DNA from: Delftia sp. PS-11
GTDB lineage: Bacteria; Pseudomonadota; Gammaproteobacteria; Burkholderiales; Burkholderiaceae_C
Length of the DNA: 64,000 bases
Reading direction: 5' to 3'
Assembly (NCBI RefSeq): GCF_029870285.1
Contig: NZ_JACSYA010000002.1
Location: 226,487-290,486 of the forward strand
A program made the translations under genes and the position numbers. Shown here piece after piece: positions 1 through 64,000 of the stretch (positions are counted from its first letter, which is position 1; each line of letters starts with the position of its first letter). A model generated the notes under the pieces. That model searched no databases and had not been told where the DNA came from. It saw only the letters and a program-made list of their open reading frames with translations.

Positions 1-102
1 GTGCTGGCAGCGCGGGCCCGGGGGCAACTGAGCGCAGCGGCGCAGCTCATGGCCGACAGCATCGGCGAGGCGCTGGCGCGCCTGTTCGCCAAAGGCTGCT
101 GA
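1..102 (+). CDS. 3' end of an unidentified CDS (partial)
   Basis: The frame is open from the window edge and ends in TGA at 100-102, giving 33 residues rich in Ala and Leu that look like an amphipathic C-terminal helix. The beginning lies outside the window. Such a helix is compatible with the end of a transcription regulator, but nothing here identifies the family. A palindrome and the deaminase gene follow downstream. Confidence 0.45.
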   Translation: MLAARARGQLSAAAQLMADSIGEALARLFAKGC

Positions 103-114
103 AGCAACTTTCAG

Positions 115-135
115 GTGTCCACTTTTTGTGGACAC
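115..135. promoter_or_regulatory. Perfect inverted repeat, operator or weak terminator
   Basis: Perfect 8-bp arms GTGTCCAC and GTGGACAC are separated by five T residues. It lies 13 bp after the stop of the upstream gene and about 80 bp before the deaminase start. There is no T-run after the second arm, so an operator for a dimeric regulator is at least as likely as a terminator. A -10-like TAGACT follows at 178-183. Confidence 0.5.
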
Positions 136-216
136 ATCAAGCGAAATTAAGTGCTATCGGCAAGGGCTTGAGCTTCCTAGACTGGCGGCTTTCCATCCAT
201 CGAAGAAGACCTCGCC

Positions 217-1602
217 ATGACCCTGATTGCCCTGAACGCTGACGTACTTGTGACCATGGACGCGCAGCGCCGCGAGATCCGCGATGGCGCCCTGGTGGCC
301 GAAGGACCTGCCGTGCAATGGGTGGGCGCGACGGCCGACCTGCCGCCGCAGTACCGCCGCCTGCTCGATGAGGGCAGGGCCCGTGTGCTGGACATGCGCG
401 GGCACGTGGTGATGCCGGGCCTGGTCAACACCCACCACCACATGTACCAGAGCCTCACCCGCGCCGTGCCGGCTGCGCAGGATGCCGAGCTGTTTTCGTG
501 GCTCACCCACCTGTACATGCTGTGGTCGCATCTCACGCCCGAGATGATCCATGTCTCCACCCAGACCGCCATGGCCGAGCTGATGCTGTCGGGCTGCACC
601 ACGACCAGCGACCACCTGTACCTGTACCCGAATGGCGCCCGTCTCGATGATGCGATTGCCGCCGCGCAGCAGATGGGCATGCGCTTTCATGCCGCGCGCG
701 GCTCGATGAGCCTGGGGCGCAGCAAGGGCGGGCTGCCGCCCGATGCCGTGGTCGAGCAGGAAGAGGCCATCCTGCGCGACAGCCTGCGCCTGATCCAGCA
801 ATACCACGACAGCGCGCGCCACTCCATGCTGCGCGTGGTGCTGGCGCCATGCTCGCCGTTTTCGGTGACGCGCGAGCTGATGCGCGAGTCCGCCGTGCTG
901 GCGCGTGCCCATGGCGTGTCCCTGCACACCCATCTGGCCGAAAACGACAACGACGTGGCCTTCTCGCGCGAGAAATTCGGACTGACGCCTGCGCAGTATG
1001 CGGACAGCCTGGGCTGGGTCGGCCCCGATGTCTGGCATGCCCACTGCGTCAAGCTCGATGCCGAAGGCATTGCGCTGTTCGCACGCACGGGCACGGGCGT
1101 GGCCCATTGCCCCTGCTCGAACATGCGCCTGGCCTCGGGCATCGCCCCCGTGCGCACCATGCGCGATGCCGGCGTGGCCGTGGGCCTGGGCGTGGACGGC
1201 AGCGCCTCCAACGATGGCGCCCATATGCTGGGCGAGGCGCGCCAGGCCCTGCTGCTGCAGCGCGTTGGCCATGGCCCGGCCGCACTGAGCGCCCGCGAGG
1301 CGCTGGAGATCGCCACCCTGGGCGGCGCACGCGTGCTGGCACGCGACGACATTGGCGCGCTGGCGCCGGGCATGTCGGCCGACTTCGTGGCCTTTGACCT
1401 GTCCGGCGTGGGCCATGCCGGAGCAGGCCACGATCCCGTGGCTGCACTGGTGTTCTGCACGCCCGCCAATGTGCAGACGAGCGTCATCAACGGCCGTGTC
1501 GTGGTCGAGGACGGCCGTCTGCTCACAGCCGATCTGCCCCTGGTGCTGGAGCGCCACCGCACGCTGGCGCGCACGCTGTTCGAGCGCGCCGCAGGACACT
1601 GA
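217..1602 (+). CDS. 8-oxoguanine deaminase (amidohydrolase)
   Basis: The 461-residue protein belongs to the metal-dependent amidohydrolase superfamily, subgroup of 8-oxoguanine and hydroxyatrazine-type deaminases. Visible motifs: NTHHHMY near residues 71-77 (His73 and His75 as metal ligands), HTHLAEN near 235 (metal ligand His and substrate-contacting Glu), HAHC near 270 and a GVDGSASND segment near 325 with the metal-binding Asp. The length matches family members. The reaction expected is hydrolytic removal of ammonia from 8-oxoguanine to give uric acid, a cytosolic salvage or detoxification step. Start chosen at the ATG after GAAGAAGA. Other amidohydrolases such as guanine deaminase or atrazine-type hydrolases are the alternatives; substrate is inferred from family resemblance. 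Confidence 0.85.
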   Translation: MTLIALNADVLVTMDAQRREIRDGALVAEGPAVQWVGATADLPPQYRRLLDEGRARVLDMRGHVVMPGLVNTHHHMYQSLTRAVPAAQDAELFSWLTHLYMLWSHLTPEMIHVSTQTAMAELMLSGCTTTSDHLYLYPNGARLDDAIAAAQQMGMRFHAARGSMSLGRSKGGLPPDAVVEQEEAILRDSLRLIQQYHDSARHSMLRVVLAPCSPFSVTRELMRESAVLARAHGVSLHTHLAENDNDVAFSREKFGLTPAQYADSLGWVGPDVWHAHCVKLDAEGIALFARTGTGVAHCPCSNMRLASGIAPVRTMRDAGVAVGLGVDGSASNDGAHMLGEARQALLLQRVGHGPAALSAREALEIATLGGARVLARDDIGALAPGMSADFVAFDLSGVGHAGAGHDPVAALVFCTPANVQTSVINGRVVVEDGRLLTADLPLVLERHRTLARTLFERAAGH

Positions 1603-1630
1603 GGCTTTCCCGGCGCCTACACTGCGGGCC

Positions 1631-1999
1631 ATGAACACGACCGCACCCCGCACCGACATCACCATCTACCACAACAGCCGCTGCAGCAACTCGCGCGGCG
1701 CGCTGGCCCTGCTGCGCGAACATGGCATCGAGCCCGCCATCGTGGACTAAATCGCCTCTCCCCTGGACGCCCCGCAGCTGCGGGCGCTGGTGGCGCAACT
1801 GGGCGTGCCCGTGTCCGATCTGCTGCGCAGCAAGGAAGCCATCTTTGCCGAACTGAACCTGGGCGATGCAGCCGTCACCGACGCACAGCGCATCGACGCC
1901 GTGGCCGCGCACCCCGTGCTGCTCAACCGCCCCATCGTGGTCACACCCAAGGGCGCAGCCCTGTGCCGGCCGCCGGAAAAGGTGCTGGCGCTGATTTGA
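1631..1999 (+). pseudogene. arsC: ArsC-family arsenate reductase-like gene with in-frame nonsense codon
   Basis: The first 39 codons encode an ArsC/Spx-like thioredoxin fold start with the motif HNSRCSNSR; Cys18 would be the catalytic Cys. Codon 40 at 1748-1750 is TAA, right after Val-Asp, where ArsC proteins usually carry Tyr in a V-D-Y-L stretch. The same frame then continues without any other stop to the TGA at 1997-1999 and keeps family features (an LLRSKE segment, then HPVLLNRPIVV). Read through, it would be about 122 positions, normal for this family. A single change TAC or TAT to TAA explains it. A -10-like TACACT lies just upstream. Translation could restart at ATG 1790 but would lack the Cys. 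A sequencing error is the other explanation. Confidence 0.8.
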
Positions 2000-2185
2000 G
2001 ATCATGAACAGGTTCTGAGGCTCCGGTGCCAGTCGTTGCCTGACATGGCGGATGTCCCTGGTGCAGCGCGAATGGCGGGTGCATCCGCCGTTGTGCCTAC
2101 CCATTCCGATGGATAGCAAAAATCAGCGACGCTGTCCTTATCTGACAGCAAGTCTTTCTGGACAAAGTGACAAGTGGTGACTACC

Positions 2186-2201
2186 ATTGATATATACCAA
2201 T
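2186..2201. promoter_or_regulatory. Probable vapBC operator/promoter palindrome
   Basis: The 16-bp ATTGATATATACCAAT is a palindrome with a single mismatched pair, located 13 bp before vapB, and contains a TATATA that could serve as -10. VapB antitoxins typically bind palindromes overlapping their own promoter, so this is the likely autoregulatory site. Inference from position and symmetry. Confidence 0.5.
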
Positions 2202-2214
2202 CAGGGAGCCCGCC

Positions 2215-2448
2215 ATGGACACCGCACGCCTTTTCCAATCTGGCCGCAGCCAAGCCGTACGGCTGCCCAAGGAATACCGTTTCACCGGCACCGAAGTGGT
2301 GGTGAAACACTTTGGCAATGGCGTACTGCTGCTGCCCGCAGACGACCCCTGGCAAACGCTGCAAGCCGGGCTGGCCGCCTTTGAGCCCGGCTTTGTGCTC
2401 ACCCGCCAGCAGCCTGATGCCCAGCAGCGCGACGAGATCACACCATGA
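2215..2448 (+). CDS. vapB: VapB-type antitoxin
   Basis: This 77-residue protein has an N-terminal swapped-hairpin AbrB/MazE-like DNA-binding fold: the stretch with FQSGRSQAVRLPKEYRF (residues 6-22) is typical of VapB. The C-terminal half would wrap the toxin. It overlaps the next gene by four bases (ATGA), the usual coupling of antitoxin and toxin. Expected role: neutralise VapC and repress the operon. RBS AGGGAG lies 8 bases upstream of the ATG. Confidence 0.85.
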   Translation: MDTARLFQSGRSQAVRLPKEYRFTGTEVVVKHFGNGVLLLPADDPWQTLQAGLAAFEPGFVLTRQQPDAQQRDEITP

Positions 2449-2846
2449 TCCTGCTGGACACCAACATCTGCATCTACATCATCAACGCCAAGCCTCCAGC
2501 CGTTTTAGCGCGCTTCCAGCAATACCGCATGGGCGAGGTAGGGCTGTGCAGCGTGGTGGCCGCCGAGCTGGCCTTTGGCGTAGCCAAAAGTGGGTCGGCG
2601 CGCAACCGTCAGGCGCTGGAGATGTTTCTGGCACCGCTCACCATCCTGCCGTTTGACGAGGCTGCCTTGTGGGCCTATGGCGACCTGCGTGCCGACCTGG
2701 AGCGTCGCGGCACTCCCATTGGCGCACTCGACACCATGATCGCCGCCCACGCCCTGAGTCAGCAGGCCATGCTAGTCACCAACAACACTCGCGAATTCGC
2801 CAAAGTGCATGGCCTGCAGTTGGACAACTGGGCCACTGCCGTCTGA
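2445..2846 (+). CDS. vapC: VapC-type PIN-domain ribonuclease toxin
   Basis: The 133-residue PIN-domain protein carries the expected acidic residues: Asp5 in LLDTN, Glu41 in AELAFG and Asp96 in GALDTMIAAHA, followed by TNNTREF near 115. These bind Mg2+ for RNA cleavage; VapC toxins usually cut initiator tRNA or rRNA. All catalytic positions look intact, so the toxin should be active. It starts inside the last codons of vapB (ATGA overlap). The target RNA cannot be read from sequence. Confidence 0.88.
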   Translation: MILLDTNICIYIINAKPPAVLARFQQYRMGEVGLCSVVAAELAFGVAKSGSARNRQALEMFLAPLTILPFDEAALWAYGDLRADLERRGTPIGALDTMIAAHALSQQAMLVTNNTREFAKVHGLQLDNWATAV

Positions 2847-2945
2847 TGGTTCAGGGCCTGTGCCTCGCCTAAGCCTCGCCTAAGTCTCGCTGCGCAGACT
2901 TTCCCCATCGCAGCACCAAACGCTGCTTTCGAGGAAAGGTCTGCC

Positions 2946-4484
2946 ATGAACAACATTCTGTCCACCCCCCGCCGTCTGGTCCTGGCCCTGGTGGCCGCAG
3001 GTGCCATCGGCGCCCTGGGCGCCACGGGCGCCGGTCTGGTTGGCGCAGTCCACGGCGATGCGCGTGCGACCACGGCGCTGGCGGCGCCTGCGGCCCAGCC
3101 CGCCTCGCAGTTCTCGCCGGCAGGCGCCGTCGCGGCGCCCAACTTTGCCGACATCACGGCGCGCAATGGCGCGGCCGTGGTCAATATCAGCGTGGTCGGC
3201 AGTGCGCGCGCCATGGGCGAGGAGGGCGAAGAGGCTGCTGCGCGCCAGGGCCAGCAGGGCGTGCCCGGCATGGACCCCAGCGATCCTTTCTATGAATTCT
3301 TCCGCCGCTTCGGTGTGCCCGGCATGCCGGGGGCGGGCCAGCCCCAGCGCGATACGCCGGTGCGCGGCGAAGGCTCTGGCTTCATTGTCTCCAGCGATGG
3401 CCTGATCCTGACCAATGCGCATGTGGTGCGCGGCGCTCGGGAAGTTACCGTCAAACTCAATGATCGGCGCGAATTCAGCGCCAAGGTGCTAGGCGCGGAC
3501 CCCAAGACCGATGTGGCCGTGCTGCGCATCAACGCCAGAGACCTGCCCACCGTCACGCTGGGCAAGACCGCCGATCTGCGCGTGGGCGACTGGGTACTGG
3601 CCATCGGCTCGCCCTTTGGCTTCGAGAGCAGCGTCACGGCTGGCGTGGTCAGCGCCAAGGGCCGCAGCCTGCCCGAGGATTCCTTCGTCCCCTTCCTGCA
3701 GACCGATGTGGCCATCAATCCGGGCAACTCCGGCGGGCCGCTGTTCAACGCGCGTGGCGAGGTCATCGGCATCAACAGCCAGATCTACACCCGCTCGGGT
3801 GGTTACCAGGGCGTGTCCTTCGCCATTCCCATCGAGGTCGCCACGCATGTGCAGCAGCAGATCGTGGCCACCGGCAAGGCGCAGCATGCCCGGCTGGGCG
3901 TGGCGGTGCAGGAGGTCAATCAGGCGTTTGCCGACTCCTTCAAGCTGGACCGGCCCGAAGGCGCTCTGGTGGCCAGCGTGGACAAGAACGGCCCTGCCGC
4001 CAAGGCGGGTCTGGAGCCTGGCGATGTGGTGCGCAGGATCGACGGCCAGCCCATCATCGGCTCGGGCGATCTGCCGGCCTATGTAGGCCAGGCACTGCCG
4101 GGCCAGAAGGTCACGCTGGAGGTCTGGCGCAATGGCGAGGCCCGCACGCTGTCTGCCGTGCTGGGGGATGCGGGCGACAAGACCGCCAAGGTGGCCCAGG
4201 ATACGCCCGATGCAGGCAAGGGCCGGCTGGGCCTGGCCTTGCGGCCCCTGCAGCCCGACGAAAAGCAGCAGGTCGGCGTGCAGGCCGGCATGGTCGTGGC
4301 CGATGCGGCCGGGCCTGCCGCCGAAGCGGGCATCGCCCAGGGCGATGTGCTGCTGTCCATCAACGGCGCGCCTGCCGCTGACATCCAGGCCGTGCGTGCG
4401 GCCATGGACAAGGCTGGCAAGACTGTCGCCGTGCTGATCTGGCGCGATGGCAACCGGATTTTCGTGCCCGTGCGTCTGGGCTGA
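2946..4484 (+). CDS. Do/MucD-type periplasmic serine endoprotease
   Basis: The 512-residue protein has a hydrophobic N-terminal segment (about residues 10-35) for export, a trypsin-like domain with His159 (TNAHVV), Asp189 (KTDVAVL) and Ser262 (GNSGGPLF), and two C-terminal PDZ domains (about 290-385 and 415-505). This is the DegP/DegQ/MucD layout: ATP-independent degradation and chaperoning of misfolded periplasmic proteins. A Gly/Pro/Met-rich insert at about 100-140 resembles the LA loop. RBS GAGGAAAGG precedes the ATG. It stands alone, convergent with nothing. A short direct repeat of CTCGCCTAAG lies upstream near 2875. Which of the Do paralogues it is cannot be settled here. Confidence 0.9.
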   Translation: MNNILSTPRRLVLALVAAGAIGALGATGAGLVGAVHGDARATTALAAPAAQPASQFSPAGAVAAPNFADITARNGAAVVNISVVGSARAMGEEGEEAAARQGQQGVPGMDPSDPFYEFFRRFGVPGMPGAGQPQRDTPVRGEGSGFIVSSDGLILTNAHVVRGAREVTVKLNDRREFSAKVLGADPKTDVAVLRINARDLPTVTLGKTADLRVGDWVLAIGSPFGFESSVTAGVVSAKGRSLPEDSFVPFLQTDVAINPGNSGGPLFNARGEVIGINSQIYTRSGGYQGVSFAIPIEVATHVQQQIVATGKAQHARLGVAVQEVNQAFADSFKLDRPEGALVASVDKNGPAAKAGLEPGDVVRRIDGQPIIGSGDLPAYVGQALPGQKVTLEVWRNGEARTLSAVLGDAGDKTAKVAQDTPDAGKGRLGLALRPLQPDEKQQVGVQAGMVVADAAGPAAEAGIAQGDVLLSINGAPAADIQAVRAAMDKAGKTVAVLIWRDGNRIFVPVRLG

Positions 4485-4811
4485 GTGCGGCCAGCCCTGG
4501 CGCTCCGGCGCCCGGGCTGCTGCCTGCAGAGCCATGAACGCACGCAGGCAGCACGCCTGCGGACTGTCGCGTGTTCTCCAATTCAGACCATTCTTATGCC
4601 TTGCCTCAGAATGATCTGAATCCCGTGTGAATTTGTGAATGCCTGTTCCTGCATGAGGCCGCCACGCCTAGACTGCGCCACTTGCCTGGCGTTAAGGGCA
4701 GGTCCTTGGTGCATTTCCTTGCAGCAAGGAGGCATAGGGCAGGCAAGCGGTTTGCGGCGTCGTGCCGTGCCCGCTGAAGCATCGATTCACAGGCAAAAAG
4801 GGAGAACTGCG
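4485..4811. other. Intergenic region with inverted repeat and promoter
   Basis: No gene is visible in these 327 bases. Near the protease stop there is a 10-bp inverted repeat, TGCTGCCTGC at 4518-4527 and GCAGGCAGCA at 4544-4553, without a T-run; it may act as terminator. Further on, TTCCTG at 4646-4651 and TAGACT at 4669-4674 are spaced 17 bases apart and form a plausible sigma-70 promoter for the roadblock-like gene. The same TAGACTG element recurs at 5384 before the ABC-phosphatase gene. Confidence 0.45.
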
Positions 4812-5216
4812 ATGAGCTTGGAAAACACTCTGGGGCAAATAGTGGGCACCGTGCCCGAATGCGTGGCCATCGGATATGTCGATGCTGCCTCGGGAATGCT
4901 GCTGGGCATGCGCACGGTGGATTCCCACCCGCGCGAGGTGATTGATCTGGTGGCTGCTGCCACAGCCGACCTGTTCAACGGCCCGAATGTGTCGATGATC
5001 GAAAGCCTGTTCAAAAGGGCCAGGGGCCTGCAAAGCGATGGGCACCACTACTTTCAGGAGCTGATTGTCAACAGCGACAACCTGATCCATGTGTTTTTGC
5101 GTGGCAAGCAGACTCCCGACTACATTGCCGTCTTTGTGTGCCGCCGCACCGCCAATCTGGGCATGGCGTTGACCAAGGCGCGCATGGCAATGCCCCAGAT
5201 CGAAGCGGCCGTCTGA
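4812..5216 (+). CDS. Roadblock/LC7-like small protein, copy 1
   Basis: This 134-residue soluble protein has the alternating pattern of a roadblock/longin-type alpha/beta fold: a first helix, a strand pair ECVAIGYVDAASGMLL (16-31), a helix region starting at PREVIDLVAAATADLF (40-55), then FQELIVNSDNLIHVFLR (79-95) and a closing helix at 112-134. I assign roadblock/LC7 only by pattern. Bacterial members are scaffolds or partners of small GTPases (MglB type) or sensory proteins. A second copy at 6988-7392 differs at roughly 16 of 134 positions by eye, and the ABC-phosphatase fusion lies between them. Start chosen at the ATG after GGGAGAA. No GTPase is nearby. Function unknown. Confidence 0.7.
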   Translation: MSLENTLGQIVGTVPECVAIGYVDAASGMLLGMRTVDSHPREVIDLVAAATADLFNGPNVSMIESLFKRARGLQSDGHHYFQELIVNSDNLIHVFLRGKQTPDYIAVFVCRRTANLGMALTKARMAMPQIEAAV

Positions 5217-5383
5217 TGGCATGGCGCTATGGCTCTGGCCGCGCCGTGGCGATCGCATTCCGGGCTGCAAACACCCGCCGCAATGTGGCCTTGGAAGCTA
5301 TTCGAGACGGCTTACGTTAAAGCAACACCCATTTGCGATAGTAGTGTTTCTTTTTGTGACGATTTGATCTAGGGCAAACCGCT

Positions 5384-5389
5384 TAGACT
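5384..5389 (+). promoter_or_regulatory. -10-like element before the ABC-phosphatase gene
   Basis: TAGACT within CGCTTAGACTGCC closely matches the element before roadblock copy 1 (CGCCTAGACTGCG). The TTGATC at 5364-5369 is only 14 bases upstream, short for a -35. The similarity of the two sites suggests that both genes are read from related promoters. Weak, pattern-based. Confidence 0.35.
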
Positions 5390-5475
5390 GCCGGCCCGTC
5401 AAGCCTGCGCTGGCTGTCTCGGGTTCACCCATGAACAAGCGGTCCTGGAGGGCCACATATCGCATCACAGGAGGC

Positions 5476-6954
5476 ATGGCATTGAAGCACGACTACAGCT
5501 TGCAGGTGGCAGGTTTGGGCGCCTCGTTTGGTGCGCGCGTCATTCTGGCAGAGGCGGATTTCACGCTGCCTGCGCGTGGCATCACGGCGCTGCTGGGGCC
5601 TTCCGGATCGGGCAAGTCCACGCTGCTGCGCACGCTGGCCGATCTCAATGCCGCCAATCCGCGTTTTCGCCGCTGGGGCAGTGTGCGCTATGCGGGCCAG
5701 CCGTGGAGCCGTGGCATGCCTGCGCCGCGCCTGGTGCAGCAGCAGGCCCGGCTGATGCTGGCCAGCACCTTCGACGCCATCGTGGAGCTGGCCAGGCCCC
5801 GGCTCAAGCTGGTGCCGCATGCGCTGCGGGACTGGTGCCAGGAACAGCTGCAGGCCTTCGGCTTTCCGGAGCTTGGGTCGGTGCTGGACCGGCCTGCACT
5901 GGAGCTGTCTGCCGTGCAGCAGCGTGCCGTGGCGATATTGCGCGAGGCGCTGGCCGAGCCCGCCCTGCTGATGGTGGATGAGCCCACGGCGGAGTTGCAG
6001 GGCTACGATGCCTTTGTGCTGCTGGAGTTGCTGAGCCAGGTGGCCCAGCGCACGGCCGTGCTGATGAGTACGCACCAGCAGCAGCATGCCCAGGCCGTGG
6101 CGCAGGACATGCTGCTGCTCGCAGGGGGCCGCATTGCCGAGGCGCAGTCCATGGAGGCTTTCTTGCATGCGCCGCTGTCGCTGGCAGGCCAGCAATTCGT
6201 GCGCACCGGCAGCTGCTGCGTGCCTTCCCCGGATGCACGGGCCGAGGACCTGGAGGAGGGCATGCCTTTGCCGCCCCCCCTGCCAGCAGCGGCGCTGGCG
6301 GCCATCTCTGAATTCCAGGCAGACGGGCAGGCTTCGCAGGCCTTGGCCGCTTCGCCTGCCGCACCCGCCATGCCAGAGCCTGTGGCAACCCCTGCCGCTG
6401 CGCCGCTGCCGCGTCCTGTCAAGCCTGCCGTGCTCGCGGACTGGGCGCCGCTGGCCGCCGATCCCCAGGCCGTGCCCGCCAGCCGTGGCCCCGGCGGCTT
6501 CGCCTGGCTGGTGCCTGGCCGGCTGGCAGGCACGCCCCTGCCCGGCGTCGTGCATTCCGTGGATACCGATCTGCAGGCGCTGCGCCGCTGCGGCGTCACC
6601 ATGCTGATCACCCTGACCGAGAAAGACCTGCCCCAGGAGCCTCTGCTGCGCCACGGCCTGCGCAATCTGTACCTGCCGGTGCGCGACCAGGAGCCGCCCA
6701 CGGTGGCGCAGATCCAGATGCTGCTGGCACGCATGTCGGCCATGCTGCGCGCCGGCGAAGTGCTGGCCGTGCATTGCCTGGCGGGGCTGGGGCGCACAGG
6801 CACGGTGCTGGCCGCCTGGCTGGTGCGTGAGGGCCTCACCGCCCAGGAAGCGCTGCGGCGCGTGCGCCTGATCGATGCCCAGTATGTGCAGTCGCAGGCA
6901 CAGGAAGACTTGCTTCACGCCTACGAGGCAGCCTTGCTGCAGAAGATGGGCTGA
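5476..6954 (+). CDS. ABC-ATPase fused to a dual-specificity protein phosphatase
   Basis: Two enzymes in one chain of about 492 residues. Residues 10-235 are an ABC ATPase resembling PstB-type subunits: Walker A GPSGSGKS (41-48), Q-loop region VQQQ (87-90), Walker B LLMVDEP (164-170) and H-loop His200. The signature is degenerate, LSAVQQ (144-149) in place of LSGGQ. A Pro/Ala-rich linker (about 247-340) leads to a phosphatase domain with general acid Asp404 (PVRDQEPP) and the P-loop HCLAGLGRTGT (Cys434, Arg440), the Cys-x5-Arg hallmark of tyrosine/dual-specificity phosphatases. No membrane segments and no permease nearby, so transport is unlikely. Two roadblock-like genes flank it. Start uncertain: AGGAGG at 5469-5474 is one base from ATG 5476, seven from TTG 5482; ATG 5431 is also in frame. 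Substrate unknown. Confidence 0.85.
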   Translation: MALKHDYSLQVAGLGASFGARVILAEADFTLPARGITALLGPSGSGKSTLLRTLADLNAANPRFRRWGSVRYAGQPWSRGMPAPRLVQQQARLMLASTFDAIVELARPRLKLVPHALRDWCQEQLQAFGFPELGSVLDRPALELSAVQQRAVAILREALAEPALLMVDEPTAELQGYDAFVLLELLSQVAQRTAVLMSTHQQQHAQAVAQDMLLLAGGRIAEAQSMEAFLHAPLSLAGQQFVRTGSCCVPSPDARAEDLEEGMPLPPPLPAAALAAISEFQADGQASQALAASPAAPAMPEPVATPAAAPLPRPVKPAVLADWAPLAADPQAVPASRGPGGFAWLVPGRLAGTPLPGVVHSVDTDLQALRRCGVTMLITLTEKDLPQEPLLRHGLRNLYLPVRDQEPPTVAQIQMLLARMSAMLRAGEVLAVHCLAGLGRTGTVLAAWLVREGLTAQEALRRVRLIDAQYVQSQAQEDLLHAYEAALLQKMG

Positions 6955-6987
6955 CCGGATATTTCAAAACTACAAAGGAAAGTATCG

Positions 6988-7392
6988 ATGAGTTTGGACA
7001 ACGTTCTGAGCGAAGTGGTGGGCTCGGTGCCCGAGTGCCTGGCCATTGGCTATGTGGATGCGGCCTCCGGCATGCTGCTGGCCATGCGCACCGTGGACTC
7101 CCATCCGCGCGAGGTCATCGACCTCGTGGCGGCTGCCACTGCCGACCTGTTCAACGGACCGAATGTGTCCATGATCGAACGCCTGTTCAAGAAGTCGCGC
7201 GGCCTGCAGGACGATGGCCACCATTACTTCCAGGAGATGATCGTCAACAGCGACAACCTGATCCATGTTTTCCTGCGCGGCAAGCAGATGCCGGACTATG
7301 TGGCGGTTTTCGTCTGCCGCCGCACGGCCAATCTGGGCATGGCGCTGACCAAGGCGCGCATGGCGATGCCAAAAATCGAGGCGGCGGTGTAA
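6988..7392 (+). CDS. Roadblock/LC7-like small protein, copy 2
   Basis: Paralogue of the protein at 4812-5216, same length (134 residues). The central stretch from SHPREVIDL to SMIE and the NSDNLIHVFLRGKQ segment are unchanged, while the N-terminal 20 residues carry about seven of the roughly 16 substitutions. Codon choice has drifted at many synonymous sites, so the duplication is not recent and both copies appear to be under selection. The gene starts 33 bases after the ABC-phosphatase stop behind an AAAGGAAAG ribosome site, hence probably co-transcribed with it. The response regulator begins 34 bases downstream. Possible hetero- or homodimerisation with copy 1 is inference. Confidence 0.7.
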   Translation: MSLDNVLSEVVGSVPECLAIGYVDAASGMLLAMRTVDSHPREVIDLVAAATADLFNGPNVSMIERLFKKSRGLQDDGHHYFQEMIVNSDNLIHVFLRGKQMPDYVAVFVCRRTANLGMALTKARMAMPKIEAAV

Positions 7393-7426
7393 CTGCTGCA
7401 GCCGAACAGCAGGCTATGCTTATTGC

Positions 7427-8101
7427 ATGCGGTTATTGCTGGTTGAAGACGATGCCATGATCGGCGAGGCCGTGCACACGCTGCTGCGCGGCGAAGGCCA
7501 TGTGGTGGACTGGGTGCGCGATGGCCTGCAGGCCGATGCAGCCCTGCGCGCAGGCCCCGGGCAGGGCCATGGCTATGACCTGGTGCTGCTGGACCTGGGC
7601 CTGCCGGGGCAGGACGGGCTGCAGGTGCTGCGCCAGCTGCGTGCGCGCCGCGACCGCACGCCGGTGCTGGTGGCCACGGCCCGCGATGCCGTGCGCGACC
7701 GCATTGCCGGCCTGGATGCCGGGGCGGACGACTACGTGGTCAAGCCCTACGACCTGGACGAGCTGCTCGCTCGGCTGCGCGCGCTGGCGCGCCGCGCATC
7801 AGGTGCCGTGGAGCCGCTGTACGAGCGCGGCGGCGTGCGCCTGAACCCCGCCACGCGCGAGGCCAGTGTCGATGGCTGCGGTGTCGTGCTGTCCGGCCGC
7901 GAGTGGGCGGTGCTGCAGGCGCTGCTGGCGCGGCCCGGCAGCACGCTGTCGCGCCAGCAGATCGAGGACAAACTCTATGGCTGGGGCGACGAGGTCAGCA
8001 GCAACGCCATCGAGGTCTACATTCATGGCCTGCGCAAGAAGCTGGGTGCCGGGCTGATCCTCAATGTGCGCGGCGTGGGCTACATGGTGCCCAAGCCATG
8101 A
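7427..8101 (+). CDS. OmpR/PhoB-family response regulator (QseB/TctD-like)
   Basis: The 224-residue protein has a receiver domain (1-115) with acidic pocket Glu7-Asp8-Asp9, phospho-acceptor Asp56 (LVLLDLGLP) and Lys106 (VVKPYD), followed by a winged-helix DNA-binding domain (about 125-222) ending in the VRGVGYM segment. It is the transcriptional output of the adjacent kinase; the ATGA overlap (8098-8101) shows translational coupling. Closest named groups by eye are QseB, BasR and TctD. Its target genes are not visible; the roadblock/phosphatase genes just upstream are the obvious candidates. Confidence 0.9.
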   Translation: MRLLLVEDDAMIGEAVHTLLRGEGHVVDWVRDGLQADAALRAGPGQGHGYDLVLLDLGLPGQDGLQVLRQLRARRDRTPVLVATARDAVRDRIAGLDAGADDYVVKPYDLDELLARLRALARRASGAVEPLYERGGVRLNPATREASVDGCGVVLSGREWAVLQALLARPGSTLSRQQIEDKLYGWGDEVSSNAIEVYIHGLRKKLGAGLILNVRGVGYMVPKP

Positions 8102-9498
8102 AGGCCCTGCCTGACCGACTGGCCTCCTGGATGCGCGAGCGCCTGCCCGGGGCCCTGGGGGCAAGGCTGCTGCTGTTCATTGGCGCTGCCATCGTGTTCA
8201 CGGCCCTGCTGCAGGGGCTGCTGACCTACCGCAACGCCCTGCTGCAGACCGATATTCTGTTTGACTACCAGATGCAGCAGACCGCTTTCGCGCTGCGTGC
8301 CGGGCTGCCGGTGGATGCGCGCGGCCATCCCGAAGGCACGCCCCCCGAGGATGAAAACCATGACTTCATCGTCCAGGTCTGGACCAATGAAGGGCTGCGC
8401 ATCTTCGAGTCGGCCCTGGGCGCGGCCCTGCCGCAGATGGCCGTGCTGGGCTTTGCCGATGTGCCTGCGCGCGGCACGGTCTACCGCGTGTTTTCGCTGC
8501 AGACACGCTCCCAGGTGATCCAGGTCGCCCAGGACATGCGCGTGCGCCGCGCGCTGGCGCGCGATGCCGCATGGCATGGCCTGCTGCCGATTGCGCTGCT
8601 GGCCCCCGTGCTGGCGCTGGCGGTCTGGTGGGGTGTGCGCCATTCGCTGGCGCCCGTGCAGCGCGTGCGCCGCGAGCTGGCCGTGCGCCAGCCCACCGAT
8701 CTGGCGCCCGTGCCCGCCGATGGCCTGCCAGACGAAGTGCGCCCGCTGGTGGCCGAGTTCAATGCGCTGCTGCAGCGCGTGGCACAGGCCTTCGAGGCCC
8801 AGCAGCATTTCGTGGCCGATGCCGCGCATGAGCTGCGCTCTCCGCTGGCTGCCTTGAATCTTCAGCTGCAGACCTTGCGCCGCGCACCGGACGATGCAGC
8901 CCGTGAAGACGCCGTGCAGCGCCTGGCCCAGGGGCTGGAGCGCGCCACGCGCCTGGTCGAGCAATTGCTGGCACTGGCGCGGCAGGAAGCCCGGCAGGCG
9001 GCTGCACAGACGCTGCCCCTGGTGGATCTGGGCGATGTCGTCACCCAGGCCCTTGCCGACACGGCGGTGGCCGCGCAGCAGCGCGGCCTGGACATGGGCA
9101 TCAGCGAGTCGCCCGCGCTGCAGCAGCCGTTTGCCGTGCCCGGCGATGCCCATGCCCTGCAGATGCTGGTGCGCAACCTGCTCGACAACGCCATCAAGTA
9201 TGTGCCCGAGGGCGGCCGCGTCGATGTGGGCTGGCGCAGCGATGCGGCAGGCCGGGCCCTGATCGTGGAAGACTCGGGGCCCGGTATTCCCCAGGAGCAG
9301 CGCCCGCAGGTGCTGCGGCGCTTCGTGCGGGGACCGTCCGCCAGCCAGCAGGCCGGCGGCAGCGGCCTGGGCCTGGCCATCGTGCAGACCATTGCCGAAC
9401 GCCATGGCGCCCGCCTGCTGCTGGACCGCTCCCCCTCGCTGGCGGGGCTGCGGGTGCAGATTGTCTGGCAGGCGGCTGTCACTGTAGCAGGCGAATAA
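8098..9498 (+). CDS. Sensor histidine kinase (QseC/TctE-like)
   Basis: The 466-residue inner-membrane kinase has transmembrane segments at about 22-43 and 160-180 enclosing a periplasmic sensor of some 115 residues, a HAMP-like connector, the H-box AHELRSPL with His244, and an ATP-binding domain with N-box (NLLDNAIKY), G1 (DSGPGIP) and G2 (GSGLGLAIV). Start set at ATG 8098, which overlaps the regulator stop; a longer reading upstream would run inside the regulator gene. The signal is unknown. The kinase probably responds to a small periplasmic ligand, as in the QseC/TctE group. Confidence 0.9.
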   Translation: MKALPDRLASWMRERLPGALGARLLLFIGAAIVFTALLQGLLTYRNALLQTDILFDYQMQQTAFALRAGLPVDARGHPEGTPPEDENHDFIVQVWTNEGLRIFESALGAALPQMAVLGFADVPARGTVYRVFSLQTRSQVIQVAQDMRVRRALARDAAWHGLLPIALLAPVLALAVWWGVRHSLAPVQRVRRELAVRQPTDLAPVPADGLPDEVRPLVAEFNALLQRVAQAFEAQQHFVADAAHELRSPLAALNLQLQTLRRAPDDAAREDAVQRLAQGLERATRLVEQLLALARQEARQAAAQTLPLVDLGDVVTQALADTAVAAQQRGLDMGISESPALQQPFAVPGDAHALQMLVRNLLDNAIKYVPEGGRVDVGWRSDAAGRALIVEDSGPGIPQEQRPQVLRRFVRGPSASQQAGGSGLGLAIVQTIAERHGARLLLDRSPSLAGLRVQIVWQAAVTVAGE

Positions 9499-9613
9499 CA
9501 ACCATCGCCCAGGCATTACCGTGTCCGGTACACAATGCTCACAGCGCGCTATTTCCCCGCGTGGCGTGCGCAATCACCCCTGCCGTTTTCAGAAATCACA
9601 AGAGGTCCTTGCC

Positions 9614-10645
9614 ATGGAGTCCGTTGTTCAGCGCCTGTCCCAGTCCCTGGCCCAGGCGCAATCGCTGGAAGAACTCACGCGCCCGATGCTGCAGATGCTG
9701 GAGGAAGCCACGCAGCTGGCCTCTACCTACCTGACCACGGTCGATGAGGCAAAGGGTGTCCAGCAGGTGCTGTTCGCGCGCAATGCGCAGCAGATGCAGA
9801 TTCCCGAAGGTCTGGTCGTCCCCTGGGGCGATACGCTGTGCAAACGGGCCATTGACGAGGGCCGCATGTACACGCCCGATGTCGGCCAGTGCTGGGGTGA
9901 CTCCGAAGCCGCGCGCGAGCTGGGCATACGCACCTATGCGAGTGCGCCTGTGCGCTTTTCCGATGGCCGGCTCTACGGCACGCTGTGTGCCGCCAGCGAC
10001 AAGCCCATGCCCGTGGGCCTGGAAGCGCAAAGCATGCTGAGCCTGTTTGCCAAGATACTTTCCGAGCGCCTGGAGCGCGAGCAGCTCATCGTCACGCTGA
10101 AGCAGCGCAACCAGGAACTGGCGGCCATGGCCCTGCTCGACCCGCTCACAGGCGTGCCCAACCGCCGCTGCCTGACCGAAGAGCTGCAGCGCCTGATCGC
10201 CCGGTGCGCGCGCAGCCAGGAGTGGGTGGTGGTCGGCTTCGTGGACATGGACCATTTCAAGCGGGTCAACGACGTATATGGCCATGATGCTGGCGATGCG
10301 CTGCTGTGCGCGATGAGCGAGCGGCTGACTGCCAGCGTGCGCAGCAGTGACATGCTGGCGCGTTTCGGCGGTGACGAGTTCGTGCTCATCGGCGTCGGGC
10401 CGCTGCTCGGCGACGATGCTGACGCGGTTGCGTGCGACCTGCAGCAGCGCCTGACGGCCGCATCGGCATTCCAGCTCGACCTGCCCGATGGCCGCTCGCT
10501 GGACTACAGCGGCGCCAGTGTCGGCGTGGTGTGCCTGCGCGCCGATGCCACAGATGCCGGCGATGCCCTGCAAAAAGCCGACGCCGCCATGTACCGCGTG
10601 AAGCTGGCGCGCACAGGCGCCAAGGGGCAGTCGGCCCTGCACTGA
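9614..10645 (+). CDS. GAF-GGDEF diguanylate cyclase
   Basis: The 343-residue cytosolic protein has a GAF-type sensor (about 15-155, with CWGDSEAARELGI and YGTLCAAS segments) and a GGDEF domain (170-335). The active-site motif GGDEF is intact at 252-256, and the inhibitory I-site RSSD sits at 243-246, five residues upstream, so product feedback inhibition is expected. It makes cyclic di-GMP from two GTP. The ATG at 9614 is chosen, with AAGAGG upstream; the region before it is not conserved-looking. It follows the two-component pair by 115 bases and is probably transcribed separately or by readthrough. The ligand of the GAF domain is unknown. Confidence 0.9.
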   Translation: MESVVQRLSQSLAQAQSLEELTRPMLQMLEEATQLASTYLTTVDEAKGVQQVLFARNAQQMQIPEGLVVPWGDTLCKRAIDEGRMYTPDVGQCWGDSEAARELGIRTYASAPVRFSDGRLYGTLCAASDKPMPVGLEAQSMLSLFAKILSERLEREQLIVTLKQRNQELAAMALLDPLTGVPNRRCLTEELQRLIARCARSQEWVVVGFVDMDHFKRVNDVYGHDAGDALLCAMSERLTASVRSSDMLARFGGDEFVLIGVGPLLGDDADAVACDLQQRLTAASAFQLDLPDGRSLDYSGASVGVVCLRADATDAGDALQKADAAMYRVKLARTGAKGQSALH

Positions 10646-10652
10646 GCGCGCC

Positions 10653-10877
10653 TCAGCCCTGGTGCAGCCTTTTCATCAGGCCGCGCCGGGCCATGCGCAG
10701 GGCGCGCGCATCGGCATCGGCGCGGCTGCCGCAGGGCTCGTCGTCGGAGACGGCATCGAGCGCAGTGCCTGTGGCGGCATCCTCCAGCCGTGCGCAGGGC
10801 ATCCACTGGCCAGGCTGTGACGGGTTTTCAAAGGAGTCTGGCGTGATGCGCACGCCCATGTAGAGATGGCTTTGCAT
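10653..10877 (-). CDS. Small hypothetical protein
   Basis: A 74-residue reading frame convergent with the cyclase gene, seven bases apart. It begins MQSHLYMGVRITPDSFENP and ends in a basic tail (RMARRGLMKRLHQG). Charge and codon pattern look coding rather than random, but no family is recognised and no strong ribosome site precedes the ATG. Its start faces the end of the aldo/keto reductase gene about 110 bases away. Confidence 0.45.
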   Translation of the reverse strand: MQSHLYMGVRITPDSFENPSQPGQWMPCARLEDAATGTALDAVSDDEPCGSRADADARALRMARRGLMKRLHQG

Positions 10878-10987
10878 GGCTGTACATGCTACCCCTATGG
10901 TAGTGCGCACCTGCATCTCCAGCCAGTCTGTGGCGTTGCAGCAGAACCAGCCTCTGTCCCGTTGGCGCCGGGCGGCCTGTGCACGGA

Positions 10988-12004
10988 TCAGGCGGCTGCC
11001 GTGAAGGGCACGCGGCCCTCGACGGGATGCCCAGGGTCGGTGAAGCCCGGCGTGGAGGGGTGGCCGGCGGCCACCAGGCGGTCCACCAGGGCTTCGTCCT
11101 CGGCGGTGAAGCGGTATTCCAGCGCTTTCACATAGCCTTCCCACTGCTCGGGCGTGCGCGGCCCTGCGATGGCCGAGGTCACCAGCCGGTTGTTGAGCAC
11201 CCAGGCCACGGCGAAGTCGGTGGTGCTGATGCCGCGCTCGGCCGTGTGGCGGCGGATCTGCTCGGCGATGTCCAGCGATTCGGGGCGCCATTCGGTCTCC
11301 AGCAGGCGCTTGTCCTTGCGCGCCGCGCGCGAGCCGGCTTCTGGCTCGGCGCCTGCGGGGTACTTGGCGGTCAGCACGCCGCGCGCCAGCGGGCTGTAGG
11401 AGACCACGCCCAATCCATAGGCTGCTGCTGCGGGCAGCTGCTCTGCCTCTGCCGTGCGGTTGACGATGTTGTAGAGCGGCTGGCTTGCGATGGGGCGGTC
11501 GATGCCTTCAGCATCGGCCAGATGGGAGACTTGCGCGATGCGCCAGCCACGGAAGTTGGAGACGCCGAAGTAGCGCAGCTTGCCTGCGCGGATCAGGTCC
11601 CCGATGGCGCGCACGGCCTCTTCCAGCGGCGCATCGAAGTCTGCGCGGTGAAAGTACAGCAGATCAATGTAGTCTGTGCCCAGGCGGCGCAGGCTGGCTT
11701 CCACGGACTCGATGATCCACTTGCGCGAGGTGCCCCGGCGGTTGGGGCCTTCGCCCAGCGGATTGCCGAACTTGGTGGCCAGCACCCAGTCGTCGCGGTG
11801 GGCCCGGATGCCCCGGCCCACGACTTCCTCGGTCACGCCTTTCTGGTAGACATCGGCCGTATCGATGAAGTTGATGCCCTGGCTGCGCGCGCGCGCGATG
11901 ATGGCGTGGGACGTGGCCTCATCGGTGGGGCCTCCGAACATCATGGTGCCCAGTGCGAGGCGGGAGACTTTCAGGCCGCTGCGGCCCAGGTAACGGTAGC
12001 TCAT
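10988..12004 (-). CDS. Aldo/keto reductase
   Basis: The 338-residue TIM-barrel oxidoreductase has the catalytic tetrad in order: Asp and Tyr in DTADVYQKG (about 48-55), Lys in ATKFG (about 80) and His in LLYFHRADF (about 120), with the C-terminal NADPH-binding segment SAIAGPRTPEQ. It reduces carbonyl substrates with NADPH. ATG at 12004 is four bases after the stop of a severed ABC-transporter gene (12009-12149), the spacing of an old operon. The longer frame upstream is only a shadow of that remnant. Substrate unknown. Confidence 0.9.
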   Translation of the reverse strand: MSYRYLGRSGLKVSRLALGTMMFGGPTDEATSHAIIARARSQGINFIDTADVYQKGVTEEVVGRGIRAHRDDWVLATKFGNPLGEGPNRRGTSRKWIIESVEASLRRLGTDYIDLLYFHRADFDAPLEEAVRAIGDLIRAGKLRYFGVSNFRGWRIAQVSHLADAEGIDRPIASQPLYNIVNRTAEAEQLPAAAAYGLGVVSYSPLARGVLTAKYPAGAEPEAGSRAARKDKRLLETEWRPESLDIAEQIRRHTAERGISTTDFAVAWVLNNRLVTSAIAGPRTPEQWEGYVKALEYRFTAEDEALVDRLVAAGHPSTPGFTDPGHPVEGRVPFTAAA

Positions 12005-12008
12005 GGAG

Positions 12009-12149
12009 TCAGCTTTCTGCTTGCGTGGCGGTGAAGGGGACAGGGGTGCGCGCTGGCACACGGGCGGGCGCCTGCACCACCGCCTCCTCGGGGTGGTGGC
12101 AGGCCACGAAGTGGCCGTCTGCCGCGCGCTCCAGGGCTGGCTTCTGCGC
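12009..12149 (-). pseudogene. 3' remnant of an oligopeptide ABC transporter ATPase gene
   Basis: On the minus strand 46 codons and a stop encode QKPALERAADGHFVACHHPE and a Pro-rich tail. The pattern Ala-Leu...Gly-His-Phe-Val-Ala-Cys-His is the characteristic extreme C-terminus of OppD/OppF/DppD/DppF ATPases. No start codon is available: an in-frame TAA lies four codons upstream of the recognisable part, and the Walker motifs are absent. The rest of the gene has been deleted, together with any permease genes. The aldo/keto reductase starts four bases after the stop, indicating a former operon. Confidence 0.7.
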
Positions 12150-12241
12150 AGTCCCCCGGGCACTTTATCCGTCCAAAGTGCGCAAGGCGCTGCACCGCCT
12201 CATGTACGATGCCAGGATCAATAATCTGAAAGGGAGAGGCA

Positions 12242-12475
12242 ATGCCCGGAACGACGATCTTTGAACCTGGCTCGCAAACGGACTGCGCGGCATTTCTGTC
12301 GTCGGCGACAGAGCCCGTGTTCCAGGTGGGAGACGTGATTTATGTGGGCAGCGGCTCCAGGCGCCTGCGTGTCAAGTCGGTGGAGTATGTGCTGATGGTC
12401 ACCCGCAGCCCGACCGGCCCCAATGGCGACGTTGCGGGACGGATGATCCATACGCAGGAAGCGCCAGCGCCCTGA
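12242..12475 (+). CDS. Small hypothetical protein
   Basis: A 77-residue frame with a good ribosome site (GGGAGAGG) just before the ATG. The middle reads as a small beta-rich domain (FQVGDVIYVGSGSRRLRVKSVEYVLMVTRS). No family is recognised. It stands between the ABC-transporter remnant and the catabolic cluster, convergent with the nitronate monooxygenase-like gene. The clear ribosome site is the main reason to accept it. Confidence 0.5.
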   Translation: MPGTTIFEPGSQTDCAAFLSSATEPVFQVGDVIYVGSGSRRLRVKSVEYVLMVTRSPTGPNGDVAGRMIHTQEAPAP

Positions 12476-12489
12476 CAGTCGCGGGCGTT

Positions 12490-13434
12490 TCAGGCTCCGC
12501 CCGCGTATTCACGTGCCAACTGCGCCACCAGCGTGGCCACGGTCGGGGCCTCGCGCACACCCGACACCGAGTGGCCGGCGCTCCAGATGTCAGTCCAGCG
12601 CTGGTTGGGTGCGGGGTCTGCTCCGCCGCCATAGCGGCGCCGCGCCTCCTGCACGGTGACATTCTCGTCCAGCGTCGCTACATCGATGCCCAGCCGCTCG
12701 GCCGATGGGCGCAGAAAGCTGGCCGGCAAGCCGGTGAAGGCGCGTGTCAGCAGCACGTCGTCCAGGCTGCTGTCGATCAGCATCTGCCGATAGGCGTCGC
12801 TGGCCAGGCTCTCGCGTGCCGCGATGAACCGTGTGCCCATGGACCCCAGGTCGCAGCCCAGCGTGCGGGCTGCGCGCAATGCCACGCCGTCGGACATGCC
12901 GCCAGCCAGCACCAGGGGCCCATCGAATACATCGCGCACTGCGCGCACGAAGGCGAAAGGATTGGCCCAGCCCGTATGGCCACCGGCGCCGGCGGTCAGC
13001 AGCACCAGTCCGTCCACGCCCGAATCGATCGCGCGCAGCGCATGGTGCAGCGATGCTACGTCGGCAAATACACGGCAGCCCGCTGCATGCAGCTTCGGCA
13101 CCACGGCTGCGGGCGAGCCGACGCTGGTGATGACCATCTGCGCGTTGTGCCGCGCGATCACTTCGACTTCGGCCATCACCTGCGCCGGATCGCGCCGCAT
13201 GATGAGGTTGGGGCAATAGGGGGCTGTGCTGCCGAGGGCTGCGCCAGCCTCCTCATCCAGCCGCGTCAGCCAGGCATCGAACTCTTCGAGTGTGCGGCAA
13301 TTGGCGGTGGGGAAGGCGCCGATCACGCCTGCAGCGCATGCGGCCGACACCAGTTCAATGCCGGAGATGCGCAGCATCGGCGCAGCGATCACGGGCAGTG
13401 CCAGACGGTCCAGGAAGGCAAGGGATGTGCTCAT
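12490..13434 (-). CDS. Nitronate monooxygenase-like flavoprotein
   Basis: The 314-residue protein has the FMN-binding TIM-barrel of the 2-nitropropane dioxygenase/nitronate monooxygenase group: LPVIAAPMLRISG at 10-22, the LLTAGAGGHTGW phosphate-binding loop near 135-146 and LVLAGGMSDG near 170. Relatives oxidise nitronates, but many family members in acyl-CoA clusters act as flavin reductases or enoyl reductases. Start taken at ATG 13434. It is the last gene of the minus-strand catabolic operon, so a role on the same substrate is likely. Confidence 0.8.
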   Translation of the reverse strand: MSTSLAFLDRLALPVIAAPMLRISGIELVSAACAAGVIGAFPTANCRTLEEFDAWLTRLDEEAGAALGSTAPYCPNLIMRRDPAQVMAEVEVIARHNAQMVITSVGSPAAVVPKLHAAGCRVFADVASLHHALRAIDSGVDGLVLLTAGAGGHTGWANPFAFVRAVRDVFDGPLVLAGGMSDGVALRAARTLGCDLGSMGTRFIAARESLASDAYRQMLIDSSLDDVLLTRAFTGLPASFLRPSAERLGIDVATLDENVTVQEARRRYGGGADPAPNQRWTDIWSAGHSVSGVREAPTVATLVAQLAREYAGGA

Positions 13435-13511
13435 GGCAGAGTTTCTGTGGGTAAGAAAGAGGGCGGTGATGCCGTGCACCACCGTCCGGCCGCCGTGTCA
13501 GGCGGGGGAAC

Positions 13512-14621
13512 TCACCATCGCTGGTGGCGCGCATTGTCCAGCGCTGGTGCTTCGGCCTCGGCCTGCTGGTCCATGCCGGCCAGGTCCACGGGGTACCGCA
13601 CCAGCGACAGCGGCTTGTCGCCCACAAAACGTCCTCGCTGCACGAACTGCGGCAGTGCAGCCAGGTCTGCGGGCGCAACCACTGGCGCGACCGGCAAATC
13701 GTGGTGCGACAGGCGCTCGAAAGCCTCGCCGGCATCCTCGCTGGCGAGCTGCTCGCCGATGCGGGCATTGATCGCCTGCGCTTGCGCCTTGCGCGCGCGC
13801 AAATGGCGATAAGCCTCCCCGGCAAAGACCCCCATGTCCAGCACCTGGCAAAGCCGCGCCCAGAAGTGATCTTCCAGCGCCGCGAGCGAAAGGTATTGCC
13901 CGTCGCGGCAGCGGAAGGCGCCATAGGCCGGCTTGAGCAGCGCAGCCTGGCGCTGCGCGTCCAGATCAAAAGCCTCTTCGGCGCGGTAGGCCCCCAGCCG
14001 CGGGTTCATCCAGTGCAGCGCGCAGTCGGCCAGAGCCACATCCAGATGCTGGCCCTGGCCGCTCGACTGGCGCTGCAGCAGTGCGGCCAGCGTCGAAGAC
14101 AGGGCATACATGCCGCCGCACAGATCGGCCACCGGCAGGCCGAAGTTCAGGGCCGGCGGCCCCTCGGGCTCGCCTGAAACGCCAAGCACGCCTGCCGCCG
14201 CCAGATAGTTGATGTCATGGCCGGGCAGACCGGCCCATGGGCCATCCTGCCCGTAGCCGCTCAGGGACACGTAGACCAATCGCGGGCAGCTCTCGCGCAG
14301 GCTGGCATAGTCCAGCCCCAGGCGGACCATGACACCTGGGCGGTAGGACTCGACCAGTACATCGGCCTCGGCCACCAGTGTGCGGATGCGCGCGCGCTGC
14401 TCCTCGTCCTTGAGGTCGGCCAGCAGGCTGAGCTTGCCACGGTTGACTGCATCGAATCCGCCCGGTCCCATGCGGCGCGCGTTGTCGCCATGGGGAGGCC
14501 GCTCGATCTTGAGGACACGCGCCCCCATCTGCGCAAGACTTTGCGTGAAAAAGGGGCCGGGGAGCAGTTCACTGAAATCGATGACCTTGATGCCGGCCAG
14601 CGGAGGCGCTACGGCGCTCAT
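13512..14621 (-). CDS. CaiB/BaiF family protein, alpha-methylacyl-CoA racemase-like
   Basis: The 369-residue class III CoA-transferase fold protein carries GIKVIDFSELLPGP at the N-terminus, RPGVMVRLGLDY near 95 and GHDINYLAAAGVL near 153-165; the Asp in HDINY is the catalytic one. GHDINYL and the DLCGGMYA region match alpha-methylacyl-CoA racemase more than formyl-CoA transferase. That enzyme inverts 2-methyl branched acyl-CoA between R and S so that acyl-CoA dehydrogenase can act. Its start overlaps the stop of the ligase gene (ATGA at 14618-14621). CoA transfer to an acid is the alternative activity. Confidence 0.85.
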   Translation of the reverse strand: MSAVAPPLAGIKVIDFSELLPGPFFTQSLAQMGARVLKIERPPHGDNARRMGPGGFDAVNRGKLSLLADLKDEEQRARIRTLVAEADVLVESYRPGVMVRLGLDYASLRESCPRLVYVSLSGYGQDGPWAGLPGHDINYLAAAGVLGVSGEPEGPPALNFGLPVADLCGGMYALSSTLAALLQRQSSGQGQHLDVALADCALHWMNPRLGAYRAEEAFDLDAQRQAALLKPAYGAFRCRDGQYLSLAALEDHFWARLCQVLDMGVFAGEAYRHLRARKAQAQAINARIGEQLASEDAGEAFERLSHHDLPVAPVVAPADLAALPQFVQRGRFVGDKPLSLVRYPVDLAGMDQQAEAEAPALDNARHQRW

Positions 14622-16762
14622 GCGTGGCTCCTCTCCAGAATCACCGCGTCCAGGGGCAAAGCGCCCTGGCCCTCGGCTCCGACCCAGATCGGGTTCAGAT
14701 CCATCTCCTCCAGGGTGGCGGCATGCGCCATCACGAAATCCGACACGGCCAGCAGCAACTGCTGCAGCGCCGCGATGTCGGCCGGGGACCGGCCCCGTGC
14801 GCCGGTCAGCAGGGGCAGGCAGCGCATCTCGTGCACCATGTCGGCCGCATCCTGCGGCGTGAGCGGCAGCAGCCGCCGCGTGACATCGCGCAGGATTTCG
14901 ACATAAATGCCGCCCAGCCCGAAGGTCATGACATGGCCGAATACCGGGTCGCGCGTGACACCGGCCATGAGCTCGATGCCGCCGCGCGGTGCCATCTTCT
15001 CGATGAGCAGCCCGTCAATGGCCGCATCCGGCTTATGGTGCGCCACCGACGCCATGATCTGGTCCCAGGCCGCCTCCACGCTGGCGCCATCCTCCAGGCC
15101 CACGCGCACGCCTCCGATATCGGATTTGTGGACGATATCGGCGCTTGCGATCTTGGCGACCACCGGGTAGCCCATGGCATCTGCCAGCCGGCGCGCCTGT
15201 TCACGGCTGCTGGCCACATCTGCGGGCAGCAGCGCGATGCCTGCCTGCCGAAGGCGCCGCTTGGCCTCGAACTCGGGCAGGCTCTCGATGCGTGCCGTGG
15301 CCTGCACGGCAGCGGCTGCGGCGGCTGCTGGCGGGCGGCGCAGTGCCGTGCCTGCATGGCTGCGCTGCCAGCGGCCCCACTGCACCCAGCGGCGGATCGC
15401 TGCGACAGCCTTGCCCACCGATCGCGGCGGCGCAAAGCCGCCAGCGACCAGCATGCGGTAGCCTTCGCCCAGGCGGTCGCTCATCCAGATCGGCACGATC
15501 GGCGTGGTGCAGCGCTGCTGCGCTGCAATGATGGTCTGCGCCATGCGGATGGTGGTTTCCCCATATTCCAGCGCAATCGGTGCGATGACACAGCCCAGAT
15601 GGGGATCTGCGGCCACCGTGCCCAGCGTCTGCTCGATCAGCTGTGCATCGCTGAGGATGGCGGCCGTGGTGTCCACCGGGTTGCCGATGGCCGCGTAATC
15701 GGGCAGCCGCTCGCGCAGCACCTGGGTGGTCTCAGGGGCGAATTCAGCCAGCGTCAGGCCGGCCGTGCCCACGGCATCGGCGGTCAAGGCCGCCGTGCCG
15801 CCCGAGGAGCAGTAAATGCCGATACCCTCCTGCGTGCCCGGCAGTGCGCGGGCGAACAGCCATGCGGTGTCCACCAGCTCATCGATATCGTCCACCTCGA
15901 TCACGCCGTACTGGCGGAACACGGCGCTGTTGACCTCGGCCGAACCGGTGAGCGATGCCGTGTGCGACTGCGCGGCTCGCCGGCCATACTCCGACTTGCC
16001 CACCTTCAGCGCAATCACCGGCTTGCCGTTTTCCGCCGCGCAGCGCAGCGCGGCCAGAAAGCGCGGGCCGTCCTTGATGCCTTCGAGCAAGGTGACGATG
16101 ACCTTGATGTCAGGCGCTGTCGCCATGTACTGAATGAAATCGGCCACCTGCAGGTCCACCTCATTGCCGGTGGATGCCCACAAGCCAATGCCGATGCCGC
16201 GCTCCATGGCCTGCATCACATTGCGCCCCAGGCCGCCACCCTGCGTGGCCAGCCCGATGGGGCCCTTGACCAGATCGTGCGGGAACGAGGGCGAGAAGGT
16301 CATGCCCAGCCCTTGGTTGACGTTGGTCAGCCCGGGGCAGTTGGGGCCGTAGATGCGCATGCCGGAGGCTGCGGCGATTTCCTTGAGCTGCGCTTCGGCG
16401 CGCTCGCCCTCGGCACCGGCTTCGCCGAAGCCGGAGGTCAGGATGATGGCGAAGGGCACACGCCGCGCCGCGCACTCCTGCACCACGCTCAGGGCATTGG
16501 CCGCCGGCACGGCAATCACGGCCACATCGGGTGTTTCGGGCAGACTGGCAACGCTGGGCCAGCAGCGCCGGCCGCGCAGTTCGGTCTTGGTCGGGTTGAC
16601 GAGGTAGAGCTCGCCACTGAGCGTCGAGTGATCGATCAGGTTGGAGAGTGTGCGTCCGCCGATGCTCTGGGGCCGGTCGGAGGCGCCCACCAGGGCGATG
16701 AAGCGGGGATGGATCAGGCGCGACAGGTCGCTGTGGGCCATGCTGGGGGTGGTGGTTGGCAT
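14618..16762 (-). CDS. NDP-forming acyl-CoA ligase (fused alpha-beta)
   Basis: The 714-residue protein contains a CoA-binding Rossmann domain (15-140, IALVGASDRPQSIGGR), a succinyl-CoA ligase-like domain (150-450) with the phospho-His motif SHTASLTGS, a low-complexity Ala linker near 485 and a C-terminal ATP-grasp domain (495-705, GYPVVAKIASADIVHKSDIGGV). It should activate a carboxylic acid to its CoA thioester with ATP or GTP, the entry step of this pathway. ATG 16762 follows a GGGAAAG ribosome site; Met at 16741 is an alternative. It overlaps the racemase-like gene and follows the acyl-CoA dehydrogenase gene by 29 bases, so all are co-transcribed. Confidence 0.88.
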   Translation of the reverse strand: MPTTTPSMAHSDLSRLIHPRFIALVGASDRPQSIGGRTLSNLIDHSTLSGELYLVNPTKTELRGRRCWPSVASLPETPDVAVIAVPAANALSVVQECAARRVPFAIILTSGFGEAGAEGERAEAQLKEIAAASGMRIYGPNCPGLTNVNQGLGMTFSPSFPHDLVKGPIGLATQGGGLGRNVMQAMERGIGIGLWASTGNEVDLQVADFIQYMATAPDIKVIVTLLEGIKDGPRFLAALRCAAENGKPVIALKVGKSEYGRRAAQSHTASLTGSAEVNSAVFRQYGVIEVDDIDELVDTAWLFARALPGTQEGIGIYCSSGGTAALTADAVGTAGLTLAEFAPETTQVLRERLPDYAAIGNPVDTTAAILSDAQLIEQTLGTVAADPHLGCVIAPIALEYGETTIRMAQTIIAAQQRCTTPIVPIWMSDRLGEGYRMLVAGGFAPPRSVGKAVAAIRRWVQWGRWQRSHAGTALRRPPAAAAAAAVQATARIESLPEFEAKRRLRQAGIALLPADVASSREQARRLADAMGYPVVAKIASADIVHKSDIGGVRVGLEDGASVEAAWDQIMASVAHHKPDAAIDGLLIEKMAPRGGIELMAGVTRDPVFGHVMTFGLGGIYVEILRDVTRRLLPLTPQDAADMVHEMRCLPLLTGARGRSPADIAALQQLLLAVSDFVMAHAATLEEMDLNPIWVGAEGQGALPLDAVILERSHA

Positions 16763-16791
16763 GTGGGCACTTTCCCGTGGTTGCTCGGGGC

Positions 16792-17937
16792 TCAGGCGAT
16801 GGCCGAGATGCCCAGGATTTCGCGGCCGACGATCAGCGTCTGCACCTCCGTCGTGCCCTCCGGAATGGTGCCGCCACGGGTGTCGCGGAAGATGCGCTCG
16901 ATGGGGTAGTCCGTGGCATAGCCCAGGCCGCCATGCACCTGCAGTGCCATGCTGGCCACCTCGTGTGCGGCCTCCGTCGCGTAGAGCTTGGCGATGGAGG
17001 CTGCGGTGCGCGCATCCTTGCCCGAATCGAGCGCGGCGGCGGCGCGCAGGCCCAGCGCACGTGCCGCCTCGACGCGGATCGTCATATCCACGATGAGCTT
17101 TTGCACCAGCTGGAAACTGCCGATCGGCTTGCCGAACTGGGTGCGCGTGCGCGCATAGTCGATGGACAGATCCAGCGCCGATTGCGCAGCACCCACGGCA
17201 CCCATGGCGATGTTCACGCGCGCGCTGTCCAGGCCCATGAGCATCTTCTTGAGCGCGCCGCCTTCCTCGCCCAGCAGGTTCTCGCGCGGGACCCTGACGT
17301 TGTCGAAACCCAGCTCGGCCGTGCCCGTGCTGCGCAGCACCATGGTATCCACGCGGCGCATCTCGTAGGGCGAGACATCGCGCTCGACCAGGAAAGTGGA
17401 CAACTGGCCCTGGCAGTTCGGGCTGAAAGTGCGCGCCACCACGATGCCGAAGTCGCCGAAGGCGCCGTTGGTGATCCACAGCTTGCGGCCATTGAGCACA
17501 TAGTGATCGCCCTGCAGATCGGCGCGGGTCTGTACCTGGGCAATGTTCGAGCCCGTGCCCGGCTCGCTGATGGCGCTGAAGCATTTGCGTTCATTGGCCA
17601 GCAGGGGCTTGAGAAAACGCTCCTTCTGCGCTGGCGTGGCCTCGGCGGCGAGCTTGTGAATGGCTGCGTTGGTGATGTTGAGCATGGTGCGCAGCGACAG
17701 CCACGTGTAGCCCGCTTCCTCCATCAGCAGCGCCCAGGTGAGCTGGTCCAGTCCCATGCCGCCTTCCTCCTCGGACAGGCGCCCGCCCAGGTAGCCGAAC
17801 TCCGACAGCGGCTTGAGCAGCTCGAACGGGAAGGTATGCGCCTGGTCATGCTGAGCAACCACAGGAGCGACATGCTCCTTCATGAAGCGGCGGATGTTGT
17901 CGCGCAGCAGCTCCTGGTCGGCGGTGGGAATATGCAT
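16792..17937 (-). CDS. Acyl-CoA dehydrogenase
   Basis: The 381-residue flavoprotein has the family motifs CFSAISEPGTGSN (FAD/substrate loop near 120), WITNG near 155 and a C-terminal RDTRGGTIPEGTTEVQ segment holding the Glu of the PEGT loop, the usual catalytic base position. It introduces the 2,3-double bond into an acyl-CoA and passes electrons to ETF. ATG 17937 has AGGAGA six bases upstream. It is the first gene of the minus-strand operon, 36 bases after the IclR-family gene. Chain specificity cannot be read. Confidence 0.92.
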   Translation of the reverse strand: MHIPTADQELLRDNIRRFMKEHVAPVVAQHDQAHTFPFELLKPLSEFGYLGGRLSEEEGGMGLDQLTWALLMEEAGYTWLSLRTMLNITNAAIHKLAAEATPAQKERFLKPLLANERKCFSAISEPGTGSNIAQVQTRADLQGDHYVLNGRKLWITNGAFGDFGIVVARTFSPNCQGQLSTFLVERDVSPYEMRRVDTMVLRSTGTAELGFDNVRVPRENLLGEEGGALKKMLMGLDSARVNIAMGAVGAAQSALDLSIDYARTRTQFGKPIGSFQLVQKLIVDMTIRVEAARALGLRAAAALDSGKDARTAASIAKLYATEAAHEVASMALQVHGGLGYATDYPIERIFRDTRGGTIPEGTTEVQTLIVGREILGISAIA

Positions 17938-17973
17938 GGAATGTCTCCTGATGTATGAATGGAAAAGCAAGCC

Positions 17974-18795
17974 CTACGAGGTAGAGGCGGGTGTCTTGCG
18001 GCCGCTGCGCCGCGGATGGCCGGCGCCTGCAGGCGGCTCGGCCGGTGATTCGTCCTTGCGCAGGCGGAACACCAGGGCCTGCACCTCCTGCAGCGCCTGC
18101 AGGCAATGCGCGCGCTGGGTCCGCATGCGGTCGGTTGGGCCGGCAACCGAAATGGCCAGAGGTTCGCCCCCGACCAGCCCCGCCACTGCCAGGGCGCTGA
18201 GCCCTTCGCTGCCCTCGTTTTCAACCCAGATCCAGCCTTGCTCGCGCGCCTGCGCCACCTGCGCCTCCAGCGCGGCCAGATCGGTGATCGTGCCGCTGGC
18301 CAGCGGGCGCAGCGGCTTGAGCCGCAGTTGTCGGGCAGCCTCCTCGGGCGTGCCCAGTGCCAGCACGGCCTTGCCCAGTGCCGAGACGTGCAGCGCCAGC
18401 TTGTCGCCCACGTTCTGCATGTAGCGCAAAGGGTGGCGCCCCTCGGTGAATGCCAGCACCTTGACCACGCCGTTCTCCAGCCGGCCGCACAACCCTGTCT
18501 CGCCCGTCTTGTCACGCAGCAGTTCACAGGCCTCCGCGCCCACGGCATAGAGCGGGTCGCTGGCGGAAATCTCCTTGGCCACGGCCAGCAGACGGGCCGT
18601 CGGATAGAAGCGCCGGCTGCGCGCTGTGCGCAGCAGATACCCCAGCTCGTGCAGGGTATGCAAAAGGTCCGAACAACTGCTTTCGGGCAGGTCCATGAGC
18701 CGTGCCAGGTCCGAGTTGGACAGCTCACGCTTTTCACGGGCGAACACTTCGAGCAGGGTCATGGTGCGGGCAGCTGCAGGAACGATAGTTGGCAT
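17974..18795 (-). CDS. IclR-family transcriptional regulator
   Basis: The 273-residue protein has an N-terminal winged helix (about 5-70, with LSNSDLARLMDLPESSCSDL as the helix-turn-helix) and a C-terminal effector domain (80-250) with the typical HVSALGKAVLA and ISVAGP segments, followed by a Pro/Arg-rich tail. IclR proteins sense small aromatic or acyl intermediates. It is transcribed in front of the acyl-CoA dehydrogenase and divergently from the binding-protein gene at 19007, with palindromes in between, so it most likely controls both arms of the cluster. ATG 18795 follows GGAGAT. Confidence 0.88.
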   Translation of the reverse strand: MPTIVPAAARTMTLLEVFAREKRELSNSDLARLMDLPESSCSDLLHTLHELGYLLRTARSRRFYPTARLLAVAKEISASDPLYAVGAEACELLRDKTGETGLCGRLENGVVKVLAFTEGRHPLRYMQNVGDKLALHVSALGKAVLALGTPEEAARQLRLKPLRPLASGTITDLAALEAQVAQAREQGWIWVENEGSEGLSALAVAGLVGGEPLAISVAGPTDRMRTQRAHCLQALQEVQALVFRLRKDESPAEPPAGAGHPRRSGRKTPASTS

Positions 18796-18800
18796 GTGAT

Positions 18801-18838
18801 CTCCGATATTTCGTAGTAACAGATCCATCATATCGGAG
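18801..18838. promoter_or_regulatory. Inverted repeat in the iclR-tctC divergent region
   Basis: Perfect 9-bp arms CTCCGATAT (18801-18809) and ATATCGGAG (18830-18838) with a 20-base spacer lie directly before the IclR-family start; the first arm overlaps its ribosome site. Candidate operator for the divergent regulator, or a leader hairpin that masks the ribosome site. Confidence 0.45.
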
Positions 18839-18944
18839 CTTCCATGCAGCAATCTTTCTGATGAATTAAAGCATTTATGCCTGATGTTAGAGGGGATTGA
18901 ATCAGGTTTTGTTGGGGTTGCAGGTCTGCGATATTTTGAAGTAG

Positions 18945-18962
18945 TCTACGGTAAATCGTAGA
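18945..18962. promoter_or_regulatory. TCTACG-N6-CGTAGA palindrome
   Basis: Perfect 6-bp arms around GTAAAT, 45 bases before the tctC-like start. A related TTTCGTAG lies at 18809-18816 on the other side of the intergenic region. Probable operator for the IclR-family protein acting on the plus-strand operon; inference from position. Confidence 0.45.
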
Positions 18963-19006
18963 AATTTCAAGCAAGACATTTTCATAACCACCCCGGAGAC
19001 AAGCCT

Positions 19007-19993
19007 GTGAAGCCCTTTTGGAAACCCATTGCCTTCAGTGCGCTGGCACTGCTGGCCGCAGGCGCTGCCTGTGCGGCGGGCGATACCGACAACTGGCCGG
19101 CCAGGCCCTTGACCTTTGTCGTTCCTTTCACCCCTGGCGGCATCACCGACGGCACCTCCCGCCTGATTGCGCAAAAGCTGGGGGACAGACTCGGCCAGCC
19201 GGTGGTGGTGGACAACCGGCCCGGCGCAGGCGGCTCCATTGGCGTGGACTACGCCGTGCGCCAGCCTGCCGATGGATACACCCTCATCTACGGCACGCAG
19301 GGCACCCAGGCGGCCAACCTGGCGCTGTACAAAAACCTGCGCTACGACCCTGTCAAAGACTTCATCGCCGTGCATGGCATGTCGGAGGCGCCGCTGGTGC
19401 TGGCCATCCATCCCAAACGCTCCTTCAAAACCGTGCCGGAGCTGGTGGCCTACGCCAAGGCCCACCCCGGCGGCCTGAACTTCGGCTCGGCAGGGCCGGG
19501 CACCGGCACGCACCTGACGGCCGAACTGTTCCAGTCCACGACCGGCACCAAAATGACCCATGTGCCCTACAAAGGCAGCAGCCCGGCACTCACCGACCTG
19601 ATCGCAGGCAACCTGGACCTGGTTTTTGACTACGCGGCCGTGGTCATGCCGCTGGTGCAGGCGGGCAAGCTCAAGGCGCTGGCCGTGACCGGCAAGGCGA
19701 GATTGGCCAGCGCGCCCGACCTGCCCACCGTGGTCGAGCTGGGCTACCCCGGTGCCGAGTCCGTGGCCTGGAGTGCCGTCTTCGTTGCTGCCAATACGCC
19801 AGCGCCCATCGTCAAGCGCCTGGCCGATGCCCTGGGCGAAGTCATCGTGGAGCCCGATGTCCTTGCCCTGACTGACAGGAACGGCAGCACCCCCATGCGC
19901 GGCATGCGCGGCGACAAGCTCAACGCCTTTGTGAAGTCCGAAGTGACGCGCTGGCGCGAGGTGGTGCAGCGCTCGGGTGCCAAGCTCGACTAG
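19007..19993 (+). CDS. TctC/Bug-family periplasmic solute-binding protein
   Basis: The 328-residue protein has a signal peptide (cleavage after ACAA near residue 25) and the Bug fold markers PARPLTFVVPFTPGG near 32-46, NRPGAGGSIG near 78 and AGPGTGTHLTAE near 165. Such proteins bind carboxylates for tripartite tricarboxylate transporters or act as sensors. No tctA/tctB membrane genes are nearby, common for this expanded family in Comamonadaceae. GTG start with GGAGAC upstream. As first gene of the plus-strand operon it may bind the carboxylic acid degraded by this cluster. Confidence 0.9.
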   Translation: MKPFWKPIAFSALALLAAGAACAAGDTDNWPARPLTFVVPFTPGGITDGTSRLIAQKLGDRLGQPVVVDNRPGAGGSIGVDYAVRQPADGYTLIYGTQGTQAANLALYKNLRYDPVKDFIAVHGMSEAPLVLAIHPKRSFKTVPELVAYAKAHPGGLNFGSAGPGTGTHLTAELFQSTTGTKMTHVPYKGSSPALTDLIAGNLDLVFDYAAVVMPLVQAGKLKALAVTGKARLASAPDLPTVVELGYPGAESVAWSAVFVAANTPAPIVKRLADALGEVIVEPDVLALTDRNGSTPMRGMRGDKLNAFVKSEVTRWREVVQRSGAKLD

Positions 19994-20040
19994 ACCTGTC
20001 CGCCGGCACGCCTTCCATACAGCTTTCCAAGGAGAACAAC

Positions 20041-20472
20041 ATGACTGACGACTTGCGCGGCTTGCGCCCGCAGCACCCCAGCCTCTACCAACTGGCAGCG
20101 GATGGCCATTCGCTGGAATTCCTGTACGCGCAATGCCCGTCCTGCGGCAGGCTCGCATTTCCGGCCAATGTTCCCGGCTGCGGGCACTGTGGCGACCCTT
20201 TGCAGCAAGCCCGCATCGTGGCCCGGCCCGGCAGCGCAACGCTGCTGGAGTTCGTGACCTTGCACGTGCCTTTGCTGCCCGGCCTGGAGACGCCGCGCAT
20301 TGCGGGGGACATCCGCATCGCCGACGGCGTGGTCGAAGAAGGGGTGATCGCCGTTTCCGACGAATCACAGCTGCATGCAGGCATGGAGCTTTGCGCTGTG
20401 GCGGTGCCCCTGCCATCGGGCGAGGAATTCACGTGCCGCTTCGTGCCGGCCCTGCAAGGAGGTGCGGCATGA
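20041..20472 (+). CDS. DUF35 OB-fold zinc-ribbon protein
   Basis: The 143-residue protein has a rubredoxin-like zinc ribbon, CPSCG (about 35-39) and CGHCG (about 51-55), followed by an OB-fold. DUF35 proteins pair with thiolase-fold partners; in steroid side-chain degradation such a pair forms an active retro-aldolase. Here the stop overlaps the thiolase-fold start (ATGA, 20469-20472), which supports a physical complex. RBS AAGGAGAA. Acyl-CoA binding is expected from the family. Confidence 0.88.
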   Translation: MTDDLRGLRPQHPSLYQLAADGHSLEFLYAQCPSCGRLAFPANVPGCGHCGDPLQQARIVARPGSATLLEFVTLHVPLLPGLETPRIAGDIRIADGVVEEGVIAVSDESQLHAGMELCAVAVPLPSGEEFTCRFVPALQGGAA

Positions 20473-21623
20473 GCGGCTGGATGGATCACAACGACGGCGT
20501 GTATGTGGCCGGCATCGGCATGCACCCCTACCAATTTCCCAGCGAGACGCCCTACACCCATCTGGGCCTGACGGCCGTGCGCGCCGCGCTGGCCGATGCC
20601 GGCCTGTCCTGGCCTCAGGTGCAAAGCGCCTACGTGGGGACGACCTCGATCGGCATGGCCGCCGGGCGCGTCATGTTCCGGCACCTGGGCGCCACGGGAC
20701 TGGCGGTCACGCAGGTGGAGAACGCGTCCGCTTCCGGCTCGTTCGCCTTTCGCCAGGCCTGCCTGGAAATCGCCTCCGGCGCCAGCGACGTGGTGCTGGC
20801 CGTCGGCGTGGACAAGCACGGCGACGGCCGCCGCGCCGCCGACAAGGAAGGCCTGCAGCGGCTGAGCGAGACGGCCACCATCCCAGCCGTGAAATTCGCC
20901 ATGATGGCGCGCAGCTACCTGCGCGAGCGCGGGGCAGATGCCGCCTCCATGGCCCGCGTGGCCGTCAAAAACCACGGCAACGCATCGCTCAACCCGTTTG
21001 CGCAATACCGCAAGCCGCGCACGCTGGAGCAGGTGCTGGCATCGCCCAAAGTGGCCGGTGACCTGACGGTGCAGCAGTGCTGCCCGCGTGGCGAGGGCGC
21101 CGCAGCGGTCTTGCTGGTGTCGGGCCGCGCGCGGCACCGGCTGGGCCTGGATCTGGCGCGCTGCGTGCGCGTGCGCGCCTCCGCCGCGTGCAGTGAAACC
21201 GAGGAAACCGCCTACGGCGCCGCTGCGGTGGACCTCGTGCGCCTCAGTGCCCAGGCGGCACTGGCGCAGGCCGGCATCTCGGCCCAAACCCTGGACCTGC
21301 TGGAGCTGCACGATGCCTTCTCCGTGGAAGAACTGCTCTACAGCGAAGCCATCGGTGTGTGCGAGCCCGGCGAGGGCGCTGCCTACCTGGAGCGCGGCGA
21401 CTCGCGCATCGGCGGACGCTGCGCCATCAATGCCTCGGGCGGTCTCATCGGCATGGGCCATCCGCTGGGCCCCACCGGCATCGGCCAAATCGCCGAGATC
21501 ACCCGCCAGCTGCGCAGCGAAGCCGGTGAACGCCAGCACACACATGCCCGCTGGGGCATGGCACACATGATCGGCCTGGGCTCCGTGGCCATCGCCCACG
21601 TTCTCTCTGCACCCGGTGCCTGA
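20469..21623 (+). CDS. Thiolase-fold protein lacking the nucleophilic Cys, probable aldolase
   Basis: The 384-residue protein follows the SCP2-thiolase/lipid-transfer group: NASASGSFAF at 85-94, LELHDAFSVEEL near 280 and GMGHPLGPTG near 325. At the place of the thiolase nucleophile (N-x-Cys-A-S/T-G-S) it has Ser87 (codon TCC). The GHP His is present. Known members without this Cys and paired with DUF35 cleave 3-hydroxyacyl-CoA by retro-aldol reaction (Ltp2 type) rather than thiolysis. Hence a C-C lyase role on a branched or cyclic 3-hydroxyacyl-CoA is my inference. It overlaps the DUF35 gene by four bases. An inactive paralogue or a Ser-using enzyme are alternatives. Confidence 0.8.
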   Translation: MSGWMDHNDGVYVAGIGMHPYQFPSETPYTHLGLTAVRAALADAGLSWPQVQSAYVGTTSIGMAAGRVMFRHLGATGLAVTQVENASASGSFAFRQACLEIASGASDVVLAVGVDKHGDGRRAADKEGLQRLSETATIPAVKFAMMARSYLRERGADAASMARVAVKNHGNASLNPFAQYRKPRTLEQVLASPKVAGDLTVQQCCPRGEGAAAVLLVSGRARHRLGLDLARCVRVRASAACSETEETAYGAAAVDLVRLSAQAALAQAGISAQTLDLLELHDAFSVEELLYSEAIGVCEPGEGAAYLERGDSRIGGRCAINASGGLIGMGHPLGPTGIGQIAEITRQLRSEAGERQHTHARWGMAHMIGLGSVAIAHVLSAPGA

Positions 21624-21640
21624 ATCACAAGGAGATATGC

Positions 21641-22462
21641 ATGACAGCAAGCAATAGCCGCCCTGACCGGGTCGAACTGCCGACACTGATTTACGAAGTG
21701 CAGGGCAGGGTGGCCACCATCACCTTGAACCGTCCCGACCGCATGAACACCATCGGCTCCAGCATGAAGCCGGACCTGGCCCGCGCCTTCTTCGAGCTGG
21801 CGCGTGCGGATGAGCGTGTGCGAGCCGTTGTACTGACAGGGGCCGGAGACCGAGCCTTCTGCGCAGGCGCCGACATCAAAGAGCGTGCGGACCACCAAGT
21901 CTGCGCCACTGAGTTCTTTATGACCCAGAAGGCCACGCACGAGCTATGCCGCAACATCGAAGAGTTTGAAAAACCCGTGGTGGCTGCCATCAACGGCGTG
22001 GCGCTGGGCGGAGGACTGGAGCTGGCGCTGTGCTGCGATCTGCGGCTGGCCTCCTCGTCCGCCCGGCTGGGCCTGCCTGAAGTCCGCCTCGGCGTGATCC
22101 CCGCTGCGGGCGGAACGCAGCGGCTGCCCCGCCTCATCGGCGAAGCCCGTGCCAAGGCCCTGATGCTCACGGCGGCCCAGATCGATGCCGGGCAGGCGCT
22201 GCAATACGGCCTGGTCACCCAGGTCCTGGCGCCTGAGGCACTCATGCCCGCTGCGCTGGAGCTGGCAGCGCAGATCGCCGAAATGCCGCCGCTGGCCGTG
22301 TGCTTTGCCAAGCGAGCCGTCAATCGCGGCATGCAGACGGATATGGACAGCGGGCTCGAATTCGAACGGTACGCGGCAGCGCTGCTGGTGGACACAGAAG
22401 ACCGCAAAGAAGGCATGCGCGCCTTCGTTGAAAAGCGCAAACCCGTCTTCCAGGGCCGCTGA
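21641..22462 (+). CDS. Enoyl-CoA hydratase/isomerase
   Basis: The 273-residue crotonase-fold protein has the oxyanion-hole segments CAGADIKE near 72 and NGVALGGGLELAL near 115-128, and both Glu positions of active hydratases: Glu in GGLELA and Glu in GLPEVRLG. It should add water across the 2,3-double bond formed by the dehydrogenase. A clear AAGGAGAT precedes the ATG. It follows the thiolase-fold gene by 17 bases, in the same operon. Isomerase activity cannot be excluded. Confidence 0.9.
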   Translation: MTASNSRPDRVELPTLIYEVQGRVATITLNRPDRMNTIGSSMKPDLARAFFELARADERVRAVVLTGAGDRAFCAGADIKERADHQVCATEFFMTQKATHELCRNIEEFEKPVVAAINGVALGGGLELALCCDLRLASSSARLGLPEVRLGVIPAAGGTQRLPRLIGEARAKALMLTAAQIDAGQALQYGLVTQVLAPEALMPAALELAAQIAEMPPLAVCFAKRAVNRGMQTDMDSGLEFERYAAALLVDTEDRKEGMRAFVEKRKPVFQGR

Positions 22463-22544
22463 AGAACCAGGGCGTGCCCTCACCGATGCATGGCACGTCC
22501 TTCACACCACCCCATCCACATATTCATACCCAAGGACAAATTTC

Positions 22545-23360
22545 ATGAAACTCGGACTTGACTCCCAGGTAGCGCTGGTCACTGGCGGAGGCCAGGGCGT
22601 GGGCCGGCAAATCTGCCTTGAGCTGGCACGCGAAGGCGCACGCGTGATCGTCAATGACCTGTTTGCCGAACGCGCGCAGGCCGTTGCCCGCGAAATCGAA
22701 GCGCAGGCAGGCCAGGCACTGGCCATTGCCGCCGACATCACCCAGGCCGATCAGGTCCAGCACATGGTCGATACCGCCATGCGCCACTACGGCGCCCCTG
22801 TGCAGATACTGGTCAACAACGCAGGCATCATTCCCGAGCGGCGTGAAAAAGGCGGCCGCACGCCAGCGTTCCTGGATATGCCTGTGGCCGACTGGGCCAA
22901 AATCGTCAATCTGAACGTCTATGGAACCATGCACTGCTGCCTGGCCACCCTGCCTGGCATGGTGGACAGGAAAAGCGGGCGCATCGTCAACATCATCTCC
23001 GAAGCCGGGCGCATCGGCGAGGCCAACATGGCGGTCTACTCCGGCGCCAAAGCGGCCATCGCCGGCTTTGGCAAGGCCTTGGCCCGCGAACACGGCCGCC
23101 ATGCCATCACGGTCAACTCCATCGCGCTGGGCGCGGTGTCGCACGAAGGCATCAAGGACGGTCCGCTGCACATCGATGCCACAGTGCAAAACAACGACCT
23201 GCTGGCCAAGATGGTCAACCTGTACCCCATCTCCAAGGGCGTAGGCAGACTCTCGCGTCCGGACGACATCTCGGGCCTGGTGGCTTTTCTGGCCTCCGAG
23301 CGGGCGTTGTTCATCACCGGCCAGACCATCGGCGCTTCGGGAGGATTCACCATGGTGTGA
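22545..23360 (+). CDS. Short-chain dehydrogenase/reductase
   Basis: The 271-residue classical SDR has the nucleotide motif TGGGQGVG (14-21), NNAG near 90, catalytic Ser in NIISEAG and YSGAK (Tyr and Lys). The Asp in VIVNDLF after strand 2 favours NAD(H). Resembles 3-hydroxyacyl-CoA or 2-hydroxycyclohexanecarboxyl-CoA dehydrogenases and FabG-like enzymes. As last gene of the plus-strand operon it probably oxidises the hydroxyacyl-CoA made by the hydratase. Start ATG 22545 after CAAGGACA; the frame open further upstream runs inside the hydratase gene. Confidence 0.88.
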   Translation: MKLGLDSQVALVTGGGQGVGRQICLELAREGARVIVNDLFAERAQAVAREIEAQAGQALAIAADITQADQVQHMVDTAMRHYGAPVQILVNNAGIIPERREKGGRTPAFLDMPVADWAKIVNLNVYGTMHCCLATLPGMVDRKSGRIVNIISEAGRIGEANMAVYSGAKAAIAGFGKALAREHGRHAITVNSIALGAVSHEGIKDGPLHIDATVQNNDLLAKMVNLYPISKGVGRLSRPDDISGLVAFLASERALFITGQTIGASGGFTMV

Positions 23361-23404
23361 CCGGCGGTATCCGCAGGCCCGCCACGGCACCTGCCGCGCC
23401 CCCA

Positions 23405-24118
23405 TCACGCCCGTCCCGCCCGCTCCACCGTCACCCCGCCCAGCCAACGGCACTCGCGCCATGGCATGTCCGGGCTGTCCACCGTGCAGCGGCCGCTGGG
23501 GTCTATCTGCACGCGCGATGGGTGGCCGCCGGGCCAGGCACTGGTGCTGCCAAAGGGCAGGGCCAGCAGGGTGCGCGGCAGCAGCGGCGCGGGCATCGGC
23601 GCCTCCAGATGGGTGCGCGGGCGCGCCGATGCCGGAGGCGCCGGATAACGCTCCACGCCCATCACCCAGGCCCAGAACGCGCTGGGCAGGATGCCATCGT
23701 GGCGTGCCGCTTCCAGCCACAGCAGTGAGCAGCCGCCGTGCAGCAGGGCCTGTGCACAGTGCAGTGGCGCCAGTGCCGGGAAATGCTGCGCCAGCACATG
23801 CCAGCCGGGCAGCAGCGCCTGCAGCACGCCAGCCACTTCACTGGCGCTGGGCAGGGCCGGAAGGTCTGGCGGCAACTGCACCGAGCGCCAGGGGCGCTGC
23901 TGCAACACGGCGGTGCAGCGCCGGGCGCACCACCATGCGCCACAGAGGTCGTGCAGCGCATGCATGTCATCGCTGCCCACAGCTTGCGCCATTGGCAGCG
24001 CCGCCCAGCGGACCCTGTCCGATGGAGCATGCATGGCGTACTGCCATGTGCCGGCAAAGCGCAGCCCCGGCATGAAACGGTGATTGACGGATCGTTGCAA
24101 GCCAGAGGCTCCTTTCAT
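23405..24118 (-). CDS. Hypothetical protein
   Basis: A 237-residue frame, convergent with the SDR gene and divergent from the S24 repressor. It is rich in Trp, Cys, His and Pro and has no membrane segment or motif I recognise. The C-terminal stretch reads as beta strands (SRVQIDPSGRCTV, RWLGGVTVERA). Codon pattern is like the neighbours. It shares its upstream region with the repressor, so it could be a repressor target. Function unknown. Confidence 0.6.
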   Translation of the reverse strand: MKGASGLQRSVNHRFMPGLRFAGTWQYAMHAPSDRVRWAALPMAQAVGSDDMHALHDLCGAWWCARRCTAVLQQRPWRSVQLPPDLPALPSASEVAGVLQALLPGWHVLAQHFPALAPLHCAQALLHGGCSLLWLEAARHDGILPSAFWAWVMGVERYPAPPASARPRTHLEAPMPAPLLPRTLLALPFGSTSAWPGGHPSRVQIDPSGRCTVDSPDMPWRECRWLGGVTVERAGRA

Positions 24119-24285
24119 TGGTGTTCAGTACGCAGTTGCCGGGGAGACCGCAATCGCGGCAAGGCAACGGCTTTGTCGCCACTGTCTGCCGGTGCCTGCG
24201 GTCTGACCAGCAGCCGGTGCAACCCATTCGAGCCTCCCTCAGGCGTGTGTTTTGGCTATTGATGTCATGGTTTTCATGAAAGAAA

Positions 24286-24300
24286 TTTAGCATAGCTAAA
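24286..24300. promoter_or_regulatory. Palindromic operator upstream of S24 repressor
   Basis: TTTAGC-ATA-GCTAAA, perfect 6-bp arms, 47 bases before the repressor start in the divergent region. It resembles phage-repressor operators and shares the TTAGCAT core with the next repeat. Confidence 0.6.
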
Positions 24301-24315
24301 TGATTGTGTGAAGCC

Positions 24316-24341
24316 ATGCTAAACAACTTGTTAATTAGCAT
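24316..24341. promoter_or_regulatory. Second operator-like repeat before the S24 repressor start
   Basis: Arms ATGCTAA (24316-24322) and TTAGCAT (24335-24341) are perfect and repeat the core of the site at 24286. They sit just before the repressor ATG, where binding would block transcription. Together the four half-sites suggest autoregulation. Confidence 0.55.
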
Positions 24342-24347
24342 CGCTGC

Positions 24348-25049
24348 ATGATCGAATGGACAACCGAGGAAGAAGCTGCGAACCTGAAGCGCTTGCTTTC
24401 CCAGGTAGAAAACAAGGCCAAGTTCGCCCAGGACTTCAAGATTCCTGGAGGTGCTTCCATGTTGTCCCAGCACCAGAGCGGCCACCGGCCTATCAATCTG
24501 GAAGCCGCAAGTGCCTACGCCAAAGGCTTGCAGGTATCTCTCTTCGAGATCAGTCCCAGGCTTGTCCGGCTGCTTTCCGATCTGCCCCCTTTGATGCCCG
24601 GAGATGACCCGACGGTGCAAAAGCATCGCCGGGCCCTTCGCCTGTACCCCGTCATTTCTTCTGCACAGGCTGCAGCGGTAGGGGAGGGCAGTGCTCTGCC
24701 CCATTTGGGCGATGCCCTCGATGTGGAGTTTGGCAGAGGTAATGTGTCAGCCGGCTCGTTCTTCTTGCAGCTTGAAGATGACTCCATGGCCCCTGAATTT
24801 CGCGCAGGCGACCGTGTATTGATTGACCCGCAAGTCAAGCCGCAGCCCGGCGACTGCGTGGTTGCGGCATCGTCAGGCCAGCGCGCCCTGTTTCGCAAGT
24901 ACCGGCTGCGTGGCGGCGATGCGCATGGCACGCAAGTCTTCGAGCTGGTACCGCTCAACCCGGATCATCCTGTTTTGCGTAGCGACGAATTGGCGTTGTC
25001 CGTGACGGGGACCATGCAGGAGTTGCGGCGCCGGTTTTGGCGCCGCTGA
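24348..25049 (+). CDS. S24-family LexA/CI-like repressor
   Basis: The 233-residue protein has an N-terminal HTH-like domain (about 8-70) and a C-terminal S24 peptidase domain with catalytic Ser146 (EDDSMAPEF) and Lys184 (LFRKYR). The hinge YPVISSAQAAAVGEG (100-114) parallels the cleavage loop of phage repressors, but an exact Ala-Gly pair is not evident, so self-cleavage is uncertain. No phage genes are adjacent; it appears an orphan, possibly domesticated. Palindromes at 24286 and 24316 are likely own operators. Likely role: repress itself and perhaps the divergent hypothetical gene, released by RecA-type or other signals. Confidence 0.85.
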   Translation: MIEWTTEEEAANLKRLLSQVENKAKFAQDFKIPGGASMLSQHQSGHRPINLEAASAYAKGLQVSLFEISPRLVRLLSDLPPLMPGDDPTVQKHRRALRLYPVISSAQAAAVGEGSALPHLGDALDVEFGRGNVSAGSFFLQLEDDSMAPEFRAGDRVLIDPQVKPQPGDCVVAASSGQRALFRKYRLRGGDAHGTQVFELVPLNPDHPVLRSDELALSVTGTMQELRRRFWRR

Positions 25050-25264
25050 TCACCTTCAACGCGGGCCATGTGCAGTTTCGTGAAATCTGCCTGACGCACC
25101 AGGATACCTTGCGATGCAGTGTGCACCCGTTGCCGGTGTGTGGCCGGGCAGTCCGGGTGGGTGCGAAGCTGTAGCGTGCCATCGCACAACACGCCTGGGC
25201 CAGCGCTGTTGCTGGCCCGCCAACTGTCCCGCATACTCATATATTTACACATGATTACATAGAG

Positions 25265-26173
25265 ATGAAGGGGCTGAACATGGTGATGCGCCGGGTGGGA
25301 CAGGTGGTGGTCCCGATGCTATGTGCCCTGATGGCGTGCACGCAGGCCAACGCTGGCGAAGTGCTGGAGCGCATACGGCGCGAGGGCGCCATCACGGTGG
25401 CCTACAGGGACTCTGCCTCGCCGTTTTCGTCTGTACCGGCTGGCGCCACAGCCCCGGTCGGCTATGCCATTGACCTGTGCTCACGCATCATCGACGGGCT
25501 GGCGCAAGAGCTCAAACGCCCCATCGCTGTCCGCCATGTGCGAGTGAGCGTGACGGACCGCATTCAGACCATTGCCAGCGGCGCTGCCCAGCTGGAGTGC
25601 GGCTCCACGACCAATACCGCTGAACGGCGCCAGCAGGTGGCGTTCACCGTGCCGCACTACGTCACGGGCACCCGCCTGCTGGTGAAGACAGGCGGCCCGG
25701 TGCGCGACTTGCGCGGGCTGGGCGGCAAAACGGTCGTTGCCACCACCGGCACCACTGCCTTGCCGCTGATCCGCAAGCTCGTTGATGAACGGATGCTGGG
25801 CGCGCGGGTCATCGAGGCCCCTACATACGATGCAGCCATCGCCATGCTCAGTGCGGGTCAGGCGGACGCATTCGTGCTGGATGAAGTCATGCTGTATATG
25901 CTGCGGGCGCGGCAGCCCAAGCCGGAGCAGTTCGAGGCCGTCGACAAATTCCTGTCGATCGAGCCGCTGGCCATCATGCTGCCTCCCGGAGACAGCGAAT
26001 TCAAGGCAGCGGTAGACGGCCAGATGAAGAAGCTGATTCGCTCCAATACCGCCCACGAGCTGTATGCGCGGTGGTTTACCTCACCGTTGCCCGATGGCGT
26101 CAATCTGCAGCAGCCCATGAATTATCTGCTGCGCGCAGTGTTTGCCCACCCCAGCGATTACGTGCCTGAGTGA
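25265..26173 (+). CDS. Amino-acid ABC transporter periplasmic binding protein (GltI-like)
   Basis: The 302-residue protein has a signal peptide ending near ANA-GEV (residue 31) and the type 2 periplasmic binding fold of the glutamate/aspartate group: GAITVAYRDSASPFS near 40, GYAIDLCSRI near 65, ECGSTTNTAERRQQVAFT near 112 and GQADAFVLDE near 198. The ECGSTTNT segment is typical of GltI relatives. No permease or ATPase gene is adjacent, so it works with components elsewhere. Start at ATG 25265; AGAGATG precedes. Confidence 0.88.
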   Translation: MKGLNMVMRRVGQVVVPMLCALMACTQANAGEVLERIRREGAITVAYRDSASPFSSVPAGATAPVGYAIDLCSRIIDGLAQELKRPIAVRHVRVSVTDRIQTIASGAAQLECGSTTNTAERRQQVAFTVPHYVTGTRLLVKTGGPVRDLRGLGGKTVVATTGTTALPLIRKLVDERMLGARVIEAPTYDAAIAMLSAGQADAFVLDEVMLYMLRARQPKPEQFEAVDKFLSIEPLAIMLPPGDSEFKAAVDGQMKKLIRSNTAHELYARWFTSPLPDGVNLQQPMNYLLRAVFAHPSDYVPE

Positions 26174-26177
26174 TCTG

Positions 26178-26215
26178 GCGCAGCGGACGGACTGGATGCT
26201 GTCCGTCCGCTGCGC
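26178..26215. terminator. Strong bidirectional hairpin between convergent genes
   Basis: Arms GCGCAGCGGACGGAC (26178-26192) and GTCCGTCCGCTGCGC (26201-26215) are perfect over 15 bp with an 8-base loop, located between the stops of the binding-protein gene and the AAA ATPase gene. No long T-run, but stability and position fit a shared terminator. Confidence 0.7.
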
Positions 26216-26233
26216 GCCGGGTGCGCAGGCCGT

Positions 26234-27241
26234 TTACTGCATGAAGCCGATGCGCCCGCGCCCCGAGGCGGCCTTGGGCAGGTCGGCCAGCTCCACCGTG
26301 CTGCGCCGCTCCAGACGTGCATTGCCAAAGCCCGTCATCAGCGCGCGCCGCATCTCGCGCGGCGGCATCAGGGCCAGCTGATCGAGCACATCCGCCTTGG
26401 GCTCCGGGTCCAGCAGGCGGCCCCAGTCGTGTGCGGCGCGTATGCCCTGGTACAGGTTGCGCGCGATGGCGCGCGCCTGATCGGGCGTAGGCGCCTGCAC
26501 CTCGAACACGTTCATGCGGTTGAGGATGGGGTCGGGGATGCCGCGCGCATCGTTGGCGGTGGTGATCCAGATCACCTGGCTGGCATCGATGGCCACCTCG
26601 GCGAACTCGTCGGTGAAGCTCTGCGCCGTGTCATGCTCCAGCAGGCTGTAAAGCGCACCCAGCGGGTCGTACTGCGCATCGGTGGCAGCCTTATCGATCT
26701 CATCCACCACGATCACCGGGTTGGCGTACTCACCCTCCACCAGGGCCTCGAACACCTTGCCGGGGCGTGCGCCCTTCCACTGCGAGGACGAGCCCGACAG
26801 CAGCCAGCCTGCCGTCATCGAGCTCATGGGCAGCAGGCTCATGCCCGTGCCGAGCATGTCGGCCAGCTGGCGCGCGAAGTGCGTCTTGCCGATGCCCGGC
26901 GGCCCCAGCAGCAGCATGGGGGTGACCTCCAGGCTGTCGCTGCTGTCGCGTGTCAGGGCAACGTGGCGCTTCACGTCGTCCAGCACTTGCGTGAAGTTGG
27001 GCAACTGCTCGTACAGGTCCGCCATGTCGGGCACGCCCGAAGGCTTGACCTGGAAGCGCTCCGGACCGCGCTCCAGCATGCGTTCGTACACGCTGCGCAG
27101 GTTGTCGTAGTCGCGCTGGCTGTTGGCTTCCTGTAGCCGTGCCAGCTTGCGCTCCACGTCTGCGGGGTGGAAGACGTTACGCATCTGCGCTACGGGCAGG
27201 CTCAAGGTGGTGTGCTGGGTAACGAGGCTGTGCGAAGTCAT
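26234..27241 (-). CDS. AAA-family ATPase (Lon-like ATPase core)
   Basis: The 335-residue protein has a short helical N-terminus and an AAA+ module: Walker A GPPGIGKTH near 115-123, Walker B VIVVDEIDK near 170, sensor-1 IWITTAND near 220 and an arginine-finger region ILNRMNVFEV. The core resembles the Lon ATPase domain without the protease domain. ATG 27241 has AGGAGG seven bases upstream; the reading frame extends further upstream but is not supported. No partner gene is adjacent. Substrate unknown. Confidence 0.85.
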   Translation of the reverse strand: MTSHSLVTQHTTLSLPVAQMRNVFHPADVERKLARLQEANSQRDYDNLRSVYERMLERGPERFQVKPSGVPDMADLYEQLPNFTQVLDDVKRHVALTRDSSDSLEVTPMLLLGPPGIGKTHFARQLADMLGTGMSLLPMSSMTAGWLLSGSSSQWKGARPGKVFEALVEGEYANPVIVVDEIDKAATDAQYDPLGALYSLLEHDTAQSFTDEFAEVAIDASQVIWITTANDARGIPDPILNRMNVFEVQAPTPDQARAIARNLYQGIRAAHDWGRLLDPEPKADVLDQLALMPPREMRRALMTGFGNARLERRSTVELADLPKAASGRGRIGFMQ

Positions 27242-28613
27242 GAGCGGCCCTCCTTGCTGTACTGCAATCGTGGTTGCAAATTGATTCAAACACAAGCCAT
27301 ACCCGCTCTCAATGTCGTAAAAACCCCATTCATGGGGCTGGCGCCAACCCAGGCAAAAAGAGTGATCCTCGGGAAGTCGCCGCAGGAGCGTTGTGCTGGG
27401 CAGCCCTGCATCCGGCCCATCGACCCCGTGCTTTCCGCAGCAATGCGCGCAGTGCCGGTGCATGGTGGATTCGAGGCAGGCACCGTCGCACACTGGCGGC
27501 TTGAAGGCAGATGCCTCTTCGCCTGCATGGGCGCAGCCCAGTCGTTGGGCCAGAAGCACCGCATGGGCATTCGGCGCTCACCGGCCTGGGCTCTTGGCTG
27601 GCCCGGTTCACACGTCGCTTTTGCTGGTCTATGGCGCTCCATCGGAGCTTCGGTGAGGCGTGACCCAGTGATTCATCATGGTGCAGAGAATGCAATTTTG
27701 ATTAATGGGTCATGCATTGGGTGCATATACTCCGGCAAAAAATCCTGCAATCTTTGTGGAATTGAATGCAAAGATTGCATTGATCAATGTGGGCATTTCA
27801 TGCACATGTGAATCTGATGGTGTTTTTTCGATCTCGGAGGGTTGCTGGTCACGCATCGTTCTGGTGCATATCTTGCAAGTTGTTGATTTGATTGAGTTAT
27901 TTGATTTTATATTTTCATGAATTTTTGTAAAAATTTGTTAATGAATTGATTTTTAAAAATTCATAATAATTTAAGGGTAAATACTTTGCCTGTTCATTTC
28001 GTGGTTAAATATAATCAAAATCTTAATTTTAAATAAATATTTAAAACAACCATATTTTTAAAATCAATATTTTGAGTGGTTTTTGACAGCGCCCTGTCAA
28101 TTGCCTGCATGAAAATTCACCACAGTGAGCTGAAGCTACGCCAGACTGGTCACTCCTTGCATCAATGAGCAATCGATGCAACTTCCCATCTCATGCAATC
28201 TTTTAAAAACCATTGAAATAGATTGAATGAGTGGGCATGCCAATTTTTGGGGTGAGATTCTGTGGGTGGGTAATATCAATCTGCTGAATCAGAAAGATAA
28301 TTGAAATTTCTTGGCGGATTTATATGGATTATCCATGCTATTTTTACTGGTCTTTCTGAAATCAATGCCAGCAAATAATTTGTGAAGATTTTTGTCTTCA
28401 GTGTAATTTGAGGTTTGGCATGAATACATTTGAAACAAGAAAAAATACCCATTCCATTCATTCGGTCATCATCAAAGTTTGTCATGAATTGAATGTTGTC
28501 AAAATGATGTTAAGGGAAAACACTGATTGATTTTTACAAATTGTTGTAAATTAATGTGACTATGTCACTCTGATGTCTCTGGATTAAATGATCATTTTTC
28601 ATGGAGAGTGAAG
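27242..28613. other. Long gene-poor, partly AT-rich region
   Basis: The first 400 bases have normal GC; from about 27650 to 28610 the DNA becomes strongly AT-rich, with runs such as TTTTTAAAAATTC, in contrast to its surroundings. Reading frames of 70 residues or so occur (27705-27920 plus, 28276-28485 minus) but lack ribosome sites and family resemblance. It likely contains the chemoreceptor promoter and may be a silenced or recently acquired segment. I see no RNA gene or array in it. Confidence 0.5.
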
Positions 28614-30290
28614 ATGGCTTTGGGTATCTCCTCTTTGAATTTGTCCAAGCGCCTTGCGCTTGGGTTCGCATGCATGCTGGCCATCATTCTGGCTGTCGTT
28701 GTATTTGACCAGTATTCTGTATCTCGAATGCAGTCTCAAATGCAATTGATTACCAGGTCAAATGCTGTAAAAATAAGATTGATCAATAGGATGCTGCAAA
28801 GCGTTGATTCTATTGGTCTCAAGGCGCGATCTGTGGCCATGCTCTCGGAAAGTGACGAGAAACGCTCTGCTGAGCAGGCAGAGCTGCTCAAGAAGTCGGT
28901 GGCTGAATATTCGCAGCAGCAAGCAGATTTGAAGCAGCTTTTTCAGAAAGACCTTGAAGGAGTCAAAGAGCAGGAGTTGCTTGAATCCATCGAGAAAATC
29001 TCTAAGGAGATTATTCCTGAAATGAATCAGGCTGTGCAGTCGGCACTGGATGGCGATGCGGTGGGCGCCACAATGGCATTGATGAACAGGGTTGCACCCC
29101 AGGAAGAAAAATGGCGGGCGCAACTGGCCGATCTCATTTCCCTGCAAGACAGCCTCAATGAGCTGGCCGCAGACCAGGCCCAGGAAGTGCAGGATCAGTC
29201 TCAAGTGATCTCTCTGGTATTGCTCTTGGTTTCATTGAGCGCTGGGGTGACGATCGCCTGGAGGATTACCAGAAGTGTGACCCAGCCTTTGTCGCGTGCG
29301 GTAGTGGTTGCTGAGCGTATTGCCAACGGGGATTTGACCTCTAAGATTGATATCTATATCAATGATGAAACCGGTCGCCTGCTTGAAGCGATTGCGCGCA
29401 TGCAAGATAGGCTGCGAGAGCTTGTTGGTGAAATCGGCGATGCAGCTGAAGCAATCCATGTTGCAAGCTCCGAGGTCGCTGCGGGCAATCTGGATCTGAG
29501 CCATCGCACTGAGAATGCATCCAGCAACCTGCAGTCAGTATCGACAGCATTGACGGATTTGACGGATACGACAAGCCATACCGCAGCCTCTTCTCTGGAG
29601 GTCAATCAGCTTGCAGCCAATGCGGCCGATGTCGCGGGTCAGGGCGGGGAACTGGTCAAGCGTGTTGTCATGACCATGGATGAGATAAGCGTCAGCTCTC
29701 GAAAGATTGCGGATATTATCGGTGTCATTGATGGTATTGCATTCCAGACCAATATCCTGGCATTGAATGCCGCAGTAGAGGCTGCGCGGGCTGGTGAGCA
29801 GGGCCGGGGATTTTCAGTCGTGGCGGGTGAAGTCCGAAAACTGGCCGGGCATGCAACACAATCTGCAAAAGAGATCAAGAGCCTGATTTCTGCCAGTGTC
29901 GAGCATGTCGAGAATGGCGGGGTGCTGGTGAGAGATGCAGGCAAGACGATTGCCAATCTTGTTGCATCGGTTCAACAGGTTTCGAGCATCATGGCAGAGA
30001 TTACACAGGCATCCCAAAGACAAAGCCATAGCATAGGCGAAGTCAATGATGTTGTGGGCCGTATAGACGAGGTGACCCAGCAGAATGCGGCGCTTGTGGA
30101 ACAGGGGGCAGCCGCTGCCGATAGCCTTCATGAACAGGCATCGCGGCTGACCCAGGTCGTTAAGACTTTCAGGTTGAGCCGTGACGCCTCAGATCACGAT
30201 CCACTGTCCCATAGTGGTGGGGCTGAACTCCGGCGCAATACCGCGTTGCAGCACAAGCCACCCCTGCCACTGCGCAGCCTGGGGCGGTGA
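28614..30290 (+). CDS. Methyl-accepting chemotaxis protein
   Basis: The 558-residue receptor has transmembrane segments at about 13-33 and 190-210, a periplasmic four-helix-bundle type ligand domain between them, a HAMP domain (about 210-265) and the signalling hairpin with the conserved tip [20 protein letters not shown]. It signals through CheA/CheW. The last 35 residues lack a CheR-binding pentapeptide. ATG 28614 has GGAGAG five bases upstream; GTG 28608 is in frame but inside that site. The first third of the gene is lower in GC than the rest, like the DNA before it. Ligand unknown. Confidence 0.92.
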   Translation: MALGISSLNLSKRLALGFACMLAIILAVVVFDQYSVSRMQSQMQLITRSNAVKIRLINRMLQSVDSIGLKARSVAMLSESDEKRSAEQAELLKKSVAEYSQQQADLKQLFQKDLEGVKEQELLESIEKISKEIIPEMNQAVQSALDGDAVGATMALMNRVAPQEEKWRAQLADLISLQDSLNELAADQAQEVQDQSQVISLVLLLVSLSAGVTIAWRITRSVTQPLSRAVVVAERIANGDLTSKIDIYINDETGRLLEAIARMQDRLRELVGEIGDAAEAIHVASSEVAAGNLDLSHRTENASSNLQSVSTALTDLTDTTSHTAASSLEVNQLAANAADVAGQGGELVKRVVMTMDEISVSSRKIADIIGVIDGIAFQTNILALNAAVEAARAGEQGRGFSVVAGEVRKLAGHATQSAKEIKSLISASVEHVENGGVLVRDAGKTIANLVASVQQVSSIMAEITQASQRQSHSIGEVNDVVGRIDEVTQQNAALVEQGAAAADSLHEQASRLTQVVKTFRLSRDASDHDPLSHSGGAELRRNTALQHKPPLPLRSLGR

Positions 30291-30371
30291 GTCCGCTTTT
30301 CCCCGGCGGCCGTGAGCAGGCGCCGGGGGCCTGTGCATGCGGGTGCCCTTTGTTGGCTGAGGAATGCAGGC

Positions 30372-30389
30372 CAGGCCCTTTCGGGCCTG
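30372..30389. terminator. Hairpin between chemoreceptor and DUF4337 gene
   Basis: CAGGCCC (30372-30378), loop TTTC, GGGCCTG (30383-30389), placed between two convergent stops. Probable bidirectional terminator, short T-runs only. Confidence 0.55.
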
Positions 30390-30408
30390 CTGCCGCTCCA
30401 GCGTGTGC

Positions 30409-31017
30409 TCAGATATGCAGCATTGCCAGCCCGCCGATGCCAAGGCCGAGCGCTGCCACGCCGAGCATGGCGTATTCGAGCCATTTTTTCTTGGTCAGCA
30501 GTGCAATCGCTGCCAGTGCAATGGAGACCTGCAGCGCGGTGGTAGCCTGAGCCCAGCGGTGATGCAGATGCATCTGCGTCTCAGACTGCTCGTCCCAGTG
30601 CTGGGCCTCGGATTCCAGTCGGACAGCATCGCGCTTGATGTCATCCTTTTCCTTTTCGTACCGCTCCACCTTGGCCTGGTAGGCTGTCCGCTTGTCATCC
30701 GTAGTTGCCAGATCACGCGCGAACTCGGCCAGCGATTGCTTGGTGCTCTTGGCCTGGAAGAAGGCCCACTGGTTGGCCGCTTCCGTCTTCTTGATGGCCG
30801 CGTTGTTCTTGTACAGACCGGCGTTTGCCTGGGTCGCACCGCCCATGTACGAGAAGAGAGCGCCCACCGTGGCGATGACGGCGGTGCACATGGCAATCTG
30901 GTTGGTCAGGCTGCCGCCACCGATGCCGTGGTGGGCGGTTTGGCCATGCTCGCCCTCGGCGGCATGTTCGAGTTCGTGATCGTGCGGGCCATGGACGTGA
31001 AAGCCGCCGGAAGACAT
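30409..31017 (-). CDS. DUF4337-family membrane protein
   Basis: The 202-residue protein has a His-rich N-terminus (HVHGPHDHELEH), a first membrane segment around 42-62, a charged alpha-helical middle (70-145, likely coiled coil) and one or two C-terminal membrane segments (about 155-200). This order with NNAAIKKTEAANQWAFFQAKS matches DUF4337, whose function is unknown. Start at ATG 31017 with AAGGAG upstream. Alone between convergent chemoreceptor and divergent AhpD-like gene. Confidence 0.82.
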   Translation of the reverse strand: MSSGGFHVHGPHDHELEHAAEGEHGQTAHHGIGGGSLTNQIAMCTAVIATVGALFSYMGGATQANAGLYKNNAAIKKTEAANQWAFFQAKSTKQSLAEFARDLATTDDKRTAYQAKVERYEKEKDDIKRDAVRLESEAQHWDEQSETQMHLHHRWAQATTALQVSIALAAIALLTKKKWLEYAMLGVAALGLGIGGLAMLHI

Positions 31018-31416
31018 AGGTGCCAACTCCTTGATAGCAATGGGTGGCGCATTATGGGGCCGGTATGGGGCCATCGCAGCATCTCCGCAGCCTGGGGAGC
31101 TAGGGAAAGTCCGCCGTCGCAGTGCCTGAAGAGACGTTGCCGGCCTGAAGCACACGTGTGCAGTGACTTCATGCACCTCGATGGAGCATTCCAGACGCTT
31201 CACCGATCGATCTCCTCGCCCTGCTGGCATCCCGCAGACAGGCTTGGACTCACAGGTTTTGCCGGCTCCGGTGTGCCGCCGTGACCGCATGCACGGCATG
31301 CCGGCGTTCACCGCTGTTTTCCCAGCGTGTGTCACAGCGTCTTCGATTCAAACGTCTTGTGGGCAGGAGGTCAGCTTCGGCCTCCGTCCATCATTCACAT
31401 CGAAGGAATCTGATTC
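31018..31416. other. Divergent intergenic region
   Basis: No gene is visible in these 399 bases between the DUF4337 gene and the AhpD-like gene. It must hold two divergent promoters. A GAAGGAATC ribosome site is seen before the AhpD-like start; no clear operator stands out. Confidence 0.4.
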
Positions 31417-31866
31417 ATGAATCGCGCTGTTTGGTTCCAGACATCTCCTGAGGGTGCCAAGGCTGTCGGGACGCTGCACCACTTCGTCACCAAGAGCACC
31501 GGCCTTCCGAACTTGCTGACGCACCTGGTCTTCCTGCGCGTGTCGCAGATCAACGGCTGCGCACACTGCATCGACATCCACACGCGGGACCTGCTGGCCG
31601 AAGGCATGTCCGTGGAAAAGTTGGTGCTCATTCCCGTCTGGCGCGAGACGCAACACCTCTTTTCTGAGCGTGAGCGTGCCGCGCTTGCATGGTCCGAGGA
31701 GGTGACCCTCGTGAGCGAAACCCATGCTTGCGATGAAGCCTATGCTGCCGCATTGGCCGTGTTTGGTGAGAAGGATCTGGTCGATCTGACTCTCACAATT
31801 GCCGCCATGAATGCCATCAATCGCATGGGCGTAAGTTTCCGCATGAAGCCAAGGGCCCAAGCATGA
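31417..31866 (+). CDS. AhpD-like carboxymuconolactone decarboxylase family protein
   Basis: The 149-residue all-helical protein carries the NGCAHCIDIH motif (about 48-57): Cys-x-x-Cys plus His, as in AhpD alkylhydroperoxidases. Such proteins reduce peroxides with a relay of thiols. The ARLAW-like segment ERERAALAWSEEVTLV follows near 84. No peroxiredoxin gene is adjacent. ATG 31417 has AAGGA upstream. Decarboxylase activity is unlikely because the CxxC motif marks the peroxidase branch. Confidence 0.85.
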   Translation: MNRAVWFQTSPEGAKAVGTLHHFVTKSTGLPNLLTHLVFLRVSQINGCAHCIDIHTRDLLAEGMSVEKLVLIPVWRETQHLFSERERAALAWSEEVTLVSETHACDEAYAAALAVFGEKDLVDLTLTIAAMNAINRMGVSFRMKPRAQA

Positions 31867-32101
31867 AGCCTGCCAGGCCGCCAATGCGCGCCTGTGTCCT
31901 GGGCATCGCTGATGTGTCCATGGGGCGGTGCCCATGTCTGTCTGCACCGGATGACGAGTTGCGTGTCAGCGGAGCGTTCGTTAGTGGCCGATCTACGGCG
32001 CTCGCAAACTCGCCGTCGGCGGCATCCCAAAGCTGGACTGCCGCTGCCACTTTGCCTGGCACAGGTAGGTCGGTCTCGGTGAGAGGTTGCACGCTCTGGC
32101 G

Positions 32102-32224
32102 CTACTTGCTGGCCAGGTAGTTACGCCACAGCAGGCCAGCGGCCCAAGCAGCGGACTGCGGCAGGCTTGCCCCAGCGCGGCGGCGCATGGCAGCCAGGCG
32201 GCAAAAGCAGAGTGCGGTTTTCAT
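32102..32224 (-). CDS. Tiny hypothetical ORF, last of the overlapping chain
   Basis: A 40-residue Arg/Ala-rich frame (MKTALCFCRLAAMRRR...) that starts in an ATGA overlap with the stop of the 112-residue gene. Evidence is only the overlap and its place at the end of a chain of such genes. No family recognised. Confidence 0.35.
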   Translation of the reverse strand: MKTALCFCRLAAMRRRAGASLPQSAAWAAGLLWRNYLASK

Positions 32225-32559
32225 GCATTCCTCCATTCCCGCCATTCGCGGGCGTGCTGTTCAATGGCAGCGTGTTCAAGGGCGCCGTACTCGGGGCAGT
32301 CGCGCAGCAGGCGGTTGCGCGCAAAGGTGCCGATGAGGGCCTGGCAACTGGCTGCGCTGCGGCGGTGTGTGCGGGCCTGGATGGTTTCGCGGCCTGTGTG
32401 GGGATCCAGGGGGAGGGCGTCGGCTGCCTGGGCATAGAAGCTGGCAGCGAGGCCCCATTGCATGGCCAGCTGGGCACGTTTGCCTGCTTTGGCCAGCATG
32501 GCGCTTTGCGTACTCGCTGCCTTGGCATTGCTGGCACCGAGGAATGCCTCAAGGTTCAT
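32221..32559 (-). CDS. Hypothetical protein (112 aa) in LexA-box operon
   Basis: A mostly helical 112-residue protein (MNLEAFLGASNAKAAS...) with Trp/Arg-rich C-terminus (HAREWREWRNA). GGAGG lies five bases before the ATG, within the end of the preceding 44-residue frame, which it overlaps by ATGA. The GTG at 32565 is an alternative start. No family recognised; the gene style suggests plasmid or phage origin. Confidence 0.55.
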   Translation of the reverse strand: MNLEAFLGASNAKAASTQSAMLAKAGKRAQLAMQWGLAASFYAQAADALPLDPHTGRETIQARTHRRSAASCQALIGTFARNRLLRDCPEYGALEHAAIEQHAREWREWRNA

Positions 32560-32690
32560 GACCACCTCCAGAAGGCGCGCGCAACCCAGGTGACTGCACT
32601 GGCAAGGCGGGAAATGCCGGCCAGGACGATGGCGAGTGCGCCGCGCTGGATGGCGCGTGAGCAGTGCCCAAGAGATTCAAGCGGGGTCAT
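32556..32690 (-). CDS. Tiny hypothetical membrane-like peptide
   Basis: A 44-residue frame starting after GGAGAAGGC and containing one hydrophobic helix (AIQRGALAIVLAGISRLASAV, broken by charges), so possibly membrane-attached. It overlaps genes on both sides by ATGA. No family recognised. Confidence 0.42.
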   Translation of the reverse strand: MTPLESLGHCSRAIQRGALAIVLAGISRLASAVTWVARAFWRWS

Positions 32691-32761
32691 GCCTTCTCCG
32701 GCTGCGGAAAAGAAAAGCCCACGGCAGGGCTGGCCTGGGGTTGGCTGTGCAGGGCAATCAC
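32687..32761 (-). CDS. Possible 24-residue peptide in the same chain
   Basis: GTG overlaps the stop of the 96-residue gene and the frame ends in an ATGA overlap with the 44-residue frame, giving VIALHSQPQASPAVGF and a short tail. It fills the gap so that the chain is continuous. Supported only by these two overlaps. Confidence 0.22.
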   Translation of the reverse strand: MIALHSQPQASPAVGFSFPQPEKA

Positions 32762-33048
32762 ATGCGGACTTCGAAATAGGCTTCTTCCACCGCGATGTCG
32801 CGAAAGCCTGCCTGCCGGGCGGTGTCGCAGGCCTTGACCCAGGCGTGGGCAAGCCGCTCTTGTGCCTTGCTGATGATGCCGCCCTCGGCGGCATCGGTGT
32901 AGATCTTGTACGCCTCGGTCATTGCCTCCTGGTTGGGAAAGCAACGCCACAGCGCCTTGGCGAACCTGGCTTCTGCCTTTGCCTTGAGTTCCTCGCTGAC
33001 GCCAGTGCAGTCCTGCAGCGTCACCTCGAACCGTTGTTCGTCGACCAT
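32758..33048 (-). CDS. Hypothetical protein (96 aa), head of LexA-box operon
   Basis: The 96-residue, acidic, mostly helical protein begins MVDEQRFEVTLQDC and ends EEAYFEVRM. AGGAGA lies six bases before the ATG. Two palindromes with LexA-box form lie just upstream (33063-33078 and 33094-33113). No family recognised. As first gene of a chain of overlapping tiny genes it could be DNA-damage induced; origin from a mobile element is suspected from gene size, overlaps and nearby transposase fragments. Confidence 0.65.
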   Translation of the reverse strand: MVDEQRFEVTLQDCTGVSEELKAKAEARFAKALWRCFPNQEAMTEAYKIYTDAAEGGIISKAQERLAHAWVKACDTARQAGFRDIAVEEAYFEVRM

Positions 33049-33062
33049 GTTGATCTCCTGTG

Positions 33063-33078
33063 CTGTGTGAAAACACAG
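33063..33078. promoter_or_regulatory. LexA-box-like palindrome 1
   Basis: CTGTGTGAAAACACAG is a perfect CTGT-N8-ACAG, the core of the LexA consensus, and fully symmetric (CTGTGT-GAAA-ACACAG). It lies 14 bases before the start of the 96-residue gene. A -10-like element on the minus strand (ATAATA at 33081-33086 on the plus strand) is next to it. Confidence 0.6.
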
Positions 33079-33093
33079 TGATAATATCAACAG

Positions 33094-33113
33094 TACTGGC
33101 TACAAGTACAGTA
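33094..33113. promoter_or_regulatory. LexA-box-like palindrome 2
   Basis: TACTG-N10-CAGTA matches the extended LexA consensus with flanks; only the fourth base of the left core differs (CTGG for CTGT). Its centre is 33 bases, about three helical turns, from that of box 1, with the probable -10 between them. Confidence 0.6.
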
Positions 33114-33389
33114 TTTTTTGGTTAAAAAAGAAAGTGCACGCAGCTATGCGTCGTGCATGGCATCTCCTGTGCAGCGCGTGGCTGCTGGTGTGGTTGGCTG
33201 TCTTTCCTCACCCGATTGCACCGTGTACCGTGCTGGAATGCACCACTGGAACAAGTGGCAGCCGAGGTGGGCGTGAGTGTCTCTCCCCTGTAGCGTTGGC
33301 GTGGTGACGAGCTGAGCCAGCCACGAAGTGACAGCAAGATCTGGAGAGACGTTGGAGGCGATCTTCCAAAAGGACAGAGACGAGGGCGC

Positions 33390-33545
33390 ATGGCCTCGCT
33401 TGAAGATCGTCAACAGATGTCTGAACGCATTGCCCAGGCCTGTAACGCCGGGGCCCGGCTGGTCAAGGCCTGCTAGCTGTGCGGCCTGAGCAAACGCCCC
33501 CTGCAGCGCTGGCGAAGCCAGGCATCGGGCGCTGTGCTGGACTGA
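33390..33545 (+). pseudogene. Transposase HTH remnant
   Basis: The frame reads EDRQQMSERIAQACNAGARL and, past an in-frame TAG at 33474-33476, LCGLSKRPLQRWR before a final stop. This is the N-terminal helix-turn-helix of IS3-like transposases (acidic helix, then a GLS-x-R-x-x-QRW motif). The rest of the element is missing and no terminal repeats are seen. A decayed IS fragment. Confidence 0.55.
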
Positions 33546-33566
33546 CGCGGGTTTTCCTCATAATTA

Positions 33567-34502
33567 TCAGGACAAGCCATATAGCATCAACTCCAGGTTT
33601 TGAACTGCAGCACCGGAAGCACCTTTGCCTAGGTTGTCGTATACGGCAGCTAGAAGGATCTGGTCCTGATCTTTTGATCCAAAAATCCATATATTCAGCT
33701 TATTTGTGTTGTTAAGGATCTCTGGTTCTAGTAATTTTGTCGATTCTGCATCTCGCAGAGGTTGGACATTTACATATTCGCTGTTTGCGTAGTAAAGGTC
33801 AAGCGTCTCATGGACCTTCTCCAAACTAGAATTGGATTTGAGTAAACGTGTGTGAAGTGGTATATAGAGAACAATTCCTTGCTTGTATTTTCCATATGCT
33901 GGTGTGAAGAGTGGGCGATGGCTCAGCAGACTGTACTTCTGCATTTCTGGCACATGCTTGTGTGACAGATCCAAACCATAACCGATAAAGGGAGATGTTT
34001 TGTGCTCCGGATGGCTAGGGTCCTCGTATTGATCAATTAATTGCCTGCCAGAACCTGAATATCCGGAAATTGCATGCACGTTGATGGGATAGTCGTTCGG
34101 AATGACTTCGGAAGCTACAAGCGGGTGGATAAGTAAAATAGCACCTGTGGGGTAACATCCAGGATTGGAGACGCGTTTTGCTTTGCTGATTTTCAGGGGT
34201 TGCTCGCTGTCGAGCTCAGGCAAACCATATACCCAGCCTGGAGTTGTTCGGTGTCCTGAACTGGCATCCAGTACGCGAACCTGAGGGTTTGTAATGAATG
34301 AAACAGCTTCTTTTGCAGCCTCATCGGGGAGGCACAAAATAGCAATATCACATGAGTTCAATGCCTCGGAACGCCGAGCCTGAATTTTCCGCTCATGCGC
34401 TGCCAGACTCAGCATCTGGATGTCACTTCGACCGTGGAGACGTGAATGAATCTGCAAACCAGTGGTTCCAGCTTCACCATCGATAAAAATGATAGGTTTC
34501 AT
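33567..34502 (-). CDS. argC: N-acetyl-gamma-glutamyl-phosphate reductase, type 2
   Basis: The 311-residue protein has the NADP-binding start FIDGEAGTTGLQI (6-18) and the active-site segment SNPGCYPTGA near 113 with the catalytic Cys, then GYSGSGR near 147. It is the short ArgC type. Reaction: NADPH reduction of N-acetylglutamyl phosphate to the semialdehyde in arginine biosynthesis. Codons are rich in A and T, unlike all neighbours except the AT-rich stretches; no other arg genes are near. It lies between transposase remnants and a tRNA-Arg, so recent acquisition is likely. Whether it replaces or duplicates a native copy is not visible. Confidence 0.88.
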   Translation of the reverse strand: MKPIIFIDGEAGTTGLQIHSRLHGRSDIQMLSLAAHERKIQARRSEALNSCDIAILCLPDEAAKEAVSFITNPQVRVLDASSGHRTTPGWVYGLPELDSEQPLKISKAKRVSNPGCYPTGAILLIHPLVASEVIPNDYPINVHAISGYSGSGRQLIDQYEDPSHPEHKTSPFIGYGLDLSHKHVPEMQKYSLLSHRPLFTPAYGKYKQGIVLYIPLHTRLLKSNSSLEKVHETLDLYYANSEYVNVQPLRDAESTKLLEPEILNNTNKLNIWIFGSKDQDQILLAAVYDNLGKGASGAAVQNLELMLYGLS

Positions 34503-35272
34503 GATGATTTTCTAGGTGTTTATGATTTGTTGGAAATTTCGATACGACCTTTCAAAATTCCACTGACTCCTTCCGGGGCGTATATTTCAACAAACCGTCC
34601 AGCTGCATTTTATGAGCCTGCTACGGAAGCCAGTACTTGTGCGACTTGCACCAGCATGAGTACAAAAAAAGACCATCCAAACTACCGTTCGCTCTACTGT
34701 GCCCTCTGCACATGGTGTGGGTCAAGGCAGTTGACACTTGGTTCATGCGCGCCTAGGCGCTTTATCCTGCGCTACCGTGCTGGTCTGTAGGGATGGGCTG
34801 GTGATTTTGGGCAGCGGTGCGAACAGACATGAATCCAAGATGAACTGCCCTGAATTCTGCAAGGGCTGTTTGGCTTGATTCAGCCCGAAATCAGACCGTG
34901 TGATGTCAGGCCATTAGAACGTGTTATGCACTTTGCTCCATCAATTGCCAAGCTCCGGTAGATTCGGATGAGGCCCAATGGCCTGCCACCTTGGCAAGCG
35001 CTCTATCAGCAAAACATGCGTTGGCTGGAAGCCGGCTGCTTTGAGGCCATGGTCAGTGACCTGAGCCCCATCATTTGCGTGGCACAAGGCCGCCAGGGGC
35101 AGCCTAGCGCAGTCGTGTTGGATGGGCGAACACTGTAGTCCAACTGCGGGAGCGGCCCAAGTGCATGCGTGGCAGCAAGGTGCATGTGGCCGTGGATATG
35201 GACGAAAAAGCGGCAGCTACAGCGGGAGAAACAAAAAGGCTGCACGCCTGTGGAGCGGTGCAGCCTTGAAAT
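34503..35272. other. Gene-poor region upstream of argC
   Basis: The 770 bases hold the argC promoter region (AT-rich near 34505-34600) and, from 34968, an IS5-type transposase remnant listed separately. The stretch 34600-34960 shows no convincing reading frame. Confidence 0.4.
34968..35214 (+). pseudogene. IS5-family transposase remnant
   Basis: The frame from ATG 34968 reads through RWLEAGCFEAMVSDL, AQGRQGQPSAVVLDGRTL and then meets TAG at 35136-35138 where relatives have Gln. The expected GSKVHVAVD segment follows at about 35170 in another frame, so there is also a frameshift. These are the signature pieces of IS5/IS1031-type DDE transposases, including the DGRTLQS catalytic-Asp segment. 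The remainder of the gene and the inverted repeats are not found. Confidence 0.7.
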
Positions 35273-35347
35273 TGGTCCCCCCGACAGGAATCGAACCTGT
35301 ATCTGACGCTTAGGAGGCGTCCGTTCTATCCATTGAACTACGGGGAG
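35273..35347 (-). tRNA. tRNA-Arg (anticodon CCU)
   Basis: Minus strand, 75 nucleotides including an encoded CCA. Acceptor CTCCCCG pairs with CGGGGGG (one G-U), the D-arm holds GTTCAATGGATAGAAC, the anticodon loop is CTCCTAA with CCU, and the T-arm is ACAGGTTCGATTCCTGT. CCU reads AGG arginine codons. The 3' end faces the accessory region to the left, and tRNA-Arg(CCU) genes are frequent integration sites, but no second copy of the 3' end was found by eye. Confidence 0.95.
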
Positions 35348-35389
35348 GAACAGCCAGCTATTGTAAGGCCTTGCGCGGCGTGTTCCCGG

Positions 35390-38300
35390 TCAGTCCTTGC
35401 GCACGGTGTAGATCAGGTCCATGGCGCTGGTTTCACCTGTCTGGCCGCGCAGCGTGAGGCGGCGCGAGAGGTCGTAGAAGATGTAGATGGTGCCCATGGC
35501 GCCTGACAGGCTTTGCTCGTAGGTAACGTAGAGGTCGCTGGACAGGCGTTTGCCCAGGGTCAGCGCTGCGCCGCCGGAGCCGCCTTCGCCCGGGCCTTTG
35601 AAGCCCACTTCATCCAGTCCCAGGTTGCTGGCGAGCTTGCCGCCGCTGCTGCGGCCGCCGCTGAGCAGCGAGAGTGCGGCCTGCTGCAGCAGGGCGCTTT
35701 CGGCGCCGCCGGTGGCGGGGTCGCGGCCCATGGCGACCCAGGAGAGTTTTTCAGCGTCGGGCAGTTCGGGGTCGGAGTACAGGCGCACGCGTGGCGAGCT
35801 GGCCGTGCCCTGGACCTGAACGCCTGCGCGCACGGCGATGTTGGGGCGCAGCGCCAGGATGTCGAGGGAGGGGTTGGCGTAGGGTCCGTTGAAGCGGATC
35901 AGGCCCGTTTCCACGTCCAGCGACTGGCCCCAGGCACGGTAGCGGCCCTGCACGGTGCGGATTTCTCCGGTGATGCGCGGCGCCCCGCCTGCCACGGTGG
36001 CGCCCTGGACTTCCAGCGCGCCTTCCAGCCGGGTGGTGATGCCATAGCCCTGCAGCGCGAAGTCGCGGCCCAGGTCGAGTTTGACGAGGATGTCCGGCGG
36101 CTTGCGGGTCTGAGCCCTGGCCTGCGCTTTGTTCTCGGCCTGTTGCCGTTTGCGCTCGGCTTCCTGCTGGGCCTTGCGCGAGGCTGCCGAGTGCACGACC
36201 ACGTCGCTGTCCAGCGAGGGGGCGGATTCCTCGGGCAGGATGATGGTGGCGCGGTCCGTGGCCAGGTTGCCGCGCAGCGTGAACTGGCCTTGCTCCAGCC
36301 GTGCCTGCAGGTCGCCGGAGATGCTGACCTGGCGGTCTGCGCGCACCAGGACCTGGAGCTGGCGGGCCTTGGCCTGCAGGTCCATGCTCAGACCCGAGGA
36401 TGTGCCATCCGGCCCGGGGGGCTGCCACAGCACAAAGCCCGATCCTGTGAGTTCACCACCCTCGCGCGGCGCGGCAGTGAGGTTGCCGCTGTAGCCCGCA
36501 ATGCGTGCGCTGCTGCCACGGCCGCCCTTGAAGCGCAGCTCGGTCAGGTCCAGCCGGTTGCCTTGCAGCCGTGCGCGCAGCATGCCGTCCTGCAGGTCCA
36601 CGCCGTCGATGGTGGACAGGACGCTGAGTCCGTCTGCCGACAGGCGGCCCTGCCATTGCGGGTTCTGGCGGTCGCCGCTGATCTCTGCCTGGGCCTGCAG
36701 AGATCCGGTCACGCGCCACCCCGGCGGTGCGAACAGCGCCCAGATGCCGATGTCGGGCATGCGGGCGTCGATCTGGCCCGACAGCGGCGCTTTCTCGGGC
36801 CAGCTCCAGCTGCCGTCTTGCATGGCCAGGCGGGTGCGCAACTGGGCCGTGACCGTGCCGGCGCGTTCGCTGTCCCAGTCGAGCCGTGCCTGCACTTCAT
36901 CGCCCTGTGCCAGCAGGCGCAGGCGCGCCTGCCGGATGTGGGTGCGCATGCCGGTGCCGCGCACGGTGCGCGTGCGCACTTCGCCGGGCTGGTCGGCGCG
37001 GGGCCCTGTGGTGCGTACCACGGTGGTTCCCTGGCCGTCTTCCACGGCCAGCCGCAGGTCGCCGCCAGCGCGGTCGAGCAGCCATTCAGCCTTGAGGGCC
37101 CCACCGGTGGTGTCGATGTCCCAGCGGGTGTTGAAGCTCAGGTCGCCGCTGAGGCCCATGGCGGCCAGCGGCGGCTCTTCGGCCATGGACAGCGCATCGA
37201 CCCATGCCAGGGGCAGGGCCTGGGCGCGGCCTGTGCTGCGCAGCAGCCAGCGGCCATCGCCGCCCAGTGTGGCGCGGGTGTCGTCCCATGCCAGCAGGGC
37301 GGGCGTGGGCGGTTCTGCCCCGCTGCGTGGCGGCGTCCGCGTGGGGGCCGTGATCTGGAGGCTGCCAGAGGTCACCGTGTAGGTGGTTGATGTTGCGGCC
37401 CGGCCTGACGTGGCTCGGCCAGGCGAGGACCCGCCCGTGCTGCGCTGTGTGATCTGCACGGGCTGGCTGCCGGCCAGCTTCAGCTGCCAGGGGGCTGCCT
37501 GGCCTGCGCCTGGCGACAGGCTGGCCTGCAGCACGGCAATGCTGGCCTGCCAGTCCAGCGGTGCGGCACCGCGTGCAGTCGCCAGGCCCGCCTGCAGACG
37601 GGTATCCCACTGCGCGTTCTGGCCTGCCCGGCTGGCCTGGCCTGCCAGTGTGATGCTGGCCTGCTCGGGCGAGCCTTGCAGTGCCAGTTTCAGCGTGGGC
37701 AGTTGCAGCGCCTGCTCGGGCGCAGTACCGGCGGGCAGGTAGCGCAGCTTGTCCGCCTGCAGGTCTGCCTGCAGCTGCAGGCCGCTGGCAGGCAGCGGCT
37801 CGCCTGCGCCCGCCTGCAGGCGTTTGTGCAGCGCGCCCCAGCCACCTTGCCAGCGCACATCCAGCTGTGCCTGGCCTTCGAGCAGGGCACCGGCCAGCGG
37901 GTCTTTCAGGCCGGGCAGTCCGCGCAGCCACTGCGTGAGCGCGGTCATCGAGCCCAGTTGCAACTGGCTGCGGCCCTGGCCTGCGGCGGGGCTGATGTGG
38001 CCATCGAGCGTGAGTTCAGCGCCCGGCAGGCGCGCCTGCAGTACGGTTTGCAGTTTTTGCTGCTGCGTATCGAGCTGCAGGCTGCGGCTGCGCACCGAGG
38101 CTTGCAGCGCCTCGATCTGCAGCTCTTCCAGCGAAAGCAGGGGCTGTGCCCAGCGGCCCCGGGCCGCGAGTTTTTGCAGGCGCAGTGTGGCCTGTTTTGC
38201 GGCCCTGGCGGCAGGGGCAGCCTGCAGGCCGATGGCGAACTCCACCTGCTGCTGGTCCGTGGCGCGGGCGCTCAGCTCGCCGCGCAGGGGCGCGGCTTCC

Positions 38301-39655
38301 AGCGTGCTGTACAGCGCGGCGGGGTCGAGCCTGTCGATGCTGGCCTGTCCTTCGAACAGCTGGCTGGCAGGCGCAAAGCGGCCTTCGGCAGAGATACGTC
38401 CCTGGCCGACCTCGATCTGCGACTGCTGCAATTGCCATTGCTGGCCGTCGTAGCGTACGGAGACATCGATGCTGTCCACGGGCAGGCGCTGGCGGTCCCA
38501 GGGGCCGGGGTTGCCGTTGCGCAGCCGGGCCTGCAGCTGCCAGATGGTGCTGGCGATGGCCGCGCCCGGTTCTGTGGAGGGCGGCGCAGCCTGCGCGGGG
38601 GATGCCTGTGCGGCGGGCCCGGCCTGCAGTTCGCCGCTGAGCTGTGTGCGCGGACCCTGCGGCCAGAAGGCGCCGATGTCGATGTGGCGCAGCTGGACGC
38701 GCGCTGTCTCCAGCGGCTGGGGCTGCCAGGGGTGGATGCTGGCCTGCGCTTCGGCCTGCATGGGGTCAGGGGGCGCGGCGCGGCGCGGGCCTTTGGGCGG
38801 GCGCAGCGCGGCCGCCCCGGCCTGGTCTGTGCTGTCTGGCGTGGCATCGACCTTCAGCTGCAGTTGCAGCCGTGCCGCTGCCGTAGCCAGCGTGCCGCTG
38901 ATCCGGGCGTTGGCTTTCACTGCCAGCGATGGCGGCATGGGGCTGTCTGCCTGGCCGGAGGCAGGTGTCTGCAGCTCGCCCTGCAGTTCGGCCTGGATCG
39001 CCATGGGGGCGTGGGCCTGCAGGCGCAATTGGGCCTGATAGCTGCCGTCCGCCCACCGCAGCCGGTCCACGCCGAGCTGGTGCGCTGTGCCGTCGTAGGC
39101 GTAGCGGCCGCCAAGGCCGAGCACCTCGGCCTCTGAGGGGCCTTGCCAGAGGATGCGCTCCACCTGGAAGGGCGCATCGATCCTGATGGGCAGTGCCAGC
39201 TGCTGCAGTGGTTCGACGGGCGTTTTGTCGTCGGGGTCGGGCGTGCTGGCGATGTGCAGTTCGGCGATGCGTATTTCGTCCAGGCGCAGGGTGCGTGCCA
39301 GCAGGGGGCGCAACTGCCAGCCGATGCTGGCGTCATGCAGTTGCACCTGCATGGTGGGGCTTTGCCATTGCAGCCAGCCGATATGGCCGCCGTGGCGCAG
39401 CGTGCCGGTGACGTCCCGCGCCTGCAGGCTCTGGCCTTCGGGCAGCCAGCCAGCCAGGCGCTGCAGGGTGTAGTCCAGCGAGCCGGGGCGGCCGCTGAAC
39501 CACCATGCCGTGCCGAGCAGGCCGCTCACCAGCACGGCCAGGACCAGCCATGACCATAGCAGTGCGCGCAGCCAGCGGCGCCGGGGGGGCTGTGGCGCGG
39601 CGGCGGGCGGCGGGGCGTCGGAGGGGGCGGGGGTATGCAAGCGGGAGTCCACCAT
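35390..39655 (-). CDS. tamB: TamB-like translocation and assembly module protein
   Basis: The 1421-residue protein has one N-terminal membrane anchor (about 28-52) and a very long beta-rich periplasmic body, ending in the conserved C-terminal TamB/DUF490 domain with TGEIRTVQGRYRAWGQSL and the YVTYEQSLSGAMGTIYIFYDLSRRL-type end segment. TamB bridges inner and outer membrane and works with TamA in outer-membrane protein insertion and phospholipid transport. ATG 39655 comes two bases after the tamA stop, so the two are co-transcribed. The open frame extends far upstream through tamA but that is a shadow. Confidence 0.92.
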   Translation of the reverse strand: MVDSRLHTPAPSDAPPPAAAPQPPRRRWLRALLWSWLVLAVLVSGLLGTAWWFSGRPGSLDYTLQRLAGWLPEGQSLQARDVTGTLRHGGHIGWLQWQSPTMQVQLHDASIGWQLRPLLARTLRLDEIRIAELHIASTPDPDDKTPVEPLQQLALPIRIDAPFQVERILWQGPSEAEVLGLGGRYAYDGTAHQLGVDRLRWADGSYQAQLRLQAHAPMAIQAELQGELQTPASGQADSPMPPSLAVKANARISGTLATAAARLQLQLKVDATPDSTDQAGAAALRPPKGPRRAAPPDPMQAEAQASIHPWQPQPLETARVQLRHIDIGAFWPQGPRTQLSGELQAGPAAQASPAQAAPPSTEPGAAIASTIWQLQARLRNGNPGPWDRQRLPVDSIDVSVRYDGQQWQLQQSQIEVGQGRISAEGRFAPASQLFEGQASIDRLDPAALYSTLEAAPLRGELSARATDQQQVEFAIGLQAAPAARAAKQATLRLQKLAARGRWAQPLLSLEELQIEALQASVRSRSLQLDTQQQKLQTVLQARLPGAELTLDGHISPAAGQGRSQLQLGSMTALTQWLRGLPGLKDPLAGALLEGQAQLDVRWQGGWGALHKRLQAGAGEPLPASGLQLQADLQADKLRYLPAGTAPEQALQLPTLKLALQGSPEQASITLAGQASRAGQNAQWDTRLQAGLATARGAAPLDWQASIAVLQASLSPGAGQAAPWQLKLAGSQPVQITQRSTGGSSPGRATSGRAATSTTYTVTSGSLQITAPTRTPPRSGAEPPTPALLAWDDTRATLGGDGRWLLRSTGRAQALPLAWVDALSMAEEPPLAAMGLSGDLSFNTRWDIDTTGGALKAEWLLDRAGGDLRLAVEDGQGTTVVRTTGPRADQPGEVRTRTVRGTGMRTHIRQARLRLLAQGDEVQARLDWDSERAGTVTAQLRTRLAMQDGSWSWPEKAPLSGQIDARMPDIGIWALFAPPGWRVTGSLQAQAEISGDRQNPQWQGRLSADGLSVLSTIDGVDLQDGMLRARLQGNRLDLTELRFKGGRGSSARIAGYSGNLTAAPREGGELTGSGFVLWQPPGPDGTSSGLSMDLQAKARQLQVLVRADRQVSISGDLQARLEQGQFTLRGNLATDRATIILPEESAPSLDSDVVVHSAASRKAQQEAERKRQQAENKAQARAQTRKPPDILVKLDLGRDFALQGYGITTRLEGALEVQGATVAGGAPRITGEIRTVQGRYRAWGQSLDVETGLIRFNGPYANPSLDILALRPNIAVRAGVQVQGTASSPRVRLYSDPELPDAEKLSWVAMGRDPATGGAESALLQQAALSLLSGGRSSGGKLASNLGLDEVGFKGPGEGGSGGAALTLGKRLSSDLYVTYEQSLSGAMGTIYIFYDLSRRLTLRGQTGETSAMDLIYTVRKD

Positions 39656-39657
39656 GG

Positions 39658-41568
39658 TCAGAAGTTGAAGCCCAGGCGCAGGTGCAGGCGCAGTTGTTTT
39701 TCCTGGGCGCCCCAGGCGATGTCGGCCTGCACGGGGCCCACGGGGCTGCGCCAGCGCAGGCCCGTGCCTACGCCCACGCGCATATACATGGCATTGGGCG
39801 AGTCGCCCACGGTGCCCGCATCGAGAAAGACGGCATGCTCCCAGTCCTGGGTGTTGCCCTGGATGACGACGGGCCGCTGCCACTCGATGCTGCCCACGGC
39901 CATGTAGCGTCCGCCGATGACCTGGCCGCTGTCGGTGCGCGCGCCGATGCTCTGGTAGCCGTAGCCGCGCACGGTGTTGTCGCCGCCCGTGATGAACAGC
40001 TGGGTCACGGGCAGGTCTGCGCCCTTGCGCGCCAGCACGGCCCCGCCCGAGGCGCGCAGCGCCAGGCGGCTGCGGCGCTTGGTTTCGGGGTCTGCCTCGC
40101 CGATGGGGATCAGGCTCAGCCAGCGCCCCGAGGCGCGGCCAAAGGGGGTGCGCTCGGGTGTCAGCGTGGTGCCCGCGCCGACTTCCCAGGCAAAGCCGAA
40201 GCCGGAGCTGGGGCTGAGCTGGCTGTCGAAGTAGCGCCCCGTCCAGCCATAGTTGGCCGTGACCGAGGAACTGGAGGGCGGACCTCCCACGCCCTGCGTG
40301 CGGGCAATGTCGTACTGCAGGTAGTAGTTGCGGTCGATGCGGTCTTCGGACTTGGTGCGGCCCGCGCGCAGCTGCAGGCTGTTGACATCGAAGTCCCCCG
40401 AAGGCGCGCGCTCGGCCTTGGCGCCGGCGAACCAGCGCCACAGGGTGTCATCGGGCAGGGCGGTCCATTGCGTGGACAGCAGAGGGTTCTTGCGGTCCAG
40501 GCGCGCGCGCGTGACGGCGCGCCAGCCCAGCCAGGGCAGGCGGTTGTGGATATGGTCCACGCTCAGGCGCGGTCCGGTGTCGGTGCTCATGCCCACGCCG
40601 AACACCCATTTTTGCAGCAGGGCCTCGCGCACCTGGGCGACGACTGGCGAGGTCACCTGGGCATTCTGGCGCTGCTGCGCCTGTCCGTCGGCTTCGGCAC
40701 TTTCGCCCTGCGCAGGCACATCGGCCAGCGTCAGAAAGACGGAGTCGTAGTAGCCGCTGCTGGCCAGGCGCAGCTGGGCATCGACCAGGGCCGTCTGGCT
40801 GTATTCCTGGCCTTCGGGCAGGCGCGCAATGCGGGCTGTGCCCACGGGGTCGTAGCGCTGCGCGCCCTCGATGCGCAGCGGTCCGAAGGTATAGGCCGGG
40901 CCCGGCGCATAGGCCACGCTGACATCGGCTCCATGCGTGTCGGCGTCGATGTCGGCCAGGCTGGTGTCGATGCGCGCCAGCGGGTAGCGGCGTGCCTGCA
41001 GGGTGCGCAGGCCCTGGCTCTTGGCCTGGCTCCATTCGGCCTGGGTGAAGCGCTGGCCGGGCTGCAGCGGCCATTGACTTTCGATGCTGGCGCGCTGGGC
41101 TGCGCCGCCGGGATCGTCGGCATTGATGCCGGTAAAGCGCACCTGGCTGTGCGTGATGGTGGCAGCCTCGCCAGGGTCCACCTGGACGGTGACTTCCAGC
41201 GGCGCCGCCCCGGTGTCCGGCGTCTCCCGCACCTGGACCGTGACCGTGGGGCTGAAGTAGCCCAGCGTGCCGATCAGGTCGCGCACGTTGGCATCGGTGG
41301 CGCCCAGCAGCCGGGTGAGTTCGCGCCGCTGCAGGTCGCTCTGGAAGCGGTAGCGGCGCAGTTCGAGGTGCTTTTCCAGCAGCTCGCGCACGTCTTTCGG
41401 CGCATCGACGACGAGGGTGAAGGCGGGATCGCCGCTCGCCATTGCCGGGTCCTTGTCCCCGTCCTTGGCTGGAAGAAGGCTGCAGCCGCCTAGCGTCAGG
41501 GCTGCACTCAACAGAAACAAAAACGCCGGCCCTCGGGCCGGCGCTGTTGCGGGGGGGAGCTTGGGCAT
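39658..41568 (-). CDS. tamA: TamA-like outer-membrane protein (Omp85 family)
   Basis: The 636-residue protein begins with an export segment FLFLLSAALTLGGC whose end is a lipobox (Cys about 29), then POTRA-like domains (about 50-290) and an Omp85 beta-barrel (about 300-636) ending in Phe, as outer-membrane barrels do. The GDNTVRGYGYQSIGAR motif near 540 is the conserved VRGY/F loop of the family. It inserts outer-membrane proteins together with TamB. A lipoprotein signal on a TamA is unusual. A terminator-like hairpin lies inside codons 8-17 of the gene. Confidence 0.9.
   Translation of the reverse strand: MPKLPPATAPARGPAFLFLLSAALTLGGCSLLPAKDGDKDPAMASGDPAFTLVVDAPKDVRELLEKHLELRRYRFQSDLQRRELTRLLGATDANVRDLIGTLGYFSPTVTVQVRETPDTGAAPLEVTVQVDPGEAATITHSQVRFTGINADDPGGAAQRASIESQWPLQPGQRFTQAEWSQAKSQGLRTLQARRYPLARIDTSLADIDADTHGADVSVAYAPGPAYTFGPLRIEGAQRYDPVGTARIARLPEGQEYSQTALVDAQLRLASSGYYDSVFLTLADVPAQGESAEADGQAQQRQNAQVTSPVVAQVREALLQKWVFGVGMSTDTGPRLSVDHIHNRLPWLGWRAVTRARLDRKNPLLSTQWTALPDDTLWRWFAGAKAERAPSGDFDVNSLQLRAGRTKSEDRIDRNYYLQYDIARTQGVGGPPSSSSVTANYGWTGRYFDSQLSPSSGFGFAWEVGAGTTLTPERTPFGRASGRWLSLIPIGEADPETKRRSRLALRASGGAVLARKGADLPVTQLFITGGDNTVRGYGYQSIGARTDSGQVIGGRYMAVGSIEWQRPVVIQGNTQDWEHAVFLDAGTVGDSPNAMYMRVGVGTGLRWRSPVGPVQADIAWGAQEKQLRLHLRLGFNF
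41515..41543 (-). terminator. Terminator-like hairpin inside the tamA 5' end
   Basis: Arms CGCCGGCCC and GGGCCGGCG, 9 bp perfect with a 2-base gap, are followed on the minus strand by TTTTTGTTT. This has full intrinsic-terminator form but overlaps the start of tamA. It may end transcription of the upstream vWA operon or attenuate tamAB. Confidence 0.45.
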
Positions 41569-41572
41569 CGGG

Positions 41573-42760
41573 CTATTTTGACAGCATGCGCATGGCCTCT
41601 TCCAGACCTTTGAGTGTCAAAGGGTACATGCGGTTGCCCATGAGCTGTTCGATGATGCTGATGCTCTGGCGGTACTGCCAGACGCCGGGCGGCTCGGGGT
41701 TGATCCAGGCAAAGCGCGGGAAGGCATGGGTCAGGCGCTGCAGCCATTCGGCGCCGGGCTCCTCGTTCATGTATTCCACGCTGCCGCCGGGCTGCAGGAT
41801 CTCGTAGGGGCTCATGGTGGCGTCGCCCACGAAGATCAGCTTGTAGTCCTTGTTGTACTTGCGGATGATGTCCCAGGTCGGGAATTTTTCGGCGAAGCGG
41901 CGGCGGTTGTTCTTCCACATGAAGTCATAGACGCAGTTGTGGAAGTAGTAGAACTCCAGGTGCTTGAACTCGCTCTTGACGGCCGAGAACAGTTCCTCGA
42001 CGCGCTGCACATGCTCGTCCATGGTGCCGCCCACGTCCATGAGCAGCAGCACCTTCACGTTGTTGTGGCGCTCCGGAATCATCCTGATGTCCAGATAGCC
42101 CGCGTTGGCGGCCGTGCTGCGGATGGTGTCCGGCAGGTCCAGCTCCAGCTCGCCGCCCTCGCGCGCGAACTTGCGCAGCCGGCGCAGCGCCACCTTGATG
42201 TTGCGCGTGCCCAGCTCCTGGGTGTCGTCGTAGTCGCGGTAGGCGCGCTGCTCCCAGACCTTGACGGCGCTTTTGTTGCGGCCGGGGCCGCCGATGCGCA
42301 CGCCTGCCGGGTTGTAGCCGCCATGGCCGAAGGGGCTGGTGCCCCCCGTGCCGATCCACTTGTTGCCGCCTTCGTGGCGCTCCTTTTGTTCCTCCAGGCG
42401 CTTTTTGAGCGTCTCCATGAGCTCGTCCCAGCCCATGGCTTCTATGGCGGCCTTCTGCTCGGGCGAGAGCTCGCGCTCCAGCAGTTTGCGCAGCCAGTCC
42501 TGGGGGATGTCGCGCGTGAGGTCGGCGACCATCTCCACGCCCTTGAAGTAGGCGGCGAAGGCGCGGTCGTACTTGTCGTAGTGCTTCTCGTCCTTGACGA
42601 GCACGGTACGGCCCAGGTGATAGAAGTCGTCCAGGCTCCAGGCGTCCTCGCTCATGGGGCCGACCACGCCGGCCTGCAGCGCCTCCAGCAGGGTCAGGAA
42701 TTCCTTGACCGAGACGGGCAGCTTGGCCGCGCGCAGGGTGTAGAAGAAGTCGATCAGCAT
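41573..42760 (-). CDS. vWA-domain protein (CoxE-like)
   Basis: The 395-residue cytosolic protein has a helical N-terminal half and a C-terminal von Willebrand A domain starting near 230 with a modified metal site: VLLLMDVGGTMDEH in place of DxSxS, Asp-x-Gly-Gly-Thr. Conserved segments FYYFHNCVYDFMWK and FVGDATMSPYE follow. Such proteins pair with MoxR ATPases to mature metalloenzymes or assemble complexes. The MoxR gene lies two genes upstream in the same operon. ATG 42760 follows GGGAGATG. Confidence 0.85.
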   Translation of the reverse strand: MLIDFFYTLRAAKLPVSVKEFLTLLEALQAGVVGPMSEDAWSLDDFYHLGRTVLVKDEKHYDKYDRAFAAYFKGVEMVADLTRDIPQDWLRKLLERELSPEQKAAIEAMGWDELMETLKKRLEEQKERHEGGNKWIGTGGTSPFGHGGYNPAGVRIGGPGRNKSAVKVWEQRAYRDYDDTQELGTRNIKVALRRLRKFAREGGELELDLPDTIRSTAANAGYLDIRMIPERHNNVKVLLLMDVGGTMDEHVQRVEELFSAVKSEFKHLEFYYFHNCVYDFMWKNNRRRFAEKFPTWDIIRKYNKDYKLIFVGDATMSPYEILQPGGSVEYMNEEPGAEWLQRLTHAFPRFAWINPEPPGVWQYRQSISIIEQLMGNRMYPLTLKGLEEAMRMLSK

Positions 42761-42788
42761 GGCATCTCCCGGCCTGGGCCGCCCGCTT

Positions 42789-43508
42789 TCATGTGCGCGC
42801 CACGGCGCTGCCGCCGCCCGCGTGGCGCTGCAGCTGGTCCAGCAGCTGGGCACGCGATTCGGGCCACTCGCCGCTGCGCAGGCTGTACATGACGGTGTCG
42901 CGGATGGTGCCGTCGCGGCGCAGCGCATGGCCACGGATCACGCCGTCCTTTTTCGCGCCCAGGCGCTCGATGGCGCGCTGGCTGGCGAAGTTGAAGCAGT
43001 CCGTGCGCCAGCCCACCACATGGCAGGCCAGCGTGTCGAAGGCATGGCCCATGAGCATGAGCTTGGCCGAGGTGTTGACATGGGTGCGCTGCACGCTGCG
43101 CGCGTACCAGGTGTAGCCGATCTCCACGCGCCGCACTTCGGGCAGGATGTCGTGGTAGCTGCTGGTGCCCAGCACCTGGCCGCTGGCGTCATCGAGCACG
43201 GCGAAAGCAAAGCGCCTGCCCTGGCTGCGCTGCTCCAGCGCGGTCTCGATGTAGGCCAGCACCTCTGCGGGCTCGGGTGCCGAGGTCACGCGGATGCGCC
43301 ACAGCTCGCCGTCCTGCACGGCGGCACGCAGGCCTTCTTCGTGCGACAGGGCCAGCGGCTCCAGCCGCACGCCATTGAATCGCATGACCACGGGCTGCAC
43401 GAAGCCCTGCTGGGCCACGGCGCCGCCCACGGCCACGGTGCTCACCTGGCCCGTGATGGCCGGCACGCGGGCATCGCCGGCATGGTTGTGGTGTTCGTTA
43501 TGTCTCAT
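42789..43508 (-). CDS. GNAT-family N-acetyltransferase (RimJ/RimL-like)
   Basis: The 239-residue protein has a GNAT domain (about 40-215): VLGTSSYHDILPEVRRVEIGYTWYARSVQRTHVN spans strands and the acetyl-CoA loop, and FNFASQRAIERLGAKKDGVIRGH is the RimJ/L-type motif B region. It transfers acetyl from acetyl-CoA to a protein N-terminus or small amine. Met at about residue 42 (MRFNGVRL) is an alternative start. It lies between the MoxR and vWA genes, an unusual insertion that may indicate a substrate within that complex. Confidence 0.82.
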   Translation of the reverse strand: MRHNEHHNHAGDARVPAITGQVSTVAVGGAVAQQGFVQPVVMRFNGVRLEPLALSHEEGLRAAVQDGELWRIRVTSAPEPAEVLAYIETALEQRSQGRRFAFAVLDDASGQVLGTSSYHDILPEVRRVEIGYTWYARSVQRTHVNTSAKLMLMGHAFDTLACHVVGWRTDCFNFASQRAIERLGAKKDGVIRGHALRRDGTIRDTVMYSLRSGEWPESRAQLLDQLQRHAGGGSAVART

Positions 43509-43518
43509 GATGGCTGCC

Positions 43519-44361
43519 TCAACGGTTGCGCTGGTTCATCATGACCAGCTTCTCGAAAAGACTGACATCCTGCTCGTTCTTGAGCAGGGCGCCCACCAGG
43601 GGCGGCACGGCGACCTTGCCTTCGGCGGTCTGCAGCGACTCGACAGGAATCTCCTCGGCCACCAGCAGCTTGAGCCAGTCGATGAGTTCGCTGGTCGAGG
43701 GTTTTTTCTTCAGGCCGGGCAGGTTGCGCACGTCGTAGAAGACCTTCATCGCCGCCGACAGCAGCTCGGACTGCAGCTTCGGGAAATGCACGGCCACGAT
43801 CTGGCGCATGGTGTCGGCGTCGGGGAACTTGATGTAGTGGAAGAAGCAGCGGCGCAGGAAGGCGTCGGGCAGTTCCTTTTCATTGTTGGAGGTGATGAAG
43901 ACCAGGGGCCGGTGCCTGGCGCGGATCATCTCGCGCGTTTCGTAGCAGTAGAACTCCATGCGGTCGATCTCGCGCAGCAGATCGTTGGGGAATTCGATAT
44001 CGGCCTTGTCGATTTCGTCGATCAGCAGGGCCACGGGCCGGTCCGCCGTGAAGGCCTGCCACAGCACGCCCTTGACGATGTAGTTGTGGATGTCCTTGAC
44101 GCGCTCATCGCCCAGCTGCGAATCGCGCAGGCGGCTGACGGCGTCGTACTCGTACAGCCCCTGCTGTGCCTTGGTCGTGGACTTGATGTGCCACTGCAGC
44201 AGCGGCATGTCCAGCGCTGCGGCCACTTCCTCGGCCAGCATGGTCTTGCCCGTGCCAGGCTCTCCCTTGACCAGCAGCGGGCGCTGCAGCGTCGCGGCGG
44301 CATTGACCGCGAGCATCAAATCCTGGGTGGCGACGTAGTTCTCGGAACCTTGAAATTTCAT
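43519..44361 (-). CDS. MoxR-family AAA+ ATPase
   Basis: The 280-residue ATPase has Walker A GEPGTGKT (33-40), Walker B ALLIDEIDKAD near 112, sensor-1 FITSNNEKELPDAF near 155 and FLRRC as arginine finger. MoxR proteins act as chaperones with vWA partners. Gene order MoxR, acetyltransferase, vWA on one strand with 10 and 28 base gaps indicates an operon. Its promoter region is shared with the divergent cytochrome c4 gene. Confidence 0.9.
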   Translation of the reverse strand: MKFQGSENYVATQDLMLAVNAAATLQRPLLVKGEPGTGKTMLAEEVAAALDMPLLQWHIKSTTKAQQGLYEYDAVSRLRDSQLGDERVKDIHNYIVKGVLWQAFTADRPVALLIDEIDKADIEFPNDLLREIDRMEFYCYETREMIRARHRPLVFITSNNEKELPDAFLRRCFFHYIKFPDADTMRQIVAVHFPKLQSELLSAAMKVFYDVRNLPGLKKKPSTSELIDWLKLLVAEEIPVESLQTAEGKVAVPPLVGALLKNEQDVSLFEKLVMMNQRNR

Positions 44362-44479
44362 GGGCGGTATCAGCGTAAGTATTGATGGGTGCCCGGACGG
44401 CGACTGCCATAATTGATTGCGCTAGCTTGCAAGCATTGGGGCATCCGTCAGAACTCTCTTGAAGGATTGTGCGCGCAAA

Positions 44480-45154
44480 ATGATAAAAAATTTGACCACG
44501 GTATTGGCGCTGGCTGTCGCATCTGTGACCTCCCCGGTACAGGCCCAGCCAGTCAAGGGTGACGCCAAGGCAGGCGAGGGCAAGATCGCCATGTGCATAG
44601 GATGCCACGGCATCCAGGGCTATCAGGCCAGCTTCCCCGAGGTGTACAAGGTGCCCAAGATCTCGGGCCAGGGCGCGCCCTATATCGTGGCTGCGCTGCA
44701 GGCCTACCAGAAGGGCGAGCGCCGCCACCCCACCATGCGCGGCATTGCCGAATCCCTGTCCGAGCAGGACATGGCCGATATCGCGGCCTACTACGCCGGG
44801 CATGGCAATGCCCAGGCCGCCGGGGCCCAGCCCCGCGAGCCCGGCACCCAGGTCGCGGCCCTGCTGCAAAAAGGCGCCTGCGTGTCCTGCCACGGCCAGG
44901 GCTTTGCCAAGCCCATCGATCCGTCCTACCCGAAGGTGGCCGGCCAGTACGCCGACTACCTGTACTCCGCCCTCAAGTCCTACAAGACCGAAGGCAATGC
45001 CAGCGTCGGGCGCAGCAACGGTGTGATGGGCGGCATTGCCAGGCAGTTCACCAACAGCGAACTCAAGGCGCTGGCGAACTACATCGGCAGCCTCGAAGGC
45101 GAACTGCAGACGCTGCCGCAGCCGCATTTCCGGCTGGGCCAGAAGGCGCAGTAG
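44480..45154 (+). CDS. Cytochrome c4 (dihaem)
   Basis: The 224-residue exported protein has a signal peptide (about 1-22, ending VQA) and two c-type haem sites, CIGCH (Cys39, Cys42, His43) and CVSCH near 139, each followed by a Met-containing segment for the sixth ligand. Duplicated cytochrome c domains are typical of c4, which donates electrons to terminal oxidases. Start taken at ATG 44480; TTG 44459 is in frame. Divergent from the MoxR gene. Probably feeds the oxidase encoded at 52-57 kb; inference. Confidence 0.9.
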   Translation: MIKNLTTVLALAVASVTSPVQAQPVKGDAKAGEGKIAMCIGCHGIQGYQASFPEVYKVPKISGQGAPYIVAALQAYQKGERRHPTMRGIAESLSEQDMADIAAYYAGHGNAQAAGAQPREPGTQVAALLQKGACVSCHGQGFAKPIDPSYPKVAGQYADYLYSALKSYKTEGNASVGRSNGVMGGIARQFTNSELKALANYIGSLEGELQTLPQPHFRLGQKAQ

Positions 45155-45169
45155 TCCGCTGCACCGTGA

Positions 45170-45204
45170 AAAGACAAAGCCCGTTGGCACGGGCTTTGTC
45201 TTTT
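45170..45204. terminator. Bidirectional intrinsic terminator
   Basis: A-rich arm AAAGACAAAGCCCG, loop TTGGCA, and CGGGCTTTGTCTTT then T: 14-bp stem with T-rich ends on both strands, between the convergent cytochrome c4 and DUF1841 genes. Confidence 0.9.
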
Positions 45205-45226
45205 GCGCAGGGCGGGTGGCGAAGGG

Positions 45227-45691
45227 TCAACGCGATGCGTTGCCCGTGGCCTTGGCGCCATCGCTCGTGGCGCGGCGCTGTACGGCGGCGATATAGGCCT
45301 CGCCATCCGGCGGACGGCCCGAGCGCTGGCTTTCCCAGAGCATCTGGCCCAGGCATTCCATGGTGGCGTGGTGGGCATCGTGCAGCGAGTCCAGGCGCCG
45401 GCTCAGCAGCTCCACCGCCTGGCGGATGCCGCGCGGCTGGTCGATGCTGCACTGCTCGCTGATGGACAGGTGCATGGACAGGTGCAGGAAAGGATTGGTC
45501 ACGCCCGGCGTGGCATCGTAGTTGCGCAGCAGGGCCGCGTCCACGTCGGCGAGGTCGTCGAAGTATTCGGGATGCTCGGCAATCCAGAGGCTGGCCAGCG
45601 TCTCGATGGCCTCCATCGGCGCGCCGCTGAGCATCTTGGTGCGCACGCCACAGAAAAAGCGCCGCACATCGGCTTGGGTGGGGTTGAACAT
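45227..45691 (-). CDS. DUF1841-family protein
   Basis: The 154-residue helical protein starts MFNPTQADVRRFF and contains NPFLHLSMHLSISEQ near 80, a hallmark of DUF1841, widespread in betaproteobacteria and of unknown function. Start at ATG 45691. It lies downstream of the Kef-type antiporter gene by about 75 bases on the same strand, possibly co-transcribed. Confidence 0.85.
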   Translation of the reverse strand: MFNPTQADVRRFFCGVRTKMLSGAPMEAIETLASLWIAEHPEYFDDLADVDAALLRNYDATPGVTNPFLHLSMHLSISEQCSIDQPRGIRQAVELLSRRLDSLHDAHHATMECLGQMLWESQRSGRPPDGEAYIAAVQRRATSDGAKATGNASR

Positions 45692-45766
45692 GGTGGCGCG
45701 CAGCGTAGCACGCAGTCCATGTTCACGGGGCCGCAAGGACTTTGGCGTGCGCCAGGGCAGCAATGG

Positions 45767-47614
45767 TCAGCCCTGGGTGTCGGCCTGCTGCGCCTCCTGC
45801 CGTTCCTTGGCCATCTGCTCGACCAGTTGCTGGCGGCCCTGCCGGGCAACGGCAATGAGCTGGGCCTCGTCCTTGTGGTGCGGATACATGCGTTCGGCCA
45901 GCGCGATGTTGTGCTCCCGGAAGCGGTTTGCCATGCGCAGCGCCTCGGCCGGGCTCTGGCCCATGCATTCCAGCACGGTGCGCGCCGAGGACAGACTGGA
46001 CTCGAATACTTCGCGCTGTGCATGCAGCACGCCCAGGTCGCGCAACTGGTACCAGTGGGCCAGGTCGCGCGCCCGGGCCACGATCTCCAGGTGCGGGAAA
46101 TGCTTGCGCACCCGCTCGGCGATCTTCACCGACTGCTCCGGCGAGTCCACGGCGATGACCAGCACGCGGGCCTTGCCGGCACCGGCGATGCGCAGCAGGT
46201 CCATGCGTGTGGCGTCGCCGAAGAACACCCGGTAGCCGAAGGTGTGGGCCACTTCCAGCATTTCCACGCTGTGGTCGAGGATGGTGGCGGGAATGCCCTG
46301 GGCCAGCAGCACGCGCGCCACGATCTGGCCGTAGCGGCCAAAGCCTGCAATGATGATTTGCGCTTCCTGCGGCTCGGTGATTTCGTGGGCCTTGGCGGCC
46401 TGTCCTGCCGCGTCGCCCTGGCAGTCCTTCATGTCGGCAAAGCGCCTCAGCAGCAGCCGGTCCAGCAGCACCAGCAGCAGCGGGCCCAGCAGCATGGACA
46501 GGGCTACGGCGGCCACCAGCATGGATGAGATGCTGTGGTGGAACACCTTGTACTGCGCTGCCGTCTGGAACACCACGAAGGCGAATTCGCCGCCCTGCGC
46601 CAGCAGCAGCGTGAACACGGGGCGCTCGCGCCAGGGCAGGCCCATCACGCGCGCCAGGCCATACAGCATGGCGGCCTTGAGTGCCAGAAAGCCCAGCACC
46701 ATGGCCGCCATGGCCCAGGGCGCGCGCAGCAGCACGCCGAAGTCGATGCTCATGCCCACGGCCATGAAGAACAGGCCCAGCAGCAGGCCCTTGAAGGGCT
46801 CGATGTTGGTCTCCAGCTCGCTGCGGTACTCGCTGTCGGCCAGCAGCACGCCCGCAAGGAAGGCGCCCAGCGCCATGGACAGTCCCACCTGCACCATGAG
46901 CATGGCGATGCCCACGACCAGCAGCAGCGAGGTGGCCGTGAAAATCTCGGGCGTGCGGCTGCGCGCGATCCAGCGCAGCAGGGGGCGCAGCAGCAGCCGG
47001 CCGCCGATGACTACGGCCGCGATGGTGCCGACAGTCTTGAGCACCTGCAGCCACAGGTGGCTGTCGGCATGGGTGCCGTGCGCAGCCTTGACGGCTCCCA
47101 GGATGGGGATCAGCGCCAGGATGGGAATGGCCGCCACGTCCTGGAACAGCAGAATGGAAAAGCCGGCCTGCCCGCTGGGCGTGCGCATCAGGTTGCGCTC
47201 TGCCATGACCTGCAGGCTGATGGCCGTGGATGACAGCGCCAGCCCCATGCCGGCAATCAGGCTCACGCGCCATGAAAAACCAAAGGCCCAGGCGGCCAGG
47301 AACAGCACCCCCGTGCAGACCAGCATCTGGGCCATGCCCCAGCCCAGGATGGGCCTGCGCATCTCCCACAGCCGGCTCGGCTGCAGCTCCAGCCCGATCA
47401 CGAAGAGCATCAGCACCACGCCGAATTCGGCGAAATGCAGGATGTCGTCCACATTGCTGACCAGGGACAGGCCCCAGGGCCCCATGGCAATGCCCGCGCC
47501 CAGGTAGCCGATGATGGCGCCCAGCCCCAGGGCGCGTGCGAGGGGCACGGCCAGCACGGCTGCGGTGAGGTAGATGAAGCCGTAGCTGAGCCAGATGGGG
47601 GCGCTGTGTTCCAT
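45767..47614 (-). CDS. Kef-type K+/H+ antiporter (CPA2 family)
   Basis: The 615-residue inner-membrane protein has about 12 membrane segments (1-385) with the CPA2 motifs GYLGAGIAMGPWGL, FGVVLMLFVIGLEL and QDVAAIP, and a cytosolic RCK/TrkA-N domain (about 410-530, IIIAGFGRYGQIVARVL nucleotide fold). It resembles KefB/KefC/YbaL exporters of K+ in exchange for H+, with nucleotide or thiol-conjugate control. A short charged tail ends in a Gln-rich stretch. ATG 47614; no KefF/KefG partner is adjacent. Confidence 0.9.
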   Translation of the reverse strand: MEHSAPIWLSYGFIYLTAAVLAVPLARALGLGAIIGYLGAGIAMGPWGLSLVSNVDDILHFAEFGVVLMLFVIGLELQPSRLWEMRRPILGWGMAQMLVCTGVLFLAAWAFGFSWRVSLIAGMGLALSSTAISLQVMAERNLMRTPSGQAGFSILLFQDVAAIPILALIPILGAVKAAHGTHADSHLWLQVLKTVGTIAAVVIGGRLLLRPLLRWIARSRTPEIFTATSLLLVVGIAMLMVQVGLSMALGAFLAGVLLADSEYRSELETNIEPFKGLLLGLFFMAVGMSIDFGVLLRAPWAMAAMVLGFLALKAAMLYGLARVMGLPWRERPVFTLLLAQGGEFAFVVFQTAAQYKVFHHSISSMLVAAVALSMLLGPLLLVLLDRLLLRRFADMKDCQGDAAGQAAKAHEITEPQEAQIIIAGFGRYGQIVARVLLAQGIPATILDHSVEMLEVAHTFGYRVFFGDATRMDLLRIAGAGKARVLVIAVDSPEQSVKIAERVRKHFPHLEIVARARDLAHWYQLRDLGVLHAQREVFESSLSSARTVLECMGQSPAEALRMANRFREHNIALAERMYPHHKDEAQLIAVARQGRQQLVEQMAKERQEAQQADTQG

Positions 47615-47812
47615 GGGTGTCGTAGGTTCTTGGAGTGGTGTTTACCCGGAGATGATTGATTGTGTCACTCTCATGGCTGGGTCAGTTTTCTGACAGGATG
47701 AAAAGTGCCACCGAATGCTTCAGCGTCCCTGCCGGCTTTGTCCTGCCAGCGCACCGGATCGGCGCGGCGGTTTTAAGATGGCGGGCTGCTGTCTATTTTT
47801 AAGGTGTTTGGC

Positions 47813-48442
47813 ATGGATTGGCATACATGGCTGGCGTACTTTGTGGCCTGCTGGATCATTGCGGTTTCTCCAGGCTCGGGGGCCGTGCTGTCCATGAGCC
47901 ATGGACTGTCCTATGGCGTGCGCAAGAGCAGCGCCACCATCTTCGGCCTGCAGTTGGGGCTGCTGACGATCTTGCTGATCGCGGGGGCGGGCGTGGGCTC
48001 GCTGCTGCTGGCTTCCGAGTGGGCGTTCAATGCCGTCAAGATCGTGGGCGCCTGCTACCTCATCTATCTGGGCATCAGCCAGTGGCGCTCGGGCGCCGCG
48101 CCGCTGGCTACCCAGGAGTCCATGCCGCAGCTCAGCGTGCGACGGCGCGTTCTCACAGGCTTTCTGACCAACGCCACCAATCCCAAGGGCATCATTTTCA
48201 TGGTGGCCGTGCTGCCCCAGTTCATGAGCGCCAGCCGTCCGCTGTGGCTGCAGCTGCTGATTCTGGCTGCCACCATGCTGGCGGTGGACACCATGGTCAT
48301 GCACGGCTATGCCGCCAGCGCCAGCGCGCTGCGCAATTTCATGCGCAGCGCCCGTGCCGTGCGCGGCCAGAACCGCGTCTTCGGCGCCTTGCTGATGGCG
48401 GTGGGTACGGGCCTGTTCTTTGTGCAGCGCGCCGCGAAGTAG
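47813..48442 (+). CDS. LysE/RhtB-family amino-acid exporter
   Basis: The 209-residue protein has six hydrophobic segments and the family start WIIAVSPGSGAVLSMSHGLSYG (motif PGP-like at 20-25 followed by G-x-R), plus NPKGIIFMVAVLPQF near 125. It exports amino acids such as homoserine, threonine or analogues with the proton gradient. ATG 47813 is preferred over GTG 47804; AAGG lies eight bases upstream. Upstream 198 bases separate it from the divergent antiporter gene. Confidence 0.88.
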   Translation: MDWHTWLAYFVACWIIAVSPGSGAVLSMSHGLSYGVRKSSATIFGLQLGLLTILLIAGAGVGSLLLASEWAFNAVKIVGACYLIYLGISQWRSGAAPLATQESMPQLSVRRRVLTGFLTNATNPKGIIFMVAVLPQFMSASRPLWLQLLILAATMLAVDTMVMHGYAASASALRNFMRSARAVRGQNRVFGALLMAVGTGLFFVQRAAK

Positions 48443-48507
48443 CGGTTTCCCCTAGCCTGTCGCGCGTCCGACATCGTGCGCGCGCCAGCGGCCTCTACAG
48501 TGGGGCC

Positions 48508-48972
48508 ATGAAAACCTTCAGCTCCTATTCCGAGGTGCGCGCCTGCATCGGGCAGGAAGTCGCCGTCAGCGACTGGATCACCATCACCCAGCAGCAGGTC
48601 CAGCTGTTTGCCGATGCGACTGGCGATCAGCAGTGGATCCATGTGGACCCCGAGCGCGCGGCCCAGGGGCCGTTCGGTGCCCCTATCGCCCACGGCTTTC
48701 TGACGCTGTCCCTGATTCCGCAGTTCTTCCAAAGCTGCTTTCGCATCGAGGGTGCCCGAATGGGCGTCAACTACGGCCTCAACCGCGTGCGCTTCACCGC
48801 GCCCGTTCCTGTCGGCAGCCGCCTGCGCGCGCGCCTGACGCTGCAGCAGGCCGAGCCCATCGAGCCCGAGGGCCTGCAGATGACCTGGCTGGTGACCGTG
48901 GAGCGCGAGGGCGCGGACAAGCCGGTGTGCGTGGCGGAGTCCGTGGCCCGCAACTACGGCGCGGCGGCCTGA
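48508..48972 (+). CDS. MaoC-like dehydratase ((R)-enoyl-CoA hydratase type)
   Basis: The 154-residue hot-dog-fold protein has the hydratase-2 motif FADATGDQQWIHVDPERA (about 34-51) with Asp and His as catalytic pair, and FGAPIAHGFLTLSL near 57-70. It hydrates trans-2-enoyl-CoA to (R)-3-hydroxyacyl-CoA, supplying or draining PHA or fatty-acid pools. A -10-like TACAGT is just upstream of ATG 48508. It is followed by a terminator. Confidence 0.88.
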   Translation: MKTFSSYSEVRACIGQEVAVSDWITITQQQVQLFADATGDQQWIHVDPERAAQGPFGAPIAHGFLTLSLIPQFFQSCFRIEGARMGVNYGLNRVRFTAPVPVGSRLRARLTLQQAEPIEPEGLQMTWLVTVEREGADKPVCVAESVARNYGAAA

Positions 48973-48978
48973 ACGAAA

Positions 48979-49005
48979 AAGCCCGCAGGCAGTGCCTGCG
49001 GGCTT
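48979..49005. terminator. Terminator hairpin after maoC gene
   Basis: AAGCCCGCAGGCA and TGCCTGCGGGCTT form a 13-bp near-perfect palindrome seven bases after the stop, preceded by A-run CGAAAAA, so it could serve both converging transcripts. Confidence 0.85.
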
Positions 49006-49034
49006 GGCTGTGCACAGGCCGTGGCTTTGGCAGC

Positions 49035-49340
49035 TCAGGCGCCGAAGTCCAGCTTGCCTGCGCGCTCGGCGGCAGCCGCTTCCTGGCGCACCTGCTCGCG
49101 GCTCAGGGTGGAGGCGGCCGTGTTCTGGGCCGGCTGGTAGCCTTCACCGACAGACAGCAGCGTGCCATTGGCCTGTGCCGCCTTCAGGTCAGCGATGACC
49201 TGTGCGCGGGTCAGCGTGCTCTGGGTCTGCACTTCAGGCGGGTAGCTGCTGTTTTCGGCGAAATCGAAACCAGCGGCCTGTGCGGCAGCGGCGGAGACGG
49301 TGAGCGCGGCAATGATGGCAAAACGGCGGGTGTTTTTCAT
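49035..49340 (-). CDS. Secreted DUF4148-family protein
   Basis: The 101-residue protein has a signal peptide (about 1-22, cleaved after AQA) and the DUF4148 pattern LTRAQVIADLKAAQANG and LSREQVRQEAAAAERAGKLDFG. Small exported proteins of this family are numerous in Burkholderiales; function unknown. AAAGGACTGAATC upstream of ATG gives the ribosome site. Confidence 0.88.
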   Translation of the reverse strand: MKNTRRFAIIAALTVSAAAAQAAGFDFAENSSYPPEVQTQSTLTRAQVIADLKAAQANGTLLSVGEGYQPAQNTAASTLSREQVRQEAAAAERAGKLDFGA

Positions 49341-49517
49341 GATTCAGTCCTTTGCTTTTGGTTCTGGGACAGGGCGTTCCTTGCGGAGATCGCTTGGTAA
49401 CGGAGAGCCCATGGATCAAATGTAGGATCGAACGGAACTGGGAAAAACCCTCGGATTGGCAATGCGCTTTTTCAGTCTTTGAAACAATCGGCCCGGAACT
49501 TCTGCTGTCCTGCGCGC

Positions 49518-49997
49518 TCATGTGGGCAACGCGGCTCCGGCAAAGCCCTGCTGGCGCCAGGCCTCGAAGACGGTGACGGCCACAGCATTGGACAGGTTGA
49601 GGCTGCGCTGTCCCGGCAGCATGGGCAGGCGCAGGCGCTGCTGTGGCGGGAACTGCTCGCGTACCTCGGGCGGCAGCCCCTTGCTTTCCGCGCCGAAGAC
49701 CAGCCAGTCTCCGGGCGCGAAAGCGATGGCGTGCGCCGGGCTGCTGCTGTGGGTGGTCATGGCGAACATGCGCTCCCGGTCGGGGCTGCAGTCTTGCAAA
49801 AAAGCGGCCCAGTCGGCATGGCGCCGCACGGGTGCGTATTCGTGGTAGTCGAGGCCGGCCCGGCGCATGAGGCGGTCTTCCATCGAAAAGCCCAGCGGCT
49901 CGATCAGGTGCAGGCTGCAGCCCGTGTTGGCGGCCAGGCGGATCACATTGCCGGTGTTGGGCGGAATCTCCGGCGCGACGAGAACGATATTGAACAT
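49518..49997 (-). CDS. trmL: tRNA (cytidine/uridine-34 2'-O)-methyltransferase
   Basis: The 159-residue SPOUT protein has the TrmL pattern: MFNIVLVAPEIPPNTGNVIRL at the start, LVFGAESKGLP near 103 and the trefoil-knot end LPMLPGQRSLNLSNAVAV near 128. It methylates the wobble nucleotide of tRNA-Leu isoacceptors with SAM. ATG 49997. The comF gene follows upstream on the same strand, 34 bases away, so an operon is likely. Confidence 0.93.
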   Translation of the reverse strand: MFNIVLVAPEIPPNTGNVIRLAANTGCSLHLIEPLGFSMEDRLMRRAGLDYHEYAPVRRHADWAAFLQDCSPDRERMFAMTTHSSSPAHAIAFAPGDWLVFGAESKGLPPEVREQFPPQQRLRLPMLPGQRSLNLSNAVAVTVFEAWRQQGFAGAALPT

Positions 49998-50031
49998 GGT
50001 GGGCCGTATTGTCTCGCGGCCACGGACCGCG

Positions 50032-50814
50032 CTACAGCGGCGTGCGGGCCAGCACCAGTGCGCCGACTTCTGCGGCGCCTGCCCTGCGAAGGCATTGGGC
50101 CAGCGCATGCAGGCTGGCGCCGGTGGTCATGACATCGTCGAGCAGCAGCAGCCGGCGGCCTTCGATGCGGCTGCGCTGGTCCGGCGCAACGGCAAAGGCC
50201 GAGCGCAAGTGGCGCAGGCGCTGCGCGCGTGCAAGGTCATGCTGCGGTGTGCCGGTATGCCTGCGCTCTGCGGCCGCAGCGAGTATCTGTACCGGCTGCT
50301 GGCGCGCCAGGGCCCTGGCCAGCAGCAGCGTCTGGTGAAAGCCGCGCTCGCACAGCCGTTGCGGCGACAGCGGCATGGGCACCAGCGCATCGCACCTGGC
50401 CAGCTGTTCACATGCCTGCGGCGATTGCAGCATCAGCGCAGCCAGGCTGCGTGCCAGCCCTGTGTCGCCACGGAATTTGAAGTCGGCGATGACCCTGTGC
50501 CACGGGTAGGCGTAGTCCACGGCCGCCAGGCAGATGGAAAGCGGCGCAGGGCCGCGCAGGCAGGCGCCGCAGACCTTCACGCCAGCCGGCACGGCGATGG
50601 CGCACAGCTGGCAGCGCGGCGTGGCCGTGGCCCAGCGGGCGCAGCAGTCTGCGCACAGCCGGCGCGCCGGCCAGCGGCTGCAGACAGCGCACTGGCTGGG
50701 CAGGGCGTCGATGAGGCCGTCCAGCGCCCGACGCATCGGCTCGCAACGCAGCGGCGCCCGACGCTTCGGCGCCCGACGCCCCTGCGAAAGCCATGTCGCG
50801 GGCAGGTTGGGCAT
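50032..50814 (-). CDS. ComF-family phosphoribosyltransferase-like protein
   Basis: The 260-residue protein has a Cys-rich N-terminal zinc-binding part (CAVC, CADC, CQLC, CGAC between about 42 and 85) and a PRTase domain with the PRPP motif LLLLDDVMTTGASL near 220. ComF proteins are linked to DNA uptake. Start uncertain: Met at residue 27 is an alternative, and the first 26 codons contain short repeats of CGGCGCCCGACGC. Divergent from the methyltransferase gene. Confidence 0.85.
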   Translation of the reverse strand: MPNLPATWLSQGRRAPKRRAPLRCEPMRRALDGLIDALPSQCAVCSRWPARRLCADCCARWATATPRCQLCAIAVPAGVKVCGACLRGPAPLSICLAAVDYAYPWHRVIADFKFRGDTGLARSLAALMLQSPQACEQLARCDALVPMPLSPQRLCERGFHQTLLLARALARQQPVQILAAAAERRHTGTPQHDLARAQRLRHLRSAFAVAPDQRSRIEGRRLLLLDDVMTTGASLHALAQCLRRAGAAEVGALVLARTPL

Positions 50815-50907
50815 GGAGTCAATATACTCGCGCCGCGCAAGGCTGCTTGCTTGGCACTCCGGGCCGTGCGCGCATGCCTTTCACGGAGCTGCCTGCACAG
50901 TCACGCT

Positions 50908-51810
50908 ATGTCCCACGAGTTGCCCCCCACCATCGATCCCGCCGCAGCCTCGCGCTGGCAGCGCGCCGTGCCAGCCGCGTCGCCCTGGCTGCACGAGGAG
51001 GTGGCAAGGCGCATGCAGGAGCGGCTGGACTGGATCGTCAAGCCGCCCCGCAGCTGGTGCCACTGGGAGCCGGTGCGTGGCGGCCTGCAGGCCCATGGCC
51101 TGCTGCGCCAGCGCTATCCCAAGGCGGCATGCCAGGTGGCCGAGTCCACGCCTGCCCATGAGTCTGCTGCCCGTGCGCAGCTGGGGGAGCGCTGGTGGCA
51201 GCCAGCGCGCTGGAGCGATGCCGGCACGCGCTTTGGCATGCCTGCGCCCGCCAGCGTGGACATGCTGTGGGCCAACATGGCCCTGCACCATTGCCCTGAT
51301 CCACAGGCACTGATCGGGCGCTGGCACCAGGCGCTGTCGGTCGATGGCTATGTCATGTTTTCCTGCCTGGGGCCGGACACGCTGCGCGAGCTGCATGCGC
51401 TGTATGCCCGGCTGGGATGGCCTGCGCCGGGCCAGTCCTTCACCGACATGCACGACTGGGGCGACATGCTGGTGCATGCCGGCTTCAGCGAGCCTGTCAT
51501 GGACATGGAGCACATCACGCTGACCTTCGCCACGCCCGAACGCCTGCTGCAGGAGCTGCGCGAGCTGGGGCGCAACCTGCATCCGCAGCGCTTTGCGGCC
51601 CTGCGCGGCCGGCGCTGGCAGCAGGCGCTGCACGATGCCCTGCGCGAGCAGCTGGCAGGCCCCGACGGGCAGCTGTCGCTGACCTTCGAGATCGTCTACG
51701 GACACGCCTACAAGCCGCAGCCACGGGTGCGCCTGGAGTCCCACAGCGCGGTGTCGCTGGACGATATGCGCAGCATGCTGCGCCAGCCGCGCAACGCGGG
51801 TTTGCGATAG
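50908..51810 (+). CDS. SAM-dependent methyltransferase (BioC-like)
   Basis: The 300-residue protein has a class I methyltransferase core: MLWANMALHHCPDP near 113-126 and the end-of-strand FSCLGPDTLRELHALY near 153, which resembles BioC. The usual glycine-rich motif I is weak: the N-terminal part has WCHWEPVRGGL in its place, so SAM binding could be altered. BioC methylates malonyl-ACP at the start of biotin synthesis; no other bio genes are near. Start ATG 50908; the longer frame upstream overlaps comF. Confidence 0.75.
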   Translation: MSHELPPTIDPAAASRWQRAVPAASPWLHEEVARRMQERLDWIVKPPRSWCHWEPVRGGLQAHGLLRQRYPKAACQVAESTPAHESAARAQLGERWWQPARWSDAGTRFGMPAPASVDMLWANMALHHCPDPQALIGRWHQALSVDGYVMFSCLGPDTLRELHALYARLGWPAPGQSFTDMHDWGDMLVHAGFSEPVMDMEHITLTFATPERLLQELRELGRNLHPQRFAALRGRRWQQALHDALREQLAGPDGQLSLTFEIVYGHAYKPQPRVRLESHSAVSLDDMRSMLRQPRNAGLR

Positions 51811-51942
51811 CCTGGATGTCGCTTTCCGGTCATTGATTCAAAACAAAGCCGCCTACAATTTCCCCAGCAACCGCTTTTCCTGCGGCCCCCTCTCCTGGCC
51901 AGGGAAAAGACCAGCGGCCCGCAGGCCGCAAGGGGAGAAAAC

Positions 51943-52323
51943 TTGGTGTTTCGCTTTGCCACGGTAACGGGCCAGCGGTTTGAATGGCGCCTGGCCCGCG
52001 CATTTGATCATCACCGGTTGACGCATGGCCTGGCGGCTTGCGCCCAGGCACTGTGTTTGCTGTCCCTGCTGGCGCTCAGGCGCCTGCCATCCCTGATGCC
52101 GCCCGCCTGCGGCGGCGCAGCCCTTTGCTCCCCCTTCTCTTTTTTGACGGCCATGCGCGCGGCCCGCTCATATGCGCCTGCATGGCCGTGCCGCCCGCAA
52201 TTGCATGGCCTGAGGGCTTTGCGATCTGCCCCGCTATTGGTGATTGCGCGCAGGCGCATCTCCCATGCTTTCATGCATGCTCGTGAGGGCGAGGTCGGTC
52301 ACTGCCGTTGCGGCAGGCGTTGA
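51943..52323 (+). CDS. Possible CDS upstream of coxB, unrecognised
   Basis: A 126-residue frame with an excellent ribosome site (AAGGGGAG) before TTG 51940 or GTG 51943. The first 20 residues (FRFATVTGQRFEWRLAR) look like a folded-protein start, then come a Leu-rich stretch and an Arg/Cys/His-rich tail. In relatives a small membrane protein (DUF2244) may sit here; the resemblance is too weak to claim. It could be a frame-shifted or non-coding leader. The remainder of 51811-52402 shows no other gene. Confidence 0.35.
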   Translation: MVFRFATVTGQRFEWRLARAFDHHRLTHGLAACAQALCLLSLLALRRLPSLMPPACGGAALCSPFSFLTAMRAARSYAPAWPCRPQLHGLRALRSAPLLVIARRRISHAFMHAREGEVGHCRCGRR

Positions 52324-52402
52324 AGGGGCTGGCTGGCGCGGTCCCACGCCGTGCCGGCAGGAGCGAGTGGACAACCTGAAGGCTTAGACGCAAGTGAAAA
52401 CT

Positions 52403-53608
52403 ATGAAAAGTATTTCCACCAAGCTGGGTTTCTGGGGCACGCTGGCCATGGCGCAGGGATGGTCCCTGGCGCATGCGGCGGCGGATCTGCCAGGTGGTCC
52501 GGCCGTCAATCAGCTCAACCTGCACCCTGCGGCCACGCGCATTGCACAGGAACAGCATTTCCTGCACTGGATGATGCTGACCATCTGCACGGTGATCTTC
52601 ATCGGCGTGTTCAGCGTGATGTTCTATTCGATCTGGAAGCACCGCAAGTCGCGCGGCGCCCAGGCTGCGAACTTCCATGAGTCCGCCACCGTGGAGGTGG
52701 TATGGACTGTCGTGCCCTTCATCATCGTCATTCTGATGGCCTTGCCTGCGACCAAGGTGCTGGTGGCCCAGAAGGACACGACCAATGCCGATCTGACCGT
52801 CAAGGTCACGGGCTACCAGTGGAAATGGGGCTATGACTACATCAATGGCGAGGGCCAGGGCCTGAGCTTCATCTCCACGCTGGACAGCAGCCACCGCCGG
52901 CTGTCCGACAGCGGCGATGTGTCCAAGGCGCCCAACGACTACCTGCTCAAGGTGGACAACCCCCTGGTCGTGCCCGTGGACCGCAAGGTCCGCATCATCA
53001 CCACGGCCAACGACGTGATCCACTCGTTCATGGTGCCGTCCTTCGGCATCAAGCAGGATGCGATACCCGGCTTTGTGCGCGATACCTGGTTCCGCGCCGA
53101 CAAGACCGGCGACTATTACGGGCAGTGCGCCGAGCTGTGCGGCAAGGAACACGCCTACATGCCCATCCATGTCAAGGTGCTGTCCGGCGATGACTACAAG
53201 GCCTGGGTCGAGGCGCAGCGCAAGATGGCGGCGGCCCGCCAGGACGACCCCGGCAAGGTCTGGACGCTGCCCGACCTCGTGGCACGCGGCGAGAAGGTCT
53301 ATGCGGCCAACTGCGCGGCCTGCCACCAGGCCAATGGCAAGGGCGCGGGTCCGATCAAGCCGCTGGACGGCAGCGCCCTGGTGCAGGGGCCGCCAGCCGA
53401 GATGATGCATGTGCTGCTGGAAGGCCGCGCCAACGGCGCCATGCCGGCCTGGAAGCAGCTCAGCGACACCGAACTGGCGGCCGTGGTCACTTTCGCCAAG
53501 AACCACTGGTCCAACAAGACCGGCCAGATCGTGCAGCCGTCGCAGTTCGTCGCGGCCCGTGCGGGCAAATTCCCCGAGGGCGGCGCAACGGCCGCCGCGA
53601 GCCAGTGA
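52403..53608 (+). CDS. coxB: Cytochrome c oxidase subunit II with fused cytochrome c
   Basis: The 401-residue protein has a signal segment (about 8-26), two membrane helices (about 55-78 and 100-120), the CuA cupredoxin domain with CAELCGKEHAYM near 245 and a C-terminal cytochrome c domain with CAACH near 310. This caa3-like layout is common in betaproteobacteria. It takes electrons from cytochrome c and passes them to subunit I. ATG 52403 is chosen; GTG 52394 is in frame and neither has a strong ribosome site. First gene of the oxidase operon. Confidence 0.93.
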   Translation: MKSISTKLGFWGTLAMAQGWSLAHAAADLPGGPAVNQLNLHPAATRIAQEQHFLHWMMLTICTVIFIGVFSVMFYSIWKHRKSRGAQAANFHESATVEVVWTVVPFIIVILMALPATKVLVAQKDTTNADLTVKVTGYQWKWGYDYINGEGQGLSFISTLDSSHRRLSDSGDVSKAPNDYLLKVDNPLVVPVDRKVRIITTANDVIHSFMVPSFGIKQDAIPGFVRDTWFRADKTGDYYGQCAELCGKEHAYMPIHVKVLSGDDYKAWVEAQRKMAAARQDDPGKVWTLPDLVARGEKVYAANCAACHQANGKGAGPIKPLDGSALVQGPPAEMMHVLLEGRANGAMPAWKQLSDTELAAVVTFAKNHWSNKTGQIVQPSQFVAARAGKFPEGGATAAASQ

Positions 53609-53642
53609 GCGCGCAAGACAGATCAGCGATTGGAGATAAGAG

Positions 53643-55280
53643 ATGAGTGCCGTACTTCCACCTGTCCACAGTCCTGCGGGCCACGACCATGGCCATGATG
53701 ACCACCACCACGCCACGCCCACGGGCTGGCGCCGCTGGATGTTCGCCACCAACCACAAGGACATCGGCACGCTGTACCTGCTGTTCTCGTTCGCCATGCT
53801 GATGGTGGGCGGGGTGCTGGCGCTGCTGATCCGTGCCGAGCTGTTCCAGCCGGGGCTGCAGATCGTCAATCCCGAGCTGTTCAACCAGCTGACCACCATG
53901 CACGGCCTGATCATGGTGTTCGGCGCCATCATGCCGGCCTTCGTGGGCTTTGCGAACTGGATGCTGCCGCTGCAGATCGGCGCATCGGACATGGCCTTTG
54001 CGCGCATGAACAACTTCAGCTTCTGGCTGCTGATCCCTGCGGGCATCATGCTGGTGGGCTCGTTCTTCATGCCGGGCGGCGCGCCCGCAGCAGGCTGGAC
54101 GCTGTATGCGCCGCTGACGCTGCAGATGGGGCCATCCATGGACACTTCCATCCTGGCCATGCACATCATGGGCGCCAGCTCCATCATGGGCGCCATCAAC
54201 ATCATCGTCACCGTGCTCAACATGCGCGCTCCCGGCATGACGCTGATGAAGATGCCCATGTTCGCCTGGACCTGGCTGATCACGGCCTACCTGCTGATCG
54301 CCGTCATGCCCGTGCTGGCCGGCGCCATCACCATGACGCTGACCGACCGGCACTTCGGCACCAGCTTCTTCAACCCGGCCGGCGGCGGCGACCCGGTGAT
54401 GTACCAGCACATCTTCTGGTTCTTCGGCCACCCCGAGGTCTACATCATGATCCTGCCGGCCTTTGGCATCATCAGCCAGATCGTGCCGGCCTTCAGCCGC
54501 AAGAAGCTGTTCGGCTATGCGTCCATGGTCTATGCGACCTCGTCCATCGCCATCCTGTCGTTCATCGTCTGGGCGCACCACATGTTCACGACCGGCATGC
54601 CCGTGACAGGGCAGCTGTTCTTCATGTACGCCACCATGCTGATCTCCGTGCCCACGGCGGTGAAGATCTTCAACTGGGTGGCCACCATGTGGCGCGGCTC
54701 CATGACGTTCGAGACGCCCATGCTGTTTTCGGTGGGCTTCATCTTCGTGTTCACCATGGGCGGCTTCACGGGCCTGATCCTGTCGATGGCGCCCATCGAC
54801 ATCCAGCTGCAGGACACCTACTACGTGGTGGCGCACTTCCACTATGTGCTGGTGGCGGGCTCGCTGTTTTCGATGTTCGCGGCCTACTATTACTGGGCGC
54901 CCAAATGGACCGGCGTGATGTATTCGGAGACGCGCGGGCGCATCCACTTCTGGGGCTCGCTGATCTTCTTCAACATCACCTTCTTCCCGATGCACTTTCT
55001 GGGACTGGCCGGCATGCCGCGCCGCTATGCCGACTACCCCATGCAGTTCGCCGACTTCAACATGGTGGCATCCATCGGCGCACTGGGCTTTGGCCTGATG
55101 CAGGTGTATTTCTTCCTCTTCGTCGTGCTGCCCGCCATGCGCGGCAAGGGTGAGAAAGCGCCGCAAAAGCCCTGGGAAGCCGCCGAGGGCCTGGAGTGGG
55201 AGGTGCCGTCGCCGGCACCGTTCCACACGTTCGAGACGCCGCCCAAGCTCGATGCGACGGCGACGCGCGTGATCGGCTGA
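53643..55280 (+). CDS. coxA: Cytochrome c oxidase subunit I
   Basis: The 545-residue protein has twelve membrane segments and the haem-copper markers: His in TTMHGLIMVFG, HPEVYIMILPAFG (CuB His and the Tyr cross-link), AHHMFTTG, and AHFHYVL (haem a and a3 His). It has the K-channel and D-channel regions of A-type oxidases. It reduces O2 to water and pumps protons. A His-rich N-terminus (HDHGHDDHHHA) could bind metal. ATG 53643 follows GGAGATAAG; 34 bases after coxB. Confidence 0.96.
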   Translation: MSAVLPPVHSPAGHDHGHDDHHHATPTGWRRWMFATNHKDIGTLYLLFSFAMLMVGGVLALLIRAELFQPGLQIVNPELFNQLTTMHGLIMVFGAIMPAFVGFANWMLPLQIGASDMAFARMNNFSFWLLIPAGIMLVGSFFMPGGAPAAGWTLYAPLTLQMGPSMDTSILAMHIMGASSIMGAINIIVTVLNMRAPGMTLMKMPMFAWTWLITAYLLIAVMPVLAGAITMTLTDRHFGTSFFNPAGGGDPVMYQHIFWFFGHPEVYIMILPAFGIISQIVPAFSRKKLFGYASMVYATSSIAILSFIVWAHHMFTTGMPVTGQLFFMYATMLISVPTAVKIFNWVATMWRGSMTFETPMLFSVGFIFVFTMGGFTGLILSMAPIDIQLQDTYYVVAHFHYVLVAGSLFSMFAAYYYWAPKWTGVMYSETRGRIHFWGSLIFFNITFFPMHFLGLAGMPRRYADYPMQFADFNMVASIGALGFGLMQVYFFLFVVLPAMRGKGEKAPQKPWEAAEGLEWEVPSPAPFHTFETPPKLDATATRVIG

Positions 55281-55299
55281 CATGCAGGGGCGAATGCAT

Positions 55300-55407
55300 A
55301 TGGACACACAGCAACGCAAGGCCAACCTGCGCCTGGCTCTGATCCTGGTGTCGGTGGCGCTGGCCTTTCTGGCCGGGTTCGTGATCAAGATCGCCGTGCT
55401 GCACTGA
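55300..55407 (+). CDS. Cytochrome oxidase small assembly protein
   Basis: A 35-residue peptide (MDTQQRKANLRLALIL...) with one membrane helix, in the position where related genomes carry a small oxidase assembly protein. ATG 55300 has AGGGGCGA eight bases upstream; ATG 55294 and 55282 are in frame. It is shorter than most gene-finding cut-offs. It may help CtaG or oxidase subunit assembly; inference from location. Confidence 0.7.
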   Translation: MDTQQRKANLRLALILVSVALAFLAGFVIKIAVLH

Positions 55408-55458
55408 GGCGCAGGCGCCCTGCGGGGCGGAAGGCGGGCAGGCAAAAGGAGGCAGACC

Positions 55459-56073
55459 GTGAGCGTGCGCAGGGAAAACACGAAGATGGTGGGCAAGCTG
55501 GCCGTGGTGGCCGTGGGCATGTTCGCCTTCGGCTATGTGCTGATTCCCATCTACAAGCACATTTGCGAACTCACGGGCATCAACATCCTGTCGCTGTCCG
55601 AGCGTCAGGTGCCGGGCAACGGCTCGGCCGGGCGCGATGTGCGCCTGCCGGCCAATTCGCAGGTGGACAGGAGCCGCACCATCACCGTCGAGTTCGACGC
55701 CAATGCGCGCGGCCCCTGGGACTTCAAGCCGGCCCGGCGCTCCATGCAGGTGCATCCGGGGGAGCTGGCGACCGTGATGTACGAGTTCCAGAATGTGCAG
55801 AACCGGCGCATGGCCGCCCAGGCGATTCCCAGCTATGCGCCGCGCCAGGCGGCGGCGCACTTCAACAAGCTCGAATGCTTTTGCTTTTCGCAGTACACGC
55901 TGGAGCCCGGCGAAAAGCGCGAGTGGCCCGTGGCCTTCGTCATCGATCCGCGCATCTCCCGGGACGTGACGACGATCACCCTGTCCTATACCTTCTTCGA
56001 GGTGGGCGGCAGGACGCCGGCGGCGCCGCCCGGCACGGTGGCCGGCTCGCACGGCGGGGAGCCGGCCTCATGA
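55459..56073 (+). CDS. ctaG: Cytochrome c oxidase assembly protein CtaG/Cox11
   Basis: The 204-residue protein has one N-terminal membrane anchor (about 11-33) and a periplasmic immunoglobulin-like domain with the copper motif ECFCFSQ near 139. It delivers copper to the CuB site of subunit I. GTG start after AAAGGAGG. It overlaps the DUF2970 gene by ATGA. Confidence 0.93.
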   Translation: MSVRRENTKMVGKLAVVAVGMFAFGYVLIPIYKHICELTGINILSLSERQVPGNGSAGRDVRLPANSQVDRSRTITVEFDANARGPWDFKPARRSMQVHPGELATVMYEFQNVQNRRMAAQAIPSYAPRQAAAHFNKLECFCFSQYTLEPGEKREWPVAFVIDPRISRDVTTITLSYTFFEVGGRTPAAPPGTVAGSHGGEPAS

Positions 56074-56273
56074 GCGCGCGCGGACCGCAGCAGGGTCCCA
56101 GCCTCTGGCGCACGGTGCGCGCCGTGGCTTGGTCGATCTTCGGCGTGCGCAAGGGGCGCGAGTACCAAAAGGATGTGGAACGCATCACGCCGCTGCATGT
56201 CATCGGCGTGGGGCTGGTGGCCATCTTCGTGCTGGTGCTGGGGCTGATCGCGCTGGTCAGGCTGGTGGCCTGA
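56070..56273 (+). CDS. DUF2970-family membrane protein
   Basis: The 67-residue protein (TVRAVAWSIFGVRKGREY then a C-terminal membrane helix at about 43-65) matches DUF2970, regularly found between ctaG and coxC in Burkholderiales. Overlaps ctaG by four bases. Probably an accessory or assembly factor of the oxidase. Confidence 0.85.
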   Translation: MSARGPQQGPSLWRTVRAVAWSIFGVRKGREYQKDVERITPLHVIGVGLVAIFVLVLGLIALVRLVA

Positions 56274-56338
56274 GCGCCAGGGCCATGAAGTGATGTGATG
56301 GACGGCAACACGGAAACAAGAATGTCAGGAGCAGAGCA

Positions 56339-57220
56339 ATGAGTGCAACCACCCACGGCAAAACGCCTTACTACTACGTGCCGGCGGAGTCCAGCCATCC
56401 TGTGATGGCGGCGGCGGGCCTGTTCTTCGTGATCCTGGGCGCGGGCCACTGGATCAATGGGCATGAATGGGGCAAATACAGCCTTTTCGCCGGTCTGGCC
56501 TGGTGGCTGGTCGTGCTCTTTCGCTGGTTCCGCGAGGCCGCGCACGAAAGCGAGGCCGGCAAGTACGGCCGCAAGATCGACCTGTCTTTCCGCTGGAGCA
56601 TGAGCTGGTTCATCTTCTCGGAGGTGATGTTCTTCGGGGCCTTCTTCACGGCGCTGTGGTGGGCGCGCGCGCACTCCGTGCCTGCGCTGGGCAGCCTGGA
56701 CAACGCGCTGCTGTGGCCCGATTTCAAGGCGGTCTGGCCCAGCATGGCGTCGGGCGCGACGGCCTCTCCCGCCAATACGGTCGAGCCCTTCCAGACGGTG
56801 GGCCCTTTCTGGCTGCCCACTATCAATACGGCGCTGCTGCTGACCTCGGGCGTGACGCTGACCATCGCCCACCACGCGCTGCAGGCCGGCCAGCGTGCGC
56901 GCACCATCGCCTTCATGTGGATGACCGTGATCCTGGGCTTCGTGTTCCTGTGCGTGCAGGGCTACGAGTACTACCACCTCTATACCGAACTCAACCTGAA
57001 ACTGTCCTCGGGCGTGTTCGGCTCGACCTTCTTTCTGCTCACCGGCTTTCACGGTTTCCACGTGTTCGTGGGCATGCTGATGCTGCTGTTCATCACGCTG
57101 CGCCTGCACGCAGGGCACTTCACGGCGCAGCGCCATTTCGGCTTCGAGGGCGCCGCCTGGTACTGGCACTTCGTGGACGTGGTCTGGCTGTTTCTCTACG
57201 TGCTGGTCTACTGGATGTGA
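56339..57220 (+). CDS. coxC: Cytochrome c oxidase subunit III
   Basis: The 293-residue protein has seven membrane segments and the family motifs FIFSEVMFFGAFF near 97 (Glu), FHGFHVFVGMLML near 236 and AAWYWHFVDVVWLFLY near the end. It stabilises the oxidase core. ATG 56339 after AGGAGCAG. It is followed by an intrinsic terminator, which would end the main oxidase operon. Confidence 0.95.
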   Translation: MSATTHGKTPYYYVPAESSHPVMAAAGLFFVILGAGHWINGHEWGKYSLFAGLAWWLVVLFRWFREAAHESEAGKYGRKIDLSFRWSMSWFIFSEVMFFGAFFTALWWARAHSVPALGSLDNALLWPDFKAVWPSMASGATASPANTVEPFQTVGPFWLPTINTALLLTSGVTLTIAHHALQAGQRARTIAFMWMTVILGFVFLCVQGYEYYHLYTELNLKLSSGVFGSTFFLLTGFHGFHVFVGMLMLLFITLRLHAGHFTAQRHFGFEGAAWYWHFVDVVWLFLYVLVYWM

Positions 57221-57240
57221 CAGGGCTTTGCCTTGCCTGA

Positions 57241-57267
57241 AGAAGCGCTGCGGCGCTTCTTTTTTTG
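57241..57267 (+). terminator. Intrinsic terminator after coxC
   Basis: AGAAGCGC, loop TGCG, GCGCTTCT then seven T: classical 8-bp stem and T-run 20 bases after the coxC stop. Confidence 0.92.
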
Positions 57268-57275
57268 GACAGCCA

Positions 57276-57518
57276 TCACCTGCCGGCGGTCCAGCCGGTA
57301 GGATGGATGTAGCCCAGCTTGGCCGCGAGCAGCACGCACAGGAACAAAGTCACGGACAGGCCGACGCGCAGCGCCAGCGAGCGGAACATGGCGCGGCTGC
57401 GGCGCCTGTCATCCAGCGCATCGTCCTGGCCTTCAGGGGGACGGCGCATCATGAAGAACAGTGCGCTGCCCAGACTGGCGACAATGGCCAGCAGGGCGAG
57501 AACGATCACGAATTTCAT
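57276..57518 (-). CDS. DUF2909-family twin-transmembrane protein
   Basis: The 80-residue protein has two membrane helices (about 2-23 and 48-68) separated by a basic loop. It is a known companion of cytochrome oxidase genes in betaproteobacteria, encoded opposite to them. Start ATG 57518, divergent from the SURF1 gene. Function unknown. Confidence 0.85.
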   Translation of the reverse strand: MKFVIVLALLAIVASLGSALFFMMRRPPEGQDDALDDRRRSRAMFRSLALRVGLSVTLFLCVLLAAKLGYIHPTGWTAGR

Positions 57519-57547
57519 GGATGGATTATCCGGTGCGTGTTTCCAGA

Positions 57548-58324
57548 ATGCCAGAGCGCTGGCGGTTTGTACTGATCTCCTTGGCTGCGCTGATCGGCAT
57601 CGCGGTCACGCTGTCCCTGGGCCGCTGGCAGCTGCAGCGCGCGGGCTACAAACAGGCGCTGTTCGAGGCGGTGCAGCGCCAGCAGCGCCAGCCCCCCTGG
57701 GACAATGCACAACTGGCGGCCGGGCTTGCCGGGCCCGCCGTGCAGGCCAGCCCTGCGCCCTGGCTGCACCGTCCTGTGCAGTTGCATGGCCACTGGATTG
57801 GTGCACAGACGCTGTATCTGGACAACCGCCAGATGCAGGGGCAGCCGGGGTTCTTTGTGCTCACGCCGCTGCGGCTGGCACCGCCCCATGGCGATGTGGT
57901 GATCGTGGTGCAGCGCGGCTGGGTGCCGCGCAATTTCCAGGAACGCACGGCGCTGCCCGAGGTGCACACGCCCGAGGGACTGGTCACGGTAGAGGGACGC
58001 ATGCAGGCCGCGCCTTCCAGGCTCTATGAGTTCGGCGGCCGGGCAGGGGCAGACCCTGATGGGCAAAAGTCGCGCATCCGACAGAATGTGGACATCACCG
58101 AGTGGGCTGCGGCCTCGGGGCTGCCGCTGCGCGATGCCAGCCTGCTGCAGACGGGCGAGGCCAGCGAAGGGCTGCGCCGCGACTGGCCCGAGGCTACGGC
58201 CGGCGTCGAGAAACACCATGGCTATGCGTTCCAGTGGTTTGGACTCGCGGCCCTGATCACGCTTTTGTATGTCTGGTTCCAAATCATCCGACGCTTTGTC
58301 CGCCCGTCCCGCAGCCGCTCCTGA
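57548..58324 (+). CDS. SURF1-family oxidase assembly protein
   Basis: The 258-residue protein has two membrane helices (about 6-24 and 230-248) around a periplasmic domain, with LSLGRWQLQRA at the end of the first helix, VQRGWVPRN near 115 and HHGYAFQWFGLA before the second helix, all SURF1 signatures. It handles haem a insertion into subunit I. Start uncertain: ATG 57548 fits the first helix; ATG 57521 is in frame. Confidence 0.9.
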   Translation: MPERWRFVLISLAALIGIAVTLSLGRWQLQRAGYKQALFEAVQRQQRQPPWDNAQLAAGLAGPAVQASPAPWLHRPVQLHGHWIGAQTLYLDNRQMQGQPGFFVLTPLRLAPPHGDVVIVVQRGWVPRNFQERTALPEVHTPEGLVTVEGRMQAAPSRLYEFGGRAGADPDGQKSRIRQNVDITEWAAASGLPLRDASLLQTGEASEGLRRDWPEATAGVEKHHGYAFQWFGLAALITLLYVWFQIIRRFVRPSRSRS

Positions 58325-58325
58325 G

Positions 58326-58994
58326 ATGCCCCTGGAGATGACCATTCACGGTCTGCCGCCGCTGCAGCCCGGCGTGGCCGATGCGCGGCGCACGCGCAGC
58401 GGGCGCTGGAAGATGCTGGCAGTGTTCGCGGTGTGTGCCGCACCGGTGGTGGCGTCCTATTTCACCTACTACGTGCTGCGGCCTGGCCAGCAGCGCAGTT
58501 TTGGCGAGCTGATTGCCGCCCAGCCCGCCCTGCCTGCGGCCACGGCCACCACGCTGGACGGCGTGGCCCTGCCGCTGCAGTCGCTCAAGGGCCAGTGGCT
58601 GCTGGTCAGTGTGGCAGGGGGAGGCTGTGGCCCCGCCTGCGAAAACAATCTCTATCTGCAGCGTCAGCTGCGCGAGGCCCTGGGCCGGGAAAAAGAGCGC
58701 CTGGACCGGGTCTGGCTGGTTTCCGACGGCGCTGACGTGCCTGGGCACCTGCGCCCAGCGCTGGCGCAGGCGACGGTGCTGCGCGTGCCCGAGGCCGTGC
58801 TGCGCAGCTGGCTGCAGCCGTCGCCGGGCCATGCATTGCAGGACCACCTGTACGTGGTGGACCCGCAGGGCCACTGGATGATGCGCATGCCCGCGAACCT
58901 GGGCAAGGCCGATGCCGGCAAGGCCAAGCGCGATCTGGACCGGCTGCTGCGCGCCTCGGCCTCCTGGGACACGGCGGGCCGTCCGGGCGGCTGA
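58326..58994 (+). CDS. Cytochrome oxidase-associated membrane protein (SCO-like fold)
   Basis: The 222-residue protein has one membrane helix (about 30-52) and a thioredoxin/SCO-like periplasmic domain. CGPACENN near 104 provides a Cys-x3-Cys like the copper site of SCO, and HLYVVDPQGHWMMRM near 180 resembles the SCO C-terminal strand, but the SCO His is not obvious. It lies between SURF1 and SCO genes as in relatives. ATG 58326 is one base after the SURF1 stop; ATG 58269 would overlap SURF1. Assembly role inferred. Confidence 0.8.
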   Translation: MPLEMTIHGLPPLQPGVADARRTRSGRWKMLAVFAVCAAPVVASYFTYYVLRPGQQRSFGELIAAQPALPAATATTLDGVALPLQSLKGQWLLVSVAGGGCGPACENNLYLQRQLREALGREKERLDRVWLVSDGADVPGHLRPALAQATVLRVPEAVLRSWLQPSPGHALQDHLYVVDPQGHWMMRMPANLGKADAGKAKRDLDRLLRASASWDTAGRPGG

Positions 58995-59118
58995 CGGCTG
59001 CCGCAGTCTTGCTGGCGCTGGGGTTTTGCACGGATCGGTTATGGTCGCCAGCTAGTGTGCGAAGGCTCCGGCCGAGGGCTTTCGCTTTCCTTCTGATCCC
59101 TTGTTTGGTAGAGAAAGC

Positions 59119-59733
59119 ATGAAAAAACGGACAGCGCTGCGCGTGATGGGCGCGGCCGCGATGGCGTGGGGCGCTCTGGCGCTGGGCGGGTGCTCGCGAG
59201 AGGCCAAGACCAGTTTCCAGGGTGTCGATGTCACCGGCGCCGAGTACGCCAAGGACATTCCCCTGCGTGACGCCGATGGCCGGCGGCGCAGCATCCAGGA
59301 TTTTGCGGGCAAGGTCGTCGTGGTGTTCTTCGGCTACACGCAATGCCCCGATGTCTGCCCCACCACCATGCAGGAGCTGGTCGAGGTCAAGCAGCAGCTG
59401 GGAGCGGATGCGGACCGGCTGGTCGGCGTGTTCGTGACCCTGGACCCCGAGCGCGACACGCCCGAGGTGCTCAAAGCCTATGTGGCCAATTTCGATCCCG
59501 GCTTCGTCGGCCTGCACGGCACGCCCGAGGAAACTGCGGCTGTGGCCAAGGACTTCAAGCTCTTTTACAAGAAGGTGCCGGGCAAGACCGAGGGAACCTA
59601 CACGCTGGACCACTCGGCGGGCAGCTATGTCTACGACACGGCCGGGCGCCTGCGTGTCTATGAGCGCTATGGCAGCGGCCCGCAGGTGGTTGCGGCCGAC
59701 GTCAAGGCCCTTTTACAGGAAAAGCGATCCTGA
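59119..59733 (+). CDS. SCO1/SenC copper chaperone
   Basis: The 204-residue lipoprotein (lipobox ALGGC, Cys25) has the thioredoxin-fold copper motif CPDVCP (Cys76, Cys80) and the partner His in TLDHSAG near 168. It loads copper into the CuA site of subunit II. ATG 59119 is chosen over TTG 59101. In relatives ctaA and ctaB stand before it; here only 124 non-coding bases separate it from the previous gene. Confidence 0.93.
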   Translation: MKKRTALRVMGAAAMAWGALALGGCSREAKTSFQGVDVTGAEYAKDIPLRDADGRRRSIQDFAGKVVVVFFGYTQCPDVCPTTMQELVEVKQQLGADADRLVGVFVTLDPERDTPEVLKAYVANFDPGFVGLHGTPEETAAVAKDFKLFYKKVPGKTEGTYTLDHSAGSYVYDTAGRLRVYERYGSGPQVVAADVKALLQEKRS

Positions 59734-59754
59734 GAATGAGCGTCCGAAACACAG

Positions 59755-59770
59755 TGTGATGCGTATCACA
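59755..59770. promoter_or_regulatory. CRP/FNR-type binding site before aer-like gene
   Basis: TGTGA-TGCGTA-TCACA is a perfect match to the CRP consensus and also contains TGAT-N4-ATCA, the inner part of an FNR site. It lies 122 bases before the receptor start, suitable for activation. A Crp/Fnr-family gene is at 63236-63952. Confidence 0.65.
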
Positions 59771-59891
59771 TTGAAGTCATTTAGCCGGGCAAGCACACAT
59801 CATCCCTGATGTGCATTGCCGCAGGACTGCTTAGAGTGGCCCGCCTGGAATGTCATGCCGATGTTCCGCCCATCTCCGAGAGACCTGATTC

Positions 59892-61466
59892 ATGCGGCGA
59901 AATGAGTACGTCACCCAGCGTGAGTACCCCCTGAGCGAGGGCGATACGCTTCTTTCCGTGACTGATCTGCAGGGACGCATCGTCTACGCCAACGATGCTT
60001 TCATCCGCGTCAGCGGCTTTGAGGCGTCCGAGCTTTATGGGCAGTCCCATAGCATCGTGCGCCACCCCGATATGCCTTCGGCAGCTTTTGCCGATATGTG
60101 GTCCACCATCAAGCGCGGCCTGCCCTGGAGCGCGCTGGTCAAAAACCGGCGCAAGGATGGCGACCACTACTGGGTACGCGCCAATGCAAGCCCCATACGC
60201 CAGGGCGATGCCGTGGTGGGCTACCTGTCCGTGCGCACCCGCCCCGAGCCTGCTGAAGTGCTGCAGCACGCTGCCTTGTATGAGCGTTTGAACGCTGGCT
60301 CGGGATCGCTGGGGCTGTACCGGGGCGTTCCCGTCTGGCGCGGCACCTGGGGCGCCGTGGCGAAGTGGTGGCGCTTCCGGCCGCTGGCCTGGCAGGTGAA
60401 GGCCCAGGTGGCCGGCCTGTGGCTGCTCGGTTCGGTCTGTATGGCCGCGCCCTGGCCGAAGATAGCGGCGGCACCTGCCCATGTCCTGCCTGTCTGGCTG
60501 CTCTGGACTCTGGCCTGTGCTGCGGCAGTGCGCTGGCTGGGCCGCAGACTGCTGGTGCCACTGGCAGTATTGAGTGGCCAGGCGCAGGCAGTGGCCAGCG
60601 GCCAGCCTGCGGCTGATCTGCAACTGATGCGCACCGATGAGATTGGCGCTATTGGCCAGGCGGTACGCCAGGCCGGCCTGAACATGGTTTCTCTGGTCAG
60701 TGACATCCAGGGCAAAAGCGACCAGGTGCGCCGCTGCGCAATGGAGGTGCAAAAGGGCAGCACTGCGCTGAGCGAGCGCACCGAGGCGGCCGCGACCAGT
60801 CTGGAGCAGTCTGCCCAGGCCATGCAGTCGCTGGCGGTGGCCCTGCAGCAAAGCAGTGCCCAGGCAGGCCAGGCGGCCGAGCGCGCCCGGCATGGCGTGG
60901 GCGTGGCCGAGCGCAGCAGCGAGGTGGTGGGCCAGCTGGACCAGAGCATGCGCCGTGTGGCCGATGCCAGCGACCAGGTGGGCCAGATCAGTGCGCTGAT
61001 CGATGGCATTGCGTTTCAGACCAATCTGCTGGCGCTGAATGCAGCAGTGGAGGCAGCGCGTGCCGGCGAGCATGGCAAGGGGTTTGCCGTGGTGGCCGAT
61101 GAGGTCCGCCGCCTGTCGCAGCGCAGCGCCCAGGCCGCGCACGAAATCAAGGCCTTGATCGACACGTCGCGGCAGCAGGTGCAGCAAAGCTGCGCCATGG
61201 CGCGCGAGGTGGATGAGGCCATGCAGGCCGTGCGGACCGATATGCGTGAGCAACTGCGGCTGGCCGAGGAGATGCAGCAGGCGTGCCAGACGCAGGCCAG
61301 CGGTGTGCAGCAGGTACAGGCAGCCGTGCAGCAGCTGGAGCAGGTGACCCAGCACAACGCGGTGCTGGCCCGTGAAACGCTGGACCAGGCCCGGGTGCTC
61401 GCCGATCAGGCCGTTGCGCTGGAGGCGGCGGCCTCGGTATTCCAGGGTGGCGGGCGGGACACATGA
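59892..61466 (+). CDS. Aer-like PAS-domain chemoreceptor (energy taxis)
   Basis: The 524-residue protein starts with a PAS domain (about 10-115) having [14 protein letters not shown] and [13 protein letters not shown], the FAD-binding pattern of Aer. Two hydrophobic segments (about 172-190 and 195-213) form a membrane hairpin with almost no periplasmic loop, then HAMP and the signalling hairpin with [20 protein letters not shown]. Such receptors sense redox or oxygen through FAD. ATG 59892. It overlaps the GGDEF-EAL gene by ATGA, tying motility response and c-di-GMP turnover. A CRP/FNR-type site lies upstream. Confidence 0.9.
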
Positions 61467-63214
61467 CGGCTCCGCGCAACGATGCCCAGGCATTGCCGGC
61501 GCAGCCAGCGCTGGAGGATGACCTGCAGCGCGTGGCCTTGGATGCCGCGCCCGATGGCATCTTGCTGGTGGACCGTGCCGGCCGTATTTTGCTGGCCAAC
61601 TGCGCAATGCAGGACATGAGCGGCTATTCGGACCAGGAGCTGCTGGGCCAGCCGCTGCACATGCTGCTGCCCTCCGAGTCCCGCACGGCCCATGTGCCAA
61701 AGCTGGAGGCTTATTTCGCCGAGCCTGCGCGCCGTCCCATGGGGCAGGGGCGCGACCTGTGGCTGGTGTGCAAGAGCGGCCAGCGCCTGCCGGTGGACAT
61801 TGCGCTGGGCCATTCGAACCATCGTGGCGGCGTGGCCGTGGCTTTTGTGCGCGATCTGTCGCAGCTGCGCCAGATGGAAGCGTGCATGCACTACCACGCC
61901 ACGCACGATACCCTGACGGGCCTGCTCAACCGATGGCAGTTCGGTCTGCAGCTGGAGCAGGCCATTGCCCAGGCCGCCGATGGCACCGGGCCGGGCTCGT
62001 TTGCCCTGCTGTTGCTGGATCTGGACGACTTCAAGGCCATCAACGACGGCTATGGCCACGACGTGGGCGACCAGGTGCTCAAAGAGGTCGCCCGCCGCAT
62101 GCAGGCTGCGTTGGGCGCCACCGTGACCACGGCGCGCATGGGGGGCGATGAGTTCACAGCCTTGATCCATCCCTGCGACGATGAGGCAGCACTGCGCGTG
62201 CGCATCGATGCCCTGCTGGCCGAGCTGTGCCGGCCCTGCCCGGTCGGGCATTTCGCGCTGAACTTCGGCGCCAGCGTGGGGGCGGCCTTTTTTCCCCATG
62301 ACGCCAGCGATGCGGCCACGCTGATGCGCTACGCCGACATGGCCATGTACGAGGCCAAGCAGCACGGCCGCGCTGCCTACGCACGCTATGCGAGTGCCAT
62401 GGGGTTCGCCATGGCCGAGAAGGTGATGCTGCACGAACGCCTGAAGCAGGCCCTGGAGCAGGATCGGCTGAGCCTGCATTTCCAGCCGCAGGTGCAGGTC
62501 TGCGGGGGACAGGTTCAGAGCGTGGAGGCCTTGCTGCGATGGCATGACGACCAGATGGGCTGGGTCTCTCCCGAGCGTTTCGTGCCCGTGGCCGAATCCA
62601 CGGGCCTGATCCTGGCGCTGGGCGAATGGGTGATCGAGGCCGCCTGCCGGCAGGCCGGCGCCTGGCTGCGTGCGGGCATGCCGCTGCGCGTGGCCATCAA
62701 TCTTTCCGCCCAGCAGTTGCGCCAGGCGGATTTGCAGCAGCGCCTGATGGGCAGCCTGGCGCGGCATGGTGTGCCGCCGTATCTGCTGGAATTGGAGGTC
62801 ACAGAGTCGGCCGCCATGACCGACCCGGACCAGGCGCGAGAGCTGCTGGGCAATCTGATGGCGGCAGGCCTGTGCGTGGTGCTTGATGATTTCGGCACCG
62901 GCTATTCCTCGCTGGCCCATTTGCGTGACCTGCCGGTTTCGCGCGTAAAGATCGACCGCACCTTTATCAGCCCCATGCTCGACAGTCCGGCAGATGCCAA
63001 GATCGTCAAGGCCGTGATCGCGCTGGCACGCACCCTGGGCCTGCAGGTCGTGGCCGAGGGCGTGGAAAATCTGGAGCAACTGCGCCTGCTGCGCATTCTG
63101 GACTGCGATGCCTACCAGGGGTGGCTATTCGCGCGCGCCGTGCCTGCAGAGCAGATTGGCGCACTGCTGGGCATCCCCATGACGGACTTGCTGGCCCGCA
63201 GTGAGGTGTCGTGA
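61463..63214 (+). CDS. PAS-GGDEF-EAL c-di-GMP enzyme
   Basis: The 583-residue protein has a PAS domain (about 20-135), a GGDEF domain (145-305) with MGGDEFT intact but no RxxD I-site five residues ahead, and a complete EAL domain (320-575): [37 protein letters not shown] and AEGVEN. Both synthesis and hydrolysis of c-di-GMP are possible; the EAL motifs suggest an active phosphodiesterase. It is translationally coupled to the Aer-like receptor and probably shares its redox signal. Confidence 0.92.
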
Positions 63215-63235
63215 GCCGTGAGCCGCGATGCCGGG

Positions 63236-63952
63236 TCATACGGTTTCCTGTGCCATGTGTTCTTCGCTGATGCTGTGCAGCACCTTAGGGCATAGCGTGC
63301 AGTGCCATCGGTCCACCCGCTCCAGTGCCTGGAGGCGGGCCAGCCGGTGCAGGCAGCGTGCAATAGTTTCACGGCGCGTCGCCAGCAGCGCTGCCAGCGC
63401 GCCCTGGCTGGGCAGGCGCACGAGCAGGCTGGTTTGGAGGCGTGACAGCTGCAGCAGCGTGGCTGCCAGCTGGCGCAGCACACCGGGCACGCGCGCGATG
63501 CGCGCCCATTCGGCAAGCATTGCGTTGTGCTGCGTGTAATGGATGGCCAGGGCCCGGATGAAGCCGGCATCGACCAGCCCCTTGCGCGTGATGGTGGCAA
63601 TGTCCACGCTGCAGATGCGCCCGTGGCCCAGGGCCTCGAAATGCATGGCCGAAGGCTGCTGCAGCCAGCCCGGGCTGCCCAGCGCATGGCCATTGCCCAA
63701 CAGTGCCACCGGCCGCGCCACGCCATCATCGCCCTGGCGCATGGCCAGCACGAACCCCAGCTTGATGACCTGGAACTCGTGGGCGATGCTGCCCTGCGAC
63801 TGCAGCCGCTGCCCTTTGGTCAGTGCGCGTTCCTGGATATGCGGCAGCCACTGGCGCAGCACGGTGCCTGGCAACCGGCCCAGCAGGCAGTGGGATACAC
63901 GCATGCATTCGCTGCAGCGAACGGCTGAAGGCATGAGGGAGGGCGGTGGCAT
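63236..63952 (-). CDS. Crp/Fnr-family transcriptional regulator
   Basis: The 238-residue protein has N-terminal cysteines CSECMRVSHC (Cys13, Cys16, Cys22), spaced as in FNR, a cyclic-nucleotide-type beta-barrel (about 30-120) with Cys114 as possible fourth ligand, a dimer helix and a C-terminal helix-turn-helix with RRETIARCL (193-201). Arg194, Glu195 and Arg199 match the RETxxR recognition of CRP rather than the ExxSR of FNR. An iron-sulphur, oxygen-sensing regulator that reads TGTGA-type sites is the inference; the site at 59755 is a candidate target. Met at residue 7 is an alternative start. Confidence 0.85.
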   Translation of the reverse strand: MPPPSLMPSAVRCSECMRVSHCLLGRLPGTVLRQWLPHIQERALTKGQRLQSQGSIAHEFQVIKLGFVLAMRQGDDGVARPVALLGNGHALGSPGWLQQPSAMHFEALGHGRICSVDIATITRKGLVDAGFIRALAIHYTQHNAMLAEWARIARVPGVLRQLAATLLQLSRLQTSLLVRLPSQGALAALLATRRETIARCLHRLARLQALERVDRWHCTLCPKVLHSISEEHMAQETV

Positions 63953-64000
63953 AGCGCTGGCAAAAGGCCCCGGCGCAGTTGCCAGAGCGAAGCCGTGCAG

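Follow-up and report, generated by a model that had tools for sequence, protein, structure and literature searches.

A fusion protein joining an ABC ATPase to a dual-specificity phosphatase and the small roadblock-like protein (RB) encoded beside it form a conserved two-gene cassette. In many relatives this pair is part of small-GTPase operons that often also encode a haem-globin redox protein, an arrangement pointing to a branch of GTPase signalling in bacteria not described before. The gene order in these operons is wHTH, mglA, the cassette and a Robl_LC7 (mglB-type) gene, often followed by a ferredoxin/flavin/globin gene, while in the genus of the strain studied here the cassette is unlinked from mglA, yet co-occurs with an MglA-type GTPase. 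The fusion keeps its phosphatase active site and its ATP-binding motifs, and has lost the ABC signature. We give an even chance to the explanation that the fusion and its conserved partner RB2 (duplicated here as RB1) make up an accessory module, both switch and output, for small-GTPase signalling of the MglA type, with its full form in Group 3-type mgl operons. The features of the region, which lies in a 64,000-nucleotide stretch of Delftia sp. PS-11 DNA (the window), are listed in Table 1.

Table 1. Features of the cassette and its neighbours, in window positions; residue numbers of the fusion count from position 5476.
Feature	Position	Strand	Basis
MucD/DegP-type serine protease, two PDZ domains	2946..4484	+	Pfam; neighbour in part of genus and in some family members
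RB1, roadblock-like, upstream lineage-specific copy, 134 aa	4812..5216	+	ORF; 88% aa identity to RB2
ABC ATPase - linker - dual-specificity phosphatase fusion	5476..6954	+	492 aa; Pfam, model pLDDT 87.5
ABC ATPase domain, PstB-like fold, residues 1-290	5476..6345	+	Foldseek, best PstB 9k3s
Walker A GPSGSGKST, residues 41-49	5596..5622	+	GKS invariant, 24/24 aligned sequences
Degenerate signature LSAVQQR replacing LSGGQ	5905..5925	+	Sequence comparison
Walker B LLMVDEPT, residues 164-171	5965..5988	+	D 24/24, E 23/24 aligned sequences
Pro/Ala-rich linker, predicted disordered, residues 295-337	6358..6486	+	pLDDT <50
DSP phosphatase domain, DUSP23/VHZ-like, residues 338-492	6487..6951	+	PDB sequence matches
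PTP loop VHCLAGLGRT with Cys434 and Arg440	6769..6798	+	H, C, R invariant, 24/24
RB2, roadblock-fold partner, conserved copy, 134 aa	6988..7392	+	Fold
Response regulator, OmpR/PmrA (PmrA/QseB) type	7427..8101	+	Pfam, NCBIfam; part of genus, some family members
Sensor histidine kinase	8098..9498	+	Pfam, NCBIfam; same distribution as response regulator
GAF-GGDEF diguanylate cyclase	9611..10645	+	Pfam, NCBIfam; neighbour in part of genus

The fusion protein

The entire fusion is held in a single open frame of the ORF list (5431-6954). Since a Shine-Dalgarno-like GGAGG at 5470-5474 precedes both ATG 5476 and TTG 5482, and codon 5482 aligns with the first Met of the relative P0004, translation likely starts at one of these two codons, ATG 5431 being less likely. 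Pfam recognizes both parts of the protein (ABC_tran 3.2e-16; PTP-SAK 2.6e-20, Tc-R-P 7.5e-20 and DSPc 1.4e-8), and 74 ORFs at other loci carry both domains in one frame, in two of which (L079 and L127, kept as found) the N-terminal side is broken. Thus, the two-domain architecture of the original prediction stands, as does its Pro/Ala-rich linker, the length of which varies strongly among relatives, and a sequencing or frameshift artefact, like a fusion unique to this genome, can be rejected. Five contigs were fetched twice (L102/L121, L075/L128, L094/L138, L090/L141, and L095/L137); therefore, the counts of 74 and 72 ORFs used here include five repeats, and that of 19 GTPase rows given below includes one (L102/L121).

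The predicted Walker motifs and H-loop are present in the ABC domain. The Walker A lysine and the Q-loop glutamine (Q89) are conserved in 24/24 aligned sequences and the H-loop histidine (H200) in 23/24. A feature absent from the original prediction is the loss of the signature: LSGGQ was found at its canonical place in none of the 72 fusion ORFs with a readable Walker B (five repeats among them), and because of this absence the domain's sequence suggests an ATP-binding switch rather than a transport motor. Pfam finds no membrane domain in the fusion, in agreement with the membrane segment having been predicted as lacking.

A role of the fusion in transport, as ATPase of a PstB-like or Fbp-like system with its permease encoded elsewhere and its phosphatase regulating uptake, seems very unlikely to us. 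PstB is the closest ABC profile and fold; the best NCBIfam match (TIGR00972 PstB, 99.7 bits) lies below the cut-off of 343.2. None of the ten window genes scanned with Pfam between 217 and 10645 encodes a permease, as predicted. An FbpB-like permease gene is found near the cassette in some relatives, directly before it in L080-L082, L091, and L106-L111 and further upstream in L062-L064, L074, L075, and L128, but it is not a constant neighbour across loci. Where it directly precedes the cassette, it has its own divergent FbpC gene, and the two FbpC proteins examined (L080 and L081) keep the LSGGQ that the fusion lacks.

PDB sequence matches of the phosphatase domain include 25xa (5.9e-24) and DUSP23 (1.2e-17). 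The predicted Cys-x5-Arg site, with Cys434 as its cysteine, was found; the HCx5R pattern occurs in 74/74 fusion ORFs (five repeats among them), and the general acid D404 is kept in 23/24 aligned sequences. The Tc-R-P match, together with the name "phosphatase domain-containing putative toxin" in NCBI source records, could be taken to indicate a defence or toxin module. However, such names fall within the phosphatase superfamily, PADLOC matches are confined to the ATPase part (best mad3 and mad8), a search of phage records with RB found nothing at E 1e-5, and the cassette occurs in signalling operons, so that the probability of a toxin function appears close to negligible.

The roadblock-like partner and its linkage to the fusion

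The roadblock fold of RB2 was predicted with confidence, and by fold RB1 and RB2 can be placed in the Roadblock/LC7 superfamily, as supposed originally. Their sequences are far from the known families: neither matches any Pfam family at E 1, including Robl_LC7, nor any NCBIfam model, and two relatives match no Pfam family at E 5. The RB profile aligned with the Robl_LC7 proteins of the operons with 54% probability and in its C-terminal part alone; with a second roadblock-like family (119 aa) the match was short and N-terminal, and the best PDB match by sequence was an unrelated protein (E 0.17). A search of plasmid records returned five distant matches, from Ruegeria. In the two Ruegeria plasmids examined the distant relative sits among dynamin genes, and for this reason RB may serve other NTPases as well.

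RB1 and RB2 share 118/134 residues and 335/405 bases, so that the description of two similar flanking genes is right and "nearly identical" a little strong. Both belong to one seven-row clade, in which the branch of RB1 is longer. Among the loci fetched, only the window has RB genes on both sides of the fusion, and in the named relatives where RB is present twice (L127, L133, L143, and L145) both genes are downstream of it. A flanking roadblock pair as the defining architecture was therefore rejected.

In nearly all cases, the gene of the soluble ABC-phosphatase fusion has next to it that of its own putative roadblock-type regulator. Among loci selected on RB, the fusion is adjacent in 28/34 named loci, the other six comprising two with a partial fusion at a contig end, three without that side of the locus, and one with no fusion. 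It is also adjacent in 24 of 29 further places, which leaves RB without an intact fusion in five of these places and in the one named locus. With selection on the fusion instead, RB adjoins it in 31/32 genomes of the window's genus, where the remaining contig ends too early, and in 5/5 new genomes from a search of the class. Up to 29 ABC candidates per genome were scored in the genus search, in which at least 32 genomes are fusion-positive; fusion counts of the genome searches, with 7, 29 or 4 ABC candidates scored per genome, are lower bounds. Conservation of this linkage, which the original prediction made a matter for a neighbourhood search, is thus observed; among the loci fetched, the dual flanking genes are confined to the window, and the neighbourhood of regulator, kinase and GGDEF genes to part of the genus, with regulator and kinase also in some family members.

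The two-component pair and c-di-GMP cyclase predicted downstream were identified by Pfam and NCBIfam. The response regulator adjoins the cassette in L062-L067, L069-L079, L082, L085, L087, L089, L091, and L128. A scan for promoters and terminators was of little help, with one promoter site (0.7 expected) and two terminator sites (3.1 expected). RB2, regulator and kinase lie close together in the window, and the same neighbours recur across much of the genus, which may suggest that the module acts chiefly on this two-component pair and diguanylate cyclase, independently of a GTPase. This seems quite improbable to us: neither MucD nor a kinase is matched in any of the 14 named GTPase loci, the sole regulator or GGDEF matches there being weak (L133, L143, and L145), and the kinase and regulator that L143 does have differ from those of the window in domain make-up.

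MglA-type GTPase operons

The original prediction held that the small GTPase usually served by roadblock proteins is absent here and that the ABC ATPase could take its place, which finds no support as a rule. In 14/34 named loci, the fusion comes immediately after genes for a wHTH protein and an MglA-type GTPase, with a Robl_LC7-type gene downstream of it, both the MglB-type and the wHTH proteins being matched in 14/14 of these loci (in L123 the Robl match is further downstream than in the others). The class search found wHTH and GTPase genes upstream in 4/5 genomes. By pattern, a G5 motif D-A/G/P-R is present in 16/19 GTPase rows and NKxD in 1/19 (one repeat among the rows); by eye, the G5 of the L097 GTPase is CDAR, and L103 has no DAR-type G5. 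A DAR-type G5 without NKxD is thus found in relatives. The window genome itself has a wHTH - MglA - Robl_LC7 operon on contig C23, while the cassette is on C22, so the two do not share an operon; its GTPase has DVR, not DAR, at G5.

In the window's genus, 29/32 fusion-positive and 0/21 fusion-negative species have an MglA-type GTPase, its gene being distant from the cassette or on another contig (Fisher 6e-12), and in the family minus this genus the co-occurrence with MglA is 10/19 vs. 24/275 (5e-6), both tests ignoring shared ancestry. As 25 of the 29 genus GTPases are only 30-37% identical to that of the window genome, they may belong to another MglA group. Nine of the 23 RB-positive family genomes show no MglA at E 1e-8, seven of them with an adjacent fusion (G346, with a match of 26% identity and E 8.8e-4, was left out of the family counts), and for this reason the cassette can do without that MglA.

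These genomes speak for the proposal that the ABC ATPase takes the place of the GTPase, as does the fact that loci with just the two genes and no GTPase nearby are common in the family: where no GTPase is linked (Comamonas and others), roadblock would regulate the ABC ATPase itself, which would be the nucleotide switch and would have the phosphatase for its output. The absent signature fits a binding switch. On the other hand, full operons hold the GTPase and a Robl_LC7 protein too, and an unlinked MglA-type GTPase is kept by the window genome and by 28 further species of the genus that carry the fusion. As a rule, therefore, the substitution is not supported, in view of the MglA operons; it retains the nine genomes without MglA in its favour, and we regard it as rather unlikely.

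Comparison with known systems and proposed mechanism

The Group 3 MglA systems of beta- and gamma-proteobacteria, as described by Wuichet and Sogaard-Andersen (2014; PMC4316618), comprise a wHTH protein, MglB, and MglA with a DAR-type G5 and no G4 lysine. The cassette operons correspond to them in this gene set, in the G5 and G4 features and in overlapping taxa, and the operon of the window genome has the right neighbours (wHTH and Robl_LC7). In section 18 of that paper, neither an ABC ATPase nor a phosphatase, a globin protein or a roadblock partner invisible to Pfam is listed. In the available part of the description of MglC of Myxococcus xanthus (PDB 7ct3; PMC7949163), unlike in the cassette, there is no ABC-phosphatase. 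The actinobacterial conservons CvnA-D (PMC13343842) likewise bring a roadblock protein and an MglA-type GTPase together in one operon with a further small protein and an enzyme of phospho-signalling, which is a histidine kinase in place of the ABC-phosphatase. HGbRL of Methylacidiphilum couples a haem globin to roadblock, for which the cassette operon may use separate genes; in the accessible text of PMC4476040 it is a single fused protein of 274 residues without an ABC-phosphatase. The DUSP23/VHZ phosphatases resemble the C-terminal domain of the fusion in sequence and active site and differ in that their solved chains have about 150 residues and no ABC domain. In the literature searched, no described system with the architecture of the fusion was found, as the original prediction had supposed.

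MlaF is among the Foldseek matches of the ABC domain. MlaB is a small protein that docks on the ABC ATPase MlaF (PDB 6xgy); the two serve a membrane transporter, and MlaB is not known to be a roadblock protein. The RB-fusion pair can be likened to them, as RB would be a small protein on an ABC ATPase.

Under the GTPase-module explanation, RB would act like MglC or MlaB as a small adaptor docking on the ABC ATPase, and would probably also dock on MglB/MglA. The ABC part would bind ATP and hydrolyse it slowly or not at all, as governed by RB and the state of the GTPase, and bound ATP would hold it closed or open, thereby exposing or hiding the tethered DUSP23-like phosphatase. The latter would dephosphorylate a partner protein, candidates for which are the wHTH protein, MglB, or the neighbouring kinase/regulator. 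Where the system is complete, an O2, NO or redox signal would come from the globin/flavin protein encoded after the cassette; in the window genome the gene of this partner was not found, four matches to it all falling in the ferredoxin part. Taken together, these steps would make a new class of GTPase signalling complex, in which a soluble ABC ATPase that retains its ATP-binding motifs and has no signature serves as an ATP-gated clamp. Under the control of an MglA-type GTPase and of a roadblock adaptor of its own, it would switch the phosphatase in response to a gas or redox signal from the globin/flavin protein; Comamonas would have lost the globin, the cassette lying beside a two-component/c-di-GMP locus. 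We propose this complex tentatively, the balance of probability being somewhat against it.

To our knowledge, little is known about the function of Group 3 MglA systems. For a subset of mgl systems, the cassette offers candidates for missing parts: the phosphatase as output enzyme, the signature-less ABC ATPase as second nucleotide switch and, in the globin/flavin gene, an input. In the part of PMC11112851 that concerns it, an orphan Group 3 mglB of Snodgrassella is linked to bee-gut colonisation. An ABC ATPase acting outside transport would be an unusual use of this domain. As a genetic system the cassette is small, and deletions can put these ideas to the test.

Conservation of the fusion and the roadblock-like gene

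The fusion protein of the window consists of an N-terminal ABC ATPase (Pfam, 3.2e-16) and a part assigned as a dual-specificity phosphatase by its Pfam matches to PTP-SAK (2.6e-20) and Tc-R-P (7.5e-20). In the structural model, residues 1-290 and residues 338-492 each form a confidently predicted domain, and the stretch 295-337 that joins them is disordered. Fold comparison indicated PstB as the nearest fold to the ABC part; in sequence, the phosphatase part is nearest to 25xa, a solved member of the dual-specificity phosphatase family, and to DUSP23.

Features of the window and of loci (L) from other genomes
Locus	Feature	Position	Strand	Remarks
Window	MazE-type antitoxin (2.3e-7) and PIN-domain genes	2215-2846		Between ArsC-like gene (by eye) and mucD
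Window	Roadblock-like copy RB1	4812-5216		
Window	Fusion, 492 residues	5476-6954	+	Single ORF; alternative starts ATG 5431, TTG 5482
Window	Roadblock-like copy RB2	6988-7392		Conserved copy
L086 (G490:C1:3955000-3970000)	RB	7446-8090		Preceded by 32-residue ABC-domain match and chemoreceptor match
L103 (G163)	Diverged cassette with nearby 538-aa protein	5289-6905		Phosphatase part 37%
L104 (G217:C1:3405000-3420000)	Orphan RB gene	7399-7797		No fusion
L120	119-residue roadblock-like protein	5208-5567		No Pfam match
L139 (Oceanospirillaceae bin), L147 (Parathalassolituus)	cbb3 oxidase-like genes (by eye, ccoN/ccoO)	~8900-12100		After full operon
L152	RB relative (56%) with nearby 606-aa protein	3802-5622		No ABC-phosphatase
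L185, L186 (Ruegeria plasmids)	Distant RB relative	8001-8402		Neighbours: protein kinase and FHA genes, four genes annotated as dynamin family

The occurrence of this fusion beside roadblock-like (RB) genes is real and had been understated in the original prediction, as the two form a conserved cassette. The fusion is present in at least 32 of the 53 genomes of the genus, and in this fusion-selected set RB adjoins it in 31, the contig of the remaining genome (G521) stopping inside the ABC part. All of the at least five new carriers among 369 genomes of the class have RB beside the fusion. In both searches ABC candidates were scored up to a cap in each genome, which makes the fusion counts lower bounds. 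RB was found in 24/299 genomes of the family and 5/200 of the order, own genome counted; in these RB-selected searches, a fusion is adjacent at 24 of the 29 places besides the two window copies, the exceptions being L015 (with an ABC remnant of 32 residues), L029, L030, L032, and L033. Among 34 named loci retrieved with the Derxia RB protein, the fusion is next door in 28 (its frame is broken in L127) and partly visible at the contig end in L130 and L149; three (L125, L126, and L153) start at the RB gene, with the fusion side outside the sequence, and one, L152 of a Myxococcales bin, has no fusion beside RB. The gene order is either fusion-RB or RB-fusion.

The ABC match of L086 is likely what is left of a fusion gene after its deletion. 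The orphan RB gene of L104 is surrounded by phage portal-, terminase-, and primase-like genes (by eye), and its host also carries a full cassette (L087). In L152, a 606-aa protein with a C-terminal phosphatase of the fusion's type is encoded close by on the opposite strand, and in L103 a nearby 538-aa protein carries a different type of GTPase, Ras/Roc-like, in its C-terminal part. Five Ruegeria plasmid records encode an RB relative (34-37% identical), which in both of the two records examined (L185 and L186) again adjoins large NTPases; L185 additionally contains a PP2C phosphatase gene. The MazE and PIN genes of the window were not matched at the corresponding place in genus relatives.

Active-site motifs of the fusion

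The Walker A lysine, Q-loop, and Walker B Asp are kept in all 24 aligned fusion sequences, and the Walker B Glu and H-loop in 23. The sole exception for the Glu, the H-loop His, and phosphatase Asp404 is the Giesbergeria bin copy (L151), which lost all three yet keeps HCx5R, the phosphatase loop intact in 74/74 fusion ORFs. LSGGQ was found at the signature place in none of 72 readable ORFs, most of which have L-[S/P]-x-x-x-Q-R there; the pattern matches in L065 and L066 fall near residue 70, away from this place. The FbpC ATPases encoded in two cassette loci (L080 and L081), a small control, retain LSGGQ. Each ATP site of an ABC ATPase dimer is completed by the signature of the partner subunit, so a fusion homodimer would be expected to bind ATP and to hydrolyse it only slowly. 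Such behaviour is more in keeping with a switch than with a pump.

Association with MglA-type GTPases

Fourteen of the 34 named loci have genes of a winged helix-turn-helix (wHTH) protein and a small GTPase upstream of the fusion and a Robl_LC7-type gene downstream of RB (further downstream in L123 than in the others). These loci belong to Derxia, Nitrosomonadales, and Curvibacter (two each), Methylotenera, an Oceanospirillaceae bin, and Parathalassolituus (one each), four Gammaproteobacteria bins, and one Proteobacteria bin. RB is doubled in four of them, and in several the GTPase and fusion frames overlap or almost touch. The wHTH and GTPase genes also occur in four of the five new class genomes. 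A pattern search indicated D-A/G/P-R at G5 in 16/19 GTPase rows and NKxD in one; by eye, L097 has CDAR.

The passages on Group 3 MglA in Wuichet and Sogaard-Andersen (2014; PMC4316618) describe proteins of beta/gamma-proteobacteria with DAR at G5 and a frequently missing G4 lysine, whose neighbours are a receiver-like and wHTH protein and one or two MglB. The cassette operons resemble these in the DAR-type G5, scarce NKxD, and wHTH and MglB-type neighbours, and therefore the cassette is placed within apparent Group 3 systems, with mglA on one side and mglB on the other.

The own genome has a similar operon on contig C23, from which the cassette is absent. It encodes a protein with a weak wHTH match, an MglA that has DVR at G5 and shares 44% identity with the L097 GTPase (172 residues aligned), a protein matching Robl_LC7 at 1.7e-7, and a roadblock-like protein of 119 residues. 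An MglA-type GTPase is encoded in 29/53 genus genomes, namely in 29/32 with the fusion vs. 0/21 without it (Fisher 6e-12, uncorrected for shared ancestry), in all 29 on another contig or distant from the fusion by coordinates. Of the three fusion-positive genomes without it, two are incomplete (87% and 59%) and one, G529, is complete. A close match (69-100%) is limited to four, i.e., the own genome, G133, G484, and G495; the best matches of the other 25 are 30-37% identical and may represent another MglA group. The 119-residue protein co-occurs similarly (21/22 vs. 0/15 in 37 genus genomes). It is encoded in up to four places per genus genome and shares 'VD..SGM.L' with RB. In the family, the genus and the doubtful G346 left out, the GTPase is present in 10/19 RB-positive vs. 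24/275 RB-negative genomes (Fisher 5e-6, shared ancestry likewise uncorrected).

This linkage and co-occurrence indicate that the proposed replacement of a missing GTPase by the ABC ATPase fails as a general rule. Nine RB-positive family genomes, however, have no MglA match at the threshold used, and seven of these have an adjacent fusion (G202, G323, G325, G331, G332, G348, and G409). The interpretation was half right overall.

Possible input and relation to known systems

Next after the Robl_LC7 gene comes a gene whose product combines a ferredoxin with a globin domain in L101 and L143; in L127 and L144 the product has FAD- and NAD-binding domains in addition to ferredoxin and bacterial globin. 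Matches to this protein occur near the cassette in 17/34 named loci: nine with the GTPase, the three that start at the RB gene, and five (L129, L131, L135, L137, and L140) with no GTPase in the available sequence, which in L140 extends only ~670 bases upstream. The globin half alone matches in L129, L132, and L135, and the ferredoxin part alone in L137, at a contig end. Three of the five new class genomes also have a match; the search of the own genome gave ferredoxin-part matches only. Next to the cassette, L068, L084, L086, L100, and L143 have matches to a chemoreceptor identified by eye as PAS-type. Methylacidiphilum has a protein in which globin and roadblock domains are fused (PMC4476040). 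We infer that the system senses a redox or gas signal.

In open PMC full text, with subscription papers and supplements outside this scope, no description of the fusion or cassette was recognised, which argues weakly for novelty. A survey of the rhodanese-phosphatase superfamily by Burroughs and Aravind may mention the architecture of the fusion. We regard the cassette, the mechanism and substrate of which we infer, as a variant of MglA/roadblock signalling, whose new element is an ABC switch with a phosphatase.
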